DNA from: Parapedobacter koreensis
GTDB lineage: Bacteria; Bacteroidota; Bacteroidia; Sphingobacteriales; Sphingobacteriaceae
Assembly: GCF_900109365.1 (NCBI RefSeq)
Contig: NZ_FNZR01000007.1
Location: 186,001-250,000, forward strand
DNA length: 64,000 bases
Direction: 5' to 3'
Positions 1 to 64,000 of this stretch are shown piece after piece. The notes under the pieces are model-generated. The model made no database searches. It saw only the letters and a program-made list of their open reading frames with translations, and was not told the origin of the DNA. The translations under genes and the position numbers were made by a program. Each line of letters opens with the position of its first letter. The first letter of the stretch is position 1.

Positions 1-1783
1 CATCATACCGTCCGATAAACTCTATTAGGTATTTACCCGCATAATCATAGTTGACTTTTCCAATGTAACCAACGCGAGCCTGCGGATTCTCCCCGACATC
101 ATCATAGGTATCCATCGTTTCGTAGTCGATCAAGCCTAACGCATTGGAAGTCGGTATAGAGTGTACCCACGTGGTAGGCTCCTTCCTCAATATAGTCTCC
201 ACACCACCAACCAAGGCAAGATTATGATCGCCGAATGACTTGACGTAGTTCAATTGTACATTGGACGTCATCTCTTCCTTATGCCCCATGCGACGTTCCC
301 GCCACGGGTTATTGTTTTCGAAGATTACGGGATAGGTATCCGTAGCCTCGTCATAGTTGTACAATTTATAGGTAAATTCGTGATTATCCAATCGCTGGTT
401 TTCAAAAAAGTAGCCAACCAACGCCCTCGCGGTCAATCCATCAATAATGTCGTATGAAGCGTCAAAGTTTAACTGGGCCACACGCTTAGTATCCTGAAAT
501 TTACCTGACAAGTCGTAGGTTAGCCAGCCGAAGTTTGTACCAGGGTCATTCGACGTTAGTGTTGGATATTCAGGGTTATCGTTTGCAAACGGACGTACTG
601 TGGGCAAGTTGCGGAACGTACCGAACCGGGGAAGCCATAAATCGTCTCCGCCAGGTACTCCAGGGTTCAATTTTTGTTGGTGCCGGGCGTTAAAAGTAAC
701 CCCTACACGAAAACGATCGGAAATATCAGATGTGATGCCCATTTGCACATTTGTTCGTTTGAAACCACCGTAGTTCACAATGACGTCGTTCTGGTTGAGG
801 TGGCCCAGACTGAAATAGTAATTAATTTTGTCGGATCCACCCGACACATTTGCATTGAGATAAACCTGGGGAGAAGTCTCCCAAATGTAATCATACCAAT
901 CAAACGGCACATAACCCCTTTCTGTCCCTTGACGCCATTTCGCCAGATCATCCGCATCATATCGGTAATTAGTCGCTCCCTGAACGGTTTCAGATTGGAT
1001 GTAATTTTCGACATAGGTTGCCGCATCTGCAGGCTTCGGAAATGTCGATAAATTTTGAAACCCATAATTAGAAGTCAAACTGATGGTATTCTTCGTATTT
1101 TGCCGTCCACGCTTGGTGGTTACGACGATAACGCCATTTGCCGCACGTACCCCGTAAATCGCCGCCGAGGCGTCTTTCAATACGGAAATGGATTCTATAT
1201 CATTGAAATCCAAGTTATTGAATTGCTCGGCGTCTTTTTGCACCCCATCAATAACGTATAGGGGAGTGCCCATGTTACGGATTTGGATGTTGGTCGTCGC
1301 TCCGGGTCTCCCATCGTTTTGGCGAAAGTTTAAGCCGGGGATCTTTCCGACCAAGGCACCCGAAGTGGTAGACGCCAATGAACGGCTAATATCCTCCGCA
1401 CCAATGACCGAGATCGAACCGGTCAACGACTCTTTCTTCTGTGTCAAACCAAACCCCGTCACCACCACTTCATCCAGCGATTCGGACGAAGGCGTAAGGG
1501 CAATTGACACCGTATTCTGCGTGGATCCCACAGCAACCCGTGCGTCCTCATATCCGAGAAAAAAGACCAGCAGGGAGTCGCTCCCCGAAGCCACTTCAAT
1601 GGAAAACATCCCATCCGCCCCGGATGAGGTGGTTCGCTGGCTACTCAACACTCGGATAGTAGCCCCGCCGATCGGTGATTGATCCGCTGCATCCCTTACC
1701 GTCCCCGTGATGGAACGGGTTTGGGCCATTGCTATGGATAGTCCAACGCACCATAGCAACGCTACAAGTAAAGCTTTACTCAT
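1..1783 (-). CDS. SusC/RagA-family TonB-linked outer membrane receptor, partial (C-terminus beyond the window)
   Basis: This protein should form a TonB-dependent outer-membrane barrel that imports glycans or oligosaccharides with a SusD partner. Read from the ATG at 1783, the frame is open to base 2, giving 594 residues. Residues 1-21 are a signal peptide (MSKALLVALL...AMAQ). A carboxypeptidase-regulatory-like domain covers about 23-100. The SusC signature LDEVVVTGFG is at 103-112, and a plug domain follows with YVIDGV and an SVLKDASAAIYG motif. The barrel is cut by the window edge. It is the last visible gene of the minus-strand operon that includes the enolase-superfamily gene. No SusD gene is seen, and it would be expected to the left of base 1. 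The substrate cannot be told from the sequence. Confidence 0.95.
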   Translation of the reverse strand, partial: MSKALLVALLWCVGLSIAMAQTRSITGTVRDAADQSPIGGATIRVLSSQRTTSSGADGMFSIEVASGSDSLLVFFLGYEDARVAVGSTQNTVSIALTPSSESLDEVVVTGFGLTQKKESLTGSISVIGAEDISRSLASTTSGALVGKIPGLNFRQNDGRPGATTNIQIRNMGTPLYVIDGVQKDAEQFNNLDFNDIESISVLKDASAAIYGVRAANGVIVVTTKRGRQNTKNTISLTSNYGFQNLSTFPKPADAATYVENYIQSETVQGATNYRYDADDLAKWRQGTERGYVPFDWYDYIWETSPQVYLNANVSGGSDKINYYFSLGHLNQNDVIVNYGGFKRTNVQMGITSDISDRFRVGVTFNARHQQKLNPGVPGGDDLWLPRFGTFRNLPTVRPFANDNPEYPTLTSNDPGTNFGWLTYDLSGKFQDTKRVAQLNFDASYDIIDGLTARALVGYFFENQRLDNHEFTYKLYNYDEATDTYPVIFENNNPWRERRMGHKEEMTSNVQLNYVKSFGDHNLALVGGVETILRKEPTTWVHSIPTSNALGLIDYETMDTYDDVGENPQARVGYIGKVNYDYAGKYLIEFIGRYD

Positions 1784-1824
1784 AATTGTTTTGTTTTAAT
1801 TGTTTATAACTGTATTGGTTAACT

Positions 1825-1851
1825 GGATTTCGGACACGCTATCCGAAATCC
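1825..1851. repeat. perfect inverted repeat in the SusC leader
   Basis: Two 10-base arms (GGATTTCGGA and TCCGAAATCC) flank a 7-base loop between the enolase-superfamily gene and the SusC gene. No T run follows on either strand, so a simple intrinsic terminator is unlikely. It could be an mRNA-stabilising hairpin, a processing site that sets different transcript levels for the two genes, or an operator. Confidence 0.6.
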
Positions 1852-1875
1852 GAAAAATGAAGATTTTTAGTTACC

Positions 1876-3084
1876 TCAACGCAACAATGCCATGCCAAAT
1901 CCCGGCGCATTTGGTGGAACCAAACGCCCGTCTTTGATCGTGTAGCCGCTAAGGTCTACATCATCTGACGTACTCGTGACACCCTCAATCGTCACCGTAT
2001 TTCCAAGACCTCCCGCCAAATGAGCCGTATAGTAAGATTTCAGCAACGAACCCCAGGCATGAGGTGATGCTTGCACATTGTATTGGACCAGCTTTGGCAT
2101 AAGTTTCCGCCAGTTGGTAAATCCAAGCCCCTCAATGTCGGTAAGATGCACATCCATAAGCTTCTGCTCCATCAATTCGTCCAGCAACGCGGGATCGGGG
2201 TCAGCCTCGCCATCGGCAAGCAAACTGCTTACACCAGCATGCTGCATCCAATCCCGCAGCTTCCGGTAGTCTTCTACCGTTTCGTGAAAAGGCTCTTCGA
2301 TCCAGAATAGCGGCGTATCGCCTATTCCCTTCAGGTAAGCCGTGAACTCATTTACGGTGAAGCCATTGTTGCCGTCTACCAATATATCGCAGTCCGGGAA
2401 CGCCGCCGCTACGGCCTTGGTCACCTCGATATCCCTCGCCAATCCATCCTGCTGTGACATCCAGCGGTTGCCGCGACCGATTTTCAGCTTAAATTGCCGG
2501 TATCCGTATTCGTAATCGTAACGGCAGTTGGCAAGGACCTTGTCGATACCTCCCGGTGCATGAGCAGGCTCCAGATCGTCGAAGTAGATCATGCCACTGT
2601 AGTATTTGGTGGTAAACGGCTCTTCGCGTCCCAGCAATGCATATACGGGCTTATTCAGCGCTACCCCAGCCAAATCATGCAGCGCGATATCGAACGGGAG
2701 ATACCGCTCATCCGTAATGCCTACCGATACTTGAAATACATCGGACAATTTCTTTCCCACCAACTCCGGGACGATGCGTTGCGCTTCACCACGACTGCTC
2801 CGCAATGACGCCCAACCGCTGGCTCCTTTATCGGTGGCAATCTTGCAAATGGTCAAACGTGGCCCGAATCCATGCACATCCAACCGGGCATTTTTGCCAA
2901 CAAAACGCGGATATTGCAGCCGTACGTCTTCAAACGTCACCGACCGGATGGTGTGATAAGCCAGTTCGTTCTGCATACGCGCGGTCCGGCCGTCTGGAAA
3001 CCATCCGGCAAACGCCGTCTTCGACATCAAACCCAACGCGGCACCAGCATTGAGTGTGTAAATAAATTCCCTTCTTTTCATCAT
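1876..3084 (-). CDS. exported enolase-superfamily enzyme (mandelate racemase/muconate lactonizing type)
   Basis: The 402-residue protein has the enolase-superfamily layout. The N-terminal capping part covers about 40-160. A KxK motif (Lys199/Lys201) follows, with likely metal ligands Asp237 (VDGNNGF), Glu263/264 (WIEEPF) and Asp291 or Glu293 (LLADGEAD). A PHAWG motif at 341-345 could supply the second catalytic base. Known family members abstract the alpha-proton of a sugar acid or other carboxylate. The N-terminus (KRREFIYTLNAGAALGL) resembles a twin-arginine signal ending near AFA, so the enzyme is probably periplasmic. That is unusual, because most relatives are cytoplasmic. It lies between the MFS permease and SusC genes of a sugar operon. 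Acid-sugar dehydratase or epimerase activity is inferred, and the substrate is unknown. Confidence 0.88.
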   Translation of the reverse strand: MMKRREFIYTLNAGAALGLMSKTAFAGWFPDGRTARMQNELAYHTIRSVTFEDVRLQYPRFVGKNARLDVHGFGPRLTICKIATDKGASGWASLRSSRGEAQRIVPELVGKKLSDVFQVSVGITDERYLPFDIALHDLAGVALNKPVYALLGREEPFTTKYYSGMIYFDDLEPAHAPGGIDKVLANCRYDYEYGYRQFKLKIGRGNRWMSQQDGLARDIEVTKAVAAAFPDCDILVDGNNGFTVNEFTAYLKGIGDTPLFWIEEPFHETVEDYRKLRDWMQHAGVSSLLADGEADPDPALLDELMEQKLMDVHLTDIEGLGFTNWRKLMPKLVQYNVQASPHAWGSLLKSYYTAHLAGGLGNTVTIEGVTSTSDDVDLSGYTIKDGRLVPPNAPGFGMALLR

Positions 3085-3129
3085 AATTGGTTGTTTTTAT
3101 CATTGGTTTGTACTAATTATCGGTTTTTC

Positions 3130-4674
3130 CTAATGGAGGCTTTCCGGTGCACCTTCAAGGACGACAGGCTTATACCCCCCTTTTGCCCTGAAATACAGGA
3201 TGAGCCCGAGGAAAAACAAAAACATACCCATCGGCAGTATCGACACGGTAGACAGTGCGGATTTTTTTGCTTCATTTTCGACCCCAGCGATGACGCCCAG
3301 TGTCTCGGCATCCGCCAGCAAAAGTTTGTCCTGATTCAGGGCGTTGTATTCGCCAAAGATGCTCCGCTTGACTTCCGTAACATATTCACCGTGATACGTG
3401 GTATGGTGTTCCAGATCGTATACCTGTAATTTCGAATCGATTTCGCTGTCCTGCACGGCTCCTAAAAAGACGGCGCCGATAATGCCTACACCCAGTTGCC
3501 CTACCGCACTGGTGATGTTCAGCGCCAAGGCCCCGCCCCGGGGAAACTGCTCGGATACCACGCCCAGCATCGTGCCCCACAGGTAGGTCTTACCCAGGGC
3601 ATAAAATCCGGCCGCCAGCAAAATGGTCGCCCCGGCAGAAAAAGACAGCCACTGCAAGCCTATGGCTGATATCAATGCACTGAACGCAAGGATACCCAGC
3701 GGCGAAATGCGTTTTGTAACTACTCCCGTATATAAGCGCAGTACCGTCATGATGATGGCGGTAAACACCAACACCCATCCTCCTTGAAAACCGAGTTTCT
3801 GCATTTCGGGCGTCATGAGGTCTGTGATCCAGCTATCCGTGCCCAGTTCCATGGTAGCCAAGGGCACCATCACGAGTAGCAACAAAACAAACAGCGGCCT
3901 GCCCAGTGCTTTGAGGTAAAACGCTACAAAAGCTACCACGGCCACGATGACCAGGATGCTGACCGGTGTGCCCCAACCCAGCAAATTGCCCAGCTCGAAG
4001 GCACAGAGGCTCGTGATAATGAGGAAACCCAACACGCCCACTTCGCGAAGCATGTCTACGTACTTCACCCCCGCTTTCACACGCTCATTGACCGGAAAAT
4101 GCGCGTTGAATATCAATGCACCGTACGCAATCGTGGGCAATAGAATAAATAGCATCATGATCCGCCAGTCAACCTCGAAATGGAGTAGCGTAATACCAAA
4201 TAGTCCGGCGATGGCGATACCCATCGGCCATCCGGCATGCAGGATATTCAGCCACTTGGTTTTTTCCCGCGGATACATACTGGCCACCACCGGGTTGATG
4301 ACGGCCTCGGCAGCCCCGTTGCCCAACGCAAACAGGAACGTCCCGAAATAAAGCATCCAGTAGCCGTCGGCGAAAATGGTCAGCAACACGGAAGCCGCAT
4401 GGCAGATAAAGGCAAAAATCATCGATTTTTTATAGCCGATCTGATCGATTACCAAGCTGAACAGTACAATGCTCAACGCAAACGGCCAGAAACTAACCCC
4501 GAAAATCTGTCCTTGCTGGGTCTTGCTCAGGTCAAAGCGGATGCCCCATTCGTGCATCAGGTAAGACCGGAACACGAATCCGAAGGCCGAAGCGACCAAC
4601 ACGACGAAACATCCCCAGAAAAGTTTTTTACTGGGTGCTTCGGGGTGCTGGGTGATTTGTATAGTGGCGTTCAT
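3130..4674 (-). CDS. MFS transporter
   Basis: The 514-residue protein is very hydrophobic with about 12 membrane spans. A motif-A-like loop (DQIGYKKS, 77-84) follows the second span, as in the major facilitator superfamily. About 60 polar residues (roughly 410-470) are inserted before the last helix, which is longer than usual. The gene sits 8 bases downstream of the epimerase gene and 45 bases upstream of the enolase-superfamily gene, in a clear operon. It probably moves the monosaccharide, keto-sugar or sugar acid handled by its neighbours across the inner membrane. The substrate is inferred only from context. Confidence 0.9.
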   Translation of the reverse strand: MNATIQITQHPEAPSKKLFWGCFVVLVASAFGFVFRSYLMHEWGIRFDLSKTQQGQIFGVSFWPFALSIVLFSLVIDQIGYKKSMIFAFICHAASVLLTIFADGYWMLYFGTFLFALGNGAAEAVINPVVASMYPREKTKWLNILHAGWPMGIAIAGLFGITLLHFEVDWRIMMLFILLPTIAYGALIFNAHFPVNERVKAGVKYVDMLREVGVLGFLIITSLCAFELGNLLGWGTPVSILVIVAVVAFVAFYLKALGRPLFVLLLLVMVPLATMELGTDSWITDLMTPEMQKLGFQGGWVLVFTAIIMTVLRLYTGVVTKRISPLGILAFSALISAIGLQWLSFSAGATILLAAGFYALGKTYLWGTMLGVVSEQFPRGGALALNITSAVGQLGVGIIGAVFLGAVQDSEIDSKLQVYDLEHHTTYHGEYVTEVKRSIFGEYNALNQDKLLLADAETLGVIAGVENEAKKSALSTVSILPMGMFLFFLGLILYFRAKGGYKPVVLEGAPESLH

Positions 4675-4682
4675 ACGTTAAG

Positions 4683-5525
4683 CTAAAATGTCTTCTTCAG
4701 GAAGGCAAAGCCTTCCTCGGCCAGTTCGTCGGCACTGGCTGCCAATGGTCGCCATATACTGGCCGCCCGCGCCAATTCTTTGGAGGGTTCACCGAATGTT
4801 TCAATGACCAAGCTTCCCCGATAGCCAATCGCCCGAAGGGCATCGCAGATACCAATCCAGTCGAGATGTCCCGTACCGGGCGTTCCCCGATCGTTTTCAT
4901 TGGCTTGAACATGGACCAGTCGCCCCCCCAATTTGGTAATGCTTTTGGGAATGTTTTTTTCTTCGATATTGCTGTGGAAGGTATCCAGCAGGATCTTCAG
5001 CCGCTCACTCCCCACCTCATCCACCAATTCAATAGCCTGGTCAACCGTATTGACCATATCGGTTTCAAATCGATTTAGCGGTTCCAACGCTAAGGTCACG
5101 CCTAACGCTTCCGCACGCCTCGCCGCTTGATGCAGGTTTTCAAGGCACCACTGGCGTTCCTGACGTTTCTGCGCTTCGGAAACCAACCGCGTCTTGCCTA
5201 CTGCGGAGTAGAGCGGCCCCCCGAACACGGGGCTTTCCAGTTCGCTGGCAATTTCGAGGCAGTCGATGATATAGGAAAGCCCGTTGGCCCGGATTTCAGG
5301 CCGCTCACTGGAAATATCCCGATCCATGCCGAAGGCACCGCTAACCGTTATGTTCAGCGCCAGATCCCGGCAAATTCGCTTTAAAGCAGCCCAATCAATC
5401 AAGTCCCGGTATTCCACAGCAATCTCAACCACGTCATAGCCTATATCTTTGACTTTGCGCAAGACGTCAAAAGAAGCCGTTGAAAACGGCGAAACCCAAA
5501 CAAACGTGCTTATTCCTATATTCAT
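4683..5525 (-). CDS. sugar phosphate isomerase/epimerase family TIM-barrel protein, D-tagatose/D-psicose 3-epimerase-like
   Basis: The ATG at 5525 gives 280 residues beginning MNIGISTFVWV; a TTG three codons upstream is less likely. The protein has the xylose-isomerase-like TIM-barrel pattern with likely metal ligands Glu148 (ALEPLNRFE), Asp181 with His184 (DTFHSNIEE), His205 and Glu242 (VIETFG). The segment around NENDRGTPGTGH (209-220) and the spacing between Glu148, Asp181 and Glu242 match D-tagatose 3-epimerase relatives. Such enzymes epimerise ketoses at C3, and some family members act on 3-keto sugars. Adjacency to Gfo/Idh and ThuA genes suggests keto-sugar metabolism here. The exact substrate is not decided by the sequence. 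Confidence 0.87.
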   Translation of the reverse strand: MNIGISTFVWVSPFSTASFDVLRKVKDIGYDVVEIAVEYRDLIDWAALKRICRDLALNITVSGAFGMDRDISSERPEIRANGLSYIIDCLEIASELESPVFGGPLYSAVGKTRLVSEAQKRQERQWCLENLHQAARRAEALGVTLALEPLNRFETDMVNTVDQAIELVDEVGSERLKILLDTFHSNIEEKNIPKSITKLGGRLVHVQANENDRGTPGTGHLDWIGICDALRAIGYRGSLVIETFGEPSKELARAASIWRPLAASADELAEEGFAFLKKTF

Positions 5526-5545
5526 CGCAACCAATCAACATTAAC

Positions 5546-6655
5546 TTATTCAAAACTTGGTATTTCAATACGAATTCCGCCTTTCATGGCTGATTCATGG
5601 GCACATATTCCCGCACAGGTGTAGTTGGCGGCCAATGCTGCGTCCACCGCCGAATCGCGCCCTTCCACGATAGCCGCCACAAATTCCTGCACGAGGTGGG
5701 GATGCGAACCACCATGGCCAGCACCTTGCAGGAAAGACACGTGGTTCGGATCGTCTATCCGCTCGCGTTTCGTAAAATCTGCGATTTCCGGTATGAGTAG
5801 CTCGTCCGTATCGGGCACATCGATGCGCCGGGCATTTTCACCACCGTCAAAGATGACGTGTTCTTCGTCTTGCAGTTGTTCCCATTCAAAGGACATCTTG
5901 GTGCCGTAGACATCGTAGCTTTCCCGGTACTGGCGTACCACGTCAAACAATGAGCGGGTCGCTTCTGCCACTACATCCGAATCCTTTAACTTAAATGTTG
6001 CAGTTTCTACGGCATAGGGTGCATTATACCGGCTGGCCAAGTCATCGGATAGCCGGCCTGATCCGTGGCAAACCACCGATTCCGCGATCGTGTTATTGAT
6101 GCGCAACAACGGGGATATCGCGTGGGTACCGTTTAGCATCGGCGGATATCCCTTCCAGTACTCGGCCCACCCTTCCATGCTCATGTCCTGGATATGCGAT
6201 CCGCGAACAAATTGGATTTTACCCAGTTGGCCGCTTTCCGCCAGCTTCAATCCATATAGAAATTCCCGGGTATAAAGTGCCGTTTCCATCATCATGTACA
6301 CCTTCCCGGCGCGACGCTTAGCCTCCACAATCGCTTTGCAGTCTTCCACAGTCATCGCCATCGGTATGGTACAGGCCGTGTGTTTGTTCGCGTTCAGTGA
6401 CGCTAAGGTCATGCGGGCATGTTCAGGAACGGGGGTCACAACGTGGATGGCATCCACATCCTCCCGCTTCACCACGTCTTCGAAATCGGTAAAGACCAGG
6501 TTTTCATCCAAGTTAAACTTGGCTTTCAATTCATTAAGTGTGTTTTCGTTTCGCGTGCAGATGCCGACTGCTTTGATATCCGGATGCTTCTGATAAATGG
6601 GAATGAACTCTTTTCCAAATCCCATACCAACAATAACGACAGTGATTTTTGACAT
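5546..6655 (-). CDS. Gfo/Idh/MocA-family oxidoreductase
   Basis: The 369-residue protein starts with an NAD(P)-binding Rossmann fold (VIVGMGFGKEF, glycines at 10, 12 and 14) and continues with VTPVPEHA at 73-80, as in glucose-fructose oxidoreductase and inositol dehydrogenase relatives. The usual EKP segment is replaced by CTIPMAMT (95-102), so the conserved lysine is missing. This may mean altered catalysis or a different lysine. The gene lies 38 bases after the ThuA gene and 20 bases before the epimerase gene. Together they suggest oxidation or reduction at a sugar carbon coupled to epimerisation. Known roles in similar clusters include 3-keto-glycoside and inositol pathways. The specific role is inferred. 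Confidence 0.88.
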   Translation of the reverse strand: MSKITVVIVGMGFGKEFIPIYQKHPDIKAVGICTRNENTLNELKAKFNLDENLVFTDFEDVVKREDVDAIHVVTPVPEHARMTLASLNANKHTACTIPMAMTVEDCKAIVEAKRRAGKVYMMMETALYTREFLYGLKLAESGQLGKIQFVRGSHIQDMSMEGWAEYWKGYPPMLNGTHAISPLLRINNTIAESVVCHGSGRLSDDLASRYNAPYAVETATFKLKDSDVVAEATRSLFDVVRQYRESYDVYGTKMSFEWEQLQDEEHVIFDGGENARRIDVPDTDELLIPEIADFTKRERIDDPNHVSFLQGAGHGGSHPHLVQEFVAAIVEGRDSAVDAALAANYTCAGICAHESAMKGGIRIEIPSFE

Positions 6656-6693
6656 GTTCTATTCTTATTAGCTAGTTATATTTTTTCGATTTA

Positions 6694-7410
6694 TTAATTT
6701 GCCGCCCAATTCACCGCATTGATAAGCAAGGCCTTGTAGGCCTCATGCTGATGGCTGTGCTCGTCATGTCCCAGGGTAATTCCCACGATTTTCGCTTTCG
6801 GATGCTTCACGGTAAATACGACCGGGTAAACCGCATCGGTTTCTTTGGACTGGCCGATGACCAGCACTTCAATTCCCCTTGCAGCTGGGTCGGGAATCTG
6901 ACGATAAAACTCATCCTTGAACTCGAATGTTGCAGCTACTCCCTGCGTGATGGGATGTGCGGGATTGACCACATAGTTTTTGAATTCCTGAAATTTTTCG
7001 TGGCTCTTGCTGCCGCCCCCTACATAATTCAGGTTGTAAGCCGGCCAATCCGCCCAATTGTACCATACTGCGGCATGAAGCAGCAGTAAGCCCTTCCCCT
7101 TTTCAACAAATTTGGTAATGGCAGCCTGTCCTTTCGAGTCGATGGGCTGATTGTTGGCCAGGATCAGGAGGTCGGTATTTTTCAGATAGGCCGGTATGGA
7201 ATCCGGCCGCTCGGTATACATGACACGGTAAGACCCGGTCGATTCAAGCGTCTTCGTATCTTCCTGACCGTACCACCGGCCGAAATCATGGGATCCGCCG
7301 CCGCCTACCATCAATATTCGAACCGGTTTGGTTTGGCCGAGCGCTGTGCCAATAACCATTACCCCCAGGATAAGGCCTGCAAATAACTTCATCGTGTATT
7401 TCATCTTCAT
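6694..7410 (-). CDS. secreted ThuA domain-containing protein
   Basis: The protein is about 238 residues from the ATG at 7410; an in-frame ATG at 7425 would add five residues. A signal peptide (MKYTMKLFAGLILGVMVIGTALG) precedes a single ThuA domain, a glutamine-amidotransferase-like fold. Typical segments are LMVGGGGSHDFGRWYG near the mature N-terminus, LLLLHAAVWYNW in the middle, and LGHDEHSHQHEAYKALL near the end. ThuA proteins accompany disaccharide and keto-glycoside utilisation genes, but their chemistry is poorly known. The gene begins just after the stop of the large ThuA/propeller/cupredoxin gene, so translation may be coupled. It probably works in the periplasm on the same substrate as its neighbours. 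Confidence 0.88.
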   Translation of the reverse strand: MKMKYTMKLFAGLILGVMVIGTALGQTKPVRILMVGGGGSHDFGRWYGQEDTKTLESTGSYRVMYTERPDSIPAYLKNTDLLILANNQPIDSKGQAAITKFVEKGKGLLLLHAAVWYNWADWPAYNLNYVGGGSKSHEKFQEFKNYVVNPAHPITQGVAATFEFKDEFYRQIPDPAARGIEVLVIGQSKETDAVYPVVFTVKHPKAKIVGITLGHDEHSHQHEAYKALLINAVNWAAN

Positions 7411-7427
7411 ATAATTAAGTTTCATCG

Positions 7428-10400
7428 TTACCTGACAACGCGCATGGTCCCGTTCATCCCCCGCCAGTGGCCGGGAAACGTACAGACATACGTATAGTCA
7501 CCTGGTTGCTCGGGCGCGGTAAACTCCAGCGTAAAACTTTCGCCCGGGTTTACCAGCGGCGTGTGGTGCAATACCTCAGGAATCGCAGGCACATACTGGC
7601 GCTCGAATGCTTCCGACGATCGCAACATATCATCAGCCGCCTTGCCGACAATATCCAACGTTCCGGGCTGGATGATTAACAGGTTGTGCTGCATACCGTC
7701 CGGATTTTCAAAGACAAGTGTAATTCGCTTGCCAGCGGGTACGGTAATCAACTTTTTATCATATTGCATGATGTCTTTGACCGCTTTCAGTTCAATGCGC
7801 TCCGATGGCACGCTGCTCTTGGGATCCGCCACCATTGCTGCCCCGCCATGGGCAAATGCGGCAGATTGGTGCGCTTTGGACAACCTCACGACAGTGTTAT
7901 TGATATTACCCGTGAATCCAGATGCGCCACCGTAGTCCGTGAACGCATAGGTCTCATCGAAGTCCTCGCCCGAACGTAGGTTAAGCGCCAACGGCTCGGC
8001 AAACAAGTGCATGATCTTGGCTTTGCCTTGGCTGGTACCATTTATGGATAGCTCAATTGAAGCATCCACCGTCACCCGCGCGTCGGCCACAAATTCACTG
8101 GGTAGGTTGCCACGCGAGGAGACGGTGGCCGTCTGGCCATGCTGGTAGACTTCAAAAAATAGCCGATTATTTTTGGTGTAAAGTGCGTAGCCAGCAGTTT
8201 TGTCACCCTGCCCCACAATCAATCCGTTGTAGGGTTGGTTATCCCGCCTGCGGACTTCCGTCTGGATATGGATTTTCTTGTTTGAGACATCCGGTGAGAA
8301 GGGGAAACGACTACGGCGGCCGAGCGTATACTGTTCATTGGCCAACGATTCGAGGATACGCCGGGCGAAGTTGCCCGTAGTTCGCGTAGACGCTAACTTA
8401 AAAAATGCGTCTTCGTGACGTGCAATCGCTGCGAACAGGGCTTGCGATAGCCACCTGTCGTTTTCGTTGGCTGGGTCACCGGTCGCTTCAAGCAGGGCTT
8501 TGGCAACAGCTTCCGACGCCGGATACTCGGCAAGCTTCACGAAAGCTGCCATACGGGTATTCAGGTTGGTATCGGCCAAGATACCGCTGTTCAGCAATGC
8601 ATCGCGGGAGCGGTCGTCTACCGGAAGCGCTTGGGCAGTTGCTTTCCGCACACCTGCCGAGGGATGCTTGAAACCTTTTACGACGGCGTCGAATACGTCC
8701 TGCCGCTCGGCGATCAGGTTTAGCCCCTGCAACGTCCAAAGGGCATGGATAGCCGGAGCATTCAGTCCGATTTTATCAACCTTTTGGTCCGATGCAATCC
8801 GGATTAGTTCATCCGCAACATCGTCCTGTTGCCGCTCCACCAGCAGCCGCTGGGCATGCATCCGCCAGAATTTATTGTCGCTTTTCAGCGCCTTTAACAG
8901 GCCGCCTGTGTCGTCCTTGGAAAGCTTATGGGAGGTTTTATGTTTTGCATCGGTATATACTAACCGGTAAACACGGCCGTATTTTTTATCGCGTAGGTCG
9001 CTCTCAAATGCATTTCCTGGGCCATGCGGTTGCTCAATGAACGGCAATACCTTGTCCGAAGGGGCCTGCGCCGGTACGAATACATTGTGTTGAATGATGA
9101 AATTATACCAGTCGAGTATCCAAACGGCACCGTCAGGACCGACTTCAGCGTGGATCGGGCCGAACCATTCGTCTGAACTAGCTGCCAGGTTCCAGCCATC
9201 GTGCTCCTTGAAGCCGGCGCCGTCAGGTTCGATGACGGCATTGTGTATCAAGCGTACCGTCGGTTCGGTTACAAAGGCGACCTTATTCCAATATGTTTGG
9301 GGATAGTCACGTGCGGTATAGAGCTGATGCCCTGCGGCCGATGTGAAGCCGCCGACCACATCCACCTGCCGGAGGTTGGGTGTCATGGCATGCACGTCAT
9401 AATGTCCATCGATTTTCTGAACGGCATTGATAGCGGGCCTCTGATCGTCCTCCTTGAACTGGCGCTGTACCAATTGTTCAGGCATCGAGTAATACGCACT
9501 ATGGGTATTGTTGGCTGTAGAAATAAAGACGTTGTTGTCTTCAGTCATGCCCAACCCCCACGTGTTATTGCTGGTGGTCGCCAGGTATTCGAAATCTGTG
9601 CCGTCCGGCCTGAAGCGATACACACCCTGGCCAAAAGCCAGCCGTTTGCCATTGATGTGTCCATTAAATCCTGCATAACCGGTGACACCCCAAATCTTGT
9701 TGTCAAACCCATACTGCAGATTGGAAGGCCCAGCGTGCGTATCATTCTTATTCCAGCCTGTCATTATCGTATCCCGCACATCAACGACGTTATCTCCGTC
9801 CGTGTCTTTCATAAAGATGAAATGCGGTGCCATGGCCACAATTACGCCATCATTGGCAAACGTAAGGCTGGTGGCGATATTCAGTCTGTCGGCAAATACC
9901 GTAAACTTATCCGCCACGCCGTCCCCGTCGGTATCTTCACATATCTTGATCCGGTCATTTGCCTCCCCTTTCAACTCCACGAAATTATTGGGATAGTCGA
10001 CGGTCTCGATGATCCACAGTCGCCCTTTTTCGTCCCAGCTCATCGCTATGGGATTAACGATATCTGGTTCAGAAGCAAATAGCTTCAACTCGAAACCAAC
10101 GGGAACTTGTATCAGTTTCGCTGATTCTTCCGGTGAGAGCGGCTCCTGCATTTTCGGCACAAAATGCCGTGCAGTGAAATCAGCGATGGTATCTTCATAG
10201 ATGCTCACACTTGGAATCTTCAATTGCGCGACCAATCCCATCACCCGGTCACCTATTGCCCATTGCACGCCTTTATTGATGGATCGCAGAAAATCCAGGT
10301 TTTTCCAGGTTGATTCATCGCTACCGTGCTCCGTATAAAATACACGGCCTTTCCCCTTGTTAAGCCGGTGTGCCAAGTCAGTCGCTAAGGTGTCTGTGAC

Positions 10401-10808
10401 AGGCGTGCCGCCTTCGAGTGTCTTTGCAAACCACGCCGGGCTGGTGCCCGAAGGCTGTGCGCCGAGTACGATCAACCCTTTGCCACCATCCACGAATCCC
10501 GCTAACGCGCTTTCCTGACCAGATAAAATGGCGTCTGGCACCGTAAATAACACCAATCCGTCATATAAGCGGAGGTTTTTCTCGTTCAAGTCAGCGGCAT
10601 CCGTTGTGTAGGTCAGGTTGATACCACTTTTGAAAAGTTCAATAGCCAACCAAGACGCGTACTTGCCGGACGCCCCCAATGCATCAGATGAGTCGGCGCT
10701 TTCGAAAAACAAGACCTCAGCTCGCCGCGGATAGTCGCGATTGTCATGGGTACATTGGATAAGAAACAGGCAAAAAAAGACAATATACAAGTAGGAAATT
10801 ATTCTCAT
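7428..10808 (-). CDS. large secreted redox-type protein: ThuA-like, sorbosone-dehydrogenase-like propeller, HEAT, jelly-roll and cupredoxin domains
   Basis: From the ATG at 10808 the product is about 1,126 residues. A lipoprotein-like signal (FFCLFLIQC, Cys19) precedes a ThuA-like domain (about 27-210). Next come a membrane-bound-dehydrogenase/sorbosone-dehydrogenase-like propeller (about 235-620, with an IETVDYPNNF segment), HEAT-like helical repeats (about 640-860) and a concanavalin-like beta domain (about 860-1000). The C-terminus is an azurin-like cupredoxin with MQHNLL and a C-x(4)-H-x(3)-M copper-ligand pattern (YVCTFPGHWRGMNG). Related PVC-type proteins usually carry a CxxCH heme, and none is visible here. 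A possible promoter at 10837-10844 places the upstream ATG at 10835 before the transcript start, which favours 10808. This is the first gene of the operon. Periplasmic sugar oxidation with electron transfer to copper is inferred. Confidence 0.85.
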   Translation of the reverse strand: MRIISYLYIVFFCLFLIQCTHDNRDYPRRAEVLFFESADSSDALGASGKYASWLAIELFKSGINLTYTTDAADLNEKNLRLYDGLVLFTVPDAILSGQESALAGFVDGGKGLIVLGAQPSGTSPAWFAKTLEGGTPVTDTLATDLAHRLNKGKGRVFYTEHGSDESTWKNLDFLRSINKGVQWAIGDRVMGLVAQLKIPSVSIYEDTIADFTARHFVPKMQEPLSPEESAKLIQVPVGFELKLFASEPDIVNPIAMSWDEKGRLWIIETVDYPNNFVELKGEANDRIKICEDTDGDGVADKFTVFADRLNIATSLTFANDGVIVAMAPHFIFMKDTDGDNVVDVRDTIMTGWNKNDTHAGPSNLQYGFDNKIWGVTGYAGFNGHINGKRLAFGQGVYRFRPDGTDFEYLATTSNNTWGLGMTEDNNVFISTANNTHSAYYSMPEQLVQRQFKEDDQRPAINAVQKIDGHYDVHAMTPNLRQVDVVGGFTSAAGHQLYTARDYPQTYWNKVAFVTEPTVRLIHNAVIEPDGAGFKEHDGWNLAASSDEWFGPIHAEVGPDGAVWILDWYNFIIQHNVFVPAQAPSDKVLPFIEQPHGPGNAFESDLRDKKYGRVYRLVYTDAKHKTSHKLSKDDTGGLLKALKSDNKFWRMHAQRLLVERQQDDVADELIRIASDQKVDKIGLNAPAIHALWTLQGLNLIAERQDVFDAVVKGFKHPSAGVRKATAQALPVDDRSRDALLNSGILADTNLNTRMAAFVKLAEYPASEAVAKALLEATGDPANENDRWLSQALFAAIARHEDAFFKLASTRTTGNFARRILESLANEQYTLGRRSRFPFSPDVSNKKIHIQTEVRRRDNQPYNGLIVGQGDKTAGYALYTKNNRLFFEVYQHGQTATVSSRGNLPSEFVADARVTVDASIELSINGTSQGKAKIMHLFAEPLALNLRSGEDFDETYAFTDYGGASGFTGNINNTVVRLSKAHQSAAFAHGGAAMVADPKSSVPSERIELKAVKDIMQYDKKLITVPAGKRITLVFENPDGMQHNLLIIQPGTLDIVGKAADDMLRSSEAFERQYVPAIPEVLHHTPLVNPGESFTLEFTAPEQPGDYTYVCTFPGHWRGMNGTMRVVR

Positions 10809-10836
10809 AAAATATAGTTCTATAATTGTCGACATA

Positions 10837-10844
10837 CAAAAGTA
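10837..10844 (-). promoter_or_regulatory. possible -7 promoter element (TACTTTTG) of the minus-strand catabolic operon
   Basis: The octamer fits the Bacteroidota TAnnTTTG element. It lies in the 130-base gap between the divergent operon and the AraC gene. Transcription would start near 10830, upstream of the ATG at 10808. The -33 region is weak, which fits an activator-dependent promoter. Confidence 0.5.
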
Positions 10845-10938
10845 GGTCGCAAAGCCACAGGAAAACCACGATATGTTATCCCTTTATAGTCAAATTATAT
10901 CACCATTTATTATATTTACAGACAACAAAAGATAAATC

Positions 10939-11841
10939 ATGAAGAAAACCCATATCATTCCCAAGGCGCTCATCCCGGAAAACCGATCCTTCGTCGTGCG
11001 TAAACAAATTGAACCTTACTTCGATCCGACCTTCCACTTGCACCCCGAATTCCAGATTTCCTATGTCATGGAAGGGGAAGGAAACCGGTTTGTAGGAGAT
11101 AGTATCAAGCCCTTTAAAGCAAATGATTTGGTCTTAATAGGCCCCAATCTGCCCCATGTATGGCGCAATGACAATGCTTATTTTGAAAAAGACAGCCCAT
11201 TAAGCACGACCGTCATTGTCATCTACTTCCATGATCATTTCCTGGGTGAGACCATTCACGAGAAAGCGGAATTTGAAAGCATCAAACACCTGTTTCAGCG
11301 ATCACAGTGCGGCATCGAGATTGCCGGTGACACGCAGAGGCGCGTAAGCCAATTGATGGTGGAACTATTGGAACTAAAGGGTACGGACAGCATCATCCAA
11401 CTGCTGAAGATATTAAATACGATTGCGCTCTCGGAGGAATGCCACTTAATAACGGGCACCCACTCGAAATCCTACAATACCGAGGCCGAGACAGACCGGA
11501 TGAACAAAGTCTACGCATTTATCATGAAAAATTTTCATCGCAAAATCCATTTGGAGGAAGTTGCTTCCATTGCCAGCATGACCTGCACATCATTCAGTCG
11601 GTATTTCAAATCGCGTGTCAACCAATCTTTCTCAGACTTCCTGAAGGAGATCCGCATTGAATATGCCTGCAAGCTCCTGAAAGAAGGCAAGATGAATATC
11701 GACCGCATTGGCTACGAATGCGGATTCCAATCCCTGACCAATTTCAACAAGCAGTTTAAGGCGGTCGTCGGCAAACAACCGCACCAATACCGAAATGAAT
11801 ACCAGAAGGTGGCGCTGGATGCTTATCACCATTATCATTGA
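10939..11841 (+). CDS. AraC-family transcriptional regulator
   Basis: The 300-residue protein has an N-terminal cupin-like sensing domain (about 20-110, with FHLHPEFQISYVMEGEG and NDLVLIGPNLPHVW) and a C-terminal AraC-type double helix-turn-helix (about 195-290, with IHLEEVASIASMTCTSFSRY and IDRIGYECGFQSLTNFNKQF). The cupin probably binds a sugar or keto-sugar, and the helices bind DNA. The gene is divergent from the catabolic operon, which is the usual place for its activator. Its last 7 bases overlap the last 7 of the convergent GH43 gene. The regulator-target link is inferred from position. Confidence 0.93.
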   Translation: MKKTHIIPKALIPENRSFVVRKQIEPYFDPTFHLHPEFQISYVMEGEGNRFVGDSIKPFKANDLVLIGPNLPHVWRNDNAYFEKDSPLSTTVIVIYFHDHFLGETIHEKAEFESIKHLFQRSQCGIEIAGDTQRRVSQLMVELLELKGTDSIIQLLKILNTIALSEECHLITGTHSKSYNTEAETDRMNKVYAFIMKNFHRKIHLEEVASIASMTCTSFSRYFKSRVNQSFSDFLKEIRIEYACKLLKEGKMNIDRIGYECGFQSLTNFNKQFKAVVGKQPHQYRNEYQKVALDAYHHYH

Positions 11842-13820
11842 AATACCGGTGCTTGCTGCGGTTTGGCACTGGGTGTCCCGTCAGCCAGTTCCGGCCAGCC
11901 ATCCCGCCAGATCACCCTATCAAGCATCAGCATCCGCCGGCTGGCGCCGGTCGGCACCGTTCCTTTGGAACGATCAATCCCATGGTAGATAAACCAGTCC
12001 GTTCCCTCGTCATCGGCAATCAGCCGTGCGTTGTGCCCCGGCCCCACGAACAGCTCGTTGCCTTTGATAAACAACGTCCCATTGCCGCGCTCCGTAATCG
12101 CTCTCCCCTCCTTATCGAGGTAAGGGCCCATCAAGTGCGCGGATCGGGCCACCAGCACGTGGTATTGGCTATTGGCTCCCTCGCAGCAGCTGCCTTTGGA
12201 GCCGAAGAAATAGTAATACCCATCCCGTTTATGGATCATCACCGCTTCATAATCGCCAGCGGCTATCTTCACTTTCCGGGATAAGTCAGGCACGGACAAG
12301 CCATCATCAGCCAGCCTGATGCCATACGTGCCCTGCGTCGGTGCGTCGCTGAAACTACCCCAAAACACGTGTTTTTCGCCCGCTTCTTCCATGAAGAACG
12401 GATCGATGGAATTAGGTACATCTACCTCCTCGCTGGTAAACAATTTGCCCCGGTCGGCAAACGGGCCTATCGGTTTATCCGCTACTGCCACGCCCACGCC
12501 GGGATTGGGATCTCCCCATGTAGAATAAGCATAGTAGAGGTAGTACCGGCCATCTACGTAGTTGGCATCGGGTGCCCAGATGCCGCCACTGCTTTTCCAT
12601 GCCGGCTTGCTGGAAAATGCCTGCCCCACGACTTGCCAGTCGACCAGGTTGGCCGATTGCAAAATGGGAACCAAGCGGCTACCTTGCCCATCACCCCAAT
12701 CGTCCTGTGTGCCATAGGCATAAAAAAGCCCGGATTGCGGATCGCGGATGACCGACGGGTCGGCGAGGATAGGCTCGAAAACAGGGTTGGTGTAGGTGCC
12801 CTCCTTACGGGCGGGCGGTGATACCCCGCGTCCGGCATCGGCCAGTACGGGCTCAATGATTTCCTCGCTATTCACACTGAATGTATACAGGCCAGCCTCC
12901 GGATCCCACTGCATCGTAATCGGGACGATGCGCGTCTTCCTCGGACTTACCTGTTGCTGGCCAAAGTGGACGTGATATACATAATACAATTGGCCGTCCA
13001 ATCCTTCGAATAAATCGCCATGCCCGGAGCCATTTTCGCCAACGATAGTACGATGAAGGATTGGGCTACCTTTTTGCTTGATCCAAGGCCCATATGGCGA
13101 GTCAGCAACCGCATAGCCAACCGCATAGTCGATATTCCGGAAGTGGTTGGCCGAATAAAACAGGTAGTATTTGCCTTTTAATTTGATAACGGTGGGCCCC
13201 TCCATGATCGGTGACGACTCATAAGCAGGGGTAGCCTCCCAAGGCTCGGTTTGGCCGAAGCATTTCTTGAGCGTTTCAGGCTTGATCTTCCCTTTCTCCA
13301 AATCAAACTCGGCTACCCACAAGTAATTGCCATCATCAAACCGCACATGGTAAAGATAATACTTGCCATCATCATCGTTGAAAATGTAGGAGTCTATATT
13401 TTTTTCAGCACCGTCAATGGGGGCAACTTCCTTTTGCCGATAGGGCCCCGGCAAAGCCGATGACTGCGCGAGTACGGTTTGCTCATTGGCGGTATACGTG
13501 AGGTAGTACGTATCTTTTGCCTTGAGTAGCTGCGGTGCCCAGAAGCCCTCGGTGCCAAAGGCCTGATCCCCCTTGGCCAGGATCAGGTATGCCGAGTCCC
13601 TTGCTCCAGCAGGTGGCGCCCAGGTTTTCAGGTCGTCGGATACCAACACGAAAAAACCCGGTGCCTCCCGGCTGTTCCCTCCCGTCCCGGTCAGGTAATA
13701 TTTACCATCGGCAACGTATATCGTTGGGTCTGCAAAAAATAGCTCCCGCTTTTCCTGCGCAGGCAAATGCAGCACATGCAGGCCCACAAGGAGCAAAGAA
13801 CAGGTAATACGCCGTATCAT
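11835..13820 (-). CDS. tandem two-domain glycoside hydrolase family 43 protein
   Basis: The 661-residue secreted protein has a signal peptide ending at LPAQ (about 21) and two successive five-bladed GH43-like propellers. The first (about 25-330) starts with FFADPTIYV (general base Asp31) and has a PIMEGP acid segment. The second (about 345-650) starts with ILADPSVIRD and has NSIDPFFM and YEAVMIHKRD segments. GH43 enzymes usually remove arabinose or xylose from arabinan, arabinoxylan or related glycans. Both domains keep acidic residues at the expected places, so both may be active. Its start overlaps the end of the GH5-like gene by 4 bases (ATGA), which suggests translational coupling. Its end overlaps the AraC gene. 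Confidence 0.9.
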   Translation of the reverse strand: MIRRITCSLLLVGLHVLHLPAQEKRELFFADPTIYVADGKYYLTGTGGNSREAPGFFVLVSDDLKTWAPPAGARDSAYLILAKGDQAFGTEGFWAPQLLKAKDTYYLTYTANEQTVLAQSSALPGPYRQKEVAPIDGAEKNIDSYIFNDDDGKYYLYHVRFDDGNYLWVAEFDLEKGKIKPETLKKCFGQTEPWEATPAYESSPIMEGPTVIKLKGKYYLFYSANHFRNIDYAVGYAVADSPYGPWIKQKGSPILHRTIVGENGSGHGDLFEGLDGQLYYVYHVHFGQQQVSPRKTRIVPITMQWDPEAGLYTFSVNSEEIIEPVLADAGRGVSPPARKEGTYTNPVFEPILADPSVIRDPQSGLFYAYGTQDDWGDGQGSRLVPILQSANLVDWQVVGQAFSSKPAWKSSGGIWAPDANYVDGRYYLYYAYSTWGDPNPGVGVAVADKPIGPFADRGKLFTSEEVDVPNSIDPFFMEEAGEKHVFWGSFSDAPTQGTYGIRLADDGLSVPDLSRKVKIAAGDYEAVMIHKRDGYYYFFGSKGSCCEGANSQYHVLVARSAHLMGPYLDKEGRAITERGNGTLFIKGNELFVGPGHNARLIADDEGTDWFIYHGIDRSKGTVPTGASRRMLMLDRVIWRDGWPELADGTPSAKPQQAPVFQ

Positions 13821-14980
13821 CGTGCCAGGCTCTTAATCACATCCACTTCCTCTTGCCTGTATGGCGTGCCATCGCCCCTGAAAATATCATGGAACCACAC
13901 CGGAGGCTCGGCAGTATAGGTCTTCGTCCAGCTATCCCACGGATAGATGGTCTGCGTTTTGCCATCCACAAACCCCCAGTTGAACATCGCTATGTTGTAT
14001 TTTTTGGCGATGGGCAGGAATCCCGCGAAGGTGCTTCCATTAGGCCGTGCCATGTATTCGGTGCACCACAGGGGCTTACCGTACCGCTGAAGCTGCTGGA
14101 TGCGCTTTTCAAAGTCTTCCGGTGTATCGTAATTGTGAAAACTGATGATGTCCGACTGCTCGATTTGCAGGCGTTCGATGGGTTTCAACGTGCTGTCTGC
14201 CGACCAGTCGCCCGCCCATATGCCGGAAGTAAGCGGCTGCACTGGATTGGCCGACCTTGCCCACTCGAATGCCTCGGCCAACAACGGCAATACATAGGAC
14301 ACCTTGTCCTTGATTTCGACGGCCTCATATGACGGCCCCGTCATGTTATCCGGCTCGTTCCATACATCCCAGCCCAAAATCCGGCCGTCGTCGGCGAAAT
14401 GTCCGATTACGCCCTTGACATAGCGCTCCAACCGGGGATACTGTGTGCTGTCTTTCAGCGCTCGCTGCCCCGGGCTCTGCACCCATCCGGAATTGTGTAC
14501 ATGCGGTTTGGGCGCACGTTGTTTGCCCAATGCCGGAAACGGATCCCAGCAGGAATCGAAAATTACAAACAGCGGCCGTATGCCATGTTTTTCGGCTAGC
14601 CCTAAAAATTGGTCTACCCTGTTTAAGAAGCCCGATGAATCTTGCCCGTACGGCAAATCATGCAGGTACACGCGGGCGGTATTCATGCCCAGTGCTGCAG
14701 CCCAGCCCAGTTCCTTATCGATGGTCTCCGGATCAAAGGTATCTTCCTGCCACATCTCCAGTTGGTTGATGGCCGTAGCCGGAATGTAGTTCGAGCCTAC
14801 AAGCCATCCCTGCCGGGCATACCAGGCATTGGCTTCTTCCGCTGTCCAGGTGTTTCGTTTTGGGTCGGTGGCGCCGGTTTCTGCTGCCCGGTGGCTATCG
14901 CAGCCGTACCATAAAAAAAGAAGTAATGCACTACAAAACAAAGAGGTGTTGAAAATCCGCATAGCTATTGGTTTCATCAT
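13817..14980 (-). CDS. clan GH-A glycoside hydrolase lipoprotein (GH5-like, cellulase/xylanase/mannanase type)
   Basis: The 387-residue protein has a lipoprotein signal (LLFLWYGC, Cys27), so it is probably attached to an envelope membrane. The TIM-barrel follows clan GH-A. The likely acid/base Glu209 is in WDVWNEP and the likely nucleophile Glu308 is in PLWCTEYMARP, with FHNYD before it. It is often called cellulase-family or 1,4-beta-xylanase, but specificity cannot be read here. Together with the overlapping double-GH43 gene it suggests arabinoxylan, mannan or a similar hemicellulose as target. An internal ATG at 14962 is an alternative start. Confidence 0.87.
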   Translation of the reverse strand: MMKPIAMRIFNTSLFCSALLLFLWYGCDSHRAAETGATDPKRNTWTAEEANAWYARQGWLVGSNYIPATAINQLEMWQEDTFDPETIDKELGWAAALGMNTARVYLHDLPYGQDSSGFLNRVDQFLGLAEKHGIRPLFVIFDSCWDPFPALGKQRAPKPHVHNSGWVQSPGQRALKDSTQYPRLERYVKGVIGHFADDGRILGWDVWNEPDNMTGPSYEAVEIKDKVSYVLPLLAEAFEWARSANPVQPLTSGIWAGDWSADSTLKPIERLQIEQSDIISFHNYDTPEDFEKRIQQLQRYGKPLWCTEYMARPNGSTFAGFLPIAKKYNIAMFNWGFVDGKTQTIYPWDSWTKTYTAEPPVWFHDIFRGDGTPYRQEEVDVIKSLAR

Positions 14981-15212
14981 TGGTCATCAAATCAGCGCGA
15001 GGCCTTCCCTATTGCAAAGGACGGCATTAGGATTGTTGCAAGCGATACCATTTTGTTTCAATCTTTCTTTATTTTGTCTCAAACCACCATAGGCCGCCTA
15101 TTCCTGCCCGATGCCTTGCCGATATTATCCCGGCAAAACACCGTGTTTGGATTGCTTTCACGGCGTTATACCGACGATATACGGGATATGCTCGGGATAG
15201 GGCGTAGACTCT
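14981..15212. other. intergenic region without a recognised gene
   Basis: This stretch lies between the GH5-like gene (leftward) and the gene remnants upstream of the sensor gene. It must contain the promoter of the GH5/GH43 pair, but I found no clear TAnnTTTG element. A short rightward frame at 15053-15253 has no recognisable protein character. Confidence 0.5.
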
Positions 15213-15377
15213 ATGCGTATCGCCACGGATCCGAACTACCAGCGCACGCGTGAAAACAATGCCGAATTTGGCGCGGGCGTAGCGGCTGCCAAGCGCTTGC
15301 GCGATACACTGCGGCCGATGATCCTGCTCATCGCGCCCAAACGATTTACTGCCACGGCAAACAACTTATCCCAATAG
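15213..15377 (+). pseudogene. remnant of a Bacteroidota hypothetical protein (RIATDPNYQRTRENNAEFG motif)
   Basis: A 54-codon frame contains the segment RIATDPNYQRTRENNAEFG followed by GVAAAKRLRDTLRP. I recall similar text from a conserved but uncharacterised Bacteroidota family of more than 150 residues, so this looks like a short broken piece. The rest of the family length is absent. Its last bases overlap the end of the sigma-factor-like remnant on the other strand, which suggests a deletion joined two unrelated genes here. Confidence 0.45.
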
Positions 15378-15464
15378 CGCACGGATCTCCGTAAATGCAG
15401 CTTGGCTATCTTGATTTAGCAAGGTATTCAACTCTGAATCCGGTAGGTCTTTAGGTATTTCCAT
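15366..15464 (-). pseudogene. truncated ECF sigma-factor-like N-terminus
   Basis: The 32-codon frame begins MEIPKDLPDSELNTLLNQDS and continues QAAFTEI. This matches the first helix of Bacteroidota RNA polymerase ECF sigma factors, where QAAFTEIY.RY normally leads into region 2. Here the reading ends five residues later, so all DNA- and polymerase-binding parts are missing. It looks like the broken start of a former SusC/FecR-type regulatory gene. A functional short peptide is unlikely. Confidence 0.5.
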
Positions 15465-15504
15465 AAAACCGCGGAAACGTGAGGTTTTTCTTAAATTTTC
15501 CCCC

Positions 15505-15512
15505 TATCTTTG
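15505..15512 (+). promoter_or_regulatory. possible -7 promoter element (TATCTTTG) of the sensor gene
   Basis: The element fits TAnnTTTG. Transcription would start near 15518. This excludes the TTG at 15510 as the sensor start and supports the GTG at 15534. No strong -33 TTG is visible. Confidence 0.5.
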
Positions 15513-15533
15513 GCTCACCAAGGTGCCTTTGCA

Positions 15534-18500
15534 GTGAGACTGGCTTTGTTTATATCGGTTTTGTGTTTGCTTGCACTAGTTGGCTATTCGCAGGATCGAC
15601 CTTACTATTTCACCCACTATCAGGTGGAAAACGGTCTGTCGAACAATGCCGTGCTATGCAGTGCGCAGGATGGGATGGGGTTTATCTGGTTTGGCACCAA
15701 GGATGGCCTCAACCGCTTCGATGGATATTCCTTCAAGGCCTTCCACAGTGATCCCGACAATTCCAATGGGCTGGGAAGCAATTTTATCCGGGCATTGTTT
15801 GTAGACCAAACCGATCGCATCTGGGTGGGCACTGACCAGGGTATCTACATCTTCAACCCGAAATCCGAAACGTTTTCGCTGTTTCACCTCTCTATCACCA
15901 ATGAAATCTTGCATATACAAGGCGATCGGGCGGGCAATGTCTGGTTTATTGACAACCGTACGTTGTACCGGTATGCCGCCAAGGCAGACCAATTGACGCC
16001 AATCACCGATGTACAATCCCAGGCAAGCTCGTTTGGCATAGCTGCAAGCGGTGACCTCTGGATAGGTACGGTCAATGGTGAGTTGATTCAATACCACCCT
16101 ACCCAAGGTACAAAAGGCCGATATGCATTATTCGACCATTCGCCACGCGTGGTTTCTCAACGGATCGAAAATGTATATTGCAGCGATAGGGGGATCCTCC
16201 TGGTGGGTACCACCAAGCAGGGCGTGAAGGCTTTCGATACGGGCACGGGCACGTACCGGGATCTGCTGACCCATGATGAATATGGAACGGACATCTTCGT
16301 AAGGGATATCATTGAAAATAAAAAGGACGAATACTGGTTTGCCACGGAGTCGGGTATTTTCATCTACCACTATGGCACCGGACAGTGCACCAACCTCAGG
16401 AAGCAACGGGGCAATCCCTGGGCATTATCGGACAATGCGGTCTATACCTTTTGCAAAGACAAGGAGCACGGCATCTGGGCAGGCACCTACTTCGGGGGGA
16501 TCAATCACTACGCGCTGGACAATGCATTTTTCGAAAAGTTTTTTCCATTGGGTGATGACACCAATACCATTTCGGGCAATGCGGTAAGGGAGATTTGCGC
16601 AGATGAGCGGGGGGATTTATGGATTGGCACGGAAGACGCAGGGCTGAATAAAATGGACATTTCCACAGGCCGGATGACCAGCTACCAGCCCACCAGCAAT
16701 GCGCATGGCTTGGCCTATTCAAACATCCATGGCCTGCTACTCACCGGTGACACGCTCTGGGTGGGCACCTTCCAACATGGGCTCGACCTCCTGAATGTAA
16801 ATACCTCCAAGGTAATGCGCCACTACGATGCAGAAGGTAAGGACGGGACATTACAAAACAATTTTATCTTCAATATCTACAGAACCAGCAACGGACGGAT
16901 ACTGCTGGCAACCGGAAGGGGGCTATATGAATATGTATGGGCAACCCAACGGTTCCGGATCGTACGTGAATTTCCGGCCCATATTTTCTATACCACGCTC
17001 TTTGAAGACAGCAACGGGACGATATGGGCCGGCACTTGGCGTGATGGCCTGTATTATGCCCGCCCTGAAACAGGCGAAAAGGGGTCATTTTCTCATCATG
17101 TACATATAGCGAACAGCCTGAGCAGCAACCGCGTAAACCGGATATACGAAGACAGCCGGGGCACCATCTGGGTAGCTACCGAAGGCGGGCTATGCAGGCT
17201 CGATGCGCCGGGCTCCTTCCGTAGGTATGGTACACGGCAGGGTATGCCAAGCAACCTGATACTGACCATCCTTGAAGACAACGACGGCAGGCTCTGGGTG
17301 ACGACTTCCAAGGGCCTCGTACGCTTCGACACGGCCACCGGGGAAATCAACGTCTTTACCCAAGCCAACGGCCTGCTGAGTGACCAATTCAACTATAACT
17401 CGGCTTACAAATCGCCGGATGGAACGCTTTATTTCGGCAGCGTAAAGGGCTTGGTAAAGTTCAATCCGGCCAATTACCGGGAAAGTACTTTCCAGCCACC
17501 GGTATACATCACCGGATTGCAGGTATATAACCACGAACTGGAAATCAGCAAGAAGGGATCACCCCTGCTCCAATCAATCACATTTACGGATCATATCGAA
17601 CTCAACCACAACCAATCTTCCTTCAGCATCGACTTTGCCGCGCTGAGCTTTGTCTCGCCCGGCATGACGGAATACGCTTATAAGATGGAAGGACTGGACA
17701 AGGCATGGACGCATATCCGTACCAACCGGAAAGTTTATTTTACCGAACTACCTCCGGGGGATTACCTCTTCAGGGTGAATGTAGCAGGCAGCCATGGCGG
17801 ATTCATAGGAAAAGAAACACAATTGCGCATTAGCATCCTGCCGCCATTTTGGGCCAGCCAGCCTGCCTACGTGCTGTATATACTGCTGGTGTCTGCCACG
17901 GCTTGGTATGCCATCCGGAGCTACCACCGTCGTGTCAGGGAAAAAAATAAACGGAAACTGGAATTGATACGGCACCGGAAGGAAGAAGAGCTATACCGGG
18001 CCAAAATTGATTTTTTCACCAACGTGACACATGAAATCCGCACTCCGCTCACCCTCATCAAGGCTCCGCTGGAGAAGGTAATGAAAAAAGCGGAAGAACT
18101 GCCGACAGTAAAGCGCCACCTACAAACGATGGAACGCAATACCGAGCGATTGCTGGAACTGACCAACCAGCTACTTGACTTCCGGAAAGCGGAGGTCACC
18201 GGGTATCAGCTACGCTTCATGCCTTTGGATATCAACAGGCTGCTCCGCGAGAGCCTCCTTGGTTTTAAGCTGCTGACCGCCCCGAAAAACATACGGCTCC
18301 GCTATACGCTGCCCGATACACCTTGCATAGCTACAGTGGATAAGGAGGCCGTGACACAGATCATCAGCAACCTGCTGGGTAATGCGCTCAAATATGCCAA
18401 GCGGCATATCGAGGTGGCGTTGCTGGTCTGCGCATCCGACGACCGGGTGTGTACCATATCGGTCAAAAATGACGGCTACCTCATTCCTGCGGATATGCGG

Positions 18501-18716
18501 GAAAAGATCTTCGAAACGTTTGTGCGGCTAAAAGCGACAGAAACGCAGCAAGGGGTGGGGCTGGGCTTGGCCCTTGCCCGATCGCTCGCCCAATTGCATA
18601 AGGGCAACCTCCAGCTGGCCATACCCGAAAATGGGATGAATGTATTTATACTGACATTGCCTCTTGAACAACAATTTCAACAACCTTGCTATGGCGCAGG
18701 AATTACCAAGGACTGA
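15534..18716 (+). CDS. HTCS-type sensor histidine kinase (beta-propeller sensor, Y_Y_Y, HisKA, HATPase)
   Basis: From the GTG at 15534 the protein is 1,060 residues. It starts with a clean signal peptide (RLALFISVLCLLALVGYSQ). A run of two-component-regulator propeller repeats (about 20-680, many with GLxxNxI and WIGTxxGL patterns) is followed by a Y_Y_Y domain (about 700-775). One transmembrane helix (about 780-800) precedes HisKA with phosphoacceptor His833 in THEIRTPLTLI and a HATPase domain (NLLGNALKYA near 946; GVGLGLALARSL near 1010). The protein stops right after the ATPase domain. In typical Bacteroidota hybrid systems a receiver and AraC domain continue in the same chain. Here they are in the next gene, which overlaps by 26 bases in another frame. 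It probably senses a periplasmic oligosaccharide and controls the neighbouring GH genes. Confidence 0.9.
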   Translation: MRLALFISVLCLLALVGYSQDRPYYFTHYQVENGLSNNAVLCSAQDGMGFIWFGTKDGLNRFDGYSFKAFHSDPDNSNGLGSNFIRALFVDQTDRIWVGTDQGIYIFNPKSETFSLFHLSITNEILHIQGDRAGNVWFIDNRTLYRYAAKADQLTPITDVQSQASSFGIAASGDLWIGTVNGELIQYHPTQGTKGRYALFDHSPRVVSQRIENVYCSDRGILLVGTTKQGVKAFDTGTGTYRDLLTHDEYGTDIFVRDIIENKKDEYWFATESGIFIYHYGTGQCTNLRKQRGNPWALSDNAVYTFCKDKEHGIWAGTYFGGINHYALDNAFFEKFFPLGDDTNTISGNAVREICADERGDLWIGTEDAGLNKMDISTGRMTSYQPTSNAHGLAYSNIHGLLLTGDTLWVGTFQHGLDLLNVNTSKVMRHYDAEGKDGTLQNNFIFNIYRTSNGRILLATGRGLYEYVWATQRFRIVREFPAHIFYTTLFEDSNGTIWAGTWRDGLYYARPETGEKGSFSHHVHIANSLSSNRVNRIYEDSRGTIWVATEGGLCRLDAPGSFRRYGTRQGMPSNLILTILEDNDGRLWVTTSKGLVRFDTATGEINVFTQANGLLSDQFNYNSAYKSPDGTLYFGSVKGLVKFNPANYRESTFQPPVYITGLQVYNHELEISKKGSPLLQSITFTDHIELNHNQSSFSIDFAALSFVSPGMTEYAYKMEGLDKAWTHIRTNRKVYFTELPPGDYLFRVNVAGSHGGFIGKETQLRISILPPFWASQPAYVLYILLVSATAWYAIRSYHRRVREKNKRKLELIRHRKEEELYRAKIDFFTNVTHEIRTPLTLIKAPLEKVMKKAEELPTVKRHLQTMERNTERLLELTNQLLDFRKAEVTGYQLRFMPLDINRLLRESLLGFKLLTAPKNIRLRYTLPDTPCIATVDKEAVTQIISNLLGNALKYAKRHIEVALLVCASDDRVCTISVKNDGYLIPADMREKIFETFVRLKATETQQGVGLGLALARSLAQLHKGNLQLAIPENGMNVFILTLPLEQQFQQPCYGAGITKD

Positions 18717-19476
18717 AAAACCAGTGATACTGGTGGTGGATGACCATCCGGAGATCCTCGATTTCATCGCCGATGATCTGGCCGAAGATTATGAGGTCTT
18801 GACAGCTGAAAACGGCCAGCTTGCCCTCGAAACATTGGCGGGCAACGCCGTGCAGCTCGTGGTAAGTGACATCATGATGCCCGAACTGGATGGGTACGAG
18901 CTCTGCCGCCTCATCAAGTCGGATGTGGCACACAGCCACATTCCCGTAATCCTATTGACGGCGAAGAATACGTTGCAATCAAAAATACAGGGACTGGAGC
19001 AAGGCGCCGATGCTTATATCGAAAAGCCTTTTTCGCCGGATCACCTGCATGCACAAATCAATAGCCTCCTATCAAACAGGAACAAAGTACGCGAGTACTT
19101 TGCCAGCTCGCCGCTGGTGCATATCAAATCCATGGCCCATACCAAGGCTGATGAACGCTTCCTGGAACGATTAAATGCGGTAATCCATGACCATATGGCC
19201 GAGGTAAACTTTGATGTGGAGCACTTGGCCGAACAGCTGAATATGAGCCGTCCTACACTATACCGGAAAATCAAGGCCATATCTGATTTGACACCCAATG
19301 ACCTTATCAACGTGGCCCGCCTGAAAAAGGCTGCCGAGCTGCTCCGTGAAGGGCAGCTCAAAATTTATGAAATATCGGATCAGGTGGGCTACAGCTCGCA
19401 GACTCATTTCGGGCGGAATTTCCAGAAGCAATTTGGGATGCCGCCAAGCGAATACCTCGCGCAGCATCGGCAATAA
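18691..19476 (+). CDS. response regulator with AraC-type DNA-binding domain
   Basis: The 261-residue protein from the ATG at 18691 has a receiver domain (about 10-125) with acidic Asp16/Asp17, phosphoacceptor Asp60 (VVSDIMMPELDGYE), Thr90 and Lys112. A C-terminal AraC double helix-turn-helix covers about 155-258. It is the natural partner of the preceding sensor kinase, which lacks a receiver. The start lies 26 bases inside the kinase gene, so translation is probably coupled. The two genes together equal one classical hybrid two-component protein. A frameshift in a formerly single gene is possible, because the overlap falls in the linker region. Confidence 0.92.
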   Translation: MAQELPRTEKPVILVVDDHPEILDFIADDLAEDYEVLTAENGQLALETLAGNAVQLVVSDIMMPELDGYELCRLIKSDVAHSHIPVILLTAKNTLQSKIQGLEQGADAYIEKPFSPDHLHAQINSLLSNRNKVREYFASSPLVHIKSMAHTKADERFLERLNAVIHDHMAEVNFDVEHLAEQLNMSRPTLYRKIKAISDLTPNDLINVARLKKAAELLREGQLKIYEISDQVGYSSQTHFGRNFQKQFGMPPSEYLAQHRQ

Positions 19477-19500
19477 AAAAGGGGCTTATCGCCCCCTTGC
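19477..19500. terminator. bidirectional intrinsic terminator between the response regulator and GH2 genes
   Basis: A GGGGC/GCCCC hairpin with a short ttatc loop lies between two convergent genes. An A run on the left gives a U run for leftward transcription, while the right side has only two T residues. It mainly terminates the GH2 transcript and probably also the sensor/regulator transcript. Confidence 0.65.
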
Positions 19501-21369
19501 TCAATCCACCCGGATATCGTATAGGCGCTGGTGCCACCCTTTCAACTCGGCTTCGGGCATCTTTACTACCTTCCGGTCGTAAGTCATGAGCCCATTGGTC
19601 TCTACCTCCACATCCGTAGTCTGGGTATATACCGCAGCAGACAGCCCCAATGGTATCAAACGCGCCAAATCATTCACCAATCCTTGGTAACGGTTTTTCA
19701 GTTCGCCTGCATTCTTGAAACTTTGGTACCCCCAATTGTCCTTATTCTGCCAGGTGTGTCCCTCTACAGGCAAACCCAATCCGCCAAACTCGCCGAGTAC
19801 GAGGATTCGGTCGGCCCCGAACAGCTCAGGCCGTGGCATCACGGCATCGGGATAGTTGTGGATATCCAGGATGTGCCCTACCGGAAAGAAATTGCCTCCG
19901 CTCGCACTATTGACCAGACGGGATGCGTCATAGCCTGCGGTCCACTCGGTGATGTCCTTGGTTTTGAACTGTCCCCATGCTTCATTGAATGGCACCCATA
20001 CCACGATGCTCGGAAAGTTGTGCAGGGCGTCCATAATGGCCTTCCACTCTTTGCGGTAGATGGCTTCCGACGCGGCGGAACGGTCTTTGTCATGCTGCTT
20101 TCCGGAAGTGATGCCGGGCCGCATATCCCAATGGTTGCCCCCTAAATCGCCGCTCGGCATGTCCTGCCACACGAGCAATCCGATGCTATCGCAATAGTAA
20201 TACCACCGGGCGGGCTCTACCTTGATGTGCTTGCGAATCATATTGAAGCCCATGGCTTTCGTCTTTTCTACATCAAACCGCAATGCTTCATCCGTAGGTG
20301 CCGTATATAGGCCATCTGGCCACCAGCCCTGATCAAGCGGTCCATACTGGAAAACAAACTTGTTATTGAGCAGCATGCGTTGGATGCCCTTGGCATCTTT
20401 GCCCGCGGCAATCTTACGCATGGCGAAATAAGAAGATACTTCATCCACGATCTTTCCTTTGCGCAATACGGTCACTTTCAAATCGTACAGAAACGGATTG
20501 GTGGGCGACCATAACTCGGGGTTGTCCAGTTGCAGTGCTACGGCAGCCCCGGCTTCGCCCGTCGTTTCCGCAACTTTCTCGGCTCCTTTCCATGCGGAAA
20601 CGCGCACTTCGTCGCCTTCCATAAGCCCCTGGATGACTGTCTCCACGGCTAATGAGCCCTTGTCAATATCTGGTGTATGCTTGGTCGATGCAATATAGGT
20701 CTCGGGCACGCCCTCCAGCCACACCGTCTGCCAGATACCGGTGACGGGCGTGTACCATATCCCGCGCGGCTTTACCACTTGCTTGCCATTGGGCTGAGGG
20801 CCTTCATCCGTGGGATCCCATACGCCTATCACAATCTCTTGATCAACTCCTTTCCCTAAATAGGGGGTGACGTCAATCGTGAAGGGATCGAACCCCCCTT
20901 CATGCTCCCCCGCCAATTGGCCATTGACATACACCTTGCACTGCCAATCTACCGCGCCGAAATGCAGGAGTATACGCTGTTTGCGTATTTTTTTATCAAT
21001 GGCGATGCGCCTGTGATACCATAATGAACTGTCTTTGCCTACGGTCTTTCCTATGCCGGAAAGTGCCGACTCCACGGCATAGGGCACCAATAACTTGCCC
21101 TGATAAGCGGCAGGCACCTCATCCAATTTCCCGGGCACGATTGCATAATCCCATAGGCCATTCAGGTTTTGCCAGCCCCCGCGCACCAGCTGTGGGCGTG
21201 GGTATTCGGGAAGCGGCGTGGTGGCGGTTATTTGGTCGGCCCATGGCGATTTTATTTTGTCGCCAACGGGTTGCCAAAGGCTGGATTCCTGTGCATCAAG
21301 CTGTCCAAGTTGTAATCCATATAAGCATAACAAAATCAATGCGTTTTTTATTCTTTTCGGCTTTTCCAT
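19501..21369 (-). CDS. glycoside hydrolase family 2 protein (beta-galactosidase/beta-glucuronidase type)
   Basis: The 622-residue protein has a signal peptide ending near LDAQ (26). A jelly-roll sugar-binding domain (about 40-220), an immunoglobulin-like domain (about 225-325) and a TIM barrel follow, which is the GH2 order. The likely acid/base is Glu463 in VPFNEAWGQ and the likely nucleophile Glu527 in VLGEFGG. It is shorter than LacZ and lacks the extra C-terminal domains. Substrate could be a beta-galactoside, beta-mannoside, beta-glucuronide or arabinofuranoside, and the sequence alone does not decide. It is convergent with the two-component genes that probably regulate it. Confidence 0.9.
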
Positions 21370-21583
21370 ACGGTGTTTTTAAACGTTTATAACTGGGTAA
21401 AACAACTGATAATAATTGATTTCATTTCTGCTTTTTGTCTCATTATTTCTTCATATTGTCTTATCGGCCCCTTATTTCGGCTACTAAATCATCAAAATGT
21501 CAATTTGTTAATGCAGTGTTATGTTGTGTATGGTTTTTGTAACATTTTCAATTGATAGTTACAATTACACGCAAATTTTTACA
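21370..21583. other. AT-rich intergenic region with divergent control signals
   Basis: The stretch separates the GH2 gene (leftward) from a small exported protein gene (rightward). It is much richer in A and T than the flanking genes and holds the GH2 leader. No protein-like frame or RNA gene was recognised. Confidence 0.5.
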
Positions 21584-21591
21584 TATTTTTG
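21584..21591 (+). promoter_or_regulatory. possible -7 promoter element (TATTTTTG)
   Basis: The octamer fits TAnnTTTG and would start transcription near 21597, about 20 bases before the ATG at 21618. It favours that ATG over the one at 21552. Confidence 0.4.
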
Positions 21592-21617
21592 TGCAACGCA
21601 GTCAGACGGTATCAATT

Positions 21618-21953
21618 ATGTCGACCAGGATAAAAAGGGAAATATACGCAAAATTGTTTTTTGCCATCTTTTTTTCGAAGATGTTTATTTCCACTGCGCC
21701 TATTTTTATGCATGGGTTTGACCGGGCAGCATTACTGCAAGTGGTGATGCAGCTTGAGATTGAAAATAATAATGGTAAATCAGGTCTTGGCGATCAGGAT
21801 TGCTTTGCAAAGGATTACACGAAGGCGATAAGCTATTTCAGTTTTCTCCAGCCACCGACCGAGTTTACTATCCAGACGAATTATATTGCAGACGACGAAC
21901 GGCACTTCCGTGCATTCTATCCCGCAGTACCTACCCCGCCTCCTAATTGTTAG
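21618..21953 (+). CDS. small exported or membrane-anchored protein of unknown function
   Basis: The 111-residue protein has a basic N-terminus (MSTRIKREIYAKLFFAIFF) with a hydrophobic segment that could be a signal or anchor. A short polar part with one Cys (GDQDCFAKDY) follows, and the C-terminus is RAFYPAVPTPPPNC. I recall similar VPTPPP tails from small Bacteroidota proteins without known function, but I do not recognise this protein. A terminator follows it, so it is probably a single transcript. It lies before the SulP and carbonic anhydrase genes, on the same strand, but a shared role is not shown. An ATG at 21552 would add 22 residues and is less likely. Confidence 0.6.
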   Translation: MSTRIKREIYAKLFFAIFFSKMFISTAPIFMHGFDRAALLQVVMQLEIENNNGKSGLGDQDCFAKDYTKAISYFSFLQPPTEFTIQTNYIADDERHFRAFYPAVPTPPPNC

Positions 21954-21971
21954 CTTGCCGATCTACTTTAT

Positions 21972-21996
21972 GCCAATAGCATCCTATTGGCCTTTT
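21972..21996 (+). terminator. intrinsic terminator after the small exported protein gene
   Basis: The arms GCCAATAG and CTATTGGC (21972-21991) enclose a catc loop and are followed by CTTTT. The hairpin lies 18 bases after the stop codon and separates this gene from the SulP transporter. Confidence 0.65.
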
Positions 21997-22116
21997 AGTC
22001 ATTAGCATATTGTTGATCTTATTTGACCAAGGTGTACATGGGCACATCTGGCAATTACTAATATGTCAATGGCTAATAAAATAACTTAACATAGTCAGTT
22101 CATAACATTTATCAAT

Positions 22117-23760
22117 ATGTTTGGTACACGTGTATCTGCGTTTTTGAAGCTATCAAAACGGGATTTAAAATATGATTTACCGGCAAGTGTGGTGGTTTTT
22201 CTTGTAGCCTTGCCGTTGTGTTTGGGAATTGCGATGGCTTCTGGAGCCCCCTTATTCGCAGGATTGTTAACAGGAATTATCGGTGGCATTGTCGTAGCCT
22301 CATTCAGTGGCTCGCAATTGAGTGTGAGTGGTCCTGCCGCGGGACTTACCGTTATTGTACTGGGCGCTATTGAGCAATTAGGAGCTTATGAAACGTTTTT
22401 ATTGGCTGTAGTGATCGCTGGCTTAATCCAAGTAGTATTGGGAATCATTAAAGCAGGGATGATTGGTAATTATTTCCCTTCGGCCGTTATCATCGGTATG
22501 TTGGCGGCGATCGGGATTACCATTATTCTCAAGCAGCTCCCCCACGCAGTAGGGTATGATTCGGCTTTCTTCGGTGAGGAAAGCTTCGCCCAACGTGACC
22601 AAGATAATACGTTTACGGCCTTGCAGAAGGCCTTTGACGCGATCAACTATGGGGCATTCATCATCTGCGCAGTATCGCTGGCCATACTTATTTTATGGCC
22701 GAAATTCAAAAAGCTGAAATCGGTGCCTGCTCCTTTGGTGGTCGTCGTCGTTGGCGTGGCGCTAAGCCAAGCGTTTTTGGGATCCGATCTGGCATTGGGA
22801 AGCGACCATTTGGTAACCATCCCGGTAGTCCAATCTTTCGGCGAATTTGTGGGCTTGTTTACGTTTCCCGATTTCACACAAATTTTAAACAAAGATGTCT
22901 GGGTAATAGCCTTTACAATTGCCATTATTGCCAGCTTGGAGACACTACTGAGCATTGAAGCCGTGGATAAAATAGACCCGTTTAAACGGAATTCTCCCAC
23001 CAACCGGGAGCTGTTGGCCCAGGGCATTGGCAATACCACAAGCGGACTCCTCGGAGGCATTCCGATGACTTCCGTGATTGTCCGTTCGTCTGCCAACGTC
23101 AATTCCGGGGGAAGGACCCGGCAAAGCGCCATCTTGCATGGCATATGGCTATTGCTCGCAGTGATAATTATTCCCGGCATCATCAACCTGATTCCGCTGT
23201 CTTGCCTGGCTGCCATCTTGCTCCATACGGGCTATAAGCTGGCCAAAGGCGAAATTTTCAAGCAAATGTGGCACAAGGGTCTCGATCAATTCATCCCGTT
23301 CATTGTGACCATTGTCGCTGTGGTGCTCACCGATTTGCTCACCGGTGTAGGGATAGGTTTATTGGTCGCTATGTTCTATATTCTCCGGAACAGCCTGTCC
23401 AATGCTTTTGAATATGATGTGGAGGAAAATGAGGATGGAGCCAAAATAACTTTTACCTTAGCAGAAGAAGTAACGTTCCTCAACAAAGCGGCCATACAGA
23501 AAGCGCTATATAGCCTTCCGAGACGCATCAATGAAATTGTCATCGATGGCTCGCATAGCCGGTTTATTGATAAAGACGTCATCGAGGTCATCAAGGATTT
23601 CGAGCAGAACGCGGTGAGCAAAGGAAAAACCATCGAATTGGTGGGTATTGTAAACAAAAAGAATGTACCGAACATTAAACGTTTTACACAGAGTATTCTG
23701 AAAAACGATTCATTAAAACGGAAACCAATAAAACAACCATCTGAAACAATAGCAAAATAG
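22117..23760 (+). CDS. SulP-family inorganic anion transporter (probable bicarbonate or sulfate transporter)
   Basis: The 547-residue membrane protein has the SulP core (about 15-430, with DLPASVVVFLVALPLCLGIA near the start and PLFAGLLTGIIGGIV after it). A reduced STAS-like cytoplasmic domain (about 440-530) follows. SulP proteins move sulfate, bicarbonate or other anions, usually with sodium or protons. Only 7 bases separate the gene from a carbonic anhydrase gene, so bicarbonate uptake or CO2/pH balance is the favoured role. That part is inference from context. Confidence 0.92.
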   Translation: MFGTRVSAFLKLSKRDLKYDLPASVVVFLVALPLCLGIAMASGAPLFAGLLTGIIGGIVVASFSGSQLSVSGPAAGLTVIVLGAIEQLGAYETFLLAVVIAGLIQVVLGIIKAGMIGNYFPSAVIIGMLAAIGITIILKQLPHAVGYDSAFFGEESFAQRDQDNTFTALQKAFDAINYGAFIICAVSLAILILWPKFKKLKSVPAPLVVVVVGVALSQAFLGSDLALGSDHLVTIPVVQSFGEFVGLFTFPDFTQILNKDVWVIAFTIAIIASLETLLSIEAVDKIDPFKRNSPTNRELLAQGIGNTTSGLLGGIPMTSVIVRSSANVNSGGRTRQSAILHGIWLLLAVIIIPGIINLIPLSCLAAILLHTGYKLAKGEIFKQMWHKGLDQFIPFIVTIVAVVLTDLLTGVGIGLLVAMFYILRNSLSNAFEYDVEENEDGAKITFTLAEEVTFLNKAAIQKALYSLPRRINEIVIDGSHSRFIDKDVIEVIKDFEQNAVSKGKTIELVGIVNKKNVPNIKRFTQSILKNDSLKRKPIKQPSETIAK

Positions 23761-23767
23761 AAAGCAT

Positions 23768-24430
23768 ATGTATAAGAAACACATCGAAAATCAGGACCTG
23801 CAAGCAGGATTCGAAAAAATATTAGAAGGAAATAAAGCATGGGTAAAGTTGGTCTCAGAAGATACCACCGGCAGATTCCAGCAATTGGCAAAGGGACAAA
23901 GCCCGGAAATCCTATGGATCGGTTGCGCGGATAGCCGCGTGCCCGCAAACCAGATTACGAATACGCTGCCGGGCGAAGTGTTTGTGCACCGTAACATTGC
24001 CAATCTATGTGTGCACTCGGACATGAACATGCTGAGTGTGCTGGACTACGCCGTAAATGTACTGAAGGTAAAACATGTCATCGTAGCGGGCCATTATGGT
24101 TGCGGCGGTGTCGCCGCGGCGCTCAGCCGCAAACAATATGGCCTTATCGATAATTGGCTCGGCCATATCAAAGATGTATATCGCTTCCACAGCGAAGAGA
24201 TAGACGCTATTGAGAATGAAGAGCAAAAGGTAAACAGGCTTGTTGAGCTCAATGTGGCTGAGCAGGTGTCCAACTTATGTGCCACATCAATTATCCAAAA
24301 CGCCTGGAAAGAACGGGACGATCTGGCCGTGCATGGCGTTGTGATTGACATTGCCACCGGACAAATCATAGACCTTGACATCACATTCACCGACTCGGAA
24401 GGATTGGGAAAGGTCTTGGCATTCGCGTAG
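23768..24430 (+). CDS. beta-class carbonic anhydrase
   Basis: The 220-residue cytoplasmic enzyme interconverts CO2 and bicarbonate. The zinc ligands are Cys53 (in CADSR), His109 and Cys112 (GHYGCGG), and the catalytic dyad Asp55-Arg57 is intact. This is the beta-class pattern and the length is usual. Co-transcription with the SulP gene suggests it converts transported bicarbonate or traps CO2 for carboxylases. A strong terminator follows. Confidence 0.96.
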   Translation: MYKKHIENQDLQAGFEKILEGNKAWVKLVSEDTTGRFQQLAKGQSPEILWIGCADSRVPANQITNTLPGEVFVHRNIANLCVHSDMNMLSVLDYAVNVLKVKHVIVAGHYGCGGVAAALSRKQYGLIDNWLGHIKDVYRFHSEEIDAIENEEQKVNRLVELNVAEQVSNLCATSIIQNAWKERDDLAVHGVVIDIATGQIIDLDITFTDSEGLGKVLAFA

Positions 24431-24453
24431 CGCACCCGAAGGCATAATGGAAT

Positions 24454-24493
24454 AAAAAAAGCCGTCCCGATATGCATCGGGACGGCTTTTTTT
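24454..24493. terminator. strong bidirectional terminator
   Basis: A perfect inverted repeat AAAAAAAGCCGTCCCGAT-atgc-ATCGGGACGGCTTTTTTT has A/T runs on both sides. It ends the carbonic anhydrase transcript and, from the other side, the pyrroline-5-carboxylate dehydrogenase transcript. The right end overlaps the dehydrogenase stop codon (24492-24494) by two bases. Confidence 0.93.
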
Positions 24494-26126
24494 ATTCCTG
24501 TTCCAAGAATGGATACTTGTAGTCCGTCGGTGGGTCAAACGTCTCCTTAATGGTCCGTGGTGATACCCACCGAAGCAGGTTGATCATCGAGCCCGCCTTG
24601 TCATTTGTACCCGATCCGCGCGCGCCGCCAAATGGCTGCTGGCCTACAACCGCTCCTGTACACTTGTCATTGATGTAGAAGTTGCCCGCGGCATGGCGCA
24701 GCGCTTGCGTAGCTTCGCCGATGGCGTAACGATCCCGTGCAATGACCGCCCCCGTAAGCGCATAGATGGATGTGCTATCGATGACATCCAATGTCTCCTT
24801 CCACTTTTCATCTTCGTATACATATACCGTAAGTACCGGCCCGAAAAGCTCCTCGCACATCGTCACATAGTCCGGGCGCTGGGCCACGATGACCGTGGGC
24901 TGGATGTAATAGCCTTCGCTCTTGTCGTATGTGCCACCTACGATGATTTCCGCATCGGGATCCGACTGCGCTGCATCGATGTATTTGGCAAGCTTATCGA
25001 ACGATTTTTCGTCTATCACTGCATTGATGAAATTGCCAAAATCCTCTACCGGACCTACCTTGAATGATGAAACATCTTTTATAATCTGTGCCTTCAGCGC
25101 TGGCCATAGGGAGCTGGGGATATAAACCCGCGATGCCGCTGAGCATTTCTGCCCCTGGTATTCAAACGCTCCTCGAACAATGGCCGTACTTGCAGCCTTC
25201 ACATCTGCTGATGCATGCACCAGGATGAAATCCTTACCGCCCGTCTCGCCTACGATGCGCGGGTAGGAGCGGTAACGGTGGATATTTTCCCCTATCGTCT
25301 TCCAGATGTTCTGGAAGACCGCCGTCGAACCTGTGAAGTGTATCCCCGCGAAGTCCGGGTGCTTGAATATCACATCCCCGGCTTCCGGGCCATCTACGAA
25401 AACCAGGTTGATGACCCCCGCCGGAACGCCTGCCTCACGGAACACTTCCATCAGCACGTGCGCCGAATAAACCTGCGTATTGGCCGGCTTCCACACCACC
25501 ACATTACCCATCATCGCCGCCGACGTTGGCAGGTTTCCCGCTATCGCTGTGAAATTAAACGGCGTCAGCGCGAAGACAAACCCTTCCAACGGCCGTTGCT
25601 CAACACGGTTCCAGTTGCCACGCGGTGAAACGGGGGGTTGCTGGCTATATATTTCGGCCATGTATTTCACGTTGAACCGCAGGAAATCCACAATCTCGCA
25701 CGCTGAATCGATTTCAGCTTGGTAGGCATTCTTGGACTGGCCAAGCATCGTCGCCGCATTCAGCTTATACCGGTATGGACCAGCTATCAGATCCGCAGCC
25801 CTCAAAAATATCGCTGCGCGCTGCTCCCACGCCAAATCTTCCCAAGCAGCCTTCGCCGAAAGCGCCGCTGCTATAGCTGCTTCAACATGGCTTTTGTCTC
25901 CATAATGGTAATATCCCAGTACATCACCGTGCCGATGGGGCGGACGTACGGCAAACTTCCTCCCCGTACGGACTTCCTCTCCCCCGATGTACATCGGGAT
26001 GTCAATCTCTGCCGAAAGCGCCGATTCCAGCGCTCCCCGCAGCAGTTCCCGCTCGCGGCTCCCCGCTCCATATGACAATACCGGCTCGTTTACCGGTTCT
26101 GGTACTTTGAAAAATCCTTTTAACAT
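24492..26126 (-). CDS. L-glutamate gamma-semialdehyde (1-pyrroline-5-carboxylate) dehydrogenase
   Basis: The 544-residue enzyme oxidises glutamate semialdehyde to glutamate with NAD+, the last step of proline and arginine breakdown. It begins MLKGFFKVPEPVNEP, typical for this family. The catalytic Cys328 is in GQKCSAASR and Glu294 in VGETGGKDF. The start at 26126 is chosen because a complete promoter at 26159-26189 overlaps any longer N-terminus. The gene stands alone, without a proline dehydrogenase gene next to it. Its stop codon is part of the terminator hairpin. Confidence 0.95.
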   Translation of the reverse strand: MLKGFFKVPEPVNEPVLSYGAGSRERELLRGALESALSAEIDIPMYIGGEEVRTGRKFAVRPPHRHGDVLGYYHYGDKSHVEAAIAAALSAKAAWEDLAWEQRAAIFLRAADLIAGPYRYKLNAATMLGQSKNAYQAEIDSACEIVDFLRFNVKYMAEIYSQQPPVSPRGNWNRVEQRPLEGFVFALTPFNFTAIAGNLPTSAAMMGNVVVWKPANTQVYSAHVLMEVFREAGVPAGVINLVFVDGPEAGDVIFKHPDFAGIHFTGSTAVFQNIWKTIGENIHRYRSYPRIVGETGGKDFILVHASADVKAASTAIVRGAFEYQGQKCSAASRVYIPSSLWPALKAQIIKDVSSFKVGPVEDFGNFINAVIDEKSFDKLAKYIDAAQSDPDAEIIVGGTYDKSEGYYIQPTVIVAQRPDYVTMCEELFGPVLTVYVYEDEKWKETLDVIDSTSIYALTGAVIARDRYAIGEATQALRHAAGNFYINDKCTGAVVGQQPFGGARGSGTNDKAGSMINLLRWVSPRTIKETFDPPTDYKYPFLEQE

Positions 26127-26158
26127 AGCGTTATTTCTTTCTTTTGCTTTTGCGTGCA

Positions 26159-26189
26159 CAAAGCTACCAAAACCCCCACGGCTCTGCAA
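26159..26189 (-). promoter_or_regulatory. promoter of the pyrroline-5-carboxylate dehydrogenase gene
   Basis: Read on the minus strand, TTG (26189-26187), 20 bases, then TAGCTTTG (26166-26159) fit the Bacteroidota -33/-7 promoter well. Transcription would start near 26153, about 27 bases before the ATG. Confidence 0.65.
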
Positions 26190-26242
26190 TTTATTTCACA
26201 TGAAAACAGTACGCAGGCACCTTCTTTAGCCATTTTTTTACG

Positions 26243-26250
26243 TAGGTTTG
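26243..26250 (+). promoter_or_regulatory. possible -7 element (TAGGTTTG) of the GNAT gene
   Basis: The octamer fits TAnnTTTG and lies about 64 bases before the GNAT start codon. No good -33 TTG is seen at the right distance. Confidence 0.4.
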
Positions 26251-26313
26251 CGAATTTTGACTAAGTTTAACCGGATATTAACCAAGTACAACAGCATTTA
26301 ATTTTATTGGATC

Positions 26314-26763
26314 ATGGTATCAATCAAAAAAACCGATTCAAGTGATGTGGATTTTATCGCATTAGTGAAGCTTCTTGATACTGACCTGGCACAAAGGGAT
26401 GGTGATGAACATGCTTTTTATAACCAGTTCAACAAAATTGACCACATCAAACATGCCATCGTTGCTTATCGAAACGGTACGCCAATCGGCTGCGGCGCAA
26501 TGAAAGCCTATTCGTCCGATACAATGGAAATCAAACGGATGTATACCCTCCCCGAAGGCCGCGGGAAAGGGGTAGCAAGCACGGTATTGGCGGCGCTGGA
26601 AGCATGGGCGGCCGAGCTGTCTTATAAAAAGTGTATTTTGGAAACGGGCAAAAAACAACCTGAGGCCATCAGCCTATATAAAAAGCATCGGTACAAATTG
26701 ATTCCGAACTATGGTCAATATGCGGGCATTGAAAACAGTGTGTGCTTTGAAAAAGGAATCTAA
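26314..26763 (+). CDS. GNAT-family N-acetyltransferase
   Basis: The 149-residue protein follows the GNAT fold. Motif A is RMYTLPEGRGKGVASTVL (about 73-90) with the acetyl-CoA-binding loop EGRGKG. A C-terminal motif-B-like part has SYKKCILETGKKQPEAISLYKKH. It should transfer an acetyl group from acetyl-CoA to an amine, but the acceptor cannot be read. The gene is monocistronic on its strand, with only remnants downstream. Confidence 0.9.
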   Translation: MVSIKKTDSSDVDFIALVKLLDTDLAQRDGDEHAFYNQFNKIDHIKHAIVAYRNGTPIGCGAMKAYSSDTMEIKRMYTLPEGRGKGVASTVLAALEAWAAELSYKKCILETGKKQPEAISLYKKHRYKLIPNYGQYAGIENSVCFEKGI

Positions 26764-26851
26764 AGTCGGGGTTGTTTACATTTAAGCATTTAATTGGCCT
26801 TTAAGGTCGTTTTTTCTCCTTTATCAAAAAAGACTTCCCCCCTGAGGCAAC

Positions 26852-27007
26852 TCAAAACAGCGCCAGTTGGCCTGTTTCAGGCGGCCCGTCGTGAGCGTTG
26901 TAGTGCCGGTTTTCGCTTTTCAGCAGCTGATTCACATCCAGCAGACCGATCAGGTGGATACGCACCAGGGTTGCCTGGGGGTGGGCAGAATCCGGCTTAC
27001 TCCCTTT
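26852..27007 (-). pseudogene. C-terminal remnant of an unrecognised protein
   Basis: A 51-codon open stretch without a start codon ends with KSENRHYNAHDGPPETGQLALF. It reads like the natural end of a real protein, and tails such as GQLALF are common in DNA-handling proteins, but I do not recognise the family. The 5' part is absent and a stop lies immediately upstream at 27008-27010. It probably marks a deleted mobile or accessory gene. Confidence 0.3.
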
Positions 27008-27090
27008 TTATTTATCCGGTCACTAGTGAAATTGTATCTATATTGAAAAGATATTTTTGCACAGATTTGCATTGAACAATACATTTCGAG

Positions 27091-27240
27091 ATGAAAATCA
27101 TCCTGATAACAGGAGCAAGCTGAGGAATTGGATCTGCCATGGCACTATTCGCGGCTAAGGAAGGATACGTCGTCGCTGAAACTACCGCAATGATAAAGCT
27201 GCCGCCGATGCGGTATTTTCACAAGCTACCGGGAATGTCT
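27091..27240 (+). pseudogene. short-chain dehydrogenase/reductase remnant with premature stop and frameshift
   Basis: The frame opens MKIILITGAS, then TGA stands where SDR proteins have Arg or Lys in TGASxGIG. It continues GIGSAMALFAAKEGYVVAE, which is the normal SDR start. Shortly after, the similarity moves to another frame (NDKAAADAV). The rest of the protein is missing. This is a decayed copy of an SDR gene. Confidence 0.7.
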
Positions 27241-27774
27241 ATGCTTCCCATCCATGCTGGATAGTGGCGAATCGAATCCGGATCGGCTAAAGGATAGTAT
27301 ATTAATATAAATATAACGAGGTGGTCCATGAACAAATTGCCCTGCTGTTCAGACAGCACGGAATAGCGCCGTTACTGACGGATTATATTTTTTACAAAGG
27401 GTAGGGCAAACTTCACCTACATGAAGGTCGTATAGGGCCTCATATATATTTCTTCAGACAACCAATATCTATAGCTCACATCCAGCACTCCATAACTCAG
27501 TATGAAACCAACTTCAATTCGCCACTTTTTTCTTAAAAAATTTGCATTTACCAACACAAATCCATAAATTTACTCAACGTTTATACAAAAAAACACATCA
27601 ACACAAATAAATAACACCAGTTATTCCATACAAAACATCACAAAAACCAATAAATAATACTTAATAGTCATGAAAATCAAATATTTATATGGATTCACTT
27701 GAAATATAACAATATCATGGAATTAAATTTATTATTTTTCACATATTTATAGTATATTTAACCTAACACATATC
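27241..27774. other. decayed, AT-rich stretch upstream of the cysteine-peptide locus
   Basis: The left part holds scraps of coding sequence, such as VVHEQIALLFRQHGIAPLL ending at a TAG near 27405, that I could not assign. From about 27,480 on, the DNA is extremely AT-rich and without protein-like frames. The last 60 bases must contain the promoter of the small peptide gene; TATATTTA at 27753-27760 is a near match to TAnnTTTG. Confidence 0.45.
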
Positions 27775-28005
27775 ATGAAATCACCTATTCAAAGAAAAAA
27801 AAGAGGCCTACTTTGTTTGTTGGTTGGCATCGCGTTAGCAACCCTCCCAATAGCTTATTTGAGCGCACAAGATTATTATGCTTGCATACCCGGAAGCAGC
27901 GGTTGGTGTGTTCCGGCATATTTCCCTAACGATGGAATGATGTGCACAAGTGGCCCTTTCCACAATTGCTCGGGAGACGTCAGTACACCGATATATCCCG
28001 AATAA
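27775..28005 (+). CDS. small secreted four-cysteine peptide
   Basis: The 76-residue product has a basic start (MKSPIQRKKRG), a hydrophobic helix (LLCLLVGIALATLPIAYL) and a signal cleavage site near SAQ. This leaves a mature peptide of about 44 residues. The mature part has four Cys (DYYAC, GWC, MMC, HNC) plus many Gly, Pro and Tyr, so two disulfides are possible. It does not match a family I can name. Its place before a propeller-like protein, a CxxC lipoprotein, a GLPGLI protein and an outer-membrane protein resembles NVEALA-type small peptide loci of Bacteroides, but the NVEALA motif itself is absent. A hairpin after the gene may keep its transcript more abundant than the rest of the locus. 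Confidence 0.7.
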   Translation: MKSPIQRKKRGLLCLLVGIALATLPIAYLSAQDYYACIPGSSGWCVPAYFPNDGMMCTSGPFHNCSGDVSTPIYPE

Positions 28006-28066
28006 TATAAGGAAATTAATCCAATTTCCATTGTTTAGCCAAAGGGGCACTTATTAGAATCAGCCG

Positions 28067-28108
28067 AGGAATGGGAAGCGAAAATTAGGTTTTCTTCCTA
28101 TTCCTTTT
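28067..28108 (+). terminator. hairpin after the small peptide gene (attenuator or terminator)
   Basis: Arms AGGAATGGGAAG and CTTCCTATTCCT pair over 12 bases with one G-U and are followed by TTTT. It is placed between the small peptide gene and the four large genes on the same strand. Partial read-through would give a high peptide to machinery ratio. Confidence 0.6.
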
Positions 28109-28195
28109 CATTGAATTTAGCACGCCTGAAAGTACTGGCAATACGATCTACTTCAAGATACGCCATTCTTCCGTCATATTCTCATATCAAATGAA

Positions 28196-29317
28196 ATGTC
28201 ATCCCTTGACAAAAAGATCTATACTATGTTAAAATACCAATTGTTATTGCTATGGCCTTTCCTATTAAGCCAACTATCGATTCCCACTTCCGCTCAACAG
28301 CTTGTTAAAAAGAATAGTTATACCTTTTATTTGCCTAAATCAAGTGGGTTCCAACCAAACGCTTCCGCTGTTGATCTCCAGCGCGGTGAATATCTGCGGA
28401 CAATCAGCTTACCAAGGCCGAGCTTAGAAATTTATAATTTAAACGATGGGAAATTAAAACAACGCATTCCGGTACAGGCTCAAAAACTAGGTGCGTTTGT
28501 CAGGGTTTCGGACGATAGGCTGTGGATTTTTGATAGCTATAAAAGAAGATACCTTTTTGTGGATAGCAGCGGAACTATCATAAAAGCTGTGGATGAAATG
28601 GATAAGGAGTACGATGGTGAACTAGCCGCGACCTATCCTGATTGGCAATTCAATCCACTAACATTCTATGATGGCAGAATATACTGTGTTTCCGCGCTTT
28701 TTATCTATGATCAAAAGGTTGAACCTAGGTCGTCCCGATTCCAAAACCAAGGGATGGTACGCGTTTTTGACACTCGATCCAATCACGTATCGTGGGCCGC
28801 TACTAATACCATTAAAAGCCTAAAGCACAATTTTGGGTATATCAATCGGTACAGCTATGCACGGGCAAAAGACCACTTGGTCATCTCGCCTGCGTTTTCC
28901 ACCGAACTGTTGGTACTCAATCTCAAAAACAACTATCATTTTTATCCAGACATCAAAGACACGTTATATAACGAGTTAATTCAGCCTATCGCAAGCTGGA
29001 AAAAATATATCTCATTAAAGGACCCCGCAATCTTGAAGCACTATTATACCAATGCGCAATTTGTTGGTATTATGTACGACCATTTCCGGGATCGATATTA
29101 CCGCTTTCTTATCTTACCTAAAAATCGCGCCGGCCAACACGAAACTAAACTGATTGTTCTCGATAAGTACTTGGAGCGGTTGTCGACCCATACGATACCG
29201 ATGCGATATCGATTGGATGGAGCGTTTATCGATGAACATGGTTTGAACTTACTGGATTATGATAAGTATTTGAACAATTATGACCAACTCGTATTTGACA
29301 CACTCTTATTTGAATGA
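28196..29317 (+). CDS. secreted six-bladed beta-propeller-like protein
   Basis: The 373-residue product has a signal peptide; an internal ATG at 28226 gives a neater one (MLKYQLLLLWPFLLSQL...TSAQ). The mature part is rich in beta strands with spaced aromatic and Asp-Gly repeats (GAFVRVSDDRLWIFDSY, NPLTFYDGRIYC). This resembles the six-bladed propeller proteins that accompany small secreted peptides in Bacteroidota. No enzyme motif is visible. A binding role in the periplasm is inferred. The stop is one base before the ATG of the next lipoprotein gene, so they are translated together. Confidence 0.6.
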   Translation: MSSLDKKIYTMLKYQLLLLWPFLLSQLSIPTSAQQLVKKNSYTFYLPKSSGFQPNASAVDLQRGEYLRTISLPRPSLEIYNLNDGKLKQRIPVQAQKLGAFVRVSDDRLWIFDSYKRRYLFVDSSGTIIKAVDEMDKEYDGELAATYPDWQFNPLTFYDGRIYCVSALFIYDQKVEPRSSRFQNQGMVRVFDTRSNHVSWAATNTIKSLKHNFGYINRYSYARAKDHLVISPAFSTELLVLNLKNNYHFYPDIKDTLYNELIQPIASWKKYISLKDPAILKHYYTNAQFVGIMYDHFRDRYYRFLILPKNRAGQHETKLIVLDKYLERLSTHTIPMRYRLDGAFIDEHGLNLLDYDKYLNNYDQLVFDTLLFE

Positions 29318-29318
29318 A

Positions 29319-29747
29319 ATGCGGACATCAATTTTAGTATTAGTATTGGCTTTCAGCTTGGTGGCATGCGAAAACAACGGTTCGATTAGTACAGAGAATA
29401 CCTTAAAAATTGTGAGAACAAGTTTTGAAAGCTTTTTAGAAGATAACGGCAAGTCTAAATCCGATTATACCCGCATTTTGGTGATCCCAAACGCAGGCTG
29501 CACCGGCTGTATTTCCAGAGCCGAATCCTTTTTCCTGGAACAGTATAATGACCAGAAAATTCTCTTTATCTTTACCTTGATATCGGATATCAAGCTATTC
29601 GAATCGGGCCGTATAGGCCCTTACATCAGCAATGACAATGTGATTGTTGACCAACGGGGTCAATTGCCTAAACTAGGCTTTCATTCACAATACCCCTGTG
29701 TCCTGAAAGGTGAAGACAACGAATATATTGCCCTAGTTCCGTTTTGA
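29319..29747 (+). CDS. lipoprotein with a thioredoxin-like CxxC site
   Basis: The 142-residue protein starts at the ATG at 29319 with a lipoprotein signal (LVLAFSLVAC, Cys17). A beta strand then leads into NAGCTGCISRAESFF, with Cys61 and Cys64 at the start of a helix, as in thioredoxin folds. The rest is short for a full thioredoxin domain, so it may be a trimmed version. A disulfide-exchange or metal-holding role is inferred. It is notable that the first gene of the locus encodes a four-cysteine secreted peptide that could be its substrate. Confidence 0.65.
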   Translation: MRTSILVLVLAFSLVACENNGSISTENTLKIVRTSFESFLEDNGKSKSDYTRILVIPNAGCTGCISRAESFFLEQYNDQKILFIFTLISDIKLFESGRIGPYISNDNVIVDQRGQLPKLGFHSQYPCVLKGEDNEYIALVPF

Positions 29748-29756
29748 CGAAAATCT

Positions 29757-30680
29757 ATGATCATGACTAAACGTACGACCTCAGCATTCATGCTACTGCA
29801 CAAATGTTGCCTGTTAGTGGAAATAATTGTCTTATGTACATCGAATGTCCCTGTGTCTGCACAATCTATCCCAGCGGATTCCATCTTATACCAGGTCTAT
29901 TATGAACTAAACCATATTACGAATAAAGACCAGCCAGATTTTATATTAAAAGACCGCATGCTGTTGCTCGTGGGGCAACGGGCGAGTCGATACACAAGCT
30001 ATGACAAACTATGCTTTGGTGCCGAATACCAGCAACGAGTGACGGAGGAGCAAAGCAACGCTAAAATTGGCGATGAACCGTTTAGGATAAAGCTCCCGCA
30101 AAGTCAGTGTACACTCGATGAATATTTTCTTGATCATCGCGCCCAAACCTGTTACGTCGTCGACTACCTACAAGGTGTCTATTTGTATAATAGCGATTAT
30201 CCTACTCAAAATTGGACAATATCCGATGAAAGCAAGGAGATATTGGGACTACCGTGCCTGAAAGCGACAACAACATTCGGTGGGCGGGATTGGGTAGCTT
30301 GGTATACGCCCAAAATCCCGTTGCAATCCGGCCCCTGGCTGCTGCATGGACTGCCGGGCCTGATTGTCGAAGCCAATGACCTTAGCAGGGAGGTCGTGTT
30401 CTCCTTGCAAGCTATTGAGCACCATACGGCTGAAGCCGTTACAAATGATCCGGCTCTGGCTTTGTATGTCGGCGCCACCATCCAATTGCCGACCGATATT
30501 GCCATACCCACACAACGAAAAAATTTCGAGCGAATGAAACAAAAAGCGTTAGCCAGCCCGAGGGCATTTCTCTCATCGTTACCAGAAAACTGGTTTAAGT
30601 TTGTTGATTACAAAACTTTTTTCGGCATGTTATGGATATCCAGACCACCGATCACCAATCCAATCGCTTTGATAGACTAG
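29757..30680 (+). CDS. GLPGLI-family protein
   Basis: The 307-residue product has a signal peptide ending near VSAQ (36) and the family hallmark GLPGLI at 198-203, within WLLHGLPGLIVEAND. GLPGLI proteins are exported Bacteroidota proteins of unknown function, frequently next to outer-membrane receptors with carboxypeptidase-regulatory domains, as here. Four Cys in the mature part (near 86, 118, 132 and 167) could form disulfides. It follows the CxxC lipoprotein by 9 bases and precedes the outer-membrane protein by 10 bases. Confidence 0.9.
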   Translation: MIMTKRTTSAFMLLHKCCLLVEIIVLCTSNVPVSAQSIPADSILYQVYYELNHITNKDQPDFILKDRMLLLVGQRASRYTSYDKLCFGAEYQQRVTEEQSNAKIGDEPFRIKLPQSQCTLDEYFLDHRAQTCYVVDYLQGVYLYNSDYPTQNWTISDESKEILGLPCLKATTTFGGRDWVAWYTPKIPLQSGPWLLHGLPGLIVEANDLSREVVFSLQAIEHHTAEAVTNDPALALYVGATIQLPTDIAIPTQRKNFERMKQKALASPRAFLSSLPENWFKFVDYKTFFGMLWISRPPITNPIALID

Positions 30681-30690
30681 CACACAATCC

Positions 30691-33384
30691 ATGTTCAGCC
30701 GGATCATGTCTGCTTACTTGTTACAACTAGTCACCGTACAGGTTATGTTACTAGTGTCGCTGTCCATATCTGCCACCGCGCAACAAATCTCGTTAGCAGG
30801 CACGGTTAGCGATGAGCAGGGAGTCCCCGTTCCGCTGGCCAACGTACTCATCAAGCAACGGAAAAACGAAAAACTCCTTTACTTCAAAGCAACGGATAAC
30901 AATGGCGCTTTTGTCCTGAATCTACCTAGTGAAACCATACTTACCTACTTCTATTTGGAGGTTACCCACGTATCCTATCGTACGATAAAAATTGAACTCG
31001 AAAAAGGCAAGAATTTTTACGAAATCAGGCTGAGCCGGCAGCGTGTTCACTTAGATGAGGTATCCGTAGGTATAAAGCCGCGCATTAACGCTTCGGGCGA
31101 TACCATCCGCTATGACGTCAACTCTTTCGCCACCCAGCTCGACCGTAGTGTAGGAGATGCCTTAAAACGTATGCCGGGCTTCGAGGTCGAACAAAACGGG
31201 CGTATTCTTTACCAAGGGCAGGCTATTTCGCACCTGTACATCGATGGCGACGATTTATTGGAAGGGAAGTACGGAATCGGTACCCGGGCAATACCGCATG
31301 CTATCGTACAGGGGGTGGAAGTCTATAAAAATCATCAAGACATCAAAGTGCTCCAAGACCGGGTTGTGTCGCGCGACATTACAATTAACCTGGTCATAGC
31401 GGATAAAGCGAAGATGCGGCTAAATGGCGAAGCAAAATTGGGTGGGGGATGGCCTGAACAATATGTTAGCGAATTAAACGCCATCGTATTCAATGACAAA
31501 ATCAAGATGCTGGATGCGCTTAAGGGTAACAATGCGGGCATCGACATTAGGGAAGACCTTCAAGACCTGACAGGCCAAGCGGCTACGAATCTCGAACGCC
31601 ATAGCCAGCCATTGCTGTCTTCCGGCACTGCCGGCGCGCCCAACCTCCCCAAAGCCCGGCACTACCTGAATAACAGCGTGGGCTTATTTGCGCACCACCT
31701 GGTAACTCTGGACGCTGATTGGCAAGTCCGTGCGAACATAGACCTTTTTGCCGACCGGAACAAACTCATATACGACAATCAAAACATGATTTTCGGCGAA
31801 ATGGATTCAATTTCTTTTACCGAACAACTGTATCGGGTCAACAAGCCGTTTTTAACCGAGGGAAGCTTACGTGTACATAAAAACACCAAAAAGACTTACC
31901 TGAATAATTTGCTGAAATTCAATTATTCCAGAGACTACTCAGCAGCAGAACTTAGTGGTGATGAGCAGTTGATTGACCAACGTTTAAAACAACAGCAGTG
32001 GTTCTTTGACAATCATTTCCAATACTTCCCCATGTTGAAGGGCAAGGACGTGCTGAAGTTTTCGGGAAGGGTTGCAACCAATAAGGCTCCCGAGCAACTG
32101 GTGTTGGCTTCTCCGCAGAAGCCGATTGTTGACGTCCCTTCGATGTCCTTATCATGGCTGCGACAACGGGTCACCACGAGAACGACCCATGCCGAACTAA
32201 ATATCGAATACTTATTGAAACCTACGTGGTTTTCCCACCGCTACAATTTGCAGGCATTTAGCGAATGGCAGTCTTTGCACTCTTCACTGAACCCAATCGA
32301 AGGTGAACAGGTTCTTGACGAAATAACTACTGGAAATGCCTTGCAATGGCGAAGGTCATATGCACTCCTAGGAAGCACATATGAGATCAAACGAAGTAAT
32401 TTCACGCTTTCTGCTACCTTACCCCTGCGTTTGCAGCAAATCAGCTACGATGATGCGCAGTTTGCGTTGAATCGCGGACAGGTCGACTGGTTATTTGATC
32501 CATCACTCGAGATAAGCAAAAAAATAGGGCAACAACATGAAGTGGCGGGACACTACGGCTATAGCAACACGTTTGGTAACATGCAAAATATCTATCAGGG
32601 TGCCATCATGACCAACTACCGGACACTGCTTGCCAACGACACGGTATTGCAGCGAAACCGTGGCCACCATGCAGGTTTTGCGGTTAAGCTGGCAAACGCT
32701 CCGGATATGCTATTTGTTAATCTGGGGTATGACTACGCTCATGTAGCGTCCAATGTGATGATGTCTTATCAGGTCACCGAACAATTGACAAGTGTGGTGG
32801 CACTTCCGCTCACCAATAGACAAACCCAGCACAACGCCGTCGCAGGTATCAGTAAATTTTTGTTTTTCTTGGGCGTTAAATCGGGTATAACAGCCAAATG
32901 GTCATTAACAAACGACAACCAACTTGTCAACGATGCGCTGCTACCCTACCGGAATCGCATGTTTTCGTTGAGCCCTGATTTGAATGCAAAGCTCCTCGGG
33001 CGTATAAACGTAGCGTACATAGGTAATTGGTCTTGGCTACACAATGAACCCCGGCAGCGGGGGCTCCCTTTTTCACAGCGATTAGTAACGTTCAGCCAGT
33101 CCGTCCAACTCTACTATTCTCCATCAGCAATGTTGGATATCGGGCTTAAAGGCCAGCAGTTATACACCAAACAAAGAGAACAGGCCAACTACAATTATTT
33201 TTTCATGGATGCCAATGCTCGTTATAAAATCCCAACGTGGCGGATAGTGCTTGAATTTGACCTTTTCAATATCGCAAACATCAAGACATTTGAGTACATC
33301 GCGTTGACAACGAACTCACGGCATAATAATCGCTATCAAATCCGTGGCCGTATGGCACTCGTCAAGGCAGCCTTTACATTTTGA
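30691..33384 (+). CDS. outer-membrane beta-barrel protein with carboxypeptidase-regulatory-like domain, TonB-receptor-like
   Basis: The 897-residue protein has a signal peptide ending near ATAQ (30) and a carboxypeptidase-regulatory-like domain (about 32-115, with LAGTVSDEQGVPVPLANVLI). A plug-like domain follows (VGDALKRMPGFEVEQNGRI, then YIDGDDLLEG). The remainder is a long barrel with alternating aromatic strands ending in Phe (AAFTF). This layout is that of TonB-dependent receptor-like partners of GLPGLI proteins. No clear TonB box was identified. It may carry the small peptide or its ligand across the outer membrane. It is the last gene of the locus. Confidence 0.85.
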   Translation: MFSRIMSAYLLQLVTVQVMLLVSLSISATAQQISLAGTVSDEQGVPVPLANVLIKQRKNEKLLYFKATDNNGAFVLNLPSETILTYFYLEVTHVSYRTIKIELEKGKNFYEIRLSRQRVHLDEVSVGIKPRINASGDTIRYDVNSFATQLDRSVGDALKRMPGFEVEQNGRILYQGQAISHLYIDGDDLLEGKYGIGTRAIPHAIVQGVEVYKNHQDIKVLQDRVVSRDITINLVIADKAKMRLNGEAKLGGGWPEQYVSELNAIVFNDKIKMLDALKGNNAGIDIREDLQDLTGQAATNLERHSQPLLSSGTAGAPNLPKARHYLNNSVGLFAHHLVTLDADWQVRANIDLFADRNKLIYDNQNMIFGEMDSISFTEQLYRVNKPFLTEGSLRVHKNTKKTYLNNLLKFNYSRDYSAAELSGDEQLIDQRLKQQQWFFDNHFQYFPMLKGKDVLKFSGRVATNKAPEQLVLASPQKPIVDVPSMSLSWLRQRVTTRTTHAELNIEYLLKPTWFSHRYNLQAFSEWQSLHSSLNPIEGEQVLDEITTGNALQWRRSYALLGSTYEIKRSNFTLSATLPLRLQQISYDDAQFALNRGQVDWLFDPSLEISKKIGQQHEVAGHYGYSNTFGNMQNIYQGAIMTNYRTLLANDTVLQRNRGHHAGFAVKLANAPDMLFVNLGYDYAHVASNVMMSYQVTEQLTSVVALPLTNRQTQHNAVAGISKFLFFLGVKSGITAKWSLTNDNQLVNDALLPYRNRMFSLSPDLNAKLLGRINVAYIGNWSWLHNEPRQRGLPFSQRLVTFSQSVQLYYSPSAMLDIGLKGQQLYTKQREQANYNYFFMDANARYKIPTWRIVLEFDLFNIANIKTFEYIALTTNSRHNNRYQIRGRMALVKAAFTF

Positions 33385-33417
33385 CGCCCGTAAAAAGGCT
33401 GGCATACAGCACAATGC

Positions 33418-34065
33418 TCATTGCTTAAGCCGCTCTTTGAATACTTTTTTAAACTTCTCCAACTTAGGCACGATGACGTATTGGCAATAGGCTTGATTGG
33501 GATTTAGGTTAAAATAATTCTGGTGATAATCCTCGGCTATGTAAAAGGCTGTATAGGGTTCCAAGGTCGTTACGATCGGCTGATTATACACCTTCTCTTC
33601 ATTCAACCGCCGGATGTAGTATTCAGCTTTTTCTCGCTCTCCTTCATCATGGTAGAAAATGGCTGAACGGTATTGTGGGCCGATATCATTGCCCTGCCTG
33701 TTGAGTTGTGTCGGATCATGGGCGATAAAAAATGCTTCGAGCAATTCATCATAGGTAATGACATCCGGCCGATAAATCACATTGACAGCTTCCGCATGGC
33801 CCGTCCTCCCTGTCGTAACCTGCTTATAGGAAGGGTTGGCTACCGACCCGCCTGTATAACCTGAAATCACCGTATCAACCCCTGCTAATTGCTGGAATTG
33901 CGCTTCCGTGCACCAAAAACATCCGCCCGCGAATGTGGCCGTATCCACCGCTCCACCTGCATTCCCGCCGATCGGCCGGACATAGGCTTGGGAAGTATGG
34001 GTACCTGTAGACTGTAGGCAGGCCACATACAATATGGCACTACTAAGAAAGAATAATATCTTCAT
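33418..34065 (-). CDS. msrA: peptide-methionine (S)-S-oxide reductase, envelope-anchored
   Basis: The 215-residue enzyme repairs methionine S-sulfoxide in proteins. The catalytic Cys49 is in GGCFWCTEAQF, and the family segments GYTGGSVANPSYKQV, HAEAVNV and YHQNYFNLNPNQAYC are present. A lipoprotein-like N-terminus (SSAILYVAC, Cys16) places it outside the cytoplasm, unlike the common cytosolic form. The late Cys in QAYCQYV could act as resolving residue. It is convergent with the outer-membrane gene to its left. No MsrB is fused. Confidence 0.94.
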   Translation of the reverse strand: MKILFFLSSAILYVACLQSTGTHTSQAYVRPIGGNAGGAVDTATFAGGCFWCTEAQFQQLAGVDTVISGYTGGSVANPSYKQVTTGRTGHAEAVNVIYRPDVITYDELLEAFFIAHDPTQLNRQGNDIGPQYRSAIFYHDEGEREKAEYYIRRLNEEKVYNQPIVTTLEPYTAFYIAEDYHQNYFNLNPNQAYCQYVIVPKLEKFKKVFKERLKQ

Positions 34066-34083
34066 TTTGAATTTCCTTCACTA

Positions 34084-34091
34084 CAAAAGTA
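34084..34091 (-). promoter_or_regulatory. possible -7 element (TACTTTTG) of msrA
   Basis: The octamer fits TAnnTTTG on the minus strand and lies 18 bases before the msrA start codon. No good -33 TTG was found. Confidence 0.4.
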
Positions 34092-34163
34092 CAAAGGCTA
34101 TTGGCTTTTTCACGAATAATCCCCAAAATACACCAAACTAGGTATTTTCTCCATAGCAAAGAA

Positions 34164-35162
34164 TTACTCCAGCTTTAACACAATTTTCCCAAACTGTGTT
34201 GAACCGCTCATTTTCTGTAACGCATGCTGCGCTTCCTGCACGGAGTGGATGCTATCAATAACCGGTTTGATGCGATGGTTTTTAACGAACGCCAGCATAT
34301 CGTGGAAGTCGGCGGGCGATCCCATGGTCGTACCCAATAAGGACAGCTGCTTCCAAAATAGCTTGCGTCCATTGAGTTCGGGAATATTGCCTGCCGTGCC
34401 ACCGAAAAAAACAATGCGTCCTCCGGGATTGGCCAAATCAAGGTGATGGGCAAACCCTTCGCCCAAGGCGCTATCGATGATGATATCAAAGCCCCCTGCT
34501 TTTTCTACAAGCTGCTGGGCCCAATTGCCATCAGTATACAGCGCTCCCCCTCTGGCGCCTAATGCAACGGCTTGCTCGATCTTTGGTACCTTGCTGGATG
34601 TCACATACACCTCCGAACCGGCATACAATGCCAATTGCAAAGCCAACGTGGCTACACCTCCTCCCGCTCCCGCCACCAATACCTTATCTCCGGCTTTCAG
34701 ATGTGCACGGGTAAAAAGTGCACGGTATGCCGTAAGACCGCCAAGGGGCAACGCCGCAGCCTCCTCAAAGGAAAGATGCGATGGCTTTTCATATAGATTG
34801 GCGACTGGCACACGTACGTATTGCGCAAATGTACCATCTTGGGGCAACCCCAAGATATGAAATGTCTTTTCTTGAAACGACCCGTGCTCGCCCCACGCAA
34901 TCGAGGGGTTGATGACCACCGCCCTGCCTACCCACGCCTGATCGGCTTCCTCTTCTACCGTTTCAACGACGCCCGCTCCATCCGAACCCAGTATGATGGG
35001 AAATTTTAACCCCGCATATTGGCCCTGCTGTATCCACCAATCCCGCCTGTTGAATGCAGCGGCTCTGATACGTACCAACGCCTCTCCTTTTTCCAGCTTG
35101 GGAATGGGCACTTCTTTTAATACCAATGGTTCTTTGACTCCATTCAGAACGATTGCTTTCAT
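34164..35162 (-). CDS. zinc-type alcohol dehydrogenase-like/quinone oxidoreductase-family protein
   Basis: The 332-residue medium-chain dehydrogenase/reductase starts MKAIVLNGVKEPLVLKEVPI at 35162; a longer frame upstream crosses the terminator of the sod gene and is rejected. It has a GroES-like part (about 25-120) and a Rossmann part with VLVAGAGGGVATLALQLA. The four-cysteine structural zinc loop is absent, so it is probably a zinc-free quinone oxidoreductase or enoyl reductase type using NADPH. The substrate is unknown. It is transcribed in the same direction as the sod gene but separated by a terminator. Confidence 0.88.
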   Translation of the reverse strand: MKAIVLNGVKEPLVLKEVPIPKLEKGEALVRIRAAAFNRRDWWIQQGQYAGLKFPIILGSDGAGVVETVEEEADQAWVGRAVVINPSIAWGEHGSFQEKTFHILGLPQDGTFAQYVRVPVANLYEKPSHLSFEEAAALPLGGLTAYRALFTRAHLKAGDKVLVAGAGGGVATLALQLALYAGSEVYVTSSKVPKIEQAVALGARGGALYTDGNWAQQLVEKAGGFDIIIDSALGEGFAHHLDLANPGGRIVFFGGTAGNIPELNGRKLFWKQLSLLGTTMGSPADFHDMLAFVKNHRIKPVIDSIHSVQEAQHALQKMSGSTQFGKIVLKLE

Positions 35163-35190
35163 TAGTTGAGATTTGAGACACCAGATGCCA

Positions 35191-35233
35191 GCAAAAAAGC
35201 GGCTTATGCATATACATATGGCCGCTTTTTTGC
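35191..35233 (-). terminator. intrinsic terminator after the superoxide dismutase gene
   Basis: Arms GCAAAAAAGCGGC and GCCGCTTTTTTGC flank a 17-base loop. On the minus strand the hairpin is followed by a T run and ends the sod transcript before the oxidoreductase gene. The symmetric A/T runs could let it work in both directions. Confidence 0.85.
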
Positions 35234-35307
35234 TAATATTGCCCCGCACTACAGCTGCTACATCTCGTCATGTCTGCCGTAGTCACCGGACATGTGATAT
35301 TCAGCTT

Positions 35308-35916
35308 TTATTTCGCATCTGCGTAGCGCTTGGCTACTGCATTCCAGTCGATGACATTGAAAATAGCCTCCAAATAGGCGGGGCGCTTATTTTGATAATT
35401 CAGGTAATAAGCATGTTCCCACACATCAATACCCAATATCGGCGTGCCCTTCACCTCGGCGATATCAAACAATGGGTTATCCTGATTGGCAGTGGAGGTT
35501 ACCTGCAATTTGCCGGAACCATCTACCACTAACCAAGCCCAGCCCGAGCCGAAACGGGTGGCACCAGCTTCCTGCAATTTCTTTTTCAGTTCGTCAAATG
35601 AACCGAAAGCTTCATCGATAGCGGCCGCCAAATCGCCGGTGGGGGCTCCCCCGCCATTCGACGACAGGATGGTCCAAAATAAAGAGTGGTTATAGTGCCC
35701 ACCTCCATTGTTGCGTACCGCAGCGGGATATTTTGAAATGGTTGCACAGATTTCTTCAATGGAAAGGTTTTCCGCATCCGTGCCCGCAATGGCTTTATTC
35801 AAATTGTCTACATAAGCTTGGTGGTGTTTACCATGATGGATTTCCATGGTTTCCTTATCGATATGAGGTTCCAATGCATCGGTGGCGTAAGGTAACGCCG
35901 GTAATTCAAAAGCCAT
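35308..35916 (-). CDS. sodA: superoxide dismutase, Fe/Mn family (Mn-type residues)
   Basis: The 202-residue enzyme converts superoxide to hydrogen peroxide and oxygen. The metal ligands are His27, His77, Asp164 and His168 ([11 protein letters not shown]). GGGHYNH at 71-77 and Gln145-Asp146 (NQDNPLF) are the residues usual in manganese enzymes; iron enzymes usually place the glutamine at the first site. A cambialistic enzyme is not excluded. No signal peptide is present. A promoter-like element is seen at 35959-35966 and a terminator follows the gene. Confidence 0.95.
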
Positions 35917-35958
35917 AATATGTATTGTTTTAAATTAAAAATTAGTTAATGTGTTGGA

Positions 35959-35966
35959 CAAATATA
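35959..35966 (-). promoter_or_regulatory. possible -7 element (TATATTTG) of the sod gene
   Basis: The octamer fits TAnnTTTG on the minus strand, 42 bases before the sod start codon. The -33 region is weak. Confidence 0.45.
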
Positions 35967-36010
35967 ACGATTATCAACCCAATTTTGTTTACCGAAATAT
36001 TAACGCTTGA

Positions 36011-36484
36011 TTACTTATTCCGTTTATTACGGAAAAATGACGTTACAAGTGCTGCGCATTCGTTTTCCAAAACGCCGCTTATCACTGTTGTTTTGGGGTG
36101 TAATAAGTCATTACCATGAATTGAAAATCCCCTTTTTCGATCGTTCGCTCCAAAAACGATACGGGTAATCTGCGTCCAGTAGGCCGCCCCTGCGCACATC
36201 ACACAAGGCTCGATGGTCACATACAATGTACAATCTTGCAAATATTTCCCACCAATGTAATTGGCTGCTGCCGTAAAGGCTTGCATCTCTGCATGCGCGG
36301 TGACATCATTCAACCGCTCCGTCAGATTATGCCCGCGTCCGATGATTTTTCCGTTGCATACAATCACGGCGCCGATGGGCACTTCGTCCTGATCCAGGGC
36401 CTTCTGTGCCTCTTTTAATGCTTCTTTCATGTAGATCTCGTCAGAGACGGCGTCGCTCGCATCTTCAAAGTTGATGTATTTCAT
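36011..36484 (-). CDS. tadA: tRNA adenosine(34) deaminase / nucleoside deaminase
   Basis: The 157-residue zinc enzyme changes adenosine to inosine at the wobble position of tRNA-Arg(ACG). The zinc site is His64 with catalytic Glu66 (HAEMQAF) and Cys94/Cys97 (PCVMCAG). The length and ARERN-like helix fit TadA, although a guanine or cytosine deaminase cannot be excluded by motif alone. It follows the csaA-like gene by 7 bases in a three-gene minus-strand operon. Confidence 0.9.
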   Translation of the reverse strand: MKYINFEDASDAVSDEIYMKEALKEAQKALDQDEVPIGAVIVCNGKIIGRGHNLTERLNDVTAHAEMQAFTAAANYIGGKYLQDCTLYVTIEPCVMCAGAAYWTQITRIVFGANDRKRGFSIHGNDLLHPKTTVISGVLENECAALVTSFFRNKRNK

Positions 36485-36491
36485 TTGATAG

Positions 36492-36830
36492 TTAAATCAA
36501 CTTGGTTCCATTGGGTACCCGGCGCTCGATGGCACTGAGTACAATATCACCGTTTTCATCGGCAAAGCCGGTAATCAAACATTCTGACATAAAATCAGCA
36601 ATCTGCTTCTTCGGAAAATTGACCACGCCGATTATTTGCTTGCCAATCAATTCGTCTTTGCTGTAATGTTTCGTAATTTGTGCGCTGCTTTGGCGGACAC
36701 CTATCACCTCGCCAAAATCAACGCGAAGTTTGTAAGCTGGTTTCCTTGCTTTTGGAAAATCTGCAACATCGATGATAGTACCCACACGCAGCTCCACTTT
36801 CTCAAAGTCCTGCCAAGCTATTTCTTCCAT
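36492..36830 (-). CDS. csaA: tRNA-binding domain protein, CsaA type
   Basis: The 112-residue protein is a single OB-fold tRNA-binding domain. FEKVELRVGTIIDVADFPKA is the typical start, followed by ITKHYSKDELIGKQIIGVVNFPKKQI. CsaA is described as a secretion-related chaperone, and the fold binds tRNA in related proteins. It lies between the 71-residue protein gene and tadA with gaps of 5 and 7 bases, so the three are co-transcribed. Confidence 0.93.
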   Translation of the reverse strand: MEEIAWQDFEKVELRVGTIIDVADFPKARKPAYKLRVDFGEVIGVRQSSAQITKHYSKDELIGKQIIGVVNFPKKQIADFMSECLITGFADENGDIVLSAIERRVPNGTKLI

Positions 36831-36835
36831 AATGC

Positions 36836-37051
36836 TTATAACCGATTGCTTTTCAAATCCGCTAAGCCTTTCTGAAGGGTGAACAACACATAATCCCGAT
36901 TGCGCCGCACGCGGTTGGCCAACCGATTGACTAACTCATCCTCTTTGCCTTCTTCGAAAGCCAGGTCTTCATCAGATAGGTGATTGTATTTACGAAGGAA
37001 TTTTTTCTTCAATACGTCCCATTCTTCCCGTGTTATTTTGATAGCTGCCAT
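36836..37051 (-). CDS. small conserved-type helical protein, CsbD-like pattern
   Basis: The 71-residue protein is charged and helical (REEWDVLKKKFLRKYNHLSDEDLAFEEGKEDELVNRL). The W-x-(6-8)-K-x(4)-LSDEDL-x(5)-GK-x-DEL pattern recalls CsbD-type stress proteins, but the C-terminal part with RRNRDYVLFTLQKGL differs. The function is unknown. It is the first gene of the operon with csaA and tadA and has a good promoter directly upstream. Confidence 0.75.
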   Translation of the reverse strand: MAAIKITREEWDVLKKKFLRKYNHLSDEDLAFEEGKEDELVNRLANRVRRNRDYVLFTLQKGLADLKSNRL

Positions 37052-37070
37052 ATCTTAGTTGTTTTTCCCA

Positions 37071-37101
37071 CAAAAGTAGGGATTCCGTCTGTCCTGACCA
37101 A
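37071..37101 (-). promoter_or_regulatory. promoter of the small protein-csaA-tadA operon
   Basis: On the minus strand, TTG (37101-37099), 20 bases, then TACTTTTG (37078-37071) match the Bacteroidota -33/-7 consensus. Transcription would begin near 37066, 15 bases before the start codon. Confidence 0.65.
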
Positions 37102-37202
37102 GTTTGTTATGTACGAATCATTTTCGGCTTGAATTTTGCTAACCTTCATTTCAGTCAGGTGATTTAAGAATTGCCTTGATATGAACTAAAATGATTGAAG
37201 TT

Positions 37203-37799
37203 ATGAAAAAGTGTTTTATTCTTGTTTTCTTTTTGACATCGACAATTTTGGGTGCTAACGCGCAATTGCTGCCAAGTGTCCAATTTGGTCTTAAGGCAGG
37301 GCTCAATTTCTCGAGCCTGAAGTCGGAAGACGGCGGTTGGCTGGACGCAAGCACACGTACGGGTTACCAAGCCGGTATTTGGGCACGGATTGGTGGTGCC
37401 GGCGTGCATTTCCAACCGGAGCTTTACGTCACGGGCAAAAGTTCGGAAGCCAAATTGGTAGGCACGGACGAAGAGGGCAAAGTAACGTTTACTTCGTTGG
37501 ATTTGCCGCTATTATTGGGCACGCGCATTGGCTTGGGCCCTGTTGGGCTACGTATTCATGCCGGCCCGGTGGTTTCGTTTGTCGTGGATAAAAGTATTGG
37601 TGAATCATTGGGACAAGTGACCGAATTCAGCGAGTATAAAAACCAGGCTTGGGCAGTCACGGGAGGCTTAGGGCTCGATATCAGCAACTTCCGCGCAGAC
37701 TTGCGCTATGAGCATGGGCTAAGCGAACTGAGCAAAAATGACGCCGCTCCCCAAAAGCTCAACCTTTGGACTATCGGAATTGGATACCGCTTGTTCTGA
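37203..37799 (+). CDS. porin-family outer-membrane beta-barrel protein (PorT-like)
   Basis: The 198-residue product from the ATG at 37203 has a signal peptide (KKCFILVFFLTSTILGANAQ). An eight-strand-like barrel follows, starting with FGLKAGLNFSSL and ending with WTIGIGYRLF, a typical C-terminal beta signal. Such proteins are common Bacteroidota outer-membrane proteins of unknown role. The gene is alone between the divergent csaA operon and sdhC. Confidence 0.87.
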   Translation: MKKCFILVFFLTSTILGANAQLLPSVQFGLKAGLNFSSLKSEDGGWLDASTRTGYQAGIWARIGGAGVHFQPELYVTGKSSEAKLVGTDEEGKVTFTSLDLPLLLGTRIGLGPVGLRIHAGPVVSFVVDKSIGESLGQVTEFSEYKNQAWAVTGGLGLDISNFRADLRYEHGLSELSKNDAAPQKLNLWTIGIGYRLF

Positions 37800-37831
37800 C
37801 GAACAGAAAAGTATCCCATTACTCCATCTAC

Positions 37832-37863
37832 GCCATGCCGATAAACGGCATGGCATTTTATTA
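37832..37863 (+). terminator. intrinsic terminator after the porin-like gene
   Basis: Arms GCCATGCCG and CGGCATGGC enclose an ataaa loop and are followed by ATTTTATT. It separates the porin-like gene from the sdh operon. Confidence 0.85.
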
Positions 37864-37936
37864 TCCAGCCAAAACTTAGAACAGTTCTAAATTACCGATT
37901 TTCCTTGTTTGTTTTCACCGATATTAAATCTATTGG

Positions 37937-37944
37937 TAGATTTG
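37937..37944 (+). promoter_or_regulatory. possible -7 element (TAGATTTG) of sdhCAB
   Basis: The octamer fits TAnnTTTG, 28 bases before the sdhC ATG. A TTTG at 37908-37911 could be the -33 element, though the spacing is long. A GAGGAG ribosome site lies just upstream of the start codon. Confidence 0.4.
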
Positions 37945-37972
37945 CTTACCAAATTTAAAATAATCGAGGAGA

Positions 37973-38746
37973 ATGAGTAAGTCCAAACATCTGCTTTCTT
38001 CATCACTGGGGAAGAAGTTGATAATGAGTTTAACAGGTCTGTTTTTGTGTACGTTCTTAATTGTCCATTTGATTGGTAATTTACAGCTATTTTACCATGA
38101 TCAGGGCAAGGCTTTCAATGACTATGCTTATTTCATGACCCATTTCACACCTATCAAGGCCGTCTCCTATTTATTGTATGCTTCGATTATCATACATGCG
38201 ATTTACGCCCTGATACTGACCATCCACAACCGGAAATCACGTCCTGTGCGATACGCCATGACCAACGGCGCTGCAAACAGTGCCTGGAACTCACGCAACA
38301 TGGGAATACTCGGCACGGTATTGCTGGTATTCATCGTGACACACATGAGCAACTTCTGGTGGAAATACCATAATGATGATGTGCCTTACATCGAATACCG
38401 TACCGACTTGTCCACGCAGGAAACGACAGCCACCGAATTGACTGCCGACGGATTCAGCGAATATACCAAATATACGGACAACGGCGTCGAAATCACCAAA
38501 GCAAGGGATTTATACCGGCAAGTCCAGTTTGCTTTTAAAAACTGGGGGTTGGTGGCATTATATGTAATCTCAATGGCGGCCCTTTCGTTCCACCTCATCC
38601 ACGGATTCAAAAGTGCATTCCAGACATTGGGCTTTGACCATAAGCGGTATGCCCCCCTTATCCGGTTTGTCGGTATCTGGTTTTTCGGGATAGCCATTCC
38701 CATCGGGTTTGCAGCTATGCCCATTTATTTTTATTTTTTCAGCTAA
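37973..38746 (+). CDS. sdhC: succinate dehydrogenase/fumarate reductase cytochrome b subunit
   Basis: The 257-residue membrane subunit has five predicted helices and anchors the enzyme in the inner membrane. Histidines in helices ([59 protein letters not shown]) are the likely heme ligands of a diheme B-type anchor. It oxidises succinate or reduces fumarate through menaquinone, as usual in Bacteroidota. It is the first gene of sdhCAB. Confidence 0.95.
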
Positions 38747-38807
38747 GCTATTTACGACGCTGCCGCGCTTTCGCGGAAGCTTCATGATACAACAGAGATT
38801 TATTTGT

Positions 38808-40739
38808 ATGTTAGATTCAAAAGTACCAGCAGGGCCGTTGGCCGAAAAGTGGTCGAAACATAAGTTTAACCTCAAATTGGTCAACCCTGCCAATAAGCGG
38901 AAATACACCATCATCGTGGTAGGTACCGGATTGGCCGGATCTTCCGCCGCCGCATCCCTTGCCGAATTGGGCTACAACGTCAAGGCGTTTTGCTATCAGG
39001 ATAGCCCAAGGCGCGCACACTCCATTGCTGCCCAAGGGGGGATCAACGCTGCCAAAAACTATCAAAATGATGGTGACAGTGTATTTCGGCTGTTCTATGA
39101 TACCATCAAAGGGGGCGATTACCGCGCTCGCGAAGCCAACGTGCACCGCCTTGCCGAAGTATCGGTAAACATCATTGACCAGTGTGTTGCGCAAGGGGTC
39201 CCATTTGCGAGGGAATATGGAGGCTTGCTGGATAACCGTTCATTCGGTGGTGCACAGGTATCCCGTACATTTTATGCCCGTGGGCAGACGGGGCAACAAC
39301 TGCTACTTGGTGCCTATTCGGCATTGAACCGCCAAATCAACAATGGTAAGGTGAAAATGTACAACCGGCATGAAATGCTGGATCTGGTGACCATTGATGG
39401 GCATGCCCGGGGCATCATCACCCGCAATATGGTAACCGGCGCCATCGAATCCCATGAAGGCCATGCCGTGCTGCTTTGCACAGGTGGCTACGGCAACGTC
39501 TTCTTCCTTTCTACCAATGCCATGGGCTGTAACGTTACCGCCGCTTGGCGCGCGCACAAACGGGGTGCTTTCTTCGGCAATCCGTGCTACACGCAAATAC
39601 ACCCTACGTGTATTCCCGTAACGGGCGACCACCAGTCAAAACTGACGCTGATGTCCGAATCGCTCCGCAATGACGGGCGTGTATGGGTACCGAAGACCGT
39701 TGAGCTGGCGCAGAAGCTGCGCAAGGGAGAGCTAAAAATATCCGATATCAAGGAAGCAGATCGCGACTATTATCTGGAACGCAAATACCCTTCATTTGGC
39801 AACTTGGTGCCGCGCGATGTGGCATCACGCAACGCCAAGGAGGTCGTAGATGAAGGCCGCGGGGTCGGTGCCTCCGGTATTGCCGTATTCCTCGATTTCG
39901 AAGATGCCATCAAACGGCTGGGCGAAGACGCAGTACGGGCCAAGTACGGCAACCTCTTCGACATGTATTATCAAATCACGGACGAAAATCCCTATAAGCA
40001 ACCCATGCGCATCTACCCTGCGGTACACTATACCATGGGCGGTCTTTGGGTTGATTACAACTTGATGACTACGGTACCCGGGTTATATGCATTAGGTGAG
40101 TGCAACTTCTCTGACCATGGTGCCAACCGCTTGGGTGCGTCAGCGCTGATGCAGGGACTTGCCGATGGGTATTTCGTGATTCCTTATACCGTAGGCGATT
40201 ACCTTGCCGGACTGGGCTTCGACCCGGTAGACAAAAACCACCCCAACTTTGAAAAGACGCGCAAGCAGGTGGAAGACAACGTGCATAAGCTGCTTTCCCT
40301 TAAGGGAAGCAAAACAGTGGATGATATCCATAAAAAACTCGGCCACATCATGTGGGAGTACTGCGGTATGGCGCGTAATGAAGCCGGGCTGATAAAAGCC
40401 AAAGGGCTTATCCAAGCGCTTAAGAAAGAGTTTTGGAGCGACGTGACCGTACTGGGTGAGAATGAGGAAATGAACCAATCGCTTGAAAAAGCTGGCCGTG
40501 TGGCCGATTTCCTGGAATTGGGTGAACTGATGGTGGACGATGCGCTTAACCGCCGTGAATCCTGCGGCGGGCATTTCCGCGAAGAAAGCCAAACGGATGA
40601 GGGCGAGGCTAAGCGTGACGACGAAAATTTCCGTTATGTGGCCGCCTGGGAGTATCAGGGTGAAGATCAGCCCGAAACGCTCCACAAGGAAGCGTTGGAA
40701 TTTGAAAACGTGAAATTGACACAACGGAGCTATAAGTAA
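38808..40739 (+). CDS. sdhA: succinate dehydrogenase/fumarate reductase flavoprotein subunit
   Basis: The 643-residue catalytic subunit starts at [15 protein letters not shown] (ATG at 38808); a longer frame upstream runs into the end of sdhC and is rejected. The FAD-binding start is [20 protein letters not shown]. The segment [18 protein letters not shown] holds the histidine that normally links the flavin. Active-site segments such as [10 protein letters not shown] and [16 protein letters not shown] are present. It works with SdhB and SdhC. Confidence 0.96.
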
Positions 40740-40842
40740 TTTTAGATTGTAGATTTTAGATTGCTGACTTTGGTCGATACAAATCAGCGGATTTACGCAA
40801 CATCGTAAATCATATAGCTAACATCGTAAATGGAATATAATC
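40740..40842. repeat. short repeats between sdhA and sdhB
   Basis: The gap holds a tandem-like TTTTAGATTGTAG-ATTTTAGATTG and two direct copies of AACATCGTAAAT (40799-40810 and 40820-40831). GATTTACG/CGTAAATC (40790-40811) is also an inverted repeat. Such a 103-base spacer is unusual inside an sdh operon. Repeat expansion, an internal promoter or an mRNA structure are possible. Confidence 0.5.
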
Positions 40843-41613
40843 ATGAGTGGAAACATGAACCTGACGTTGAAAGTATGGCGTCAAAAGAATGACAAAACCA
40901 GGGGTAAATTCATCACCTATCAGGCCAACGGCATATCACCGGATATGTCTTTTTTGGAGATGCTGGATGTTGTCAATGAAGGACTGGTACGTAAGGGCGA
41001 GGATCCCATCCACTTTGACCATGATTGCCGGGAAGGCATTTGCGGTATGTGCTCGCTGCATATCAATGGGAGACCGCACGGCCCGAAACAAGGCACGACT
41101 ACCTGCCAATTACACATGCGCAGCTTCCATGATGGGCAGACCATCGTCATTGAGCCCTGGCGCGCTGCTGCATTTCCTGTAATTAAAGATCTCGCGGTAG
41201 ATCGTACGGCATTTGATCGCATCCAACAGGCTGGTGGATACGTCAATGTAAACACCGGCGGTGTACCGGATGCCAACGGGATTCCTATTCCCAAAGTGGT
41301 GGCTGACGAAGCATTTGAATCCGCAACATGCATTGGTTGCGGCGCCTGCGTGGCGGCATGCAAAAATGCATCGGCCATGTTGTTCGTATCGGCCAAGATT
41401 TCGCAATACGCATTGCTACCCCAAGGACAAACCGAGCGCTACAGCCGAGCACAGGCTATGGTGGCCCAAATGGATACCGAAGGGTTCGGCAGCTGCACCA
41501 ATACCGGTGCATGCGAAGCAGAATGCCCAGTAGGTATCAAGCTGACGAATATTGCCCGGATGAACCGCGAGTATCTCACAGCTAAACTTTTTAAAGAAGA
41601 GGAAGCCCACTGA
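40843..41613 (+). CDS. sdhB: succinate dehydrogenase/fumarate reductase iron-sulfur subunit
   Basis: The 256-residue subunit passes electrons from FAD to quinone. Cysteines for the [2Fe-2S] centre are in [18 protein letters not shown] and a later Cys in TTTCQLH. Cysteines for the other two centres are in [13 protein letters not shown] and [15 protein letters not shown]. An ATG four codons in (40855) is an alternative start. A terminator follows. Confidence 0.96.
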
Positions 41614-41643
41614 TATAAATACGGCCCATCTTCTTCTAATGTA

Positions 41644-41679
41644 CCTCTCACAATGGCACAATTGTGGGAGGTTTTTTTT
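41644..41679 (+). terminator. intrinsic terminator of the sdhCAB operon
   Basis: Arms CCTCTCACAA and TTGTGGGAGG (one G-U pair) are followed by eight T residues. It lies 30 bases after the sdhB stop. Confidence 0.92.
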
Positions 41680-41751
41680 ATTATCCGGTGCGGAAGCACC
41701 CCCGGTATCGGGGATATTTTCTATTTTTACGTGGGAATCATCGTGTAACTC

Positions 41752-44700
41752 GTGAGTACAGTTGTCAAAATAAGGTTGTTGTTGATGGTGTTGACGTTAT
41801 GCTTCATAGGCACGGCCATCACCATTAACCTCACGTTCAATGACGAAGAAGTCCTTCTCCTCGATGCTCACACACTCCAAAGCAACCTGCACAAAAAGGA
41901 GCAAATCGTTTACAATTTCCTTAATGACACAGCTCTTTTCGAAGCGCTTAAAACATTGGACACGGACGTTAAGCATACCGAGTATATGCTCAACTACCTC
42001 GTCAACAAGCATGAAATTTACCCATTCGTTTATATAAATAATGAATTGGTGATTTGGGGGACAGATAAGTTCGTCCCCAAGACCGACGCGGGCATACGCA
42101 ACGGTGTTGATATCATTAAAGCCGACAATGGCTGGTACGAATCGATTAAAAAAAACGTCGGCAATTTTTCTGCGCTATTTTTAATCCCAATCAAGTCAGA
42201 TTTCCAGAAGAATAATGAATACCTACAGAATACGTTTTCGAAAGACCTCATCGAAACGAATAACCTCGAGATAGCCGAATATGCTGATCAGCTCATCTAC
42301 AACATCAGAAGCGTGACGGGGGAATACCTGCTTTCCGTCAAACTCCGTGATGGGCATCACGACACGTTTTTTTCCAAACTGGAACTGGCTATGTGGATGC
42401 TTGCAGGATTTTCGGTCATCCTCTTGTTCAACATCATCTGTATCTGGCTTGCCAAACAGGGATGGGTTTGGTCTTCTGTCCTGTTCCTTGCGTGCTGTCT
42501 GGTTGGCGTCCGTTACCTGGATCTGCACTATGGCTTATTGGCTTCCCATTTTTATACTGGAATCTTTGATCCGAGGAATTTTGCTTCCAGCTTTCTTTTC
42601 CCACATTTAGGTGGCTTCCTGCTCAATATCATTGCTTTCACTTGGTTCACGGGATATTTATACACCTTCAGGTACCGACTGAAGATCCCGACCATTGGTT
42701 ATTCCAAAACAGGGAGCTTTGCCATTATATTCCTATTTGGTTTGCTGATTTATTTTGTGAGCCATGCCATATCCGAAGTATTTTCTGGCCTTGTCACCAA
42801 CTCAGACATTAATTTTGACGTAACGAATATCCTGAGCCTCAGCGCATATAGCTGGATAGGAATAGTTGCTTTGTGTCTGAGTATCATGTCTCTCCTCTTG
42901 CTTATCGACCTATTGGTAGAGCTTGCCCACACCCTGATTCCCGATTCGCGCAGGCTACTTTTCATTGGGGCGGCTATTGTCTTTTGCTCAGCAGGGATCT
43001 ATGTTTACTTCGGTGCGCTTTCACTTGTTGATTTTCCAATAACGTTCGTTTTACTCAGCATATTAATTGGGCTACGCGCTTGGTATTTCAAACGAAAAGG
43101 CCAATTCGACTTAGCCATCTTCATCTCCACATTGCTATTACTTGCGGCAATAACAGCTATAAAACATGGCGAATTTCAGCAATATAAAAAAGAAGAAGAA
43201 CAAAAGATAGCCATTTCGAAACTGGAGGCGGTGGATGATGCCAATGCGCTTTCGTTGTTCCATGATTTGGAAAAGGAAATTGTCAAAGATCCCGTTCTCA
43301 TTGATTATTTCAAGCAACCGAAAGGCGAAAACCAAGAACTGCTTAATGAACATCTAAAACGTACTTATCTAAGTGGCTACCTCTCCAGGTATGAATTTGT
43401 AGCCAATGAATACGATACCAATTGGTTCCCCATCGGGGCAAGCTCTACAAGTAAACGGGAAGCTTATCGTGAAAAAGTGATATCAGGTGCCATCAAAGTA
43501 TCAGAAAATTTCTATCGCGGCAATAGTCGATTCGGAAATTTTGAATATTTCGCCCAGCTTCCTGTGGAAGAAGATGGAAATCCATTAGGCACCTTGCTTA
43601 TCGAACTGCAAAACCGATCATTCAGCCAATTGGCTGCATACCCCGATATTCTTGCAGACAGCAGGATAGACCAGCAACAAACAGAATTGATCACTCGGTA
43701 TGCTTATGCATTTTATCGGGACGGCAACTTGGTAAGCCAGTACGGTGATTATGTGTATCCATTGTCCGGCGAGACTTATCCTACGGAACAACGCAAATAT
43801 ATCGCACTTGGCGACGAGGGTGGATTTGAACACATGATGTACCGTCCAAACAGCCGAACGTTGATTGTGCTCAGCCAGCGCCAGCAGAACAGTTGGATGC
43901 AATTGGCAGCGTTGTCCTTCATTTTTCTCGTTTTCTTGCTGTTCGCCATGCTGGCCTTTATTTCCCGGTGGTTGGTCTTGACGCTAAACAGCAACGACTT
44001 CAGTTTGAGGAATCTTAAATGGAGTTTCTTGATCCTCACAAATAAAGTCTTATACAGCACGCGCATCCAAACATTTATCGTCGTAGCCGTAATATTTACC
44101 TTGATTGTCGTAGGTGTCATCACTTTCTTTAGTATAAGCAGCCAGTTTAAAAAACAGCAAGAAAATGGTGTGCTGAAATATGTAGTGGATATTGCGGGAA
44201 GATACGAGTCAAGGATACTTAAGGAATCCAATACCAACCGTGGGATATCCACGGACGAGCAATTCAACATTATTGCAGAGTCCATTGCTTCTGATTTGAA
44301 CCTTTACGGCACTGATGGCCAGCTGATTTATTCCACGCAGCCACGCATATATGATCTCCAATTGACATCCCGCTACATCAATCCGCAGGCATGGCTGCAC
44401 ATTGCACGATATCAGCGATCGGAGTTTTTGCAACACGAGCATATCGGTGGTTTAAACTTCATTGCGGCTTACGCCCCCATCAGAAACGATGAATACCAGC
44501 CGGTGGCCTTTTTGAGCTTGCCCCACTACAGCTATCAAAAAGAATTTGACCAAAACGTAGGGCTGCTGCTTAATACGCTGGTCAATATTTATGCTTTGAT
44601 TATCTTGGTGCTGGGTTTATTTGCGGTATTCGTGGCCAACAAAATCACAGCTCCACTCGCACTGGTGCAACGTAGCCTTGCAAAAACCAGTATCGGCAAG

Positions 44701-45519
44701 CAAAACGAACCTATCTTTTGGAAAAGGCATGACGAGATTGGCAGCCTTATCAAGGAATACAACCTGATGATTGCTGCGCTGGAGCAAAGCGCCAATACCA
44801 TCATGCGCTCGGAACGTGAATCTGCATGGCGGGAAATGGCCAAGCAGGTGGCCCATGAAATCAAAAACCCATTGACCCCCCTTAAATTGGGCATCCAACA
44901 ATTGGAACGTTCGTGGAAAGAAAAGGATCCCCGATTTGATGAACGGTTTGCACGGTTCAGTGAATCATTCATCGAACAGATTGACAGCCTTTCACTCATT
45001 GCTTCTGAATTTTCAGAGTTTGCCAAGATGCCGGATACGCAGCTTAAAGAAGTGGATGTGCTGGATATCATCAATAAGGCAGCCGAAGTATTCAGCAATA
45101 ACGTAGGTGTAAAAATACAGATTCTCAACCACTGTGGCGATGACACTATTAAAATCCAAGGAGATCGCGACCAGTTGCTGCGTTCATTCAACAATTTGAT
45201 GAAAAATTCGATAGAGGCTACCATTACAAAACGCAGGTGCCATATCGATGTCATTATTGCCTACGATATGGATGGCTACGTCTTGATAGCTTTGCAGGAT
45301 AATGGCCATGGAATAAGCCCCGAAGCAAGAGAAAAATTATTTCAGCCGAACTTTACGACCAAAAGCTCAGGAACCGGGCTTGGACTCGCATTTGTGAAAC
45401 AGGCCGTGGAAGGAATGGGTGGAAGTATCCAATATGAAACATACGTAGGGAAAGGCACCACATTCTTTCTACGTATCCCATCCGTAAAAGCGCGGCGAAA
45501 GCAACAAAATGTCATCTAA
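41752..45519 (+). CDS. large multi-span sensor histidine kinase, NtrY-like
   Basis: The 1,255-residue protein starts at a GTG. An N-terminal helix (LLLMVLTLCFIGTAITI) and an extracellular domain are followed by about eight membrane spans (215-470). A second large periplasmic part (about 500-700) leads to a span near 715, another near 780, and a sensor part before the last span (near 960). A HAMP-like linker precedes HisKA, with phosphoacceptor His1035 in VAHEIKNPLTPLKLGIQQLE, and a HATPase domain with SGTGLGLAFVKQAVEGMGG. The HEIKNPLTP core resembles NtrY kinases. No response regulator is adjacent, so its target is unknown. Signals such as membrane or redox state are possible but not shown. 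Confidence 0.88.
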   Translation: MSTVVKIRLLLMVLTLCFIGTAITINLTFNDEEVLLLDAHTLQSNLHKKEQIVYNFLNDTALFEALKTLDTDVKHTEYMLNYLVNKHEIYPFVYINNELVIWGTDKFVPKTDAGIRNGVDIIKADNGWYESIKKNVGNFSALFLIPIKSDFQKNNEYLQNTFSKDLIETNNLEIAEYADQLIYNIRSVTGEYLLSVKLRDGHHDTFFSKLELAMWMLAGFSVILLFNIICIWLAKQGWVWSSVLFLACCLVGVRYLDLHYGLLASHFYTGIFDPRNFASSFLFPHLGGFLLNIIAFTWFTGYLYTFRYRLKIPTIGYSKTGSFAIIFLFGLLIYFVSHAISEVFSGLVTNSDINFDVTNILSLSAYSWIGIVALCLSIMSLLLLIDLLVELAHTLIPDSRRLLFIGAAIVFCSAGIYVYFGALSLVDFPITFVLLSILIGLRAWYFKRKGQFDLAIFISTLLLLAAITAIKHGEFQQYKKEEEQKIAISKLEAVDDANALSLFHDLEKEIVKDPVLIDYFKQPKGENQELLNEHLKRTYLSGYLSRYEFVANEYDTNWFPIGASSTSKREAYREKVISGAIKVSENFYRGNSRFGNFEYFAQLPVEEDGNPLGTLLIELQNRSFSQLAAYPDILADSRIDQQQTELITRYAYAFYRDGNLVSQYGDYVYPLSGETYPTEQRKYIALGDEGGFEHMMYRPNSRTLIVLSQRQQNSWMQLAALSFIFLVFLLFAMLAFISRWLVLTLNSNDFSLRNLKWSFLILTNKVLYSTRIQTFIVVAVIFTLIVVGVITFFSISSQFKKQQENGVLKYVVDIAGRYESRILKESNTNRGISTDEQFNIIAESIASDLNLYGTDGQLIYSTQPRIYDLQLTSRYINPQAWLHIARYQRSEFLQHEHIGGLNFIAAYAPIRNDEYQPVAFLSLPHYSYQKEFDQNVGLLLNTLVNIYALIILVLGLFAVFVANKITAPLALVQRSLAKTSIGKQNEPIFWKRHDEIGSLIKEYNLMIAALEQSANTIMRSERESAWREMAKQVAHEIKNPLTPLKLGIQQLERSWKEKDPRFDERFARFSESFIEQIDSLSLIASEFSEFAKMPDTQLKEVDVLDIINKAAEVFSNNVGVKIQILNHCGDDTIKIQGDRDQLLRSFNNLMKNSIEATITKRRCHIDVIIAYDMDGYVLIALQDNGHGISPEAREKLFQPNFTTKSSGTGLGLAFVKQAVEGMGGSIQYETYVGKGTTFFLRIPSVKARRKQQNVI

Positions 45520-45530
45520 GAAAAGTTGGT

Positions 45531-46469
45531 TTATTTAAGTACTACGCTGCTTTGTCCCATGACGGTACTATCTGCGTATAACAATATGGTATAGGTACCT
45601 TTCTGGAATCCTTTTGTATCCTTCCATTCAATAATATAATCAGCGCCGTCATTTGCAAAGTCGATAGCTGTTTTGTAAGTGTATTGAATTTGGTCACCAT
45701 CAACTTCAAAAAGACCATTGTCAATGGTTCGTAAATTGCCATTCGGATCAATTACACGGACATAGACATCATGCATGCCTATTTGAGCTAATGGATTGTC
45801 CGCTATTGTAAAATTAATCTGAAATTTATCAATCCTGCGCGCTTTTGTTTCTACACTTTGTTTATTATTGCTGCGATCGCGGACACCATTTATTGAAATA
45901 CCTGACACTTTAAGAGCCGCTGCCAATCTAACCTTGCCAGTTAAATCCGTATTTTCCTCTTCAAGTGCGGCTACCCGATTAGAAGACGAAGAAACCTCTT
46001 GCTTCAACTCGTCCCGCTCGGAAGTAAGCTGCGCATTTTGATTACGAAGGTTCCCCACTTCGTTCAAATACTTCAACACTTGTTGTTTTAATTGGCTTAT
46101 TTCTTGTTGAGCATTGGCCAATTGTTCCTGCGTAAGATTATGCTGGGCCAGCTGGGTACGCAATTCCACAATTGTCGTACGAACACTGTCTTGGGCCGCT
46201 TTCAATGAAGTGCTAAGGACAACGTTTTCGTCAGTCAACCGATCGAGCTCAGCTTCGATTCGATCGATTTCAGCCTGCATATTCACCCGTTCATCCGTCA
46301 ATTCATGAACCTTATCACCCGTATTTTTATACTTGATATAAAAATATACATTGGTAGCGAGCAACGCCACGATAGCCACCACAAAAAAATAAATCTTTGT
46401 GGAATCCTTTCTTACTTCTGCAGGCTTGGATTCAAAACCTGTTTCTTGTATGGTATGTATTTCTTGCAT
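45531..46469 (-). CDS. membrane-anchored coiled-coil protein
   Basis: The 312-residue protein has a short cytoplasmic start and one helix (27-46, IYFFVVAIVALLATNVYFYI). A long coiled coil (about 50-190, rich in Glu, Leu, Gln) and a C-terminal beta-sandwich-like domain (about 205-312, with HDVYVRVIDPNGNLRTID and ending SVVLK) follow. I do not recognise a named family; similar proteins are sometimes labelled chromosome partitioning because of the coiled coil alone. A periplasmic structural or envelope role is inferred. It is convergent with the sensor kinase, 11 bases away. Confidence 0.8.
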   Translation of the reverse strand: MQEIHTIQETGFESKPAEVRKDSTKIYFFVVAIVALLATNVYFYIKYKNTGDKVHELTDERVNMQAEIDRIEAELDRLTDENVVLSTSLKAAQDSVRTTIVELRTQLAQHNLTQEQLANAQQEISQLKQQVLKYLNEVGNLRNQNAQLTSERDELKQEVSSSSNRVAALEEENTDLTGKVRLAAALKVSGISINGVRDRSNNKQSVETKARRIDKFQINFTIADNPLAQIGMHDVYVRVIDPNGNLRTIDNGLFEVDGDQIQYTYKTAIDFANDGADYIIEWKDTKGFQKGTYTILLYADSTVMGQSSVVLK

Positions 46470-46569
46470 GGCTATACATCAAAGCGCTATCCTAACACAC
46501 GGTACCCTTACGCAAAAATTGTTCCAACATCTTTTGCTCAGGTAAGTGGAAGGCAATTTGATGCCTACG

Positions 46570-47709
46570 CTACTCGAAATAATTCAGTGTTTTGAACCCG
46601 CCTCGTCTTAGGTACTCTTCTTTACGCATAAGCCTTAGATCAGCATGTACCATATCCTGTATGAGGGCGTTGAGGTCATACTTAGGTTGCCAGCGCAGTT
46701 TGAGCCGGGCTTTGGTAGCGTCCCCCACCAAGAGGTCTACCTCGGTGGGCCTGTAATATTTAGGATCTACTTTTATTACGGTATGCCCAAATTTTATAGC
46801 TGCTGGATCGATATCCAACTGGCGGAGTCGATTTTCATCAACGTCAATGACTACACCCTTCTCACGCTCCCCTTTGCCACTGAACTCCACTTCTATCCCC
46901 ACCTCGGCAAAGCTCATCCGCACAAAATCGCGCACAGTAGTGGTGATACCTGTAGCCACCACATAATCAGTCGGTTCTTCTTGCTGAAGCATCAGCCACA
47001 TGGCTTCTACATAGTCTTTTGCGTGCCCCCAATCACGTTGTGCGTCAAGATTGCCCAAAAAAAGCCTTTGCTGCAACCCAAGCGCAATACGCGCCACAGC
47101 GCGCGTAATCTTGCGCGTCACGAAGGTCTCTCCCCGTACAGGGCTTTCATGGTTGAACAGGATGCCATTACAGGCATATAGACCGTAAGCTTCCCGGTAA
47201 TTGACCGTAATCCAGTAAGCATACAGTTTGGCTACGGCATAGGGACTCCGCGGATAAAACGGCGTCCGTTCGCTTTGGGGTACTTCTTGTACCAATCCGT
47301 ACAATTCTGAAGTGGCAGCTTGGTAAAATCGGCATTTGCGCCCAAGTCCAAGTAAACGAACGGCCTCCAATATACGGAGCGCCCCCAGCCCATCTGCATT
47401 GGCGGTATATTCTGGTGTATCAAAACTTACTTTTACATGACTTTGCGCGGCCAAATTGTAAATCTCATCCGGCTGGGTCTCCTGGACAATCCTAATCAAA
47501 TTGGTCGCATCTGTAAGGTCGCCATAGTGTAGGGTAAAACGCTTATCGGACTCATGGGGATCTTGGTATAAGTGGTCAATCCGATCCGTATTAAACAACG
47601 AGCTCCGCCGTTTTAGCCCATGCACATGGTACCCTTTTTTTAGCAGGAATTCGGCCAGGTATGCACCGTCTTGCCCAGTTATACCGGTTATGAGCGCTGT
47701 TTTTGGCAT
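46570..47709 (-). CDS. gmd: GDP-mannose 4,6-dehydratase
   Basis: The 379-residue SDR-type enzyme turns GDP-mannose into GDP-4-keto-6-deoxymannose, a precursor of GDP-fucose, GDP-rhamnose and others. The start [22 protein letters not shown] is the family N-terminus; an upstream TTG is less likely. The Rossmann glycines are at 9-15. The SELYG and [10 protein letters not shown] (YxxxK) segments and the GDP-binding GETFVTRKI part are present. It lies 5 bases after rfbA, which is unusual because RfbA makes dTDP-glucose. No fcl/GDP-fucose synthase gene follows. Confidence 0.95.
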
Positions 47710-47714
47710 TATGG

Positions 47715-48587
47715 TCAACTGTTTTTTTTCAATACCGATTTCAAAAGGTATTGTCCGTACCCACTTTTCAGTAATGGCTGTGCAATGGCCTCAAGCTGCT
47801 GTCCATCAATGAAATCCATGCGGTAAGCCACTTCTTCAATACACCCAATCTTTAGCCCTTGCCGCTCTTCAATCACCTGCACAAATTGGCCTGCCTGCAT
47901 GAGGGAGGTAAATGTCCCGGTGTCCAACCACGCTGTGCCCCGGCTGAATACACCTACTTTCAACCGTCCTTGTTCAAGATAAACCTTGTTGACATCGGTA
48001 ATTTCATATTCACCACGTGCTGATGGCTGGATACTTTGGGCGATTTCAACCACCGAATTGTCGTAAAAATACAAGCCGGGAACCGCATAATTAGATTTGG
48101 GATGGGTGGGCTTTTCTTCAATGGAAACCACATTCCGTTGTTCGTCAAACTCGACCACACCGTAGCGCTCGGGATCGGATACGGGATAGGCAAATACCAC
48201 GCCTCCTTCGGGATCTGCGCTTTGCTGCAATAAACGTGACAAACCCTCCCCATGAAAAATATTATCGCCCAGTATCAATGCCACCTTATCATTTCCCACA
48301 AATTGCTCGCCTATCACAAAGGCCTGAGCCAGCCCATTGGGAACCTCCTGCACCGCATAGGAAAACGAACAGCCCAGCTGCGATCCATCTCCCAATAACT
48401 TGCGAAAAGCGGGCAAATCGTGGGGTGTGGAAATAATCAGCACTTCACGGATACCCGACAGCATCAACGTGGATAAGGGGTAATAGATCATTGGCTTGTC
48501 ATATACAGGCATCAACTGCTTGCTTACCGCCAATGTCAACGGGTGCAACCGCGTACCGGAGCCCCCAGCCAAAATAATACCTTTCAC
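47715..48587 (-). CDS. rfbA: glucose-1-phosphate thymidylyltransferase
   Basis: The 290-residue enzyme makes dTDP-glucose from dTTP and glucose-1-phosphate, the first step to dTDP-rhamnose. The nucleotidyltransferase signature is [13 protein letters not shown] at 6-18, and the segments [20 protein letters not shown] and [12 protein letters not shown] are present. Translation starts at a GTG (48587), as no ATG is available. The rfbBCD partners are absent from the window. It is co-transcribed with gmd. Confidence 0.95.
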
Positions 48588-48607
48588 TATTTTATTACGA
48601 TTAACAT

Positions 48608-48642
48608 AAAAAAAGACCTCATAGACTGGCGCGCTATGAGGT
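48608..48642 (-). terminator. intrinsic terminator after the DUF2911 gene
   Basis: Arms CCTCATAG and CTATGAGG (48617-48641) with a 9-base loop are followed on the minus strand by TCTTTTTTT. It separates the DUF2911 gene from rfbA. Confidence 0.88.
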
Positions 48643-48664
48643 TAAATTTATCAATAATACGAAA

Positions 48665-49189
48665 TCAGTTTGCGGCCTTCACGGTAAAAGGCACGCTCCA
48701 ATTTCCCCATAACAAGGTGACAACACCTGCTTTATCAGTGGTAATGGTAAACTGCTCTTTCGAATCATTGCTGCTCGTCGGGGTGGCTGTCACCTGTAGG
48801 ATATCCTCCGACTCATCATATTGCGTACCCCACTGATCCCACTTTTTATTGAAAATAAGGGTCATGTTTTCTTGACCGGGAATGGAATTAAGGCCGTATT
48901 TCCCTGCGGGCAATGACTGCCCTTGAATCAGGACATCTTTGTCTACTTCAAACGTAGTGGTTTCGTTGGCTCCTGTACGCCATCTTTTACCCAATGGCAC
49001 AAACTTTTCGCTACCCAGTTGACGCCCATTAAGTGACGGCTTACTATAGTGGATTTCGATAGTTACACCATCATTCGTGGTTACTTTAACACTGTCTGGC
49101 GGACTTGCCCGCTGGCTTTTGTCTTGCTGGGCGAAAGAAGACACTGACAGGGTCGCTACAAATAGCAGCGCTAATACACATGCTTTCAT
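48665..49189 (-). CDS. DUF2911 domain-containing secreted protein
   Basis: The 174-residue protein has a signal peptide (KACVLALLFVATLSVSSFAQ). The mature part carries the DUF2911 pattern: VTIEIHYSKPSLNGRQLG, then PLGKRWRTGANETTTFEVDKD, then LPAGKYGLNSIPG and the middle IFNKKWDQWGTQYDESED. The function of the family is unknown. It is likely periplasmic. A terminator follows, so it is transcribed alone or with the upstream lipocalin-like gene. Confidence 0.92.
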   Translation of the reverse strand: MKACVLALLFVATLSVSSFAQQDKSQRASPPDSVKVTTNDGVTIEIHYSKPSLNGRQLGSEKFVPLGKRWRTGANETTTFEVDKDVLIQGQSLPAGKYGLNSIPGQENMTLIFNKKWDQWGTQYDESEDILQVTATPTSSNDSKEQFTITTDKAGVVTLLWGNWSVPFTVKAAN

Positions 49190-49256
49190 ACATTACAAAT
49201 TAATAGGTTTACAATCATTATATTCTTAACAATACGATGCGCTAAACGTGTAATTA

Positions 49257-49778
49257 TTAAAACCGTTCGAAATTAAATATCAAATACCCTGTTTTGCCCT
49301 CCAAATCCACCGGCATCCGCAAGGTAAGCTGCTGCTCATCCGCATAAGTCAAATCCAGCCGGTAGCCGGCGGTCACGTTACTCGGTTTGTCTCCGGGATA
49401 AATCTTTTTAAACTGAAATTGAGGCTCACCACCCTCCTTTCCGGGATTATAAATCGACCAAACGATATTACGTACAGCACCAGGGGCACAAAGTTTTCCT
49501 TCCGCATCAAACGTAATGCTTCCCTTACCATTGTTCGGCAAATTCCAGATACTGCCAATAAAACATTCTGCCGGAGCCTCCTCAAAAATAGTCTTAACAG
49601 AAAAGGCTGCCGAGAAATTCTCTTTATCTACCGAATGTAACACCCATTGTCCTTTCACGCCGCCGCGCCAAGCAGAAGCAGAGGGTGACCCTCCCGTCGT
49701 GCCCTGCTGTGAAGAGCATGATATCAAGAAAAAGGAGCCATATAATACTGCGGTAAACAGAAATGATAATCGCTTCAT
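49257..49778 (-). CDS. lipocalin-like lipoprotein
   Basis: The 173-residue protein has a lipoprotein signal (LYGSFFLISC, Cys21). A beta-rich domain follows with WRGGVKGQWVLHSVDKENF and a ...CFIGSIWNLPNNGKGSITFD segment, reminiscent of Bacteroidota lipocalin-like proteins. The GxW near the start (KGQW) is typical. The ligand is unknown. It is upstream of the DUF2911 gene on the same strand, 67 bases apart. Confidence 0.8.
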   Translation of the reverse strand: MKRLSFLFTAVLYGSFFLISCSSQQGTTGGSPSASAWRGGVKGQWVLHSVDKENFSAAFSVKTIFEEAPAECFIGSIWNLPNNGKGSITFDAEGKLCAPGAVRNIVWSIYNPGKEGGEPQFQFKKIYPGDKPSNVTAGYRLDLTYADEQQLTLRMPVDLEGKTGYLIFNFERF

Positions 49779-49899
49779 AGTATTTAAAAGAAATTGTAAA
49801 GATAATAGATTCCTGCTATAAAATGTTTGTTTTTTTACGTGTAGTGTGGAATATTCCTGTATGTTTGTCTTTTTAAGGCATTAAGAAATAATAATTTGT

Positions 49900-50232
49900 A
49901 TGACGTCTTCCAAAAACCATACCATCAGCAAATTTATTGCTAAGCTGCTGGTACGGTTGTTCATTTTATTGCTGCTATTTGCATTTGCGCCTGTAATCCT
50001 TGAACAAGAAACCATTAGGCCACTGGGCCAAACATTTGTATATATTGAGAATAAATGGGCTTTTATATTTCCCGGATTACTTTTCCTGAGCTTTCTCGTT
50101 TTACTCATCATCACGCTCCGCAGCCGTTATCAGAAGACCGACCTTAATTGGATGCTGTCCCTCAATGCGTTTTTACTGATCATCTATGTGATTATGCTAT
50201 ATGCCCGGCTTTACCCCCTCATCTTCGGCTGA
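49900..50232 (+). CDS. small membrane protein of unknown function
   Basis: The 110-residue protein has three likely helices (LLVRLFILLLLFAFAPVIL, WAFIFPGLLFLSFLVLLIITL, AFLLIIYVIMLYARLYPLIF) and short loops. No family was recognised. It is 58 bases before the LPG-synthase-TM gene, on the same strand, so it may be co-transcribed. The ATG at 49900 is the only good start. Confidence 0.7.
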   Translation: MTSSKNHTISKFIAKLLVRLFILLLLFAFAPVILEQETIRPLGQTFVYIENKWAFIFPGLLFLSFLVLLIITLRSRYQKTDLNWMLSLNAFLLIIYVIMLYARLYPLIFG

Positions 50233-50290
50233 GGCAGGATTATGAAGTCATTACCTTTTTTTACCTTTGGGGTTTATCAACTACGTATAT

Positions 50291-51208
50291 ATGGCTCAGA
50301 AAAAAATTTGGCGTGCGGCCAAGACAGTGCTCAAAATTGTGGTCACAACCGGGGCGTTGTATTGGGTGTTCAACAAAGTGGAGCCAAAGGATCTGAAAGA
50401 GGCATTACTCGCATCCAATCCCCTATTTTTGGCACTGGCCTTTATTGCATACACCTGTTCGATTGTAATCGCTTCCTCCCGGCTCAATGGCTTTTTCAGC
50501 AATATGGGGCTGGAGCTGTCCGAACGCTATAATTTCAAGCTCTACCTTTTGGGTTTATTCTATAACTTATTCCTGCCCGGCGGCGTGGGCGGCGATGGTT
50601 ACAAAATCTTTTTTCTGCGGCGCAAATTCAAGGTCAAGGGCCGTCATCTTTTATCAGCGGTTTTTTTCGACCGCCTGAGTGGTCTCTGGGCTTTATGCTT
50701 GATAACTTCGGCATTGGTCATCTTTATACCTCGCCTGGAAATTCCTAATGAAATCCCCATCGTAGCCGTTGCACTCGGCACAATAGCTTATTATGCCGTA
50801 CTCCGCCGGTATTTCACCGTCTATAGCCGTCATTTTATCAAGACCCATATCAAGGCGCTGGGCACACAGTCTATGCAGGTAGTATGTGCCATTTTCCTGT
50901 TATATGCGCTGGGTTTTGAAGGCAAGTTTTCCCCATACTTATTTATGTTCCTGCTTTCATCATTGGTAGCCGTGGTTCCATTCACCGTAGGTGGACTTGG
51001 TGCACGCGAAATGGTGAATGTCTATGGGGCCCAGTATTTTGAACTAAACGAGCATTTGGCATTGTTGATTAGCTTGCTTTTTTATTTGACATCTGCGGCT
51101 TTAGCGGCTTTAGGCGCTTACTTCATCTTCCGCCCGCAAAAATTGGGCGAAGAAAGGCTACCCACCACGGAAGAAGCGGAAATGGGCAATGACGACGAAA
51201 ATAATTAA
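50291..51208 (+). CDS. lysylphosphatidylglycerol synthase TM-domain (UPF0104-like) membrane protein
   Basis: The 305-residue protein from the ATG at 50291 has seven to eight helices in the LPG-synthase transmembrane (UPF0104) arrangement. Typical segments are YNFKLYLLGLFYNLFLPGGVGGDGYK and FTVGGLGAREMVNVYG. In MprF the same domain flips lysyl-phosphatidylglycerol. Here no synthase domain follows, so lipid flipping or support of a glycosyltransferase is inferred. The end is 11 bases before the SDR gene. Confidence 0.88.
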   Translation: MAQKKIWRAAKTVLKIVVTTGALYWVFNKVEPKDLKEALLASNPLFLALAFIAYTCSIVIASSRLNGFFSNMGLELSERYNFKLYLLGLFYNLFLPGGVGGDGYKIFFLRRKFKVKGRHLLSAVFFDRLSGLWALCLITSALVIFIPRLEIPNEIPIVAVALGTIAYYAVLRRYFTVYSRHFIKTHIKALGTQSMQVVCAIFLLYALGFEGKFSPYLFMFLLSSLVAVVPFTVGGLGAREMVNVYGAQYFELNEHLALLISLLFYLTSAALAALGAYFIFRPQKLGEERLPTTEEAEMGNDDENN

Positions 51209-51219
51209 AAATTACAGCC

Positions 51220-51921
51220 ATGGCAACTATCGTTATTACCGGAGCAAGTGGCGGCATTGGATTTGAAACCGCCTTGAGCCTGGCCACAGCAGGGCACCGC
51301 ATCATTGCGATAGCGCGCTCGCAAAGTGGCTTGCACAAATTGGCCGAAGCTACCCGCCATCATGCTCAATCCACCATACACACCCTTCTTTTTGACATTG
51401 GACAGGGTGATTATGAGCATGTCTTGCTGCCTTTTGTAAGGGCGCAGCTCGGTCAGGTAGACATCCTGATCAACAATGCGGGCGCGCTCATCAACAGGCC
51501 ATTTGAAGAAACTCCAATCGATGCGTTTTCCGATATGTTCCAAAGCAATTTCTTGGGCCATGTCCGCATGATCCAGCATGTGTTGCCGTTCATGCATCCG
51601 GGTAGCCATATTGTCAATATCGGTAGCATGGGAGGTTTCCAAGGCAGTGTAAAATTCCCGGGCTTAGCTGCTTATTCGGCCAGCAAGGCCGCGTTGCACG
51701 CCCTTACCGAGTGCCTCGCTTTGGAACTCACAGACAAAGCTATTAAAATAAATTGCTTAGCTTTGGGTTCGGCGCAAACAGAAATGCTTCGTAAAGCGTT
51801 TCCACAATACGAATCGCCAGTGACGGCATCGGAGATGGGCGAATATATCGCCCACTTTGCCCTGACTGGCCACCGGCTTTTCAACGGGAAAGTGCTACCC
51901 GTCGCGGTCACCACACCCTGA
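51220..51921 (+). CDS. short-chain dehydrogenase/reductase
   Basis: The 233-residue classical SDR has the cofactor site VITGASGGIGFETA, then NNAGALINR, the catalytic Ser in VNIGSMGG and the YSASK motif. The substrate is not known. It is sandwiched between a lipid-flippase-like gene and a lipoprotein gene, so a lipid or sugar role is possible but not shown. Confidence 0.9.
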   Translation: MATIVITGASGGIGFETALSLATAGHRIIAIARSQSGLHKLAEATRHHAQSTIHTLLFDIGQGDYEHVLLPFVRAQLGQVDILINNAGALINRPFEETPIDAFSDMFQSNFLGHVRMIQHVLPFMHPGSHIVNIGSMGGFQGSVKFPGLAAYSASKAALHALTECLALELTDKAIKINCLALGSAQTEMLRKAFPQYESPVTASEMGEYIAHFALTGHRLFNGKVLPVAVTTP

Positions 51922-51947
51922 ATTAATAAAAAGATAACTAAAACGAG

Positions 51948-52472
51948 ATGAAAACGCCAAATCTACTTCAATTATTCCTGTCGGTATTTAGCATGCTTGT
52001 TGTTTTTTCTTGCCAAAACGAATCACGGGATGACGCTTCGGAAAATACAGTTAGCGATGTAACGACCGAAATCGCGGAAGACAACGCGGCACCACTGCTA
52101 TCCCTACCATACATCGCCGTTTTCGATGAGGCGTCCGAAAAGCTTGGAGCCGAGAAGAACCCGGATTTTGACGCTTCGTTATTGACCATTGAAGCTTTGA
52201 CCCAAGCATTAATCACTAACTATCCAGAGATTACGATAACGGCAAACAACGTCTCCAACGATACCCTTTACCTACAGGTAGCAGACGCACAATACCTCAC
52301 CCAACAAATGGGATCTTCCGGAGCGCAAATGTATTTATTGGAAGCTACGTATGCATATACGGAACTCCCCAACATTAACGCCGTAAACTTCAGCTTCGAA
52401 GAAGGCGACCATGCCATGCCAGGAACGTATACAAGAACGTACTTTGAGCAGCTTCATACACTCCATGAATAA
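51948..52472 (+). CDS. lipoprotein of unknown function (possibly GerMN-like)
   Basis: The 174-residue protein has a lipoprotein signal (FSMLVVFSC, Cys22). An acidic, Asp- and Glu-rich linker (about 25-48) precedes a compact domain. The domain (EALTQALITNYPEIT, NVSNDTLYLQVADAQYL and ATYAYTELPNINAVNF) loosely resembles GerMN domains, but the match is weak. It is 26 bases after the SDR gene. Confidence 0.65.
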   Translation: MKTPNLLQLFLSVFSMLVVFSCQNESRDDASENTVSDVTTEIAEDNAAPLLSLPYIAVFDEASEKLGAEKNPDFDASLLTIEALTQALITNYPEITITANNVSNDTLYLQVADAQYLTQQMGSSGAQMYLLEATYAYTELPNINAVNFSFEEGDHAMPGTYTRTYFEQLHTLHE

Positions 52473-52559
52473 CAGCTTCCGATCGCACGACTATATTTGG
52501 TAATCGTTGTTTAAATAATATCTTTGCAGCTGAGACCAGTTGGTTATCCCGTATTGCTA

Positions 52560-53297
52560 ATGAGAAAGTTTTTTGGTTATATCCTTTCCCCCATTTTTTA
52601 TTTGCTTTTTGGCGTCATCATTACCGTATTCCATCCGATCCAATGGCTCTGTCTGAAGCTTGGAGGGTATCAGGCCCACAAAAAGTGCGTAGATACGCTC
52701 AACTGCTGCTTGGTTGCGTGCTATTATGTATTGGGCAATACGGTTAGCTTTATAAACAAGCAACAGCTCCCTACAGACAGGCCCATCCTCTTCGTGGCCA
52801 ACCACCAGAGCATGTACGACATCCCCCCCTTGATTTTTTTCCTGCGCAAGTATCATGGCAAATTTATATCCAAGATAGAATTGGCCAAGGGTATCCCCAG
52901 TATTTCCTTTAACCTCCGCCATGGCGGTGCAGCCAATATTGACCGCAAGGATCCCAAGCAATCCATCGCTGAAATCCTTAAGCTGGCCAATAACATGAAG
53001 GCCAAAAACTGGTCGGCTTTTATTTTTCCTGAAGGCACCCGTGCCAAAACAGGAAAAGTTAAACCTTTTAACGTTGGTGGCATTGCGGTGATATTGAAAA
53101 AAGCCACCAACGTGCTGGTCGTGCCGGTGGCGATCAATCATTCATGGGAAATGGTGCGTTATGGTTTTTTTCCGCTTAACACCTTTACACGGATGTCATG
53201 GGAAGTGCTCACTCCCATTGAGCCCCAAGGACTCAGCGCGGAAGAGGTCGTTGCGCAGACCGAAGCGCGCATCAAGGAAAAGATAGTGCTTAATTGA
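52560..53297 (+). CDS. plsC: 1-acyl-sn-glycerol-3-phosphate acyltransferase
   Basis: The 245-residue membrane-associated acyltransferase makes phosphatidic acid. The HX4D motif is NHQSMYD, and the second motif is FPEGTRA. One or two N-terminal helices (GYILSPIFYLLFGVIITVF) anchor it. The start is the ATG at 52560; a TTG further upstream is less likely. The last 8 bases overlap the end of the convergent glycosyltransferase gene. Confidence 0.93.
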   Translation: MRKFFGYILSPIFYLLFGVIITVFHPIQWLCLKLGGYQAHKKCVDTLNCCLVACYYVLGNTVSFINKQQLPTDRPILFVANHQSMYDIPPLIFFLRKYHGKFISKIELAKGIPSISFNLRHGGAANIDRKDPKQSIAEILKLANNMKAKNWSAFIFPEGTRAKTGKVKPFNVGGIAVILKKATNVLVVPVAINHSWEMVRYGFFPLNTFTRMSWEVLTPIEPQGLSAEEVVAQTEARIKEKIVLN

Positions 53298-54423
53298 CGC
53301 GCCTCCCTTTCCATTGGTATTTACCGATATTGCCAGCAATACCGATATAGGTCATGTATACGATATGTAAAAACGTGAGCAATGGTAAATAGATCAGTAG
53401 GTCTGTACGTTTGGCAAACTTGCCCAGTGGATATAAGAAGAAAAACTCCACAAGCAATTTCAAGGAAATGGCAACCGTGAATGCCGGCCACAATGCGGCA
53501 TTAAAAAACAGTGCGAATATGCCCGTTGACAACAACAAGCTGTTGAACAGCCAAATCGCTACACCCAACACGACAAGCCCTTTGTTTTTATAATGCGTGC
53601 TTTTAGAGGCCCACCGCCTACGTTGATGAATAAATCCACGCAATGTCTTCTTGGCATCTGTATAGACAATAGCGTCCCTTGACTTGCAAAACCCAATCTT
53701 ATCGGGATATTTTGCTGCCACCTTGTGCAAAAACAGTTCATCATCGCCCGAAGCCAGATGGTCGATTCCATTGAAGCCACCCATTTCATGAAACACGTCA
53801 CGACGATAAGCCAGGTTTGCTCCGTTGCAGGTAGACGGCCGTCGATGTCCGATACCAGCTGCCCCAAGCCCGATGAGGTAGAGAAACTCCAACGTCTGTA
53901 GCTCTTCGAAGAAATTCCGTTGTTCTGAATACACCACAGGAGCAGAGACCAGAAAGCTGCTGTTTTGTGCTGCATAGTTCACAACCGTCGATAGCCAACT
54001 CTTGCCCATGCGGCAGTCGGCATCCGTCGTGACGATAAGCTCCCCTGAAGCGACGGCTATAGCTGTGGATATCGCCTTCTTCTTATAAGAATTTACAGGT
54101 TCGGACTCATTTAATTTCAGCAACTTGACACCCTGATCGGCAAACGATCGCACGATAGCTGATGTGTTGTCGGTAGAATGGTCATCCACAACGATGATTT
54201 CCCGCAGTTCTGCGGGGAAATCCTGCGCCAGTATATCCGAAAGCGTACGTCCGATATTGGCTTCTTCATTCCTTGCAGCTATCAACACACTGACCTTTAT
54301 ATTTGGAATACTCCGTTTTGAAAAAAATGGCAAAGCCGACCACCCGACCCGCATATAACATACCAATATTGCGTATATTCCCGTAAATGCCGCCAAGAGA
54401 ACATTAATTAGCTGTGTCGCCAA
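53290..54423 (-). CDS. family 2 glycosyltransferase with membrane helices
   Basis: The 377-residue protein has an N-terminal helix (about 5-25) and a GT-A domain: VSVLIAARNEEANIGRTL, VVDDHSTDNTSA, TTDADCRMG and QRRRWASKS. Three or four C-terminal helices (about 285-370) follow. The sugar donor and acceptor are unknown, though polyprenyl- or lipid-linked glycosylation is likely for this layout. The start appears to be a TTG overlapping the upstream membrane-protein gene by 20 bases; a TTG nine codons later is possible. The end overlaps plsC by 8 bases in convergent orientation. Confidence 0.9.
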   Translation of the reverse strand: MATQLINVLLAAFTGIYAILVCYMRVGWSALPFFSKRSIPNIKVSVLIAARNEEANIGRTLSDILAQDFPAELREIIVVDDHSTDNTSAIVRSFADQGVKLLKLNESEPVNSYKKKAISTAIAVASGELIVTTDADCRMGKSWLSTVVNYAAQNSSFLVSAPVVYSEQRNFFEELQTLEFLYLIGLGAAGIGHRRPSTCNGANLAYRRDVFHEMGGFNGIDHLASGDDELFLHKVAAKYPDKIGFCKSRDAIVYTDAKKTLRGFIHQRRRWASKSTHYKNKGLVVLGVAIWLFNSLLLSTGIFALFFNAALWPAFTVAISLKLLVEFFFLYPLGKFAKRTDLLIYLPLLTFLHIVYMTYIGIAGNIGKYQWKGRRVN

Positions 54424-55378
54424 AGAAATTAATTTTTAAAACAAAGACCGAACCCAAAATAGCGGGCAATATAAGGTTTATAAACCAAATGCAAGAAGCT
54501 ATTGCCATTACTGCAATATCCTGATCGGTAATGTGTGCATACAAATAGCTCGCTGTAATACTCCGGACACCGAAATCGAAGAGATCGAGCGTAGGCAACG
54601 CCGACTGCACAAAAAACAGGATAAATATCATCAGCAACATGGGCAGAAATTCGATGCTCGGAATAATGACGAGCATCAGTATGCAATACTGTGAGGTGAA
54701 AATCACGAACCTTGCCAATGAATTGAGAAAGACCACCGTCAATTCACGACGGCTGTAACGGGTCAGGATTTCAAAAAAACGGTGAAACTTGCGGAGGAAT
54801 CCAACCCGTTTGATCCAGCTATTAATCAATTTTACATTGAAATAAAGCACAAGGAAAAAACCGGCATATAACATCGCCAATAACCATATGGCGATACCTG
54901 AAGCAACGCTGACATCGAAAAAACGATTGACAAACCAAGCAATACTAAGCGATCCCGCTACACTCGTCAGTACCAGCTGAGCCAATGCGCCTATCCCCAT
55001 GGCTACCACACCGAAAATACGCTTACGCGGCTGGAGAAACATAACCCTTCCTCCATATTCACCGATTCGGTTGGGCGTGAAAACCGCCCACGTCAACCCG
55101 CAAAAGACCGACTGAACGGATGTCCATAGGCTTATCCGCTCGATATACCGGCAAAGGTATCGCCATTTAACCGCTTCCAAGAACCAGTTGGCAAACATCA
55201 ATACGACCACTACAGATAGTGTAGTTGCGACGGTGTGGGTTCCAAGGTCACGCATCAACCGCCCAAACTCGCGCAAATTTTGGTGATTATTGAGTTTCCG
55301 ATACAGTACCCACGCCACCAAAAGCAAAATAGCAGCCTTGAGTACCACACCTAATATCTTCTTCGTCCTGTTGCTCAA
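54404..55378 (-). CDS. lysylphosphatidylglycerol synthase TM-domain (UPF0104-like) membrane protein, second copy
   Basis: The 324-residue protein has about eight helices of the LPG-synthase TM type (TKKILGVVLKAAILLLVAWVL, FANWFLEAVKWRYLCRYIE, TPNRIGEYGGRVMFL). It differs clearly from the copy at 50291. It starts at TTG (55378) or GTG (55348). Its end overlaps the GT2 start by 20 bases, so the two products are likely made in fixed proportion. A flippase or partner role in glycolipid synthesis is inferred. Confidence 0.85.
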   Translation of the reverse strand: MSNRTKKILGVVLKAAILLLVAWVLYRKLNNHQNLREFGRLMRDLGTHTVATTLSVVVVLMFANWFLEAVKWRYLCRYIERISLWTSVQSVFCGLTWAVFTPNRIGEYGGRVMFLQPRKRIFGVVAMGIGALAQLVLTSVAGSLSIAWFVNRFFDVSVASGIAIWLLAMLYAGFFLVLYFNVKLINSWIKRVGFLRKFHRFFEILTRYSRRELTVVFLNSLARFVIFTSQYCILMLVIIPSIEFLPMLLMIFILFFVQSALPTLDLFDFGVRSITASYLYAHITDQDIAVMAIASCIWFINLILPAILGSVFVLKINFFGDTAN

Positions 55379-55552
55379 ACCCGATGATTTGCGTGCAATG
55401 TTACTAATTTTTAGCGGCCAAACCTATATACCGATTTATGGAATTGTATATAAAACTTCATCCATACGGAAACAGGGGCTTGCTCTCCTGCCGGATAAAA
55501 ACATAACGGCCGTTTTGTTCAGATTTTATTTGTTCATTAATCTCATTTCGTT

Positions 55553-56389
55553 ATGTACTATCCAAAACAAGATATTTTCAGCCAAAATTGGCTGGATATC
55601 ATTTTCGACGGGCGCAATAAGCAATATGGTGCCTATGTATTGCGTCGGGATGCTTCTAAAAATGTCAATCTTGCATTGCTCATCGCATCCAGCATATTTG
55701 TTGTCTCCTTACTTGCGCCGCTTATCAAAAGCAGGTTCTTTCCCAATGCAGCCAGCCTTACGTTGGCCCATCCACTTGATGAAGGATTTGTCGTTGAGCT
55801 GACTCCTCCCCCACCAATTGCCCCAGAAATGCCGGAGCCACCCTCCGCTGCTCTACCAGCGCCCCGTACCAGTCAGGTGCGCATGCCCGTGCCCGTGGTG
55901 GTCAATGCCGATAGGGTCACAGAGGAACCACCGTCAATAGCTGTACTTCAGTTGGCCAACCCGAGTTCTCAAAACGTCGTAGGCAACCCCGATGCTGCTA
56001 TCCACATTGATCTACCTACGGGCAATGGGAAAGCAGATGCAGAAGTGACCGAAAGCGGTGCTAAAGATGATACGCCATTCATATCCGTGGAAATCGAACC
56101 AGAGTTTCCCGGTGGGATGGAAGCGTTTTTGAATTATGTACGGCAAAACTACCGTTATCCACCGCAAGCCGTGGAAAACGGCGTGAAGGGACGGGTCGTC
56201 CTCCAATTCGTTGTAGAACGCGACGGCTCGCTAACCGGTATCACGGTCGTACGCGACCTTAAATTCGGCACCGGTGAGGAAGCCATCAGGCTGCTAAGCG
56301 CTTCGCCAAAATGGAATCCTGGCATCCAGAATGGCCGTCCGGTACGCGTGGTCTATACACTTCCCATCGGGCTGGCTATTGCCCAATGA
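55553..56389 (+). CDS. energy transducer TonB family protein
   Basis: The 278-residue protein has a cytoplasmic start with GRNKQYGAYVLRR, typical of Bacteroidota TonB. One helix (about 42-60) is followed by a proline-rich periplasmic stretch (about 83-115, PPPPIAPEMPEPP). A C-terminal TonB domain (about 185-278) contains PEFPGGMEAFLNYVRQNYRYP and YTLPIGLAI at the end. It transfers proton-motive energy to outer-membrane receptors such as the SusC and GLPGLI-locus proteins. ExbBD genes are not adjacent. A terminator follows. Confidence 0.94.
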   Translation: MYYPKQDIFSQNWLDIIFDGRNKQYGAYVLRRDASKNVNLALLIASSIFVVSLLAPLIKSRFFPNAASLTLAHPLDEGFVVELTPPPPIAPEMPEPPSAALPAPRTSQVRMPVPVVVNADRVTEEPPSIAVLQLANPSSQNVVGNPDAAIHIDLPTGNGKADAEVTESGAKDDTPFISVEIEPEFPGGMEAFLNYVRQNYRYPPQAVENGVKGRVVLQFVVERDGSLTGITVVRDLKFGTGEEAIRLLSASPKWNPGIQNGRPVRVVYTLPIGLAIAQ

Positions 56390-56406
56390 CCTGATAGCAC
56401 CTTAAG

Positions 56407-56451
56407 ACTTCATAGGCCTGTGCGGAAGTCCCACACACCTATGAAGTTTAT
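56407..56451 (+). terminator. intrinsic terminator after the TonB gene
   Basis: Arms ACTTCATAGG (56407-56416) and CCTATGAAGT (56438-56447) enclose a loop with an inner stem, then TTATT follows. It separates the TonB gene from ruvC. Confidence 0.75.
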
Positions 56452-56478
56452 TCGATTGAAAAGCCGTAATATTGCACC

Positions 56479-57045
56479 ATGCGACAACCCGCCAACAAGG
56501 AGCGAATCATATTGGGCATTGATCCCGGTACAGCGGTATTGGGTTATGGTATCATCAAAGAAACCGGCAAGCTACTTTCGCTTGTCAACCTCGGCGTGGT
56601 CAAATTAGACCATTTGGATGATCATGGTCTCAAATTACAACGCATCTTTCAAAAAACCAATGCCCTTATTGAGCAATACCAGCCGGATTGCCTGGCTTTG
56701 GAAGCGCCATTTTATGGCAAAAACATTCAAGTGATGCTTAAACTCGGCCGTGCACAGGGCGTAGCCATGGCAGCTGCATTGAACCGGAATATCCCCATTT
56801 TTGAATACGCCCCGCGTAAAATCAAACAATCGGTCACCGGCAATGGCAACGCAACCAAAGAACAAGTAGCAGCCATGCTCAAAACCTTATTAAGATTTGA
56901 GGAAACTCCACAGTTCCTTGACGCTACGGATGGATTGGCTGTAGCCGTCTGCCATGCCTTTCAAAACAACCCTTCAGGGTCAAAAAAAAGAAGCTATTCA
57001 GGATGGGAATCGTTCGTCCGCGATAATGCCGACCGGCTGAAGTGA
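56479..57045 (+). CDS. ruvC: crossover junction endodeoxyribonuclease RuvC
   Basis: The 188-residue nuclease cuts Holliday junctions with RuvAB. The catalytic residues lie in LGIDPGTAVLGYGII (Asp near 15), ALEAPFYGKN (Glu near 77) and DATDGLAVAVCHAF (paired Asp near 150). The length is usual. It ends 4 bases from the convergent unknown gene. Confidence 0.96.
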   Translation: MRQPANKERIILGIDPGTAVLGYGIIKETGKLLSLVNLGVVKLDHLDDHGLKLQRIFQKTNALIEQYQPDCLALEAPFYGKNIQVMLKLGRAQGVAMAAALNRNIPIFEYAPRKIKQSVTGNGNATKEQVAAMLKTLLRFEETPQFLDATDGLAVAVCHAFQNNPSGSKKRSYSGWESFVRDNADRLK

Positions 57046-57049
57046 CCGC

Positions 57050-58111
57050 TTATAACTTTACCTGTCTGATGACATTTTTCACGTTTAGCTCGATGATATC
57101 TGTCATTGTGCGGCATTTGAGGTAATGGTTATTTTGGTAGTAGTGAGCATAGCCTTCGCGGAGTTGCTTTACATTGGCTGGTGTAGACAATTCTTCGGTA
57201 TTCGATACATCACGCAAAGCAGCAATGCGATGGCGCTCGCTACGCACGCGGTGCACAATAGACGAACGCTCTTCCTGCTGGTACTGTAGTACCGTACGAT
57301 CGGTAAGGTGTTCCATGCAAAGCCGTACATAAGGCAAGTTATCCTTAAAAAACTGGGGCATATATACTTTTGGATTGCCCTCATAAAATTGCTGGTCAAA
57401 ATCAATTGCACGAATCCGGAACTGGAAATCATCGAAGTCGGGCGTAATCTGCACCACGAAGTTATAAGCCCGCATATCACCCAGCAAGGTAATGATACAC
57501 CGTTCATTGAATTTCACAAATTCCTTGGCAATCCGTTTAGGATTATAATCCGGATTATACATCAATGACCTTGCAAACACATCACCGGGAATGCCTACGA
57601 TATGCTCTTCCACGAGCGTTTGCCCATCCACCAGGTAATTCACCGGATTGGGCGATATAATTTGTTCCAATTCCAACCCATATATCCGGGACGCATCGGC
57701 CTGTTTCACATAGAAATAGTCATACACATCGTTCAGCCGGTTCACGATACGTATCCTAAAAGGATGTGTATTGCCAAAAGCACAGTATTCCACCCGATCA
57801 ATATATTTGTGTTCTACGATGCGTGTATTACCGGAAGCTTTGAGCTCAGCATAGATAATTTTCAATCCATTGTACAGATTTTCCTGTACGTGAGGCGGAT
57901 AAATAGGCGTTTCCCATAATGTATCTTTCCCATTTTTATCAATAACAGGTACGGTTTCGTAAAAGTCCATTAGATTTTTATAACTAATGGGCATACGGGC
58001 ATCACGTTGATAGCTGCGCAGATACTTCTGCAACGCAACGGTAACGGGATATACAGGCTTTTTCCGGGAAATTCTTACGTCTTCCGCTTCCATAGAGGCA
58101 CAACCAAACAT
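57050..58111 (-). CDS. unknown protein with kinase-fold-like motifs
   Basis: The 353-residue protein (346 from the ATG at 58093) is soluble and has no signal peptide. It is not a family I can name. Several features resemble protein-kinase or HipA-like phosphotransferases: Lys136 in a strand (YDYFYVKQAD), a helix with Glu148/Glu150, a hinge-like VEEHIVG, GDMRAYN (Asp212, Asn217) where kinases have HxDxxxxN, and AIDFD (Asp237/Asp239) where kinases have DFG. The arrangement and spacing fit, but overall similarity is unproven. It is convergent with ruvC and downstream of a possible small transcript. Confidence 0.6.
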   Translation of the reverse strand: MFGCASMEAEDVRISRKKPVYPVTVALQKYLRSYQRDARMPISYKNLMDFYETVPVIDKNGKDTLWETPIYPPHVQENLYNGLKIIYAELKASGNTRIVEHKYIDRVEYCAFGNTHPFRIRIVNRLNDVYDYFYVKQADASRIYGLELEQIISPNPVNYLVDGQTLVEEHIVGIPGDVFARSLMYNPDYNPKRIAKEFVKFNERCIITLLGDMRAYNFVVQITPDFDDFQFRIRAIDFDQQFYEGNPKVYMPQFFKDNLPYVRLCMEHLTDRTVLQYQQEERSSIVHRVRSERHRIAALRDVSNTEELSTPANVKQLREGYAHYYQNNHYLKCRTMTDIIELNVKNVIRQVKL

Positions 58112-58271
58112 TTATGTAAATGTACGCTTTTAATATATAACATTAAAAAGCTGAAATATTTTCATAAATAACCGTAATTTAGGGCCAAAATTTAAAGAAT
58201 TAATAATAAATACCAATTTCAACTACCAAATTGGACAAAAGAAACAAGCCCAGTAAATCAATCGGTGATGC
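58112..58271. other. AT-rich intergenic region upstream of the unknown gene
   Basis: The stretch holds the leader of the unknown kinase-like gene (leftward). No gene or clear promoter element was seen. Confidence 0.5.
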
Positions 58272-58307
58272 AAAAAAGGAAGAAGCTCCTTTGGGAGAGG
58301 AGCTTCT
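58272..58307 (-). terminator. intrinsic terminator (leftward)
   Basis: A perfect hairpin of AGAAGCTCCT and AGGAGCTTCT with a 7-base loop is followed on the minus strand by TCCTTTTTTG. It sits 12 bases after the 18-codon frame and about 160 bases before the unknown gene. It could end a small transcript or attenuate read-through into the unknown gene. Confidence 0.75.
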
Positions 58308-58318
58308 ACGCTAACCAA

Positions 58319-58375
58319 TTATAAACCTATATTAAATTGAGGGAGGGCGACGCTATAATCAGCATTTTTAATCAT
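58319..58375 (-). CDS. possible 18-residue small protein or leader peptide
   Basis: The frame starts ATG at 58375 and reads MIKNADYSVALPQFNIGL before TAA. It lies between a TACTTTTG promoter element and a strong terminator, so the whole unit is about 115 bases long. There is no run of one amino acid, unlike classical attenuation peptides. The RNA itself may be the functional product. Translation is not shown, and no good ribosome site is visible. Confidence 0.35.
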   Translation of the reverse strand: MIKNADYSVALPQFNIGL

Positions 58376-58395
58376 TTTTTGCTGACTGATTGATA

Positions 58396-58403
58396 CAAAA
58401 GTA
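58396..58403 (-). promoter_or_regulatory. possible -7 element (TACTTTTG) of the small transcript
   Basis: The octamer fits TAnnTTTG and points left, toward the 18-codon frame and terminator. Transcription would start near 58390. Confidence 0.45.
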
Positions 58404-58467
58404 ATAATAATATTGATTCTTTAAAGTTTTTTTATGAAAAAAATTCAATTTTTACGTTTTTTGTAAT

Positions 58468-58475
58468 TAAATTTG
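58468..58475 (+). promoter_or_regulatory. possible -7 element (TAAATTTG) of the Lrp/AsnC gene
   Basis: The octamer fits TAnnTTTG, 27 bases before the ATG of the regulator. The surroundings are very AT-rich, so chance matches are likely. Confidence 0.3.
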
Positions 58476-58502
58476 ATATAATTTGAAAAAACATTATTAT
58501 TT

Positions 58503-58976
58503 ATGGAAAAAAAGCATGAAAATTTAGACCTTGACAACTTAGATATACAGATTTTATCTATTTTGATGAATGATGCCTCCATTCCTTATACAGAAATCGC
58601 AAAAAAACTAATTGTTTCTGGCGGAACCATCCATGTACGGATGAAAAAAATGGAAGAATTAGGTATCATCAGAGGATCCAGCCTAATAATTAACCCGCAA
58701 AAGGTCGGGTTTGACATTACAGCTTTCCTCGGTATCTACTTAGAGAAAGGTTCGCAGTACAATAATGCCGTCGAGCAACTAAAACAAGTACGAGAAGTAG
58801 TGGAATTGCATTATTGCACGGGGACATACAGTATGTTTGCAAAAATCGTATGTAGGGATACTACGCACCTCCGAAAAGTATTAAATGAAGACATCCAATC
58901 CGTAAAGGGCATACAGCGGACGGAAACCATCATCTCCCTTGAAGAAAGCATCAAAAGGCAGATTAGCTTAGTTTAG
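58503..58976 (+). CDS. Lrp/AsnC-family transcriptional regulator
   Basis: The 157-residue regulator has an N-terminal helix-turn-helix (about 10-60: LDIQILSILMNDASIPYTEI, then GTIHVRMKKMEELGII). A C-terminal RAM domain (about 75-150, with VVELHYCTGTYSMFAKIVC) follows. Such proteins bind amino acids or other small molecules and form octamers. The targets are unknown. It is divergent from the small transcript, which it might control. Confidence 0.93.
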   Translation: MEKKHENLDLDNLDIQILSILMNDASIPYTEIAKKLIVSGGTIHVRMKKMEELGIIRGSSLIINPQKVGFDITAFLGIYLEKGSQYNNAVEQLKQVREVVELHYCTGTYSMFAKIVCRDTTHLRKVLNEDIQSVKGIQRTETIISLEESIKRQISLV

Positions 58977-58984
58977 GCCAAATC

Positions 58985-59014
58985 GCCCCGGTACATCAGC
59001 TGGGGCTAACTTTT
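58985..59014 (+). terminator. possible weak terminator after the Lrp/AsnC gene
   Basis: GCCCC and GGGGC arms with a 12-base loop are followed by TAACTTTT, nine bases after the stop codon. Confidence 0.4.
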
Positions 59015-59034
59015 GGCCGGCACTCATTCACCAA

Positions 59035-60333
59035 TTATCGTTGGATAGCACCGTCCAACCCTATCTTTACGTCAAATGGCTTACAATAGGCATCCAACAG
59101 CACGGTCACAAGCCTACGGGTCGCCAGCATATTTTCGTCATATTCCCCTTCTAATTGAAACCGGCGTTTCCAATTTTTTTGTACTTGCCCTTCTAATTCA
59201 TTTCCGCGTTGCCCAACGAATTTGATGTAGCTAAATAAGTCTGCCAATGTCAGGGTATCAATATCGGCATGATCGACAAACCAGATCTGACTCCTTGAAA
59301 AAAGCTGATTTGAAACGGGTTTGATTTCGCTTGCCGTTACGGGCTTATCTGCATCAAAATACAGCCGCCCATCACCCTCCATCCTACCCAGCAGCATACC
59401 TGTGGCGCCAACGCGTTGGACAGCTGCAAAATGTGGATCTTCAATGGGCACGTCGCCAAAAGGAATCAACCGCGCTCCATATTGTAGCAATTCGCCCTGC
59501 ACATTCCGGCTATCTAGCTTATCCGAAGTTGTCTTAAAAAAGGCGGTGTATGCCGCTGCGGCTCCAACGGCCTGTCCCACGTGCATCAGCAACGGAATAT
59601 CATCAGCTGTACCACTAAGTAAGCGTTGGACAGCTGGTAGTCTATGGGTCAGGTACAGGTTGCTGTTATCTGGAGGGATCAGGGAAGCCAGCGGCAATGT
59701 AAACGAACGGCCACCCAAATCGCCAACCACTACACCGGTACGGGATAGGCCCTCATAAGCCCCCACTTGGAAATAGTTATCCGCAATCGTCGTTCGCGTG
59801 GTTATGCTATCCGTATTTCCCTTCGCCAATTGGTAAAGATAAGCATCAACTGAAGCATCCACCACTGCCCTCACCTTGAACCGGCTTCGATCCGCCAGCT
59901 CAACTTGCCAATCTTTGCCCGATTTTTTGACAGACCGCAATTGCCCCTGCTCAACGATGGTCAAATTTTGGTTTGCTTTTATCACACTATCCAGGATATT
60001 CTGCACAATCCTGGGATTTATCCGCCGCTTGGCCACGGATGACAGGGAATCACCGGGCTTATCATGTCGCAGGGTCCTTGCCAAAAGACTGGCCCATACC
60101 CCGGCATCCAAGTTGGCATTGGAGGTCACTGCTATCATATCCGACGTCAATTCGGGCATCATTTTGTCCCCATTTACCACCCAGACCGTGTTCAGGTTTG
60201 ACATAGCCGATTGAATTGCCGCAGCATAAGCATCCGCACCATAGCCATACACCAATACCTGAGGGCGTTTGCTCTGGGACATTCCCCACAGCGGGGCGAT
60301 TAACAACAACAGGGTGATATGCAGTTTATTCAT
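59035..60333 (-). CDS. secreted FAD-dependent oxidoreductase-like protein
   Basis: The 432-residue product from the ATG at 60333 has a signal peptide (NKLHITLLLLIAPLWGMSQ). A Rossmann-like start follows: VLVYGYGADAYAAAIQSAMSNL, then VWVVNGDKM. This resembles the FAD-dependent oxidoreductase family sometimes labelled xanthan-lyase-like, but the glycine pattern (GYGADAYAA) departs from GxGxxG. The middle has VVDASVDAYLYQLAKG. FAD binding is therefore uncertain. The substrate is unknown. It is convergent with the regulator gene. Confidence 0.65.
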   Translation of the reverse strand: MNKLHITLLLLIAPLWGMSQSKRPQVLVYGYGADAYAAAIQSAMSNLNTVWVVNGDKMMPELTSDMIAVTSNANLDAGVWASLLARTLRHDKPGDSLSSVAKRRINPRIVQNILDSVIKANQNLTIVEQGQLRSVKKSGKDWQVELADRSRFKVRAVVDASVDAYLYQLAKGNTDSITTRTTIADNYFQVGAYEGLSRTGVVVGDLGGRSFTLPLASLIPPDNSNLYLTHRLPAVQRLLSGTADDIPLLMHVGQAVGAAAAYTAFFKTTSDKLDSRNVQGELLQYGARLIPFGDVPIEDPHFAAVQRVGATGMLLGRMEGDGRLYFDADKPVTASEIKPVSNQLFSRSQIWFVDHADIDTLTLADLFSYIKFVGQRGNELEGQVQKNWKRRFQLEGEYDENMLATRRLVTVLLDAYCKPFDVKIGLDGAIQR

Positions 60334-60490
60334 ATTTGCCGATTTAGCAGGAAAACGTAAAATTAGACATAAATGCTTCAAGATGGTTTATTTTTTAATT
60401 TTTATGATGGCAGGCTGTCGGCTGATAGCCTATAGCGGATTGCTTATCGCTTAAAGCATATTGCAATAAAAAAATCAGCCAACTAATAAT

Positions 60491-60498
60491 TACCTTTG
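60491..60498 (+). promoter_or_regulatory. possible -7 element (TACCTTTG) of glnS
   Basis: The octamer fits TAnnTTTG and ends only 4 bases before the glnS ATG. If used, the transcript would begin at or very near the start codon. The -33 TTG (60461) is too far (27 bases), so the element may be a chance match. Confidence 0.35.
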
Positions 60499-60502
60499 CG
60501 TC

Positions 60503-62173
60503 ATGGTAAACGAAGAAAAATCACTCAATTTCTTAGAAGAAATCGTCGAAGAAGATATACATACTGGCAAACACGGTGGTAGGGTACTCACCCGTTTCCC
60601 GCCCGAGCCCAACGGCTACCTTCATATCGGGCATGCCAAATCCATTGTCCTCAATTTTGGACTGGCCCAAAAATATGGCGGCAAAACCAACTTACGGTTT
60701 GATGATACCAATCCGGTGACCGAAGAAACCGAATACGTAGAGAGCATCAAAAACGACATTAAATGGCTGGGCTTCCAATGGGCTGAAGAACTCTATACAT
60801 CTGACTATTTCGATACGTTGTATGGCTATGCCGTAAAACTCATCGAAAAGGGGCTTGCCTATGTGGATGACAGCACATCGGAAGAAATTGCCGCTTCCAA
60901 GGGTACACCTACCGAATCGGGCAAACCTACTCCTTACCGCGATCGCAGCACGGAAGAAAACCTCCGCCTATTTGAAGCTATGCGTGATGGCAAATATCCT
61001 GACGGTGCAAAAGTCCTGCGGGCCAAAATCGACCTGGCCAATCCCAATATGCACCTGCGCGATCCGCTACTGTACCGCATCAAGCACGCACATCACCACC
61101 GCACTGGCAATAACTGGTGCATTTATCCGATGTATGACTTTGCACATGGGCAAAGCGATTCCATCGAGCAAATCACGCATTCGGTGTGCACACTTGAGTT
61201 TGTACCCCACCGGCCGCTCTACGACTGGCTCATCGAGCAATTGGAAATTTTCCCGTCAAGACAATATGAATTTGCCCGGCTCAACCTCAATTATACCGTG
61301 ATGAGCAAGCGGAAGCTCTTGCAGTTGGTCAATGAACGCTATGTGGAAAGCTGGGATGATCCTCGTATGCCGACAATCAGTGGATTACGCCGCCGCGGAT
61401 ATACACCGGCAAGCATCCGCAACTTCTGCGAACGCATCGGCGTAGCCAAACGGGAGAATATCATCGATGTAGGATTACTGGAATTTTGTATCCGTGAAGA
61501 CCTCAACAAAACCGCATGGCGTCGTATGGCCGTACTTGATCCCATTAAGCTGATCATTACCAACTATCCAGAAGACAACCAGGAAATATTGGTCGGTGAA
61601 AATAACCCGGAAGTGGAAGGCGGCGAAGGCGAACGCGACATCCCATTCAGCCGTGAGCTATGGATAGAGCGCGAAGATTTTATGGAAATTCCGCCGAAGA
61701 AATTTTTCAGGCTTGCTCCGGGGCTGATGGTCAGGCTTAAACATGCCTATATCGTCAAATGCGAGGATTTTGTGAAAGACACCGCAGGCAACGTCACTGA
61801 AGTACACTGCGTCTACATTCCCGAGTCCAAAAGCGGCGAAGACACAAGCGGCATCAAGGTAAAAGGCACCATCCATTGGGTAAGCGTACCACATGCCAAA
61901 ACAGTGGAAGTAAGGCTGTACGACCGGCTGTTCAATGTGGAAAATCCCGCTGCTGACGAAAATTTCAAAACGACCATCAATCCGGATAGCTTACAAATCA
62001 TTGAAAATGCGTACATCGAACCTGACTTGCTGAATGCCGTTCCGGGCAAGGGCTACCAATTTATACGCAAGGGTTATTTTACGCTTGATACCAAGTCTAC
62101 ACCCGAGAATCCGGTATTCAACCGTACAGTGACACTCCGCGATACGTGGGCGAAGGAATCACAGAAAGATTAG
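60503..62173 (+). CDS. glnS: glutaminyl-tRNA synthetase
   Basis: The 556-residue class I enzyme charges tRNA-Gln. The HIGH signature is [18 protein letters not shown] and the KMSKS-like loop is [11 protein letters not shown]. The catalytic part covers about 25-335 and the anticodon-binding beta domains the rest. The length is usual for bacterial GlnRS. Presence of glnS means the organism can charge tRNA-Gln directly. It is monocistronic and followed by a hairpin. Confidence 0.97.
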
Positions 62174-62181
62174 AAAAGAGC

Positions 62182-62220
62182 AAATGTTTTTGAGGTTGTA
62201 TGGACAGCCTCAAAACATTT
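62182..62220. terminator. terminator-like hairpin between glnS and metF
   Basis: Arms AAATGTTTTTGAGG and CCTCAAAACATTT pair across a 12-base loop between two convergent genes. T-rich arms give some U run in both directions. Confidence 0.65.
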
Positions 62221-62233
62221 CCTTGGAAAGCCC

Positions 62234-63190
62234 TTAGAAAACAGCTTTGATAATCCGCTTGGTGGGTTTAGGATTGCCCATGGTATAAAAATGCAACACA
62301 GGCACCCCCATCTCCTTCAATTCCTTGCATTGTTGGATCATCCATTCAACCCCCACTTCCCGTACTTCTTGCTCGGATTTACAGGCTTGTACCGCTTCGC
62401 TAAGTTCCACCGGAATATCCAGGTGGAAGATCTTCGGCAGGCTAACTAATTGCTTGCTGCTGGTCAAAGGCTTCAATCCGGGAATGATGGGGATATGTAT
62501 CCCGTTTTCCCGGCATTTATCCACAAATGCCTTGTATTTGGTATTGTCAAAAAACATTTGCGTCACGATGAAATCGGCCCCTAAGTCTACTTTCATTTTC
62601 AGATACTTGAAATCCGTATCCAGGTTTGGCGCTTCAAAATGTTTTTCAGGATATCCTGCCACACCGATACAGAAATCGGTTTTCTCCGAATTTTCCATAT
62701 CTTCATGCAGGTAGCGGCCACTATTCATATTGACCACGTGCTGCAGCAAATCAGAAGCGTAGGCATGTCCCCCCGGCGTTGGTATAAAGGAGCTGTCGCT
62801 CTTGCGGGCATCACCACGCAGCACCAGCACATTATCTATCCCGAGAAATTGCAGGTCGATAAGCGCATTTTCCGTCTCCTCTTTGGTAAAGCCACCGCAA
62901 ATAAGGTGGGGTACTGCATCTATCTTGTACTTGTTGATGATGGCTGCGCAGGTCGCTACCGTACTCGGTCGCTTCCGATAGGCCACCTTTTCCAGCAGGC
63001 CTGTAGGGTGCTGCTTATAAATATAATCTTCACGTAGGTAGGTCACATCGATGAAAGGCGGACTGAACTCCATCAGCGGATCTATCGCATCAAAGATAGA
63101 CTGGATGCTCTGCCCTTTGACAGGAGGTAATATTTCAAATGAATACAGGGTTTTCCCCTTTGCTTTCTTGATGTGTTCCGTTACTTTCAT
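62234..63190 (-). CDS. metF: 5,10-methylenetetrahydrofolate reductase
   Basis: The 318-residue flavoenzyme makes 5-methyl-tetrahydrofolate for methionine synthesis. The ATG at 63190 gives MKVTEHIKKAKGKTLYSFEILPP, with the catalytic Glu in FEILPP. A TTG further upstream is rejected. Typical segments DVTYLRED, NVLVLRGD and DLGADFIVTQMFFDN are present. It lies after rimM on the same strand. No cobalamin or SAM riboswitch was seen in the 97-base gap. Confidence 0.96.
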   Translation of the reverse strand: MKVTEHIKKAKGKTLYSFEILPPVKGQSIQSIFDAIDPLMEFSPPFIDVTYLREDYIYKQHPTGLLEKVAYRKRPSTVATCAAIINKYKIDAVPHLICGGFTKEETENALIDLQFLGIDNVLVLRGDARKSDSSFIPTPGGHAYASDLLQHVVNMNSGRYLHEDMENSEKTDFCIGVAGYPEKHFEAPNLDTDFKYLKMKVDLGADFIVTQMFFDNTKYKAFVDKCRENGIHIPIIPGLKPLTSSKQLVSLPKIFHLDIPVELSEAVQACKSEQEVREVGVEWMIQQCKELKEMGVPVLHFYTMGNPKPTKRIIKAVF

Positions 63191-63287
63191 ATCGCCTATG
63201 GATCCTCCCAACGCAGAAGGCAGCCAAATATCTGAAATAGTTCATGGAATTACAACCCCTCGCCTCCAAACATTTCCGGAGGATCAT

Positions 63288-63809
63288 TTACAGGTAAACA
63301 TCCACTAAACCTTCTGGCAAATCCACTTCCAGCCGACCGCTTTCGGTGTCTATAGACACTATTAATTCATCATTCAGCGGGAACATCAACTCATTGCCCT
63401 TATAGCTTATCGTCGCTATGTACTGCTGGGGATACTCATGTATGTCAGCAATCTCACCCAACTCCCCATATGTCAAATCATGCACGACAAATCCTTTTAA
63501 ATCGGTGATGCGGAAATCATCAGGGCGCCGCTCAGGCCATTTACTATTAGGCAGGTATACTTTTTTGCGGACCAGGGATTGTGCCTTATCGATATGGTCG
63601 ACGTCTTCGAAAAATAAATACGCCGTGCGATTGGGTTGCAATTTAAGGCTTTCGACAAAGAAGGGTACCAGCTTCCGCTCCATTTCCAGAAACAACACAT
63701 CCAGTTCCAACATCCCATAATCTTCAAACTCAAAAAACAACTGTACTTCGCCTTTGAGGCCTCTTGTTTTGCTGATGTACCCAATATAGAAGCTATCTGC
63801 CAACTCCAT
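63288..63809 (-). CDS. rimM: ribosome maturation factor RimM
   Basis: The 173-residue protein helps assemble the 30S head with S19. It has the N-terminal RimM domain (FYIGYISKTRGLKGEVQLFF) and a PRC-barrel-like end (GFVVHDLTYGELGEI, then MFPLNDELIVSID). It follows rpsP, as in many bacteria, but a terminator lies between them and trmD is replaced by metF as the next gene. Confidence 0.95.
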   Translation of the reverse strand: MELADSFYIGYISKTRGLKGEVQLFFEFEDYGMLELDVLFLEMERKLVPFFVESLKLQPNRTAYLFFEDVDHIDKAQSLVRKKVYLPNSKWPERRPDDFRITDLKGFVVHDLTYGELGEIADIHEYPQQYIATISYKGNELMFPLNDELIVSIDTESGRLEVDLPEGLVDVYL

Positions 63810-63846
63810 CGCTGTAAACTAATCTTATGATAAACTCTTCAAACAC

Positions 63847-63882
63847 AAAAAAACCGCTTCAAGTGAATACATCACGAAGCGG
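63847..63882 (-). terminator. intrinsic terminator between rpsP and rimM
   Basis: Arms CCGCTTC and GAAGCGG with an inner GTGA/TCAC stem (63854-63882) are followed on the minus strand by seven T residues. It would end or weaken the rpsP transcript before rimM. Confidence 0.88.
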
Positions 63883-63912
63883 CTTCTTATTTTTTCTGAT
63901 TGAATAATATGC

Positions 63913-64000
63913 TTATTCGGCAGTCTCCGTCTCGTCGGATGCTGCAGCCTCTTCTGCTGGGGATTCTTCAGCAGGAGGTGTATTTTTAGCCTTGATAGCC
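63913..64000 (-). CDS. rpsP: 30S ribosomal protein S16, C-terminal end (partial)
   Basis: The last 28 codons read AIKAKNTPPAEESPAEEAAA and then SDETETAE before TAA. This acidic Ala/Glu tail is typical of the long S16 proteins in Bacteroidota, and rimM follows as expected. The conserved core is outside the window, so the call rests on the tail and the neighbour. Confidence 0.75.
   Translation of the reverse strand, partial: AIKAKNTPPAEESPAEEAAASDETETAE

Follow-up and report, generated by a model that had tools for sequence, protein, structure and literature searches.

Our analysis supports the existence of a recurrent genomic unit in which a small secreted cysteine peptide is encoded with a β-propeller protein and a CxxC lipoprotein of predicted thioredoxin-like fold. 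In the stretch of Parapedobacter koreensis DNA analysed here, 64,000 nucleotides long and referred to as the window, this trio precedes genes for a GLPGLI protein and a TonB-receptor-like outer-membrane barrel. We propose, at a probability of about 0.5, that a Sec-secreted disulfide-bonded peptide, its own oxidoreductase, a propeller and an exchangeable outer-membrane device constitute an envelope maturation or trafficking cassette.

The five genes and their products

Table 1. Features of the locus (window coordinates).
Feature	Position	Strand	Remarks
Strain-specific block	27404..33417	.	Flanked by the remnant of a DinB-like gene and by an msrA-like gene
Five-gene locus	27775-33384	all +	Peptide, DUF4221 propeller, CxxC lipoprotein, GLPGLI protein, TonB-receptor-like barrel
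Secreted mini-protein, 76 aa	27775..28005	+	Signal peptide ~1-31; mature 45 aa with four Cys
DUF4221 β-propeller, secreted, no lipobox Cys	28196..29317	+	PF13970 E 1.8e-9
CxxC lipoprotein, predicted thioredoxin-like	29319..29747	+	ATG 29319; lipobox C17; CxxC C61/C64
C-T-G-C motif codons	29499..29510	+	Invariant Cys in alignments
GLPGLI family protein	29757..30680	+	TIGR01200 E 1.7e-40; Porph_ging E 7.1e-10
TonB-receptor-like outer-membrane protein	30691..33384	+	Carboxypeptidase-regulatory-like N-terminal domain, PF13715 (CarbopepD_reg_2) E 5.4e-8

The open reading frames, their common strand and their coordinates agree with the first-pass annotation, and the gaps between the last four genes, which it had put at 1 to 10 bases, measure 1, 9 and 10 bases. 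A 190-base gap follows the peptide ORF, and the linkage of the peptide is looser than that of the other four. Roughly 6.0 kb in the window correspond to 19 bases between the block borders in a same-genus genome (L249 positions 8142 and 8161, matching window positions 27403 and 33423). The five genes therefore appear to have arrived together, as one acquired block, at a site that carries no such insertion in genus mates; the names of the flanking genes are our own reading. No terminal repeats of the block were found, and one imperfect repeat pair lies inside it. The GC3 of the first three genes, 0.40 to 0.46 against a mean of 0.547 (s.d. 0.054) over 40 window ORFs, is no more than suggestive. 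Bacteroidota promoters follow the consensus TTTG..TAnnTTTG; this pattern occurs four times in the window, which is chance level, and nowhere at the locus, and sigma-70-like sites were likewise at chance. At E ≤ 0.01, PADLOC-DB returned no family for any of the five proteins, and a known anti-phage defence system was rejected on this ground.

Signal cleavage of the peptide likely falls between LSA and Q, after residue 31 as judged by eye, leaving a mature chain of net charge -4 with cysteines at positions 37, 45, 57 and 65; a fifth cysteine, C14, sits inside the signal peptide. The gene is single-copy in its genome. Neither Pfam nor NCBIfam held a family for the peptide at E ≤ 1, and of 201 family genomes searched, 79 returned matches at E ≤ 1, the level expected by chance, with no homologue detectable; the best non-self match (E 6.6e-4) has a stop inside it. 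We also scored the peptide with a profile of 14 other four-cysteine peptides, from which L150b, L152 (a near copy of L151), peptides with other cysteine numbers and the comparison-locus peptides L077 and L209 were left out, and 97 of 1000 shuffles scored equally well. Direct homology of the window peptide to those of other loci is not supported, since its profile score did not rise above the shuffles. Because no sequence homology is detectable, its kinship to them is one of position and layout only.

For the propeller, a start at 28226 suits the signal peptide better than the ORF start at 28196 and is the likelier of the two. The protein belongs to DUF4221 (PF13970, structure 3s9j) by both cut-off (38.1 bits against 23.4) and predicted fold, but it lacks the lipobox cysteine retained by all ten of the other sequences in alignment A6. 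Its structural model (mean pLDDT 66.1) found the DUF4221 protein 3s9j as best PDB match (Foldseek E 9.4e-17, TM 0.68), and the predicted fold is the β-propeller of 3s9j; the propeller profile, run against the PDB, also matched 3s9j (E 2.1e-48). Fold matches ranking below it are generic propellers; the Bacteroides B12 lipoproteins 8okv and 8bmx occur among the fold matches. We found no open-licence PMC paper with the name DUF4221, which does not imply its absence in print.

The C61-T-G-C64 site ascribed to the lipoprotein is present in the translation. Across 16 aligned lipoproteins, the lipobox cysteine and the CxxC are the only invariant residues. The fold is predicted to be thioredoxin-like; at E ≤ 1 none of the thioredoxin models in Pfam and NCBIfam matched, and when the CxxC profile was compared with PDB sequences, FetE alone reached E ≤ 0.01. 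Like the ResA/CcmG-type and FetE oxidoreductases, the protein is membrane-anchored with a CxxC and, by prediction, their fold; unlike them, it has a GCxGC motif, a genomic context of its own and no match to a thioredoxin model. Of the last two products, the GLPGLI protein scored 139.2 bits against the TIGR01200 cut-off of 50 and contains the string HGLPGLIV. The barrel matched Pfam Plug below the cut-off (E 0.1) and is not a SusC/RagA protein by TIGR04056, which aligned with its N-terminal part only (34.9 bits against 368.25, E 5.6e-9).

Recurrence of the propeller, CxxC lipoprotein and upstream peptide

A single-sequence propeller search matched 4 of 201 family genomes and, when widened beyond the family to 295 class genomes, found only itself; one of the four, G013 (L118), holds only a piece of propeller without a CxxC gene. 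This search was replaced by a CxxC profile, which matched 26 of 399 family genomes; 18 of the 26 loci were taken and eight weak matches left out. A further search with the profile matched 25 genomes, of which six besides the window's supplied regions, the rest being weak. In 17 of the 18 family loci a propeller lies beside or near the CxxC match on the same strand. The two are directly adjacent in 15 (including L154, where both genes are broken), separated by one gene in L117 and by two genes (about 4 kb) in L150; no propeller accompanies the match in L158. The exact five-gene order was seen nowhere outside the window in the loci examined.

Secreted cysteine peptides lie upstream of these pairs about twenty times more often than upstream of other genes, which is more than chance, and the association extends beyond the family. 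Under a strict script that accepted secreted ORFs containing four or more cysteines and lying no more than 400 bases upstream, 14 of 23 propeller/CxxC loci qualified, window included, compared with 25 of 821 other genes in the same fetched loci; about eight of those 25 are probable kin. Inspection by eye adds three others of the 23, namely L120, with a long N-terminus, and L159 and L160, with 12-cysteine lipopeptides. The count leaves out genes with fewer than 500 bases upstream, seven loci that repeat a counted genome (L163, L164, L166-L170) and nine CxxC matches lacking a recognised propeller up to two genes away (L050, L150, L158, L203, L205, L207, L208, L209, L211). Cysteine peptides are present upstream at four of these nine, L150, L205, L207 and L209, with four tandem four-cysteine paralogues at L150. 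Across loci the peptides diverge strongly in sequence and differ in cysteine spacing, and the 12 mature peptides measured carry charges from 0 to -8, neutral or acidic in every case.

The GLPGLI and barrel genes, which the first-pass annotation had counted in its five-gene system, do not belong to the core. Such pairs are common in the family, and none of the 45 GLPGLI-anchored loci taken elsewhere, which share the pair with the window, has a recognised propeller next to a CxxC relative. Where the module is absent, a qualifying peptide lies within 600 bases of 5 of 69 GLPGLI genes. One GLPGLI-anchored locus, L050, has a CxxC relative after a 392-residue lipoprotein that the propeller profile does not recognise. 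Partner genes in the 30 CxxC-match loci were Wzy_C (7), RND (7), HlyD (6), barrel (6), MG2 (5) and GLPGLI (4), against Wzy_C (1), RND (4), HlyD (4) and MG2 (1) in the 45 comparison loci. Of the system that the first-pass annotation had proposed, peptide, lipoprotein and propeller are supported as a recurrent unit, GLPGLI and barrel as core members are not, and the window peptide is not shown to be homologous to the others. The refuting test that it had named gives a divided outcome: GLPGLI-barrel pairs commonly occur without a recognised propeller/CxxC pair, and the propeller/CxxC pair with an upstream peptide recurs.

Related systems and competing explanations

The suggested likeness to NVEALA-type loci is borne out in layout, a cysteine peptide standing beside a propeller and a CxxC lipoprotein, and the peptide indeed lacks the NVEALA motif, with no Pfam match, PF14055 included, at E ≤ 1. 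NVEALA loci encode short signal-bearing peptides with 2, 3, 4 or 6 cysteines past the motif, together with TolB_like (PF15869) propellers, CxxC lipoproteins, Wzy_C and signal peptidase genes. The window differs in its peptide, as compared through the Pfam scan, in having a DUF4221 rather than a TolB_like propeller, and in having no signal peptidase or Wzy_C gene adjoining. An NVEALA locus in the window's own genome also carries a DUF4221 propeller and a truncated CxxC relative. No open-licence PMC paper naming NVEALA was found, and absence in print is not implied.

In vitamin B12 uptake, the propeller lipoprotein BtuG reportedly acts with the TonB-dependent transporter BtuB. For Oar/PopC, PMC6434023 describes a TonB-dependent barrel in secretion, a precedent for the cassette that we favour. 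By analogy, the window's barrel with its partners may resemble either, the first working inward and the second outward. The B12 precedent, the Bacteroides lipoproteins among the fold matches and the FetE match favour an uptake system, in which the peptide would bind a metal or small ligand outside, the barrel would bring in the loaded peptide or the ligand, the propeller serving as a lid or for docking, and the lipoprotein would reduce or unload it. We consider this unlikely: RND/HlyD/TolC partners at other loci better suit outward movement, the cysteine spacings vary, unlike a fixed metal site, and the fold matches below 3s9j are generic.

It is likewise rather improbable that general maintenance of the envelope or of its redox state is the task of the propeller and CxxC protein, with an unrelated small exported peptide upstream by chance. 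The absence of a detectable homologue, the 190-base gap and the frequency of lone GLPGLI-barrel pairs would fit such a view, against which stands the excess of upstream cysteine peptides at propeller/CxxC pairs, also beyond the family. Typical pore-forming bacteriocins are cationic, and the acidic or neutral charge of the measured peptides argues against a competition cassette whose peptide kills or inhibits related cells while an accessory protein confers immunity. No bacteriocin family matched above cut-off and no constant immunity-like gene was seen, so that we give this explanation little credence, even with the strain-specific block, the divergence and tandem paralogues of the peptides, and nearby LytTR or HTH regulators (our own reading) in 3 and 4 of 30 loci, LytTR occurring also in 2 of 45 comparison loci.

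A possible route for the peptide and its implications

In the cassette that we favour, the peptide would enter the periplasm by Sec and lose its signal, which is visible in the sequence. The lipoprotein would then form, isomerise or reduce the two disulfides of a four-cysteine peptide, a role suggested by the invariant CxxC, the predicted thioredoxin-like fold and the recurrent adjacency. The propeller, usually a lipoprotein and unanchored here, may bind the peptide as docking or escort partner. An exchangeable device would carry the peptide over the outer membrane or modify it. At this locus the GLPGLI protein and the barrel would fill that role; at others it would fall to RND/HlyD/TolC pumps, MG2 proteins or a Wzy_C-TPR protein. 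Once released, the acidic peptide might serve as an extracellular signal or be directed at neighbouring cells as an effector. We infer the direction of export, the disulfide exchange and the biological role of the peptide.

More tentatively, and with the odds against it, these loci could form a Bacteroidota-wide class of envelope system, combining Sec-secreted disulfide mini-proteins, a dedicated CxxC lipoprotein with propeller escort, and interchangeable exporters (TonB-type barrel or RND/TolC). NVEALA loci would be its best annotated branch and the window a minimal one-block branch; we found no such description in searchable papers. If the proposal is true, DUF4221, GLPGLI and NVEALA-like peptides, whose Pfam and NCBIfam names assign no function, would gain a testable role, and more unnoticed secreted peptides are predicted; since conservation is mainly confined to position, signal peptide and cysteine count, profile searches pass over them. 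Trios recurring in related bacteria with different transport genes hint that small disulfide-bonded proteins are made and moved in a way that has received little study, and Bacteroidota would have a route besides type IX secretion for placing them outside the cell.

The gene block and its site in the genus

In three of the five regions fetched from genus mates (L248, L249 and L251; L-numbers denote fetched loci of relatives and G-numbers genomes), a DinB-like gene adjoins an msrA-like gene without the block, both names being our reading of the sequences. In L249 the two are convergent, with borders 19 bases apart. Of the other two regions, L250 has different genes at the site and L252 is a stretch without msrA. 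In the window, the genes for the secreted four-cysteine peptide, a DUF4221 propeller, a CxxC lipoprotein, a GLPGLI protein and a TonB-receptor-like barrel occupy the equivalent interval, edged by remnants of the DinB-like gene and of a dehydrogenase-like gene, both of which are open in genus mates. The propeller, the CxxC protein and the profile of its family found no match in the eight genus mates. Because the site occurs without the block and these matches are missing, the five genes, peptide included, look from sequence comparison like one acquired unit; alternatively, the block may be absent elsewhere through loss in relatives, or may have been built stepwise.

Coordinates of the block, its site and related loci
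Feature	Position	Context
DinB-like and msrA-like borders	L249: 8142 and 8161	genus mate G004
Equivalent borders	window 27403 and 33423	all five genes in between
Match to start of dehydrogenase-like gene	window 27094-27176	gene adjoins DinB in G005
DinB remnant	window 27326-27403	comparison with genus-mate regions
Dehydrogenase-like and DinB-like remnants	window 27094-27403	block edge
Decayed relative in the window's order	L154:8279-9926	
L050 arrangement	L050:40-7989	genome of another family in the class
Four tandem paralogous four-Cys peptides	L150:9717-11007	upstream of a single CxxC lipoprotein; location corresponds to a Mucilaginibacter dorajii record
NVEALA locus, three peptides	contig C7, L227 (G000:C7:193000-212900) and L228	window's own genome

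The propeller/CxxC pair and its partners

The CxxC profile matched 26 of 399 genomes in the family, and 18 of these loci were fetched, window included, leaving out eight weak matches. A same-strand propeller is present in 17 of the 18, the exception being L158; propeller and CxxC genes are adjacent in 15, among them L154 with its two broken genes, and are separated by one gene in L117 and by two in L150. Across the phylum, 25 of 296 genomes matched, many weakly, and regions from six were fetched in addition to the window's own; a scan of named genomes gave 10 loci, seven already found otherwise. Together these searches added loci in Prevotella oulorum, a Cytophagales and a Sphingobacteriia MAG, G409 (which matches a Cyclobacteriaceae MAG), G918, G293 and G459. 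On a plasmid of Phocaeicola massiliensis (OY725998.1, L253), genes for Wzy_C, a DUF4221 propeller, a CxxC lipoprotein, MG2 and a signal peptidase are consecutive, with no peptide visible at this locus.

Within 7.5 kb of the CxxC match at 30 loci (25 with a recognised propeller; L200 and L210, both counted, overlap in one genome), the partners were Wzy_C (7), RND (7), HlyD (6), barrel (6), MG2 (5), GLPGLI (4), HTH (4), LytTR-like (3), signal-peptidase-like (2) and TolC (2). These labels rest on similarity to proteins, some of them Pfam-scanned, HTH and LytTR being our reading. The RND efflux genes lie in L151, L152, L153, L200, L202, L209 and L210, on both sides of the CxxC gene in the first two. 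GLPGLI, barrel, propeller and CxxC genes co-occur in the window, L120, L155, L165 and L154, where propeller and CxxC genes are broken, GLPGLI is open, the barrel frame is shortened and no peptide was seen. The first-pass annotation had proposed an envelope system around the peptide, to be checked by conserved gene order; the window's exact order with peptide was seen at no other locus.

The GLPGLI protein matched in 62 of 150 relatives searched, and 45 loci, mostly the stronger among the matches listed and including two in the genome of the window, were fetched. A barrel is present in 39 of the 45; in none does a CxxC relative adjoin a recognised propeller. By the same labels these loci gave RND 4, HlyD 4, LytTR-like 2, signal-peptidase-like 2, and Wzy_C, MG2 and TolC 1 each. 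In L050, one of them, a 392-aa lipoprotein without a match to the propeller profile is followed by a CxxC relative (E 4.9e-10, motif GCKGC); a barrel and two GLPGLI genes run convergent to that relative, each GLPGLI preceded by a secreted four-Cys ORF. L050 could represent a distantly related version of the module. Tandem GLPGLI arrays were also observed in L037 (eight matches) and L049 (seven), in each case within 20 kb and with one barrel gene.

Cysteine peptides upstream of the module

Candidate peptides were defined as ORFs of 40 to 130 aa starting with ATG, GTG or TTG, with a hydrophobic N-terminus after a basic residue and then at least four Cys, on the same strand and with the stop at most 400 bases upstream of the gene. 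Such a peptide precedes 14 of 23 propeller/CxxC loci, the window among them. For the other genes (products of 150 aa or more) in the whole set of fetched loci, the figure is 25 of 821. The 23 loci are partly non-independent, L151/L152 and L159/L160 being close pairs. About eight control positives (L200, L202, L205, L207, L209 twice and L210 twice) lie before a propeller, a lipoprotein of propeller size or an HlyD gene at module loci and are probably kin of the module peptides, so that the control rate is, if anything, too high. Peptides added by eye in L120, L159 and L160 bring the count to 17; at the other six (L156, L161, L162, L204, L165 and L206) no peptide of this type was found, L165 having a 6-Cys ORF on the opposite strand and L206 an ORF with two Cys. 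Many mature peptides have exactly four cysteines and others 6, 7 or 12. They share very little sequence similarity, and against a profile of 14 others the window peptide scored within the range of shuffles.

Relation to NVEALA loci and a possible mechanism

NVEALA peptides occur in 4 of 198 class genomes, three above the family cut-off, including the window's own genome. The locus there includes TolB_like propellers, a DUF5128 propeller and a DUF4221 propeller; after the last of these comes a short, truncated ORF that resembles the CxxC family but has no intact CxxC. It also encodes a signal peptidase, Wzy_C and a CxxC protein that matches redoxin weakly, and its HlyD gene is accompanied by RND and TolC genes (these two named by our reading). 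After the NVEALA motif, the 14 motif-bearing ORFs in the five regions fetched have four Cys in six, two in five, three in two and six in one. The likeness to NVEALA loci drawn in the first-pass annotation was apt: the layout is similar, the peptide family different. Pfam's text on NVEALA reportedly mentions neighbouring propellers. The protein families of the locus are already named, and the open-licence PMC literature searched contained no publication on NVEALA or DUF4221.

The window peptide has a signal peptide by inspection, and cysteines, conserved in the CxxC lipoproteins, recur in the peptides. We give about even odds (roughly 0.5) to a reading in which thiol chemistry is combined with export-type trafficking of the peptide. 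The CxxC lipoprotein would exchange disulfides with the peptide, the propeller would bind it, and it would cross the outer membrane; its movement, direction and biological role are likewise putative. The main rival, by analogy, is uptake as in BtuG/BtuB, which is said to be an uptake system. For export, RND pumps can accept periplasmic substrates. In Myxococcus, a TonB-dependent barrel participates in secretion (PMC6434023). On these two grounds, export after Sec-dependent entry into the periplasm would offer a common scheme for the module's differing partners.
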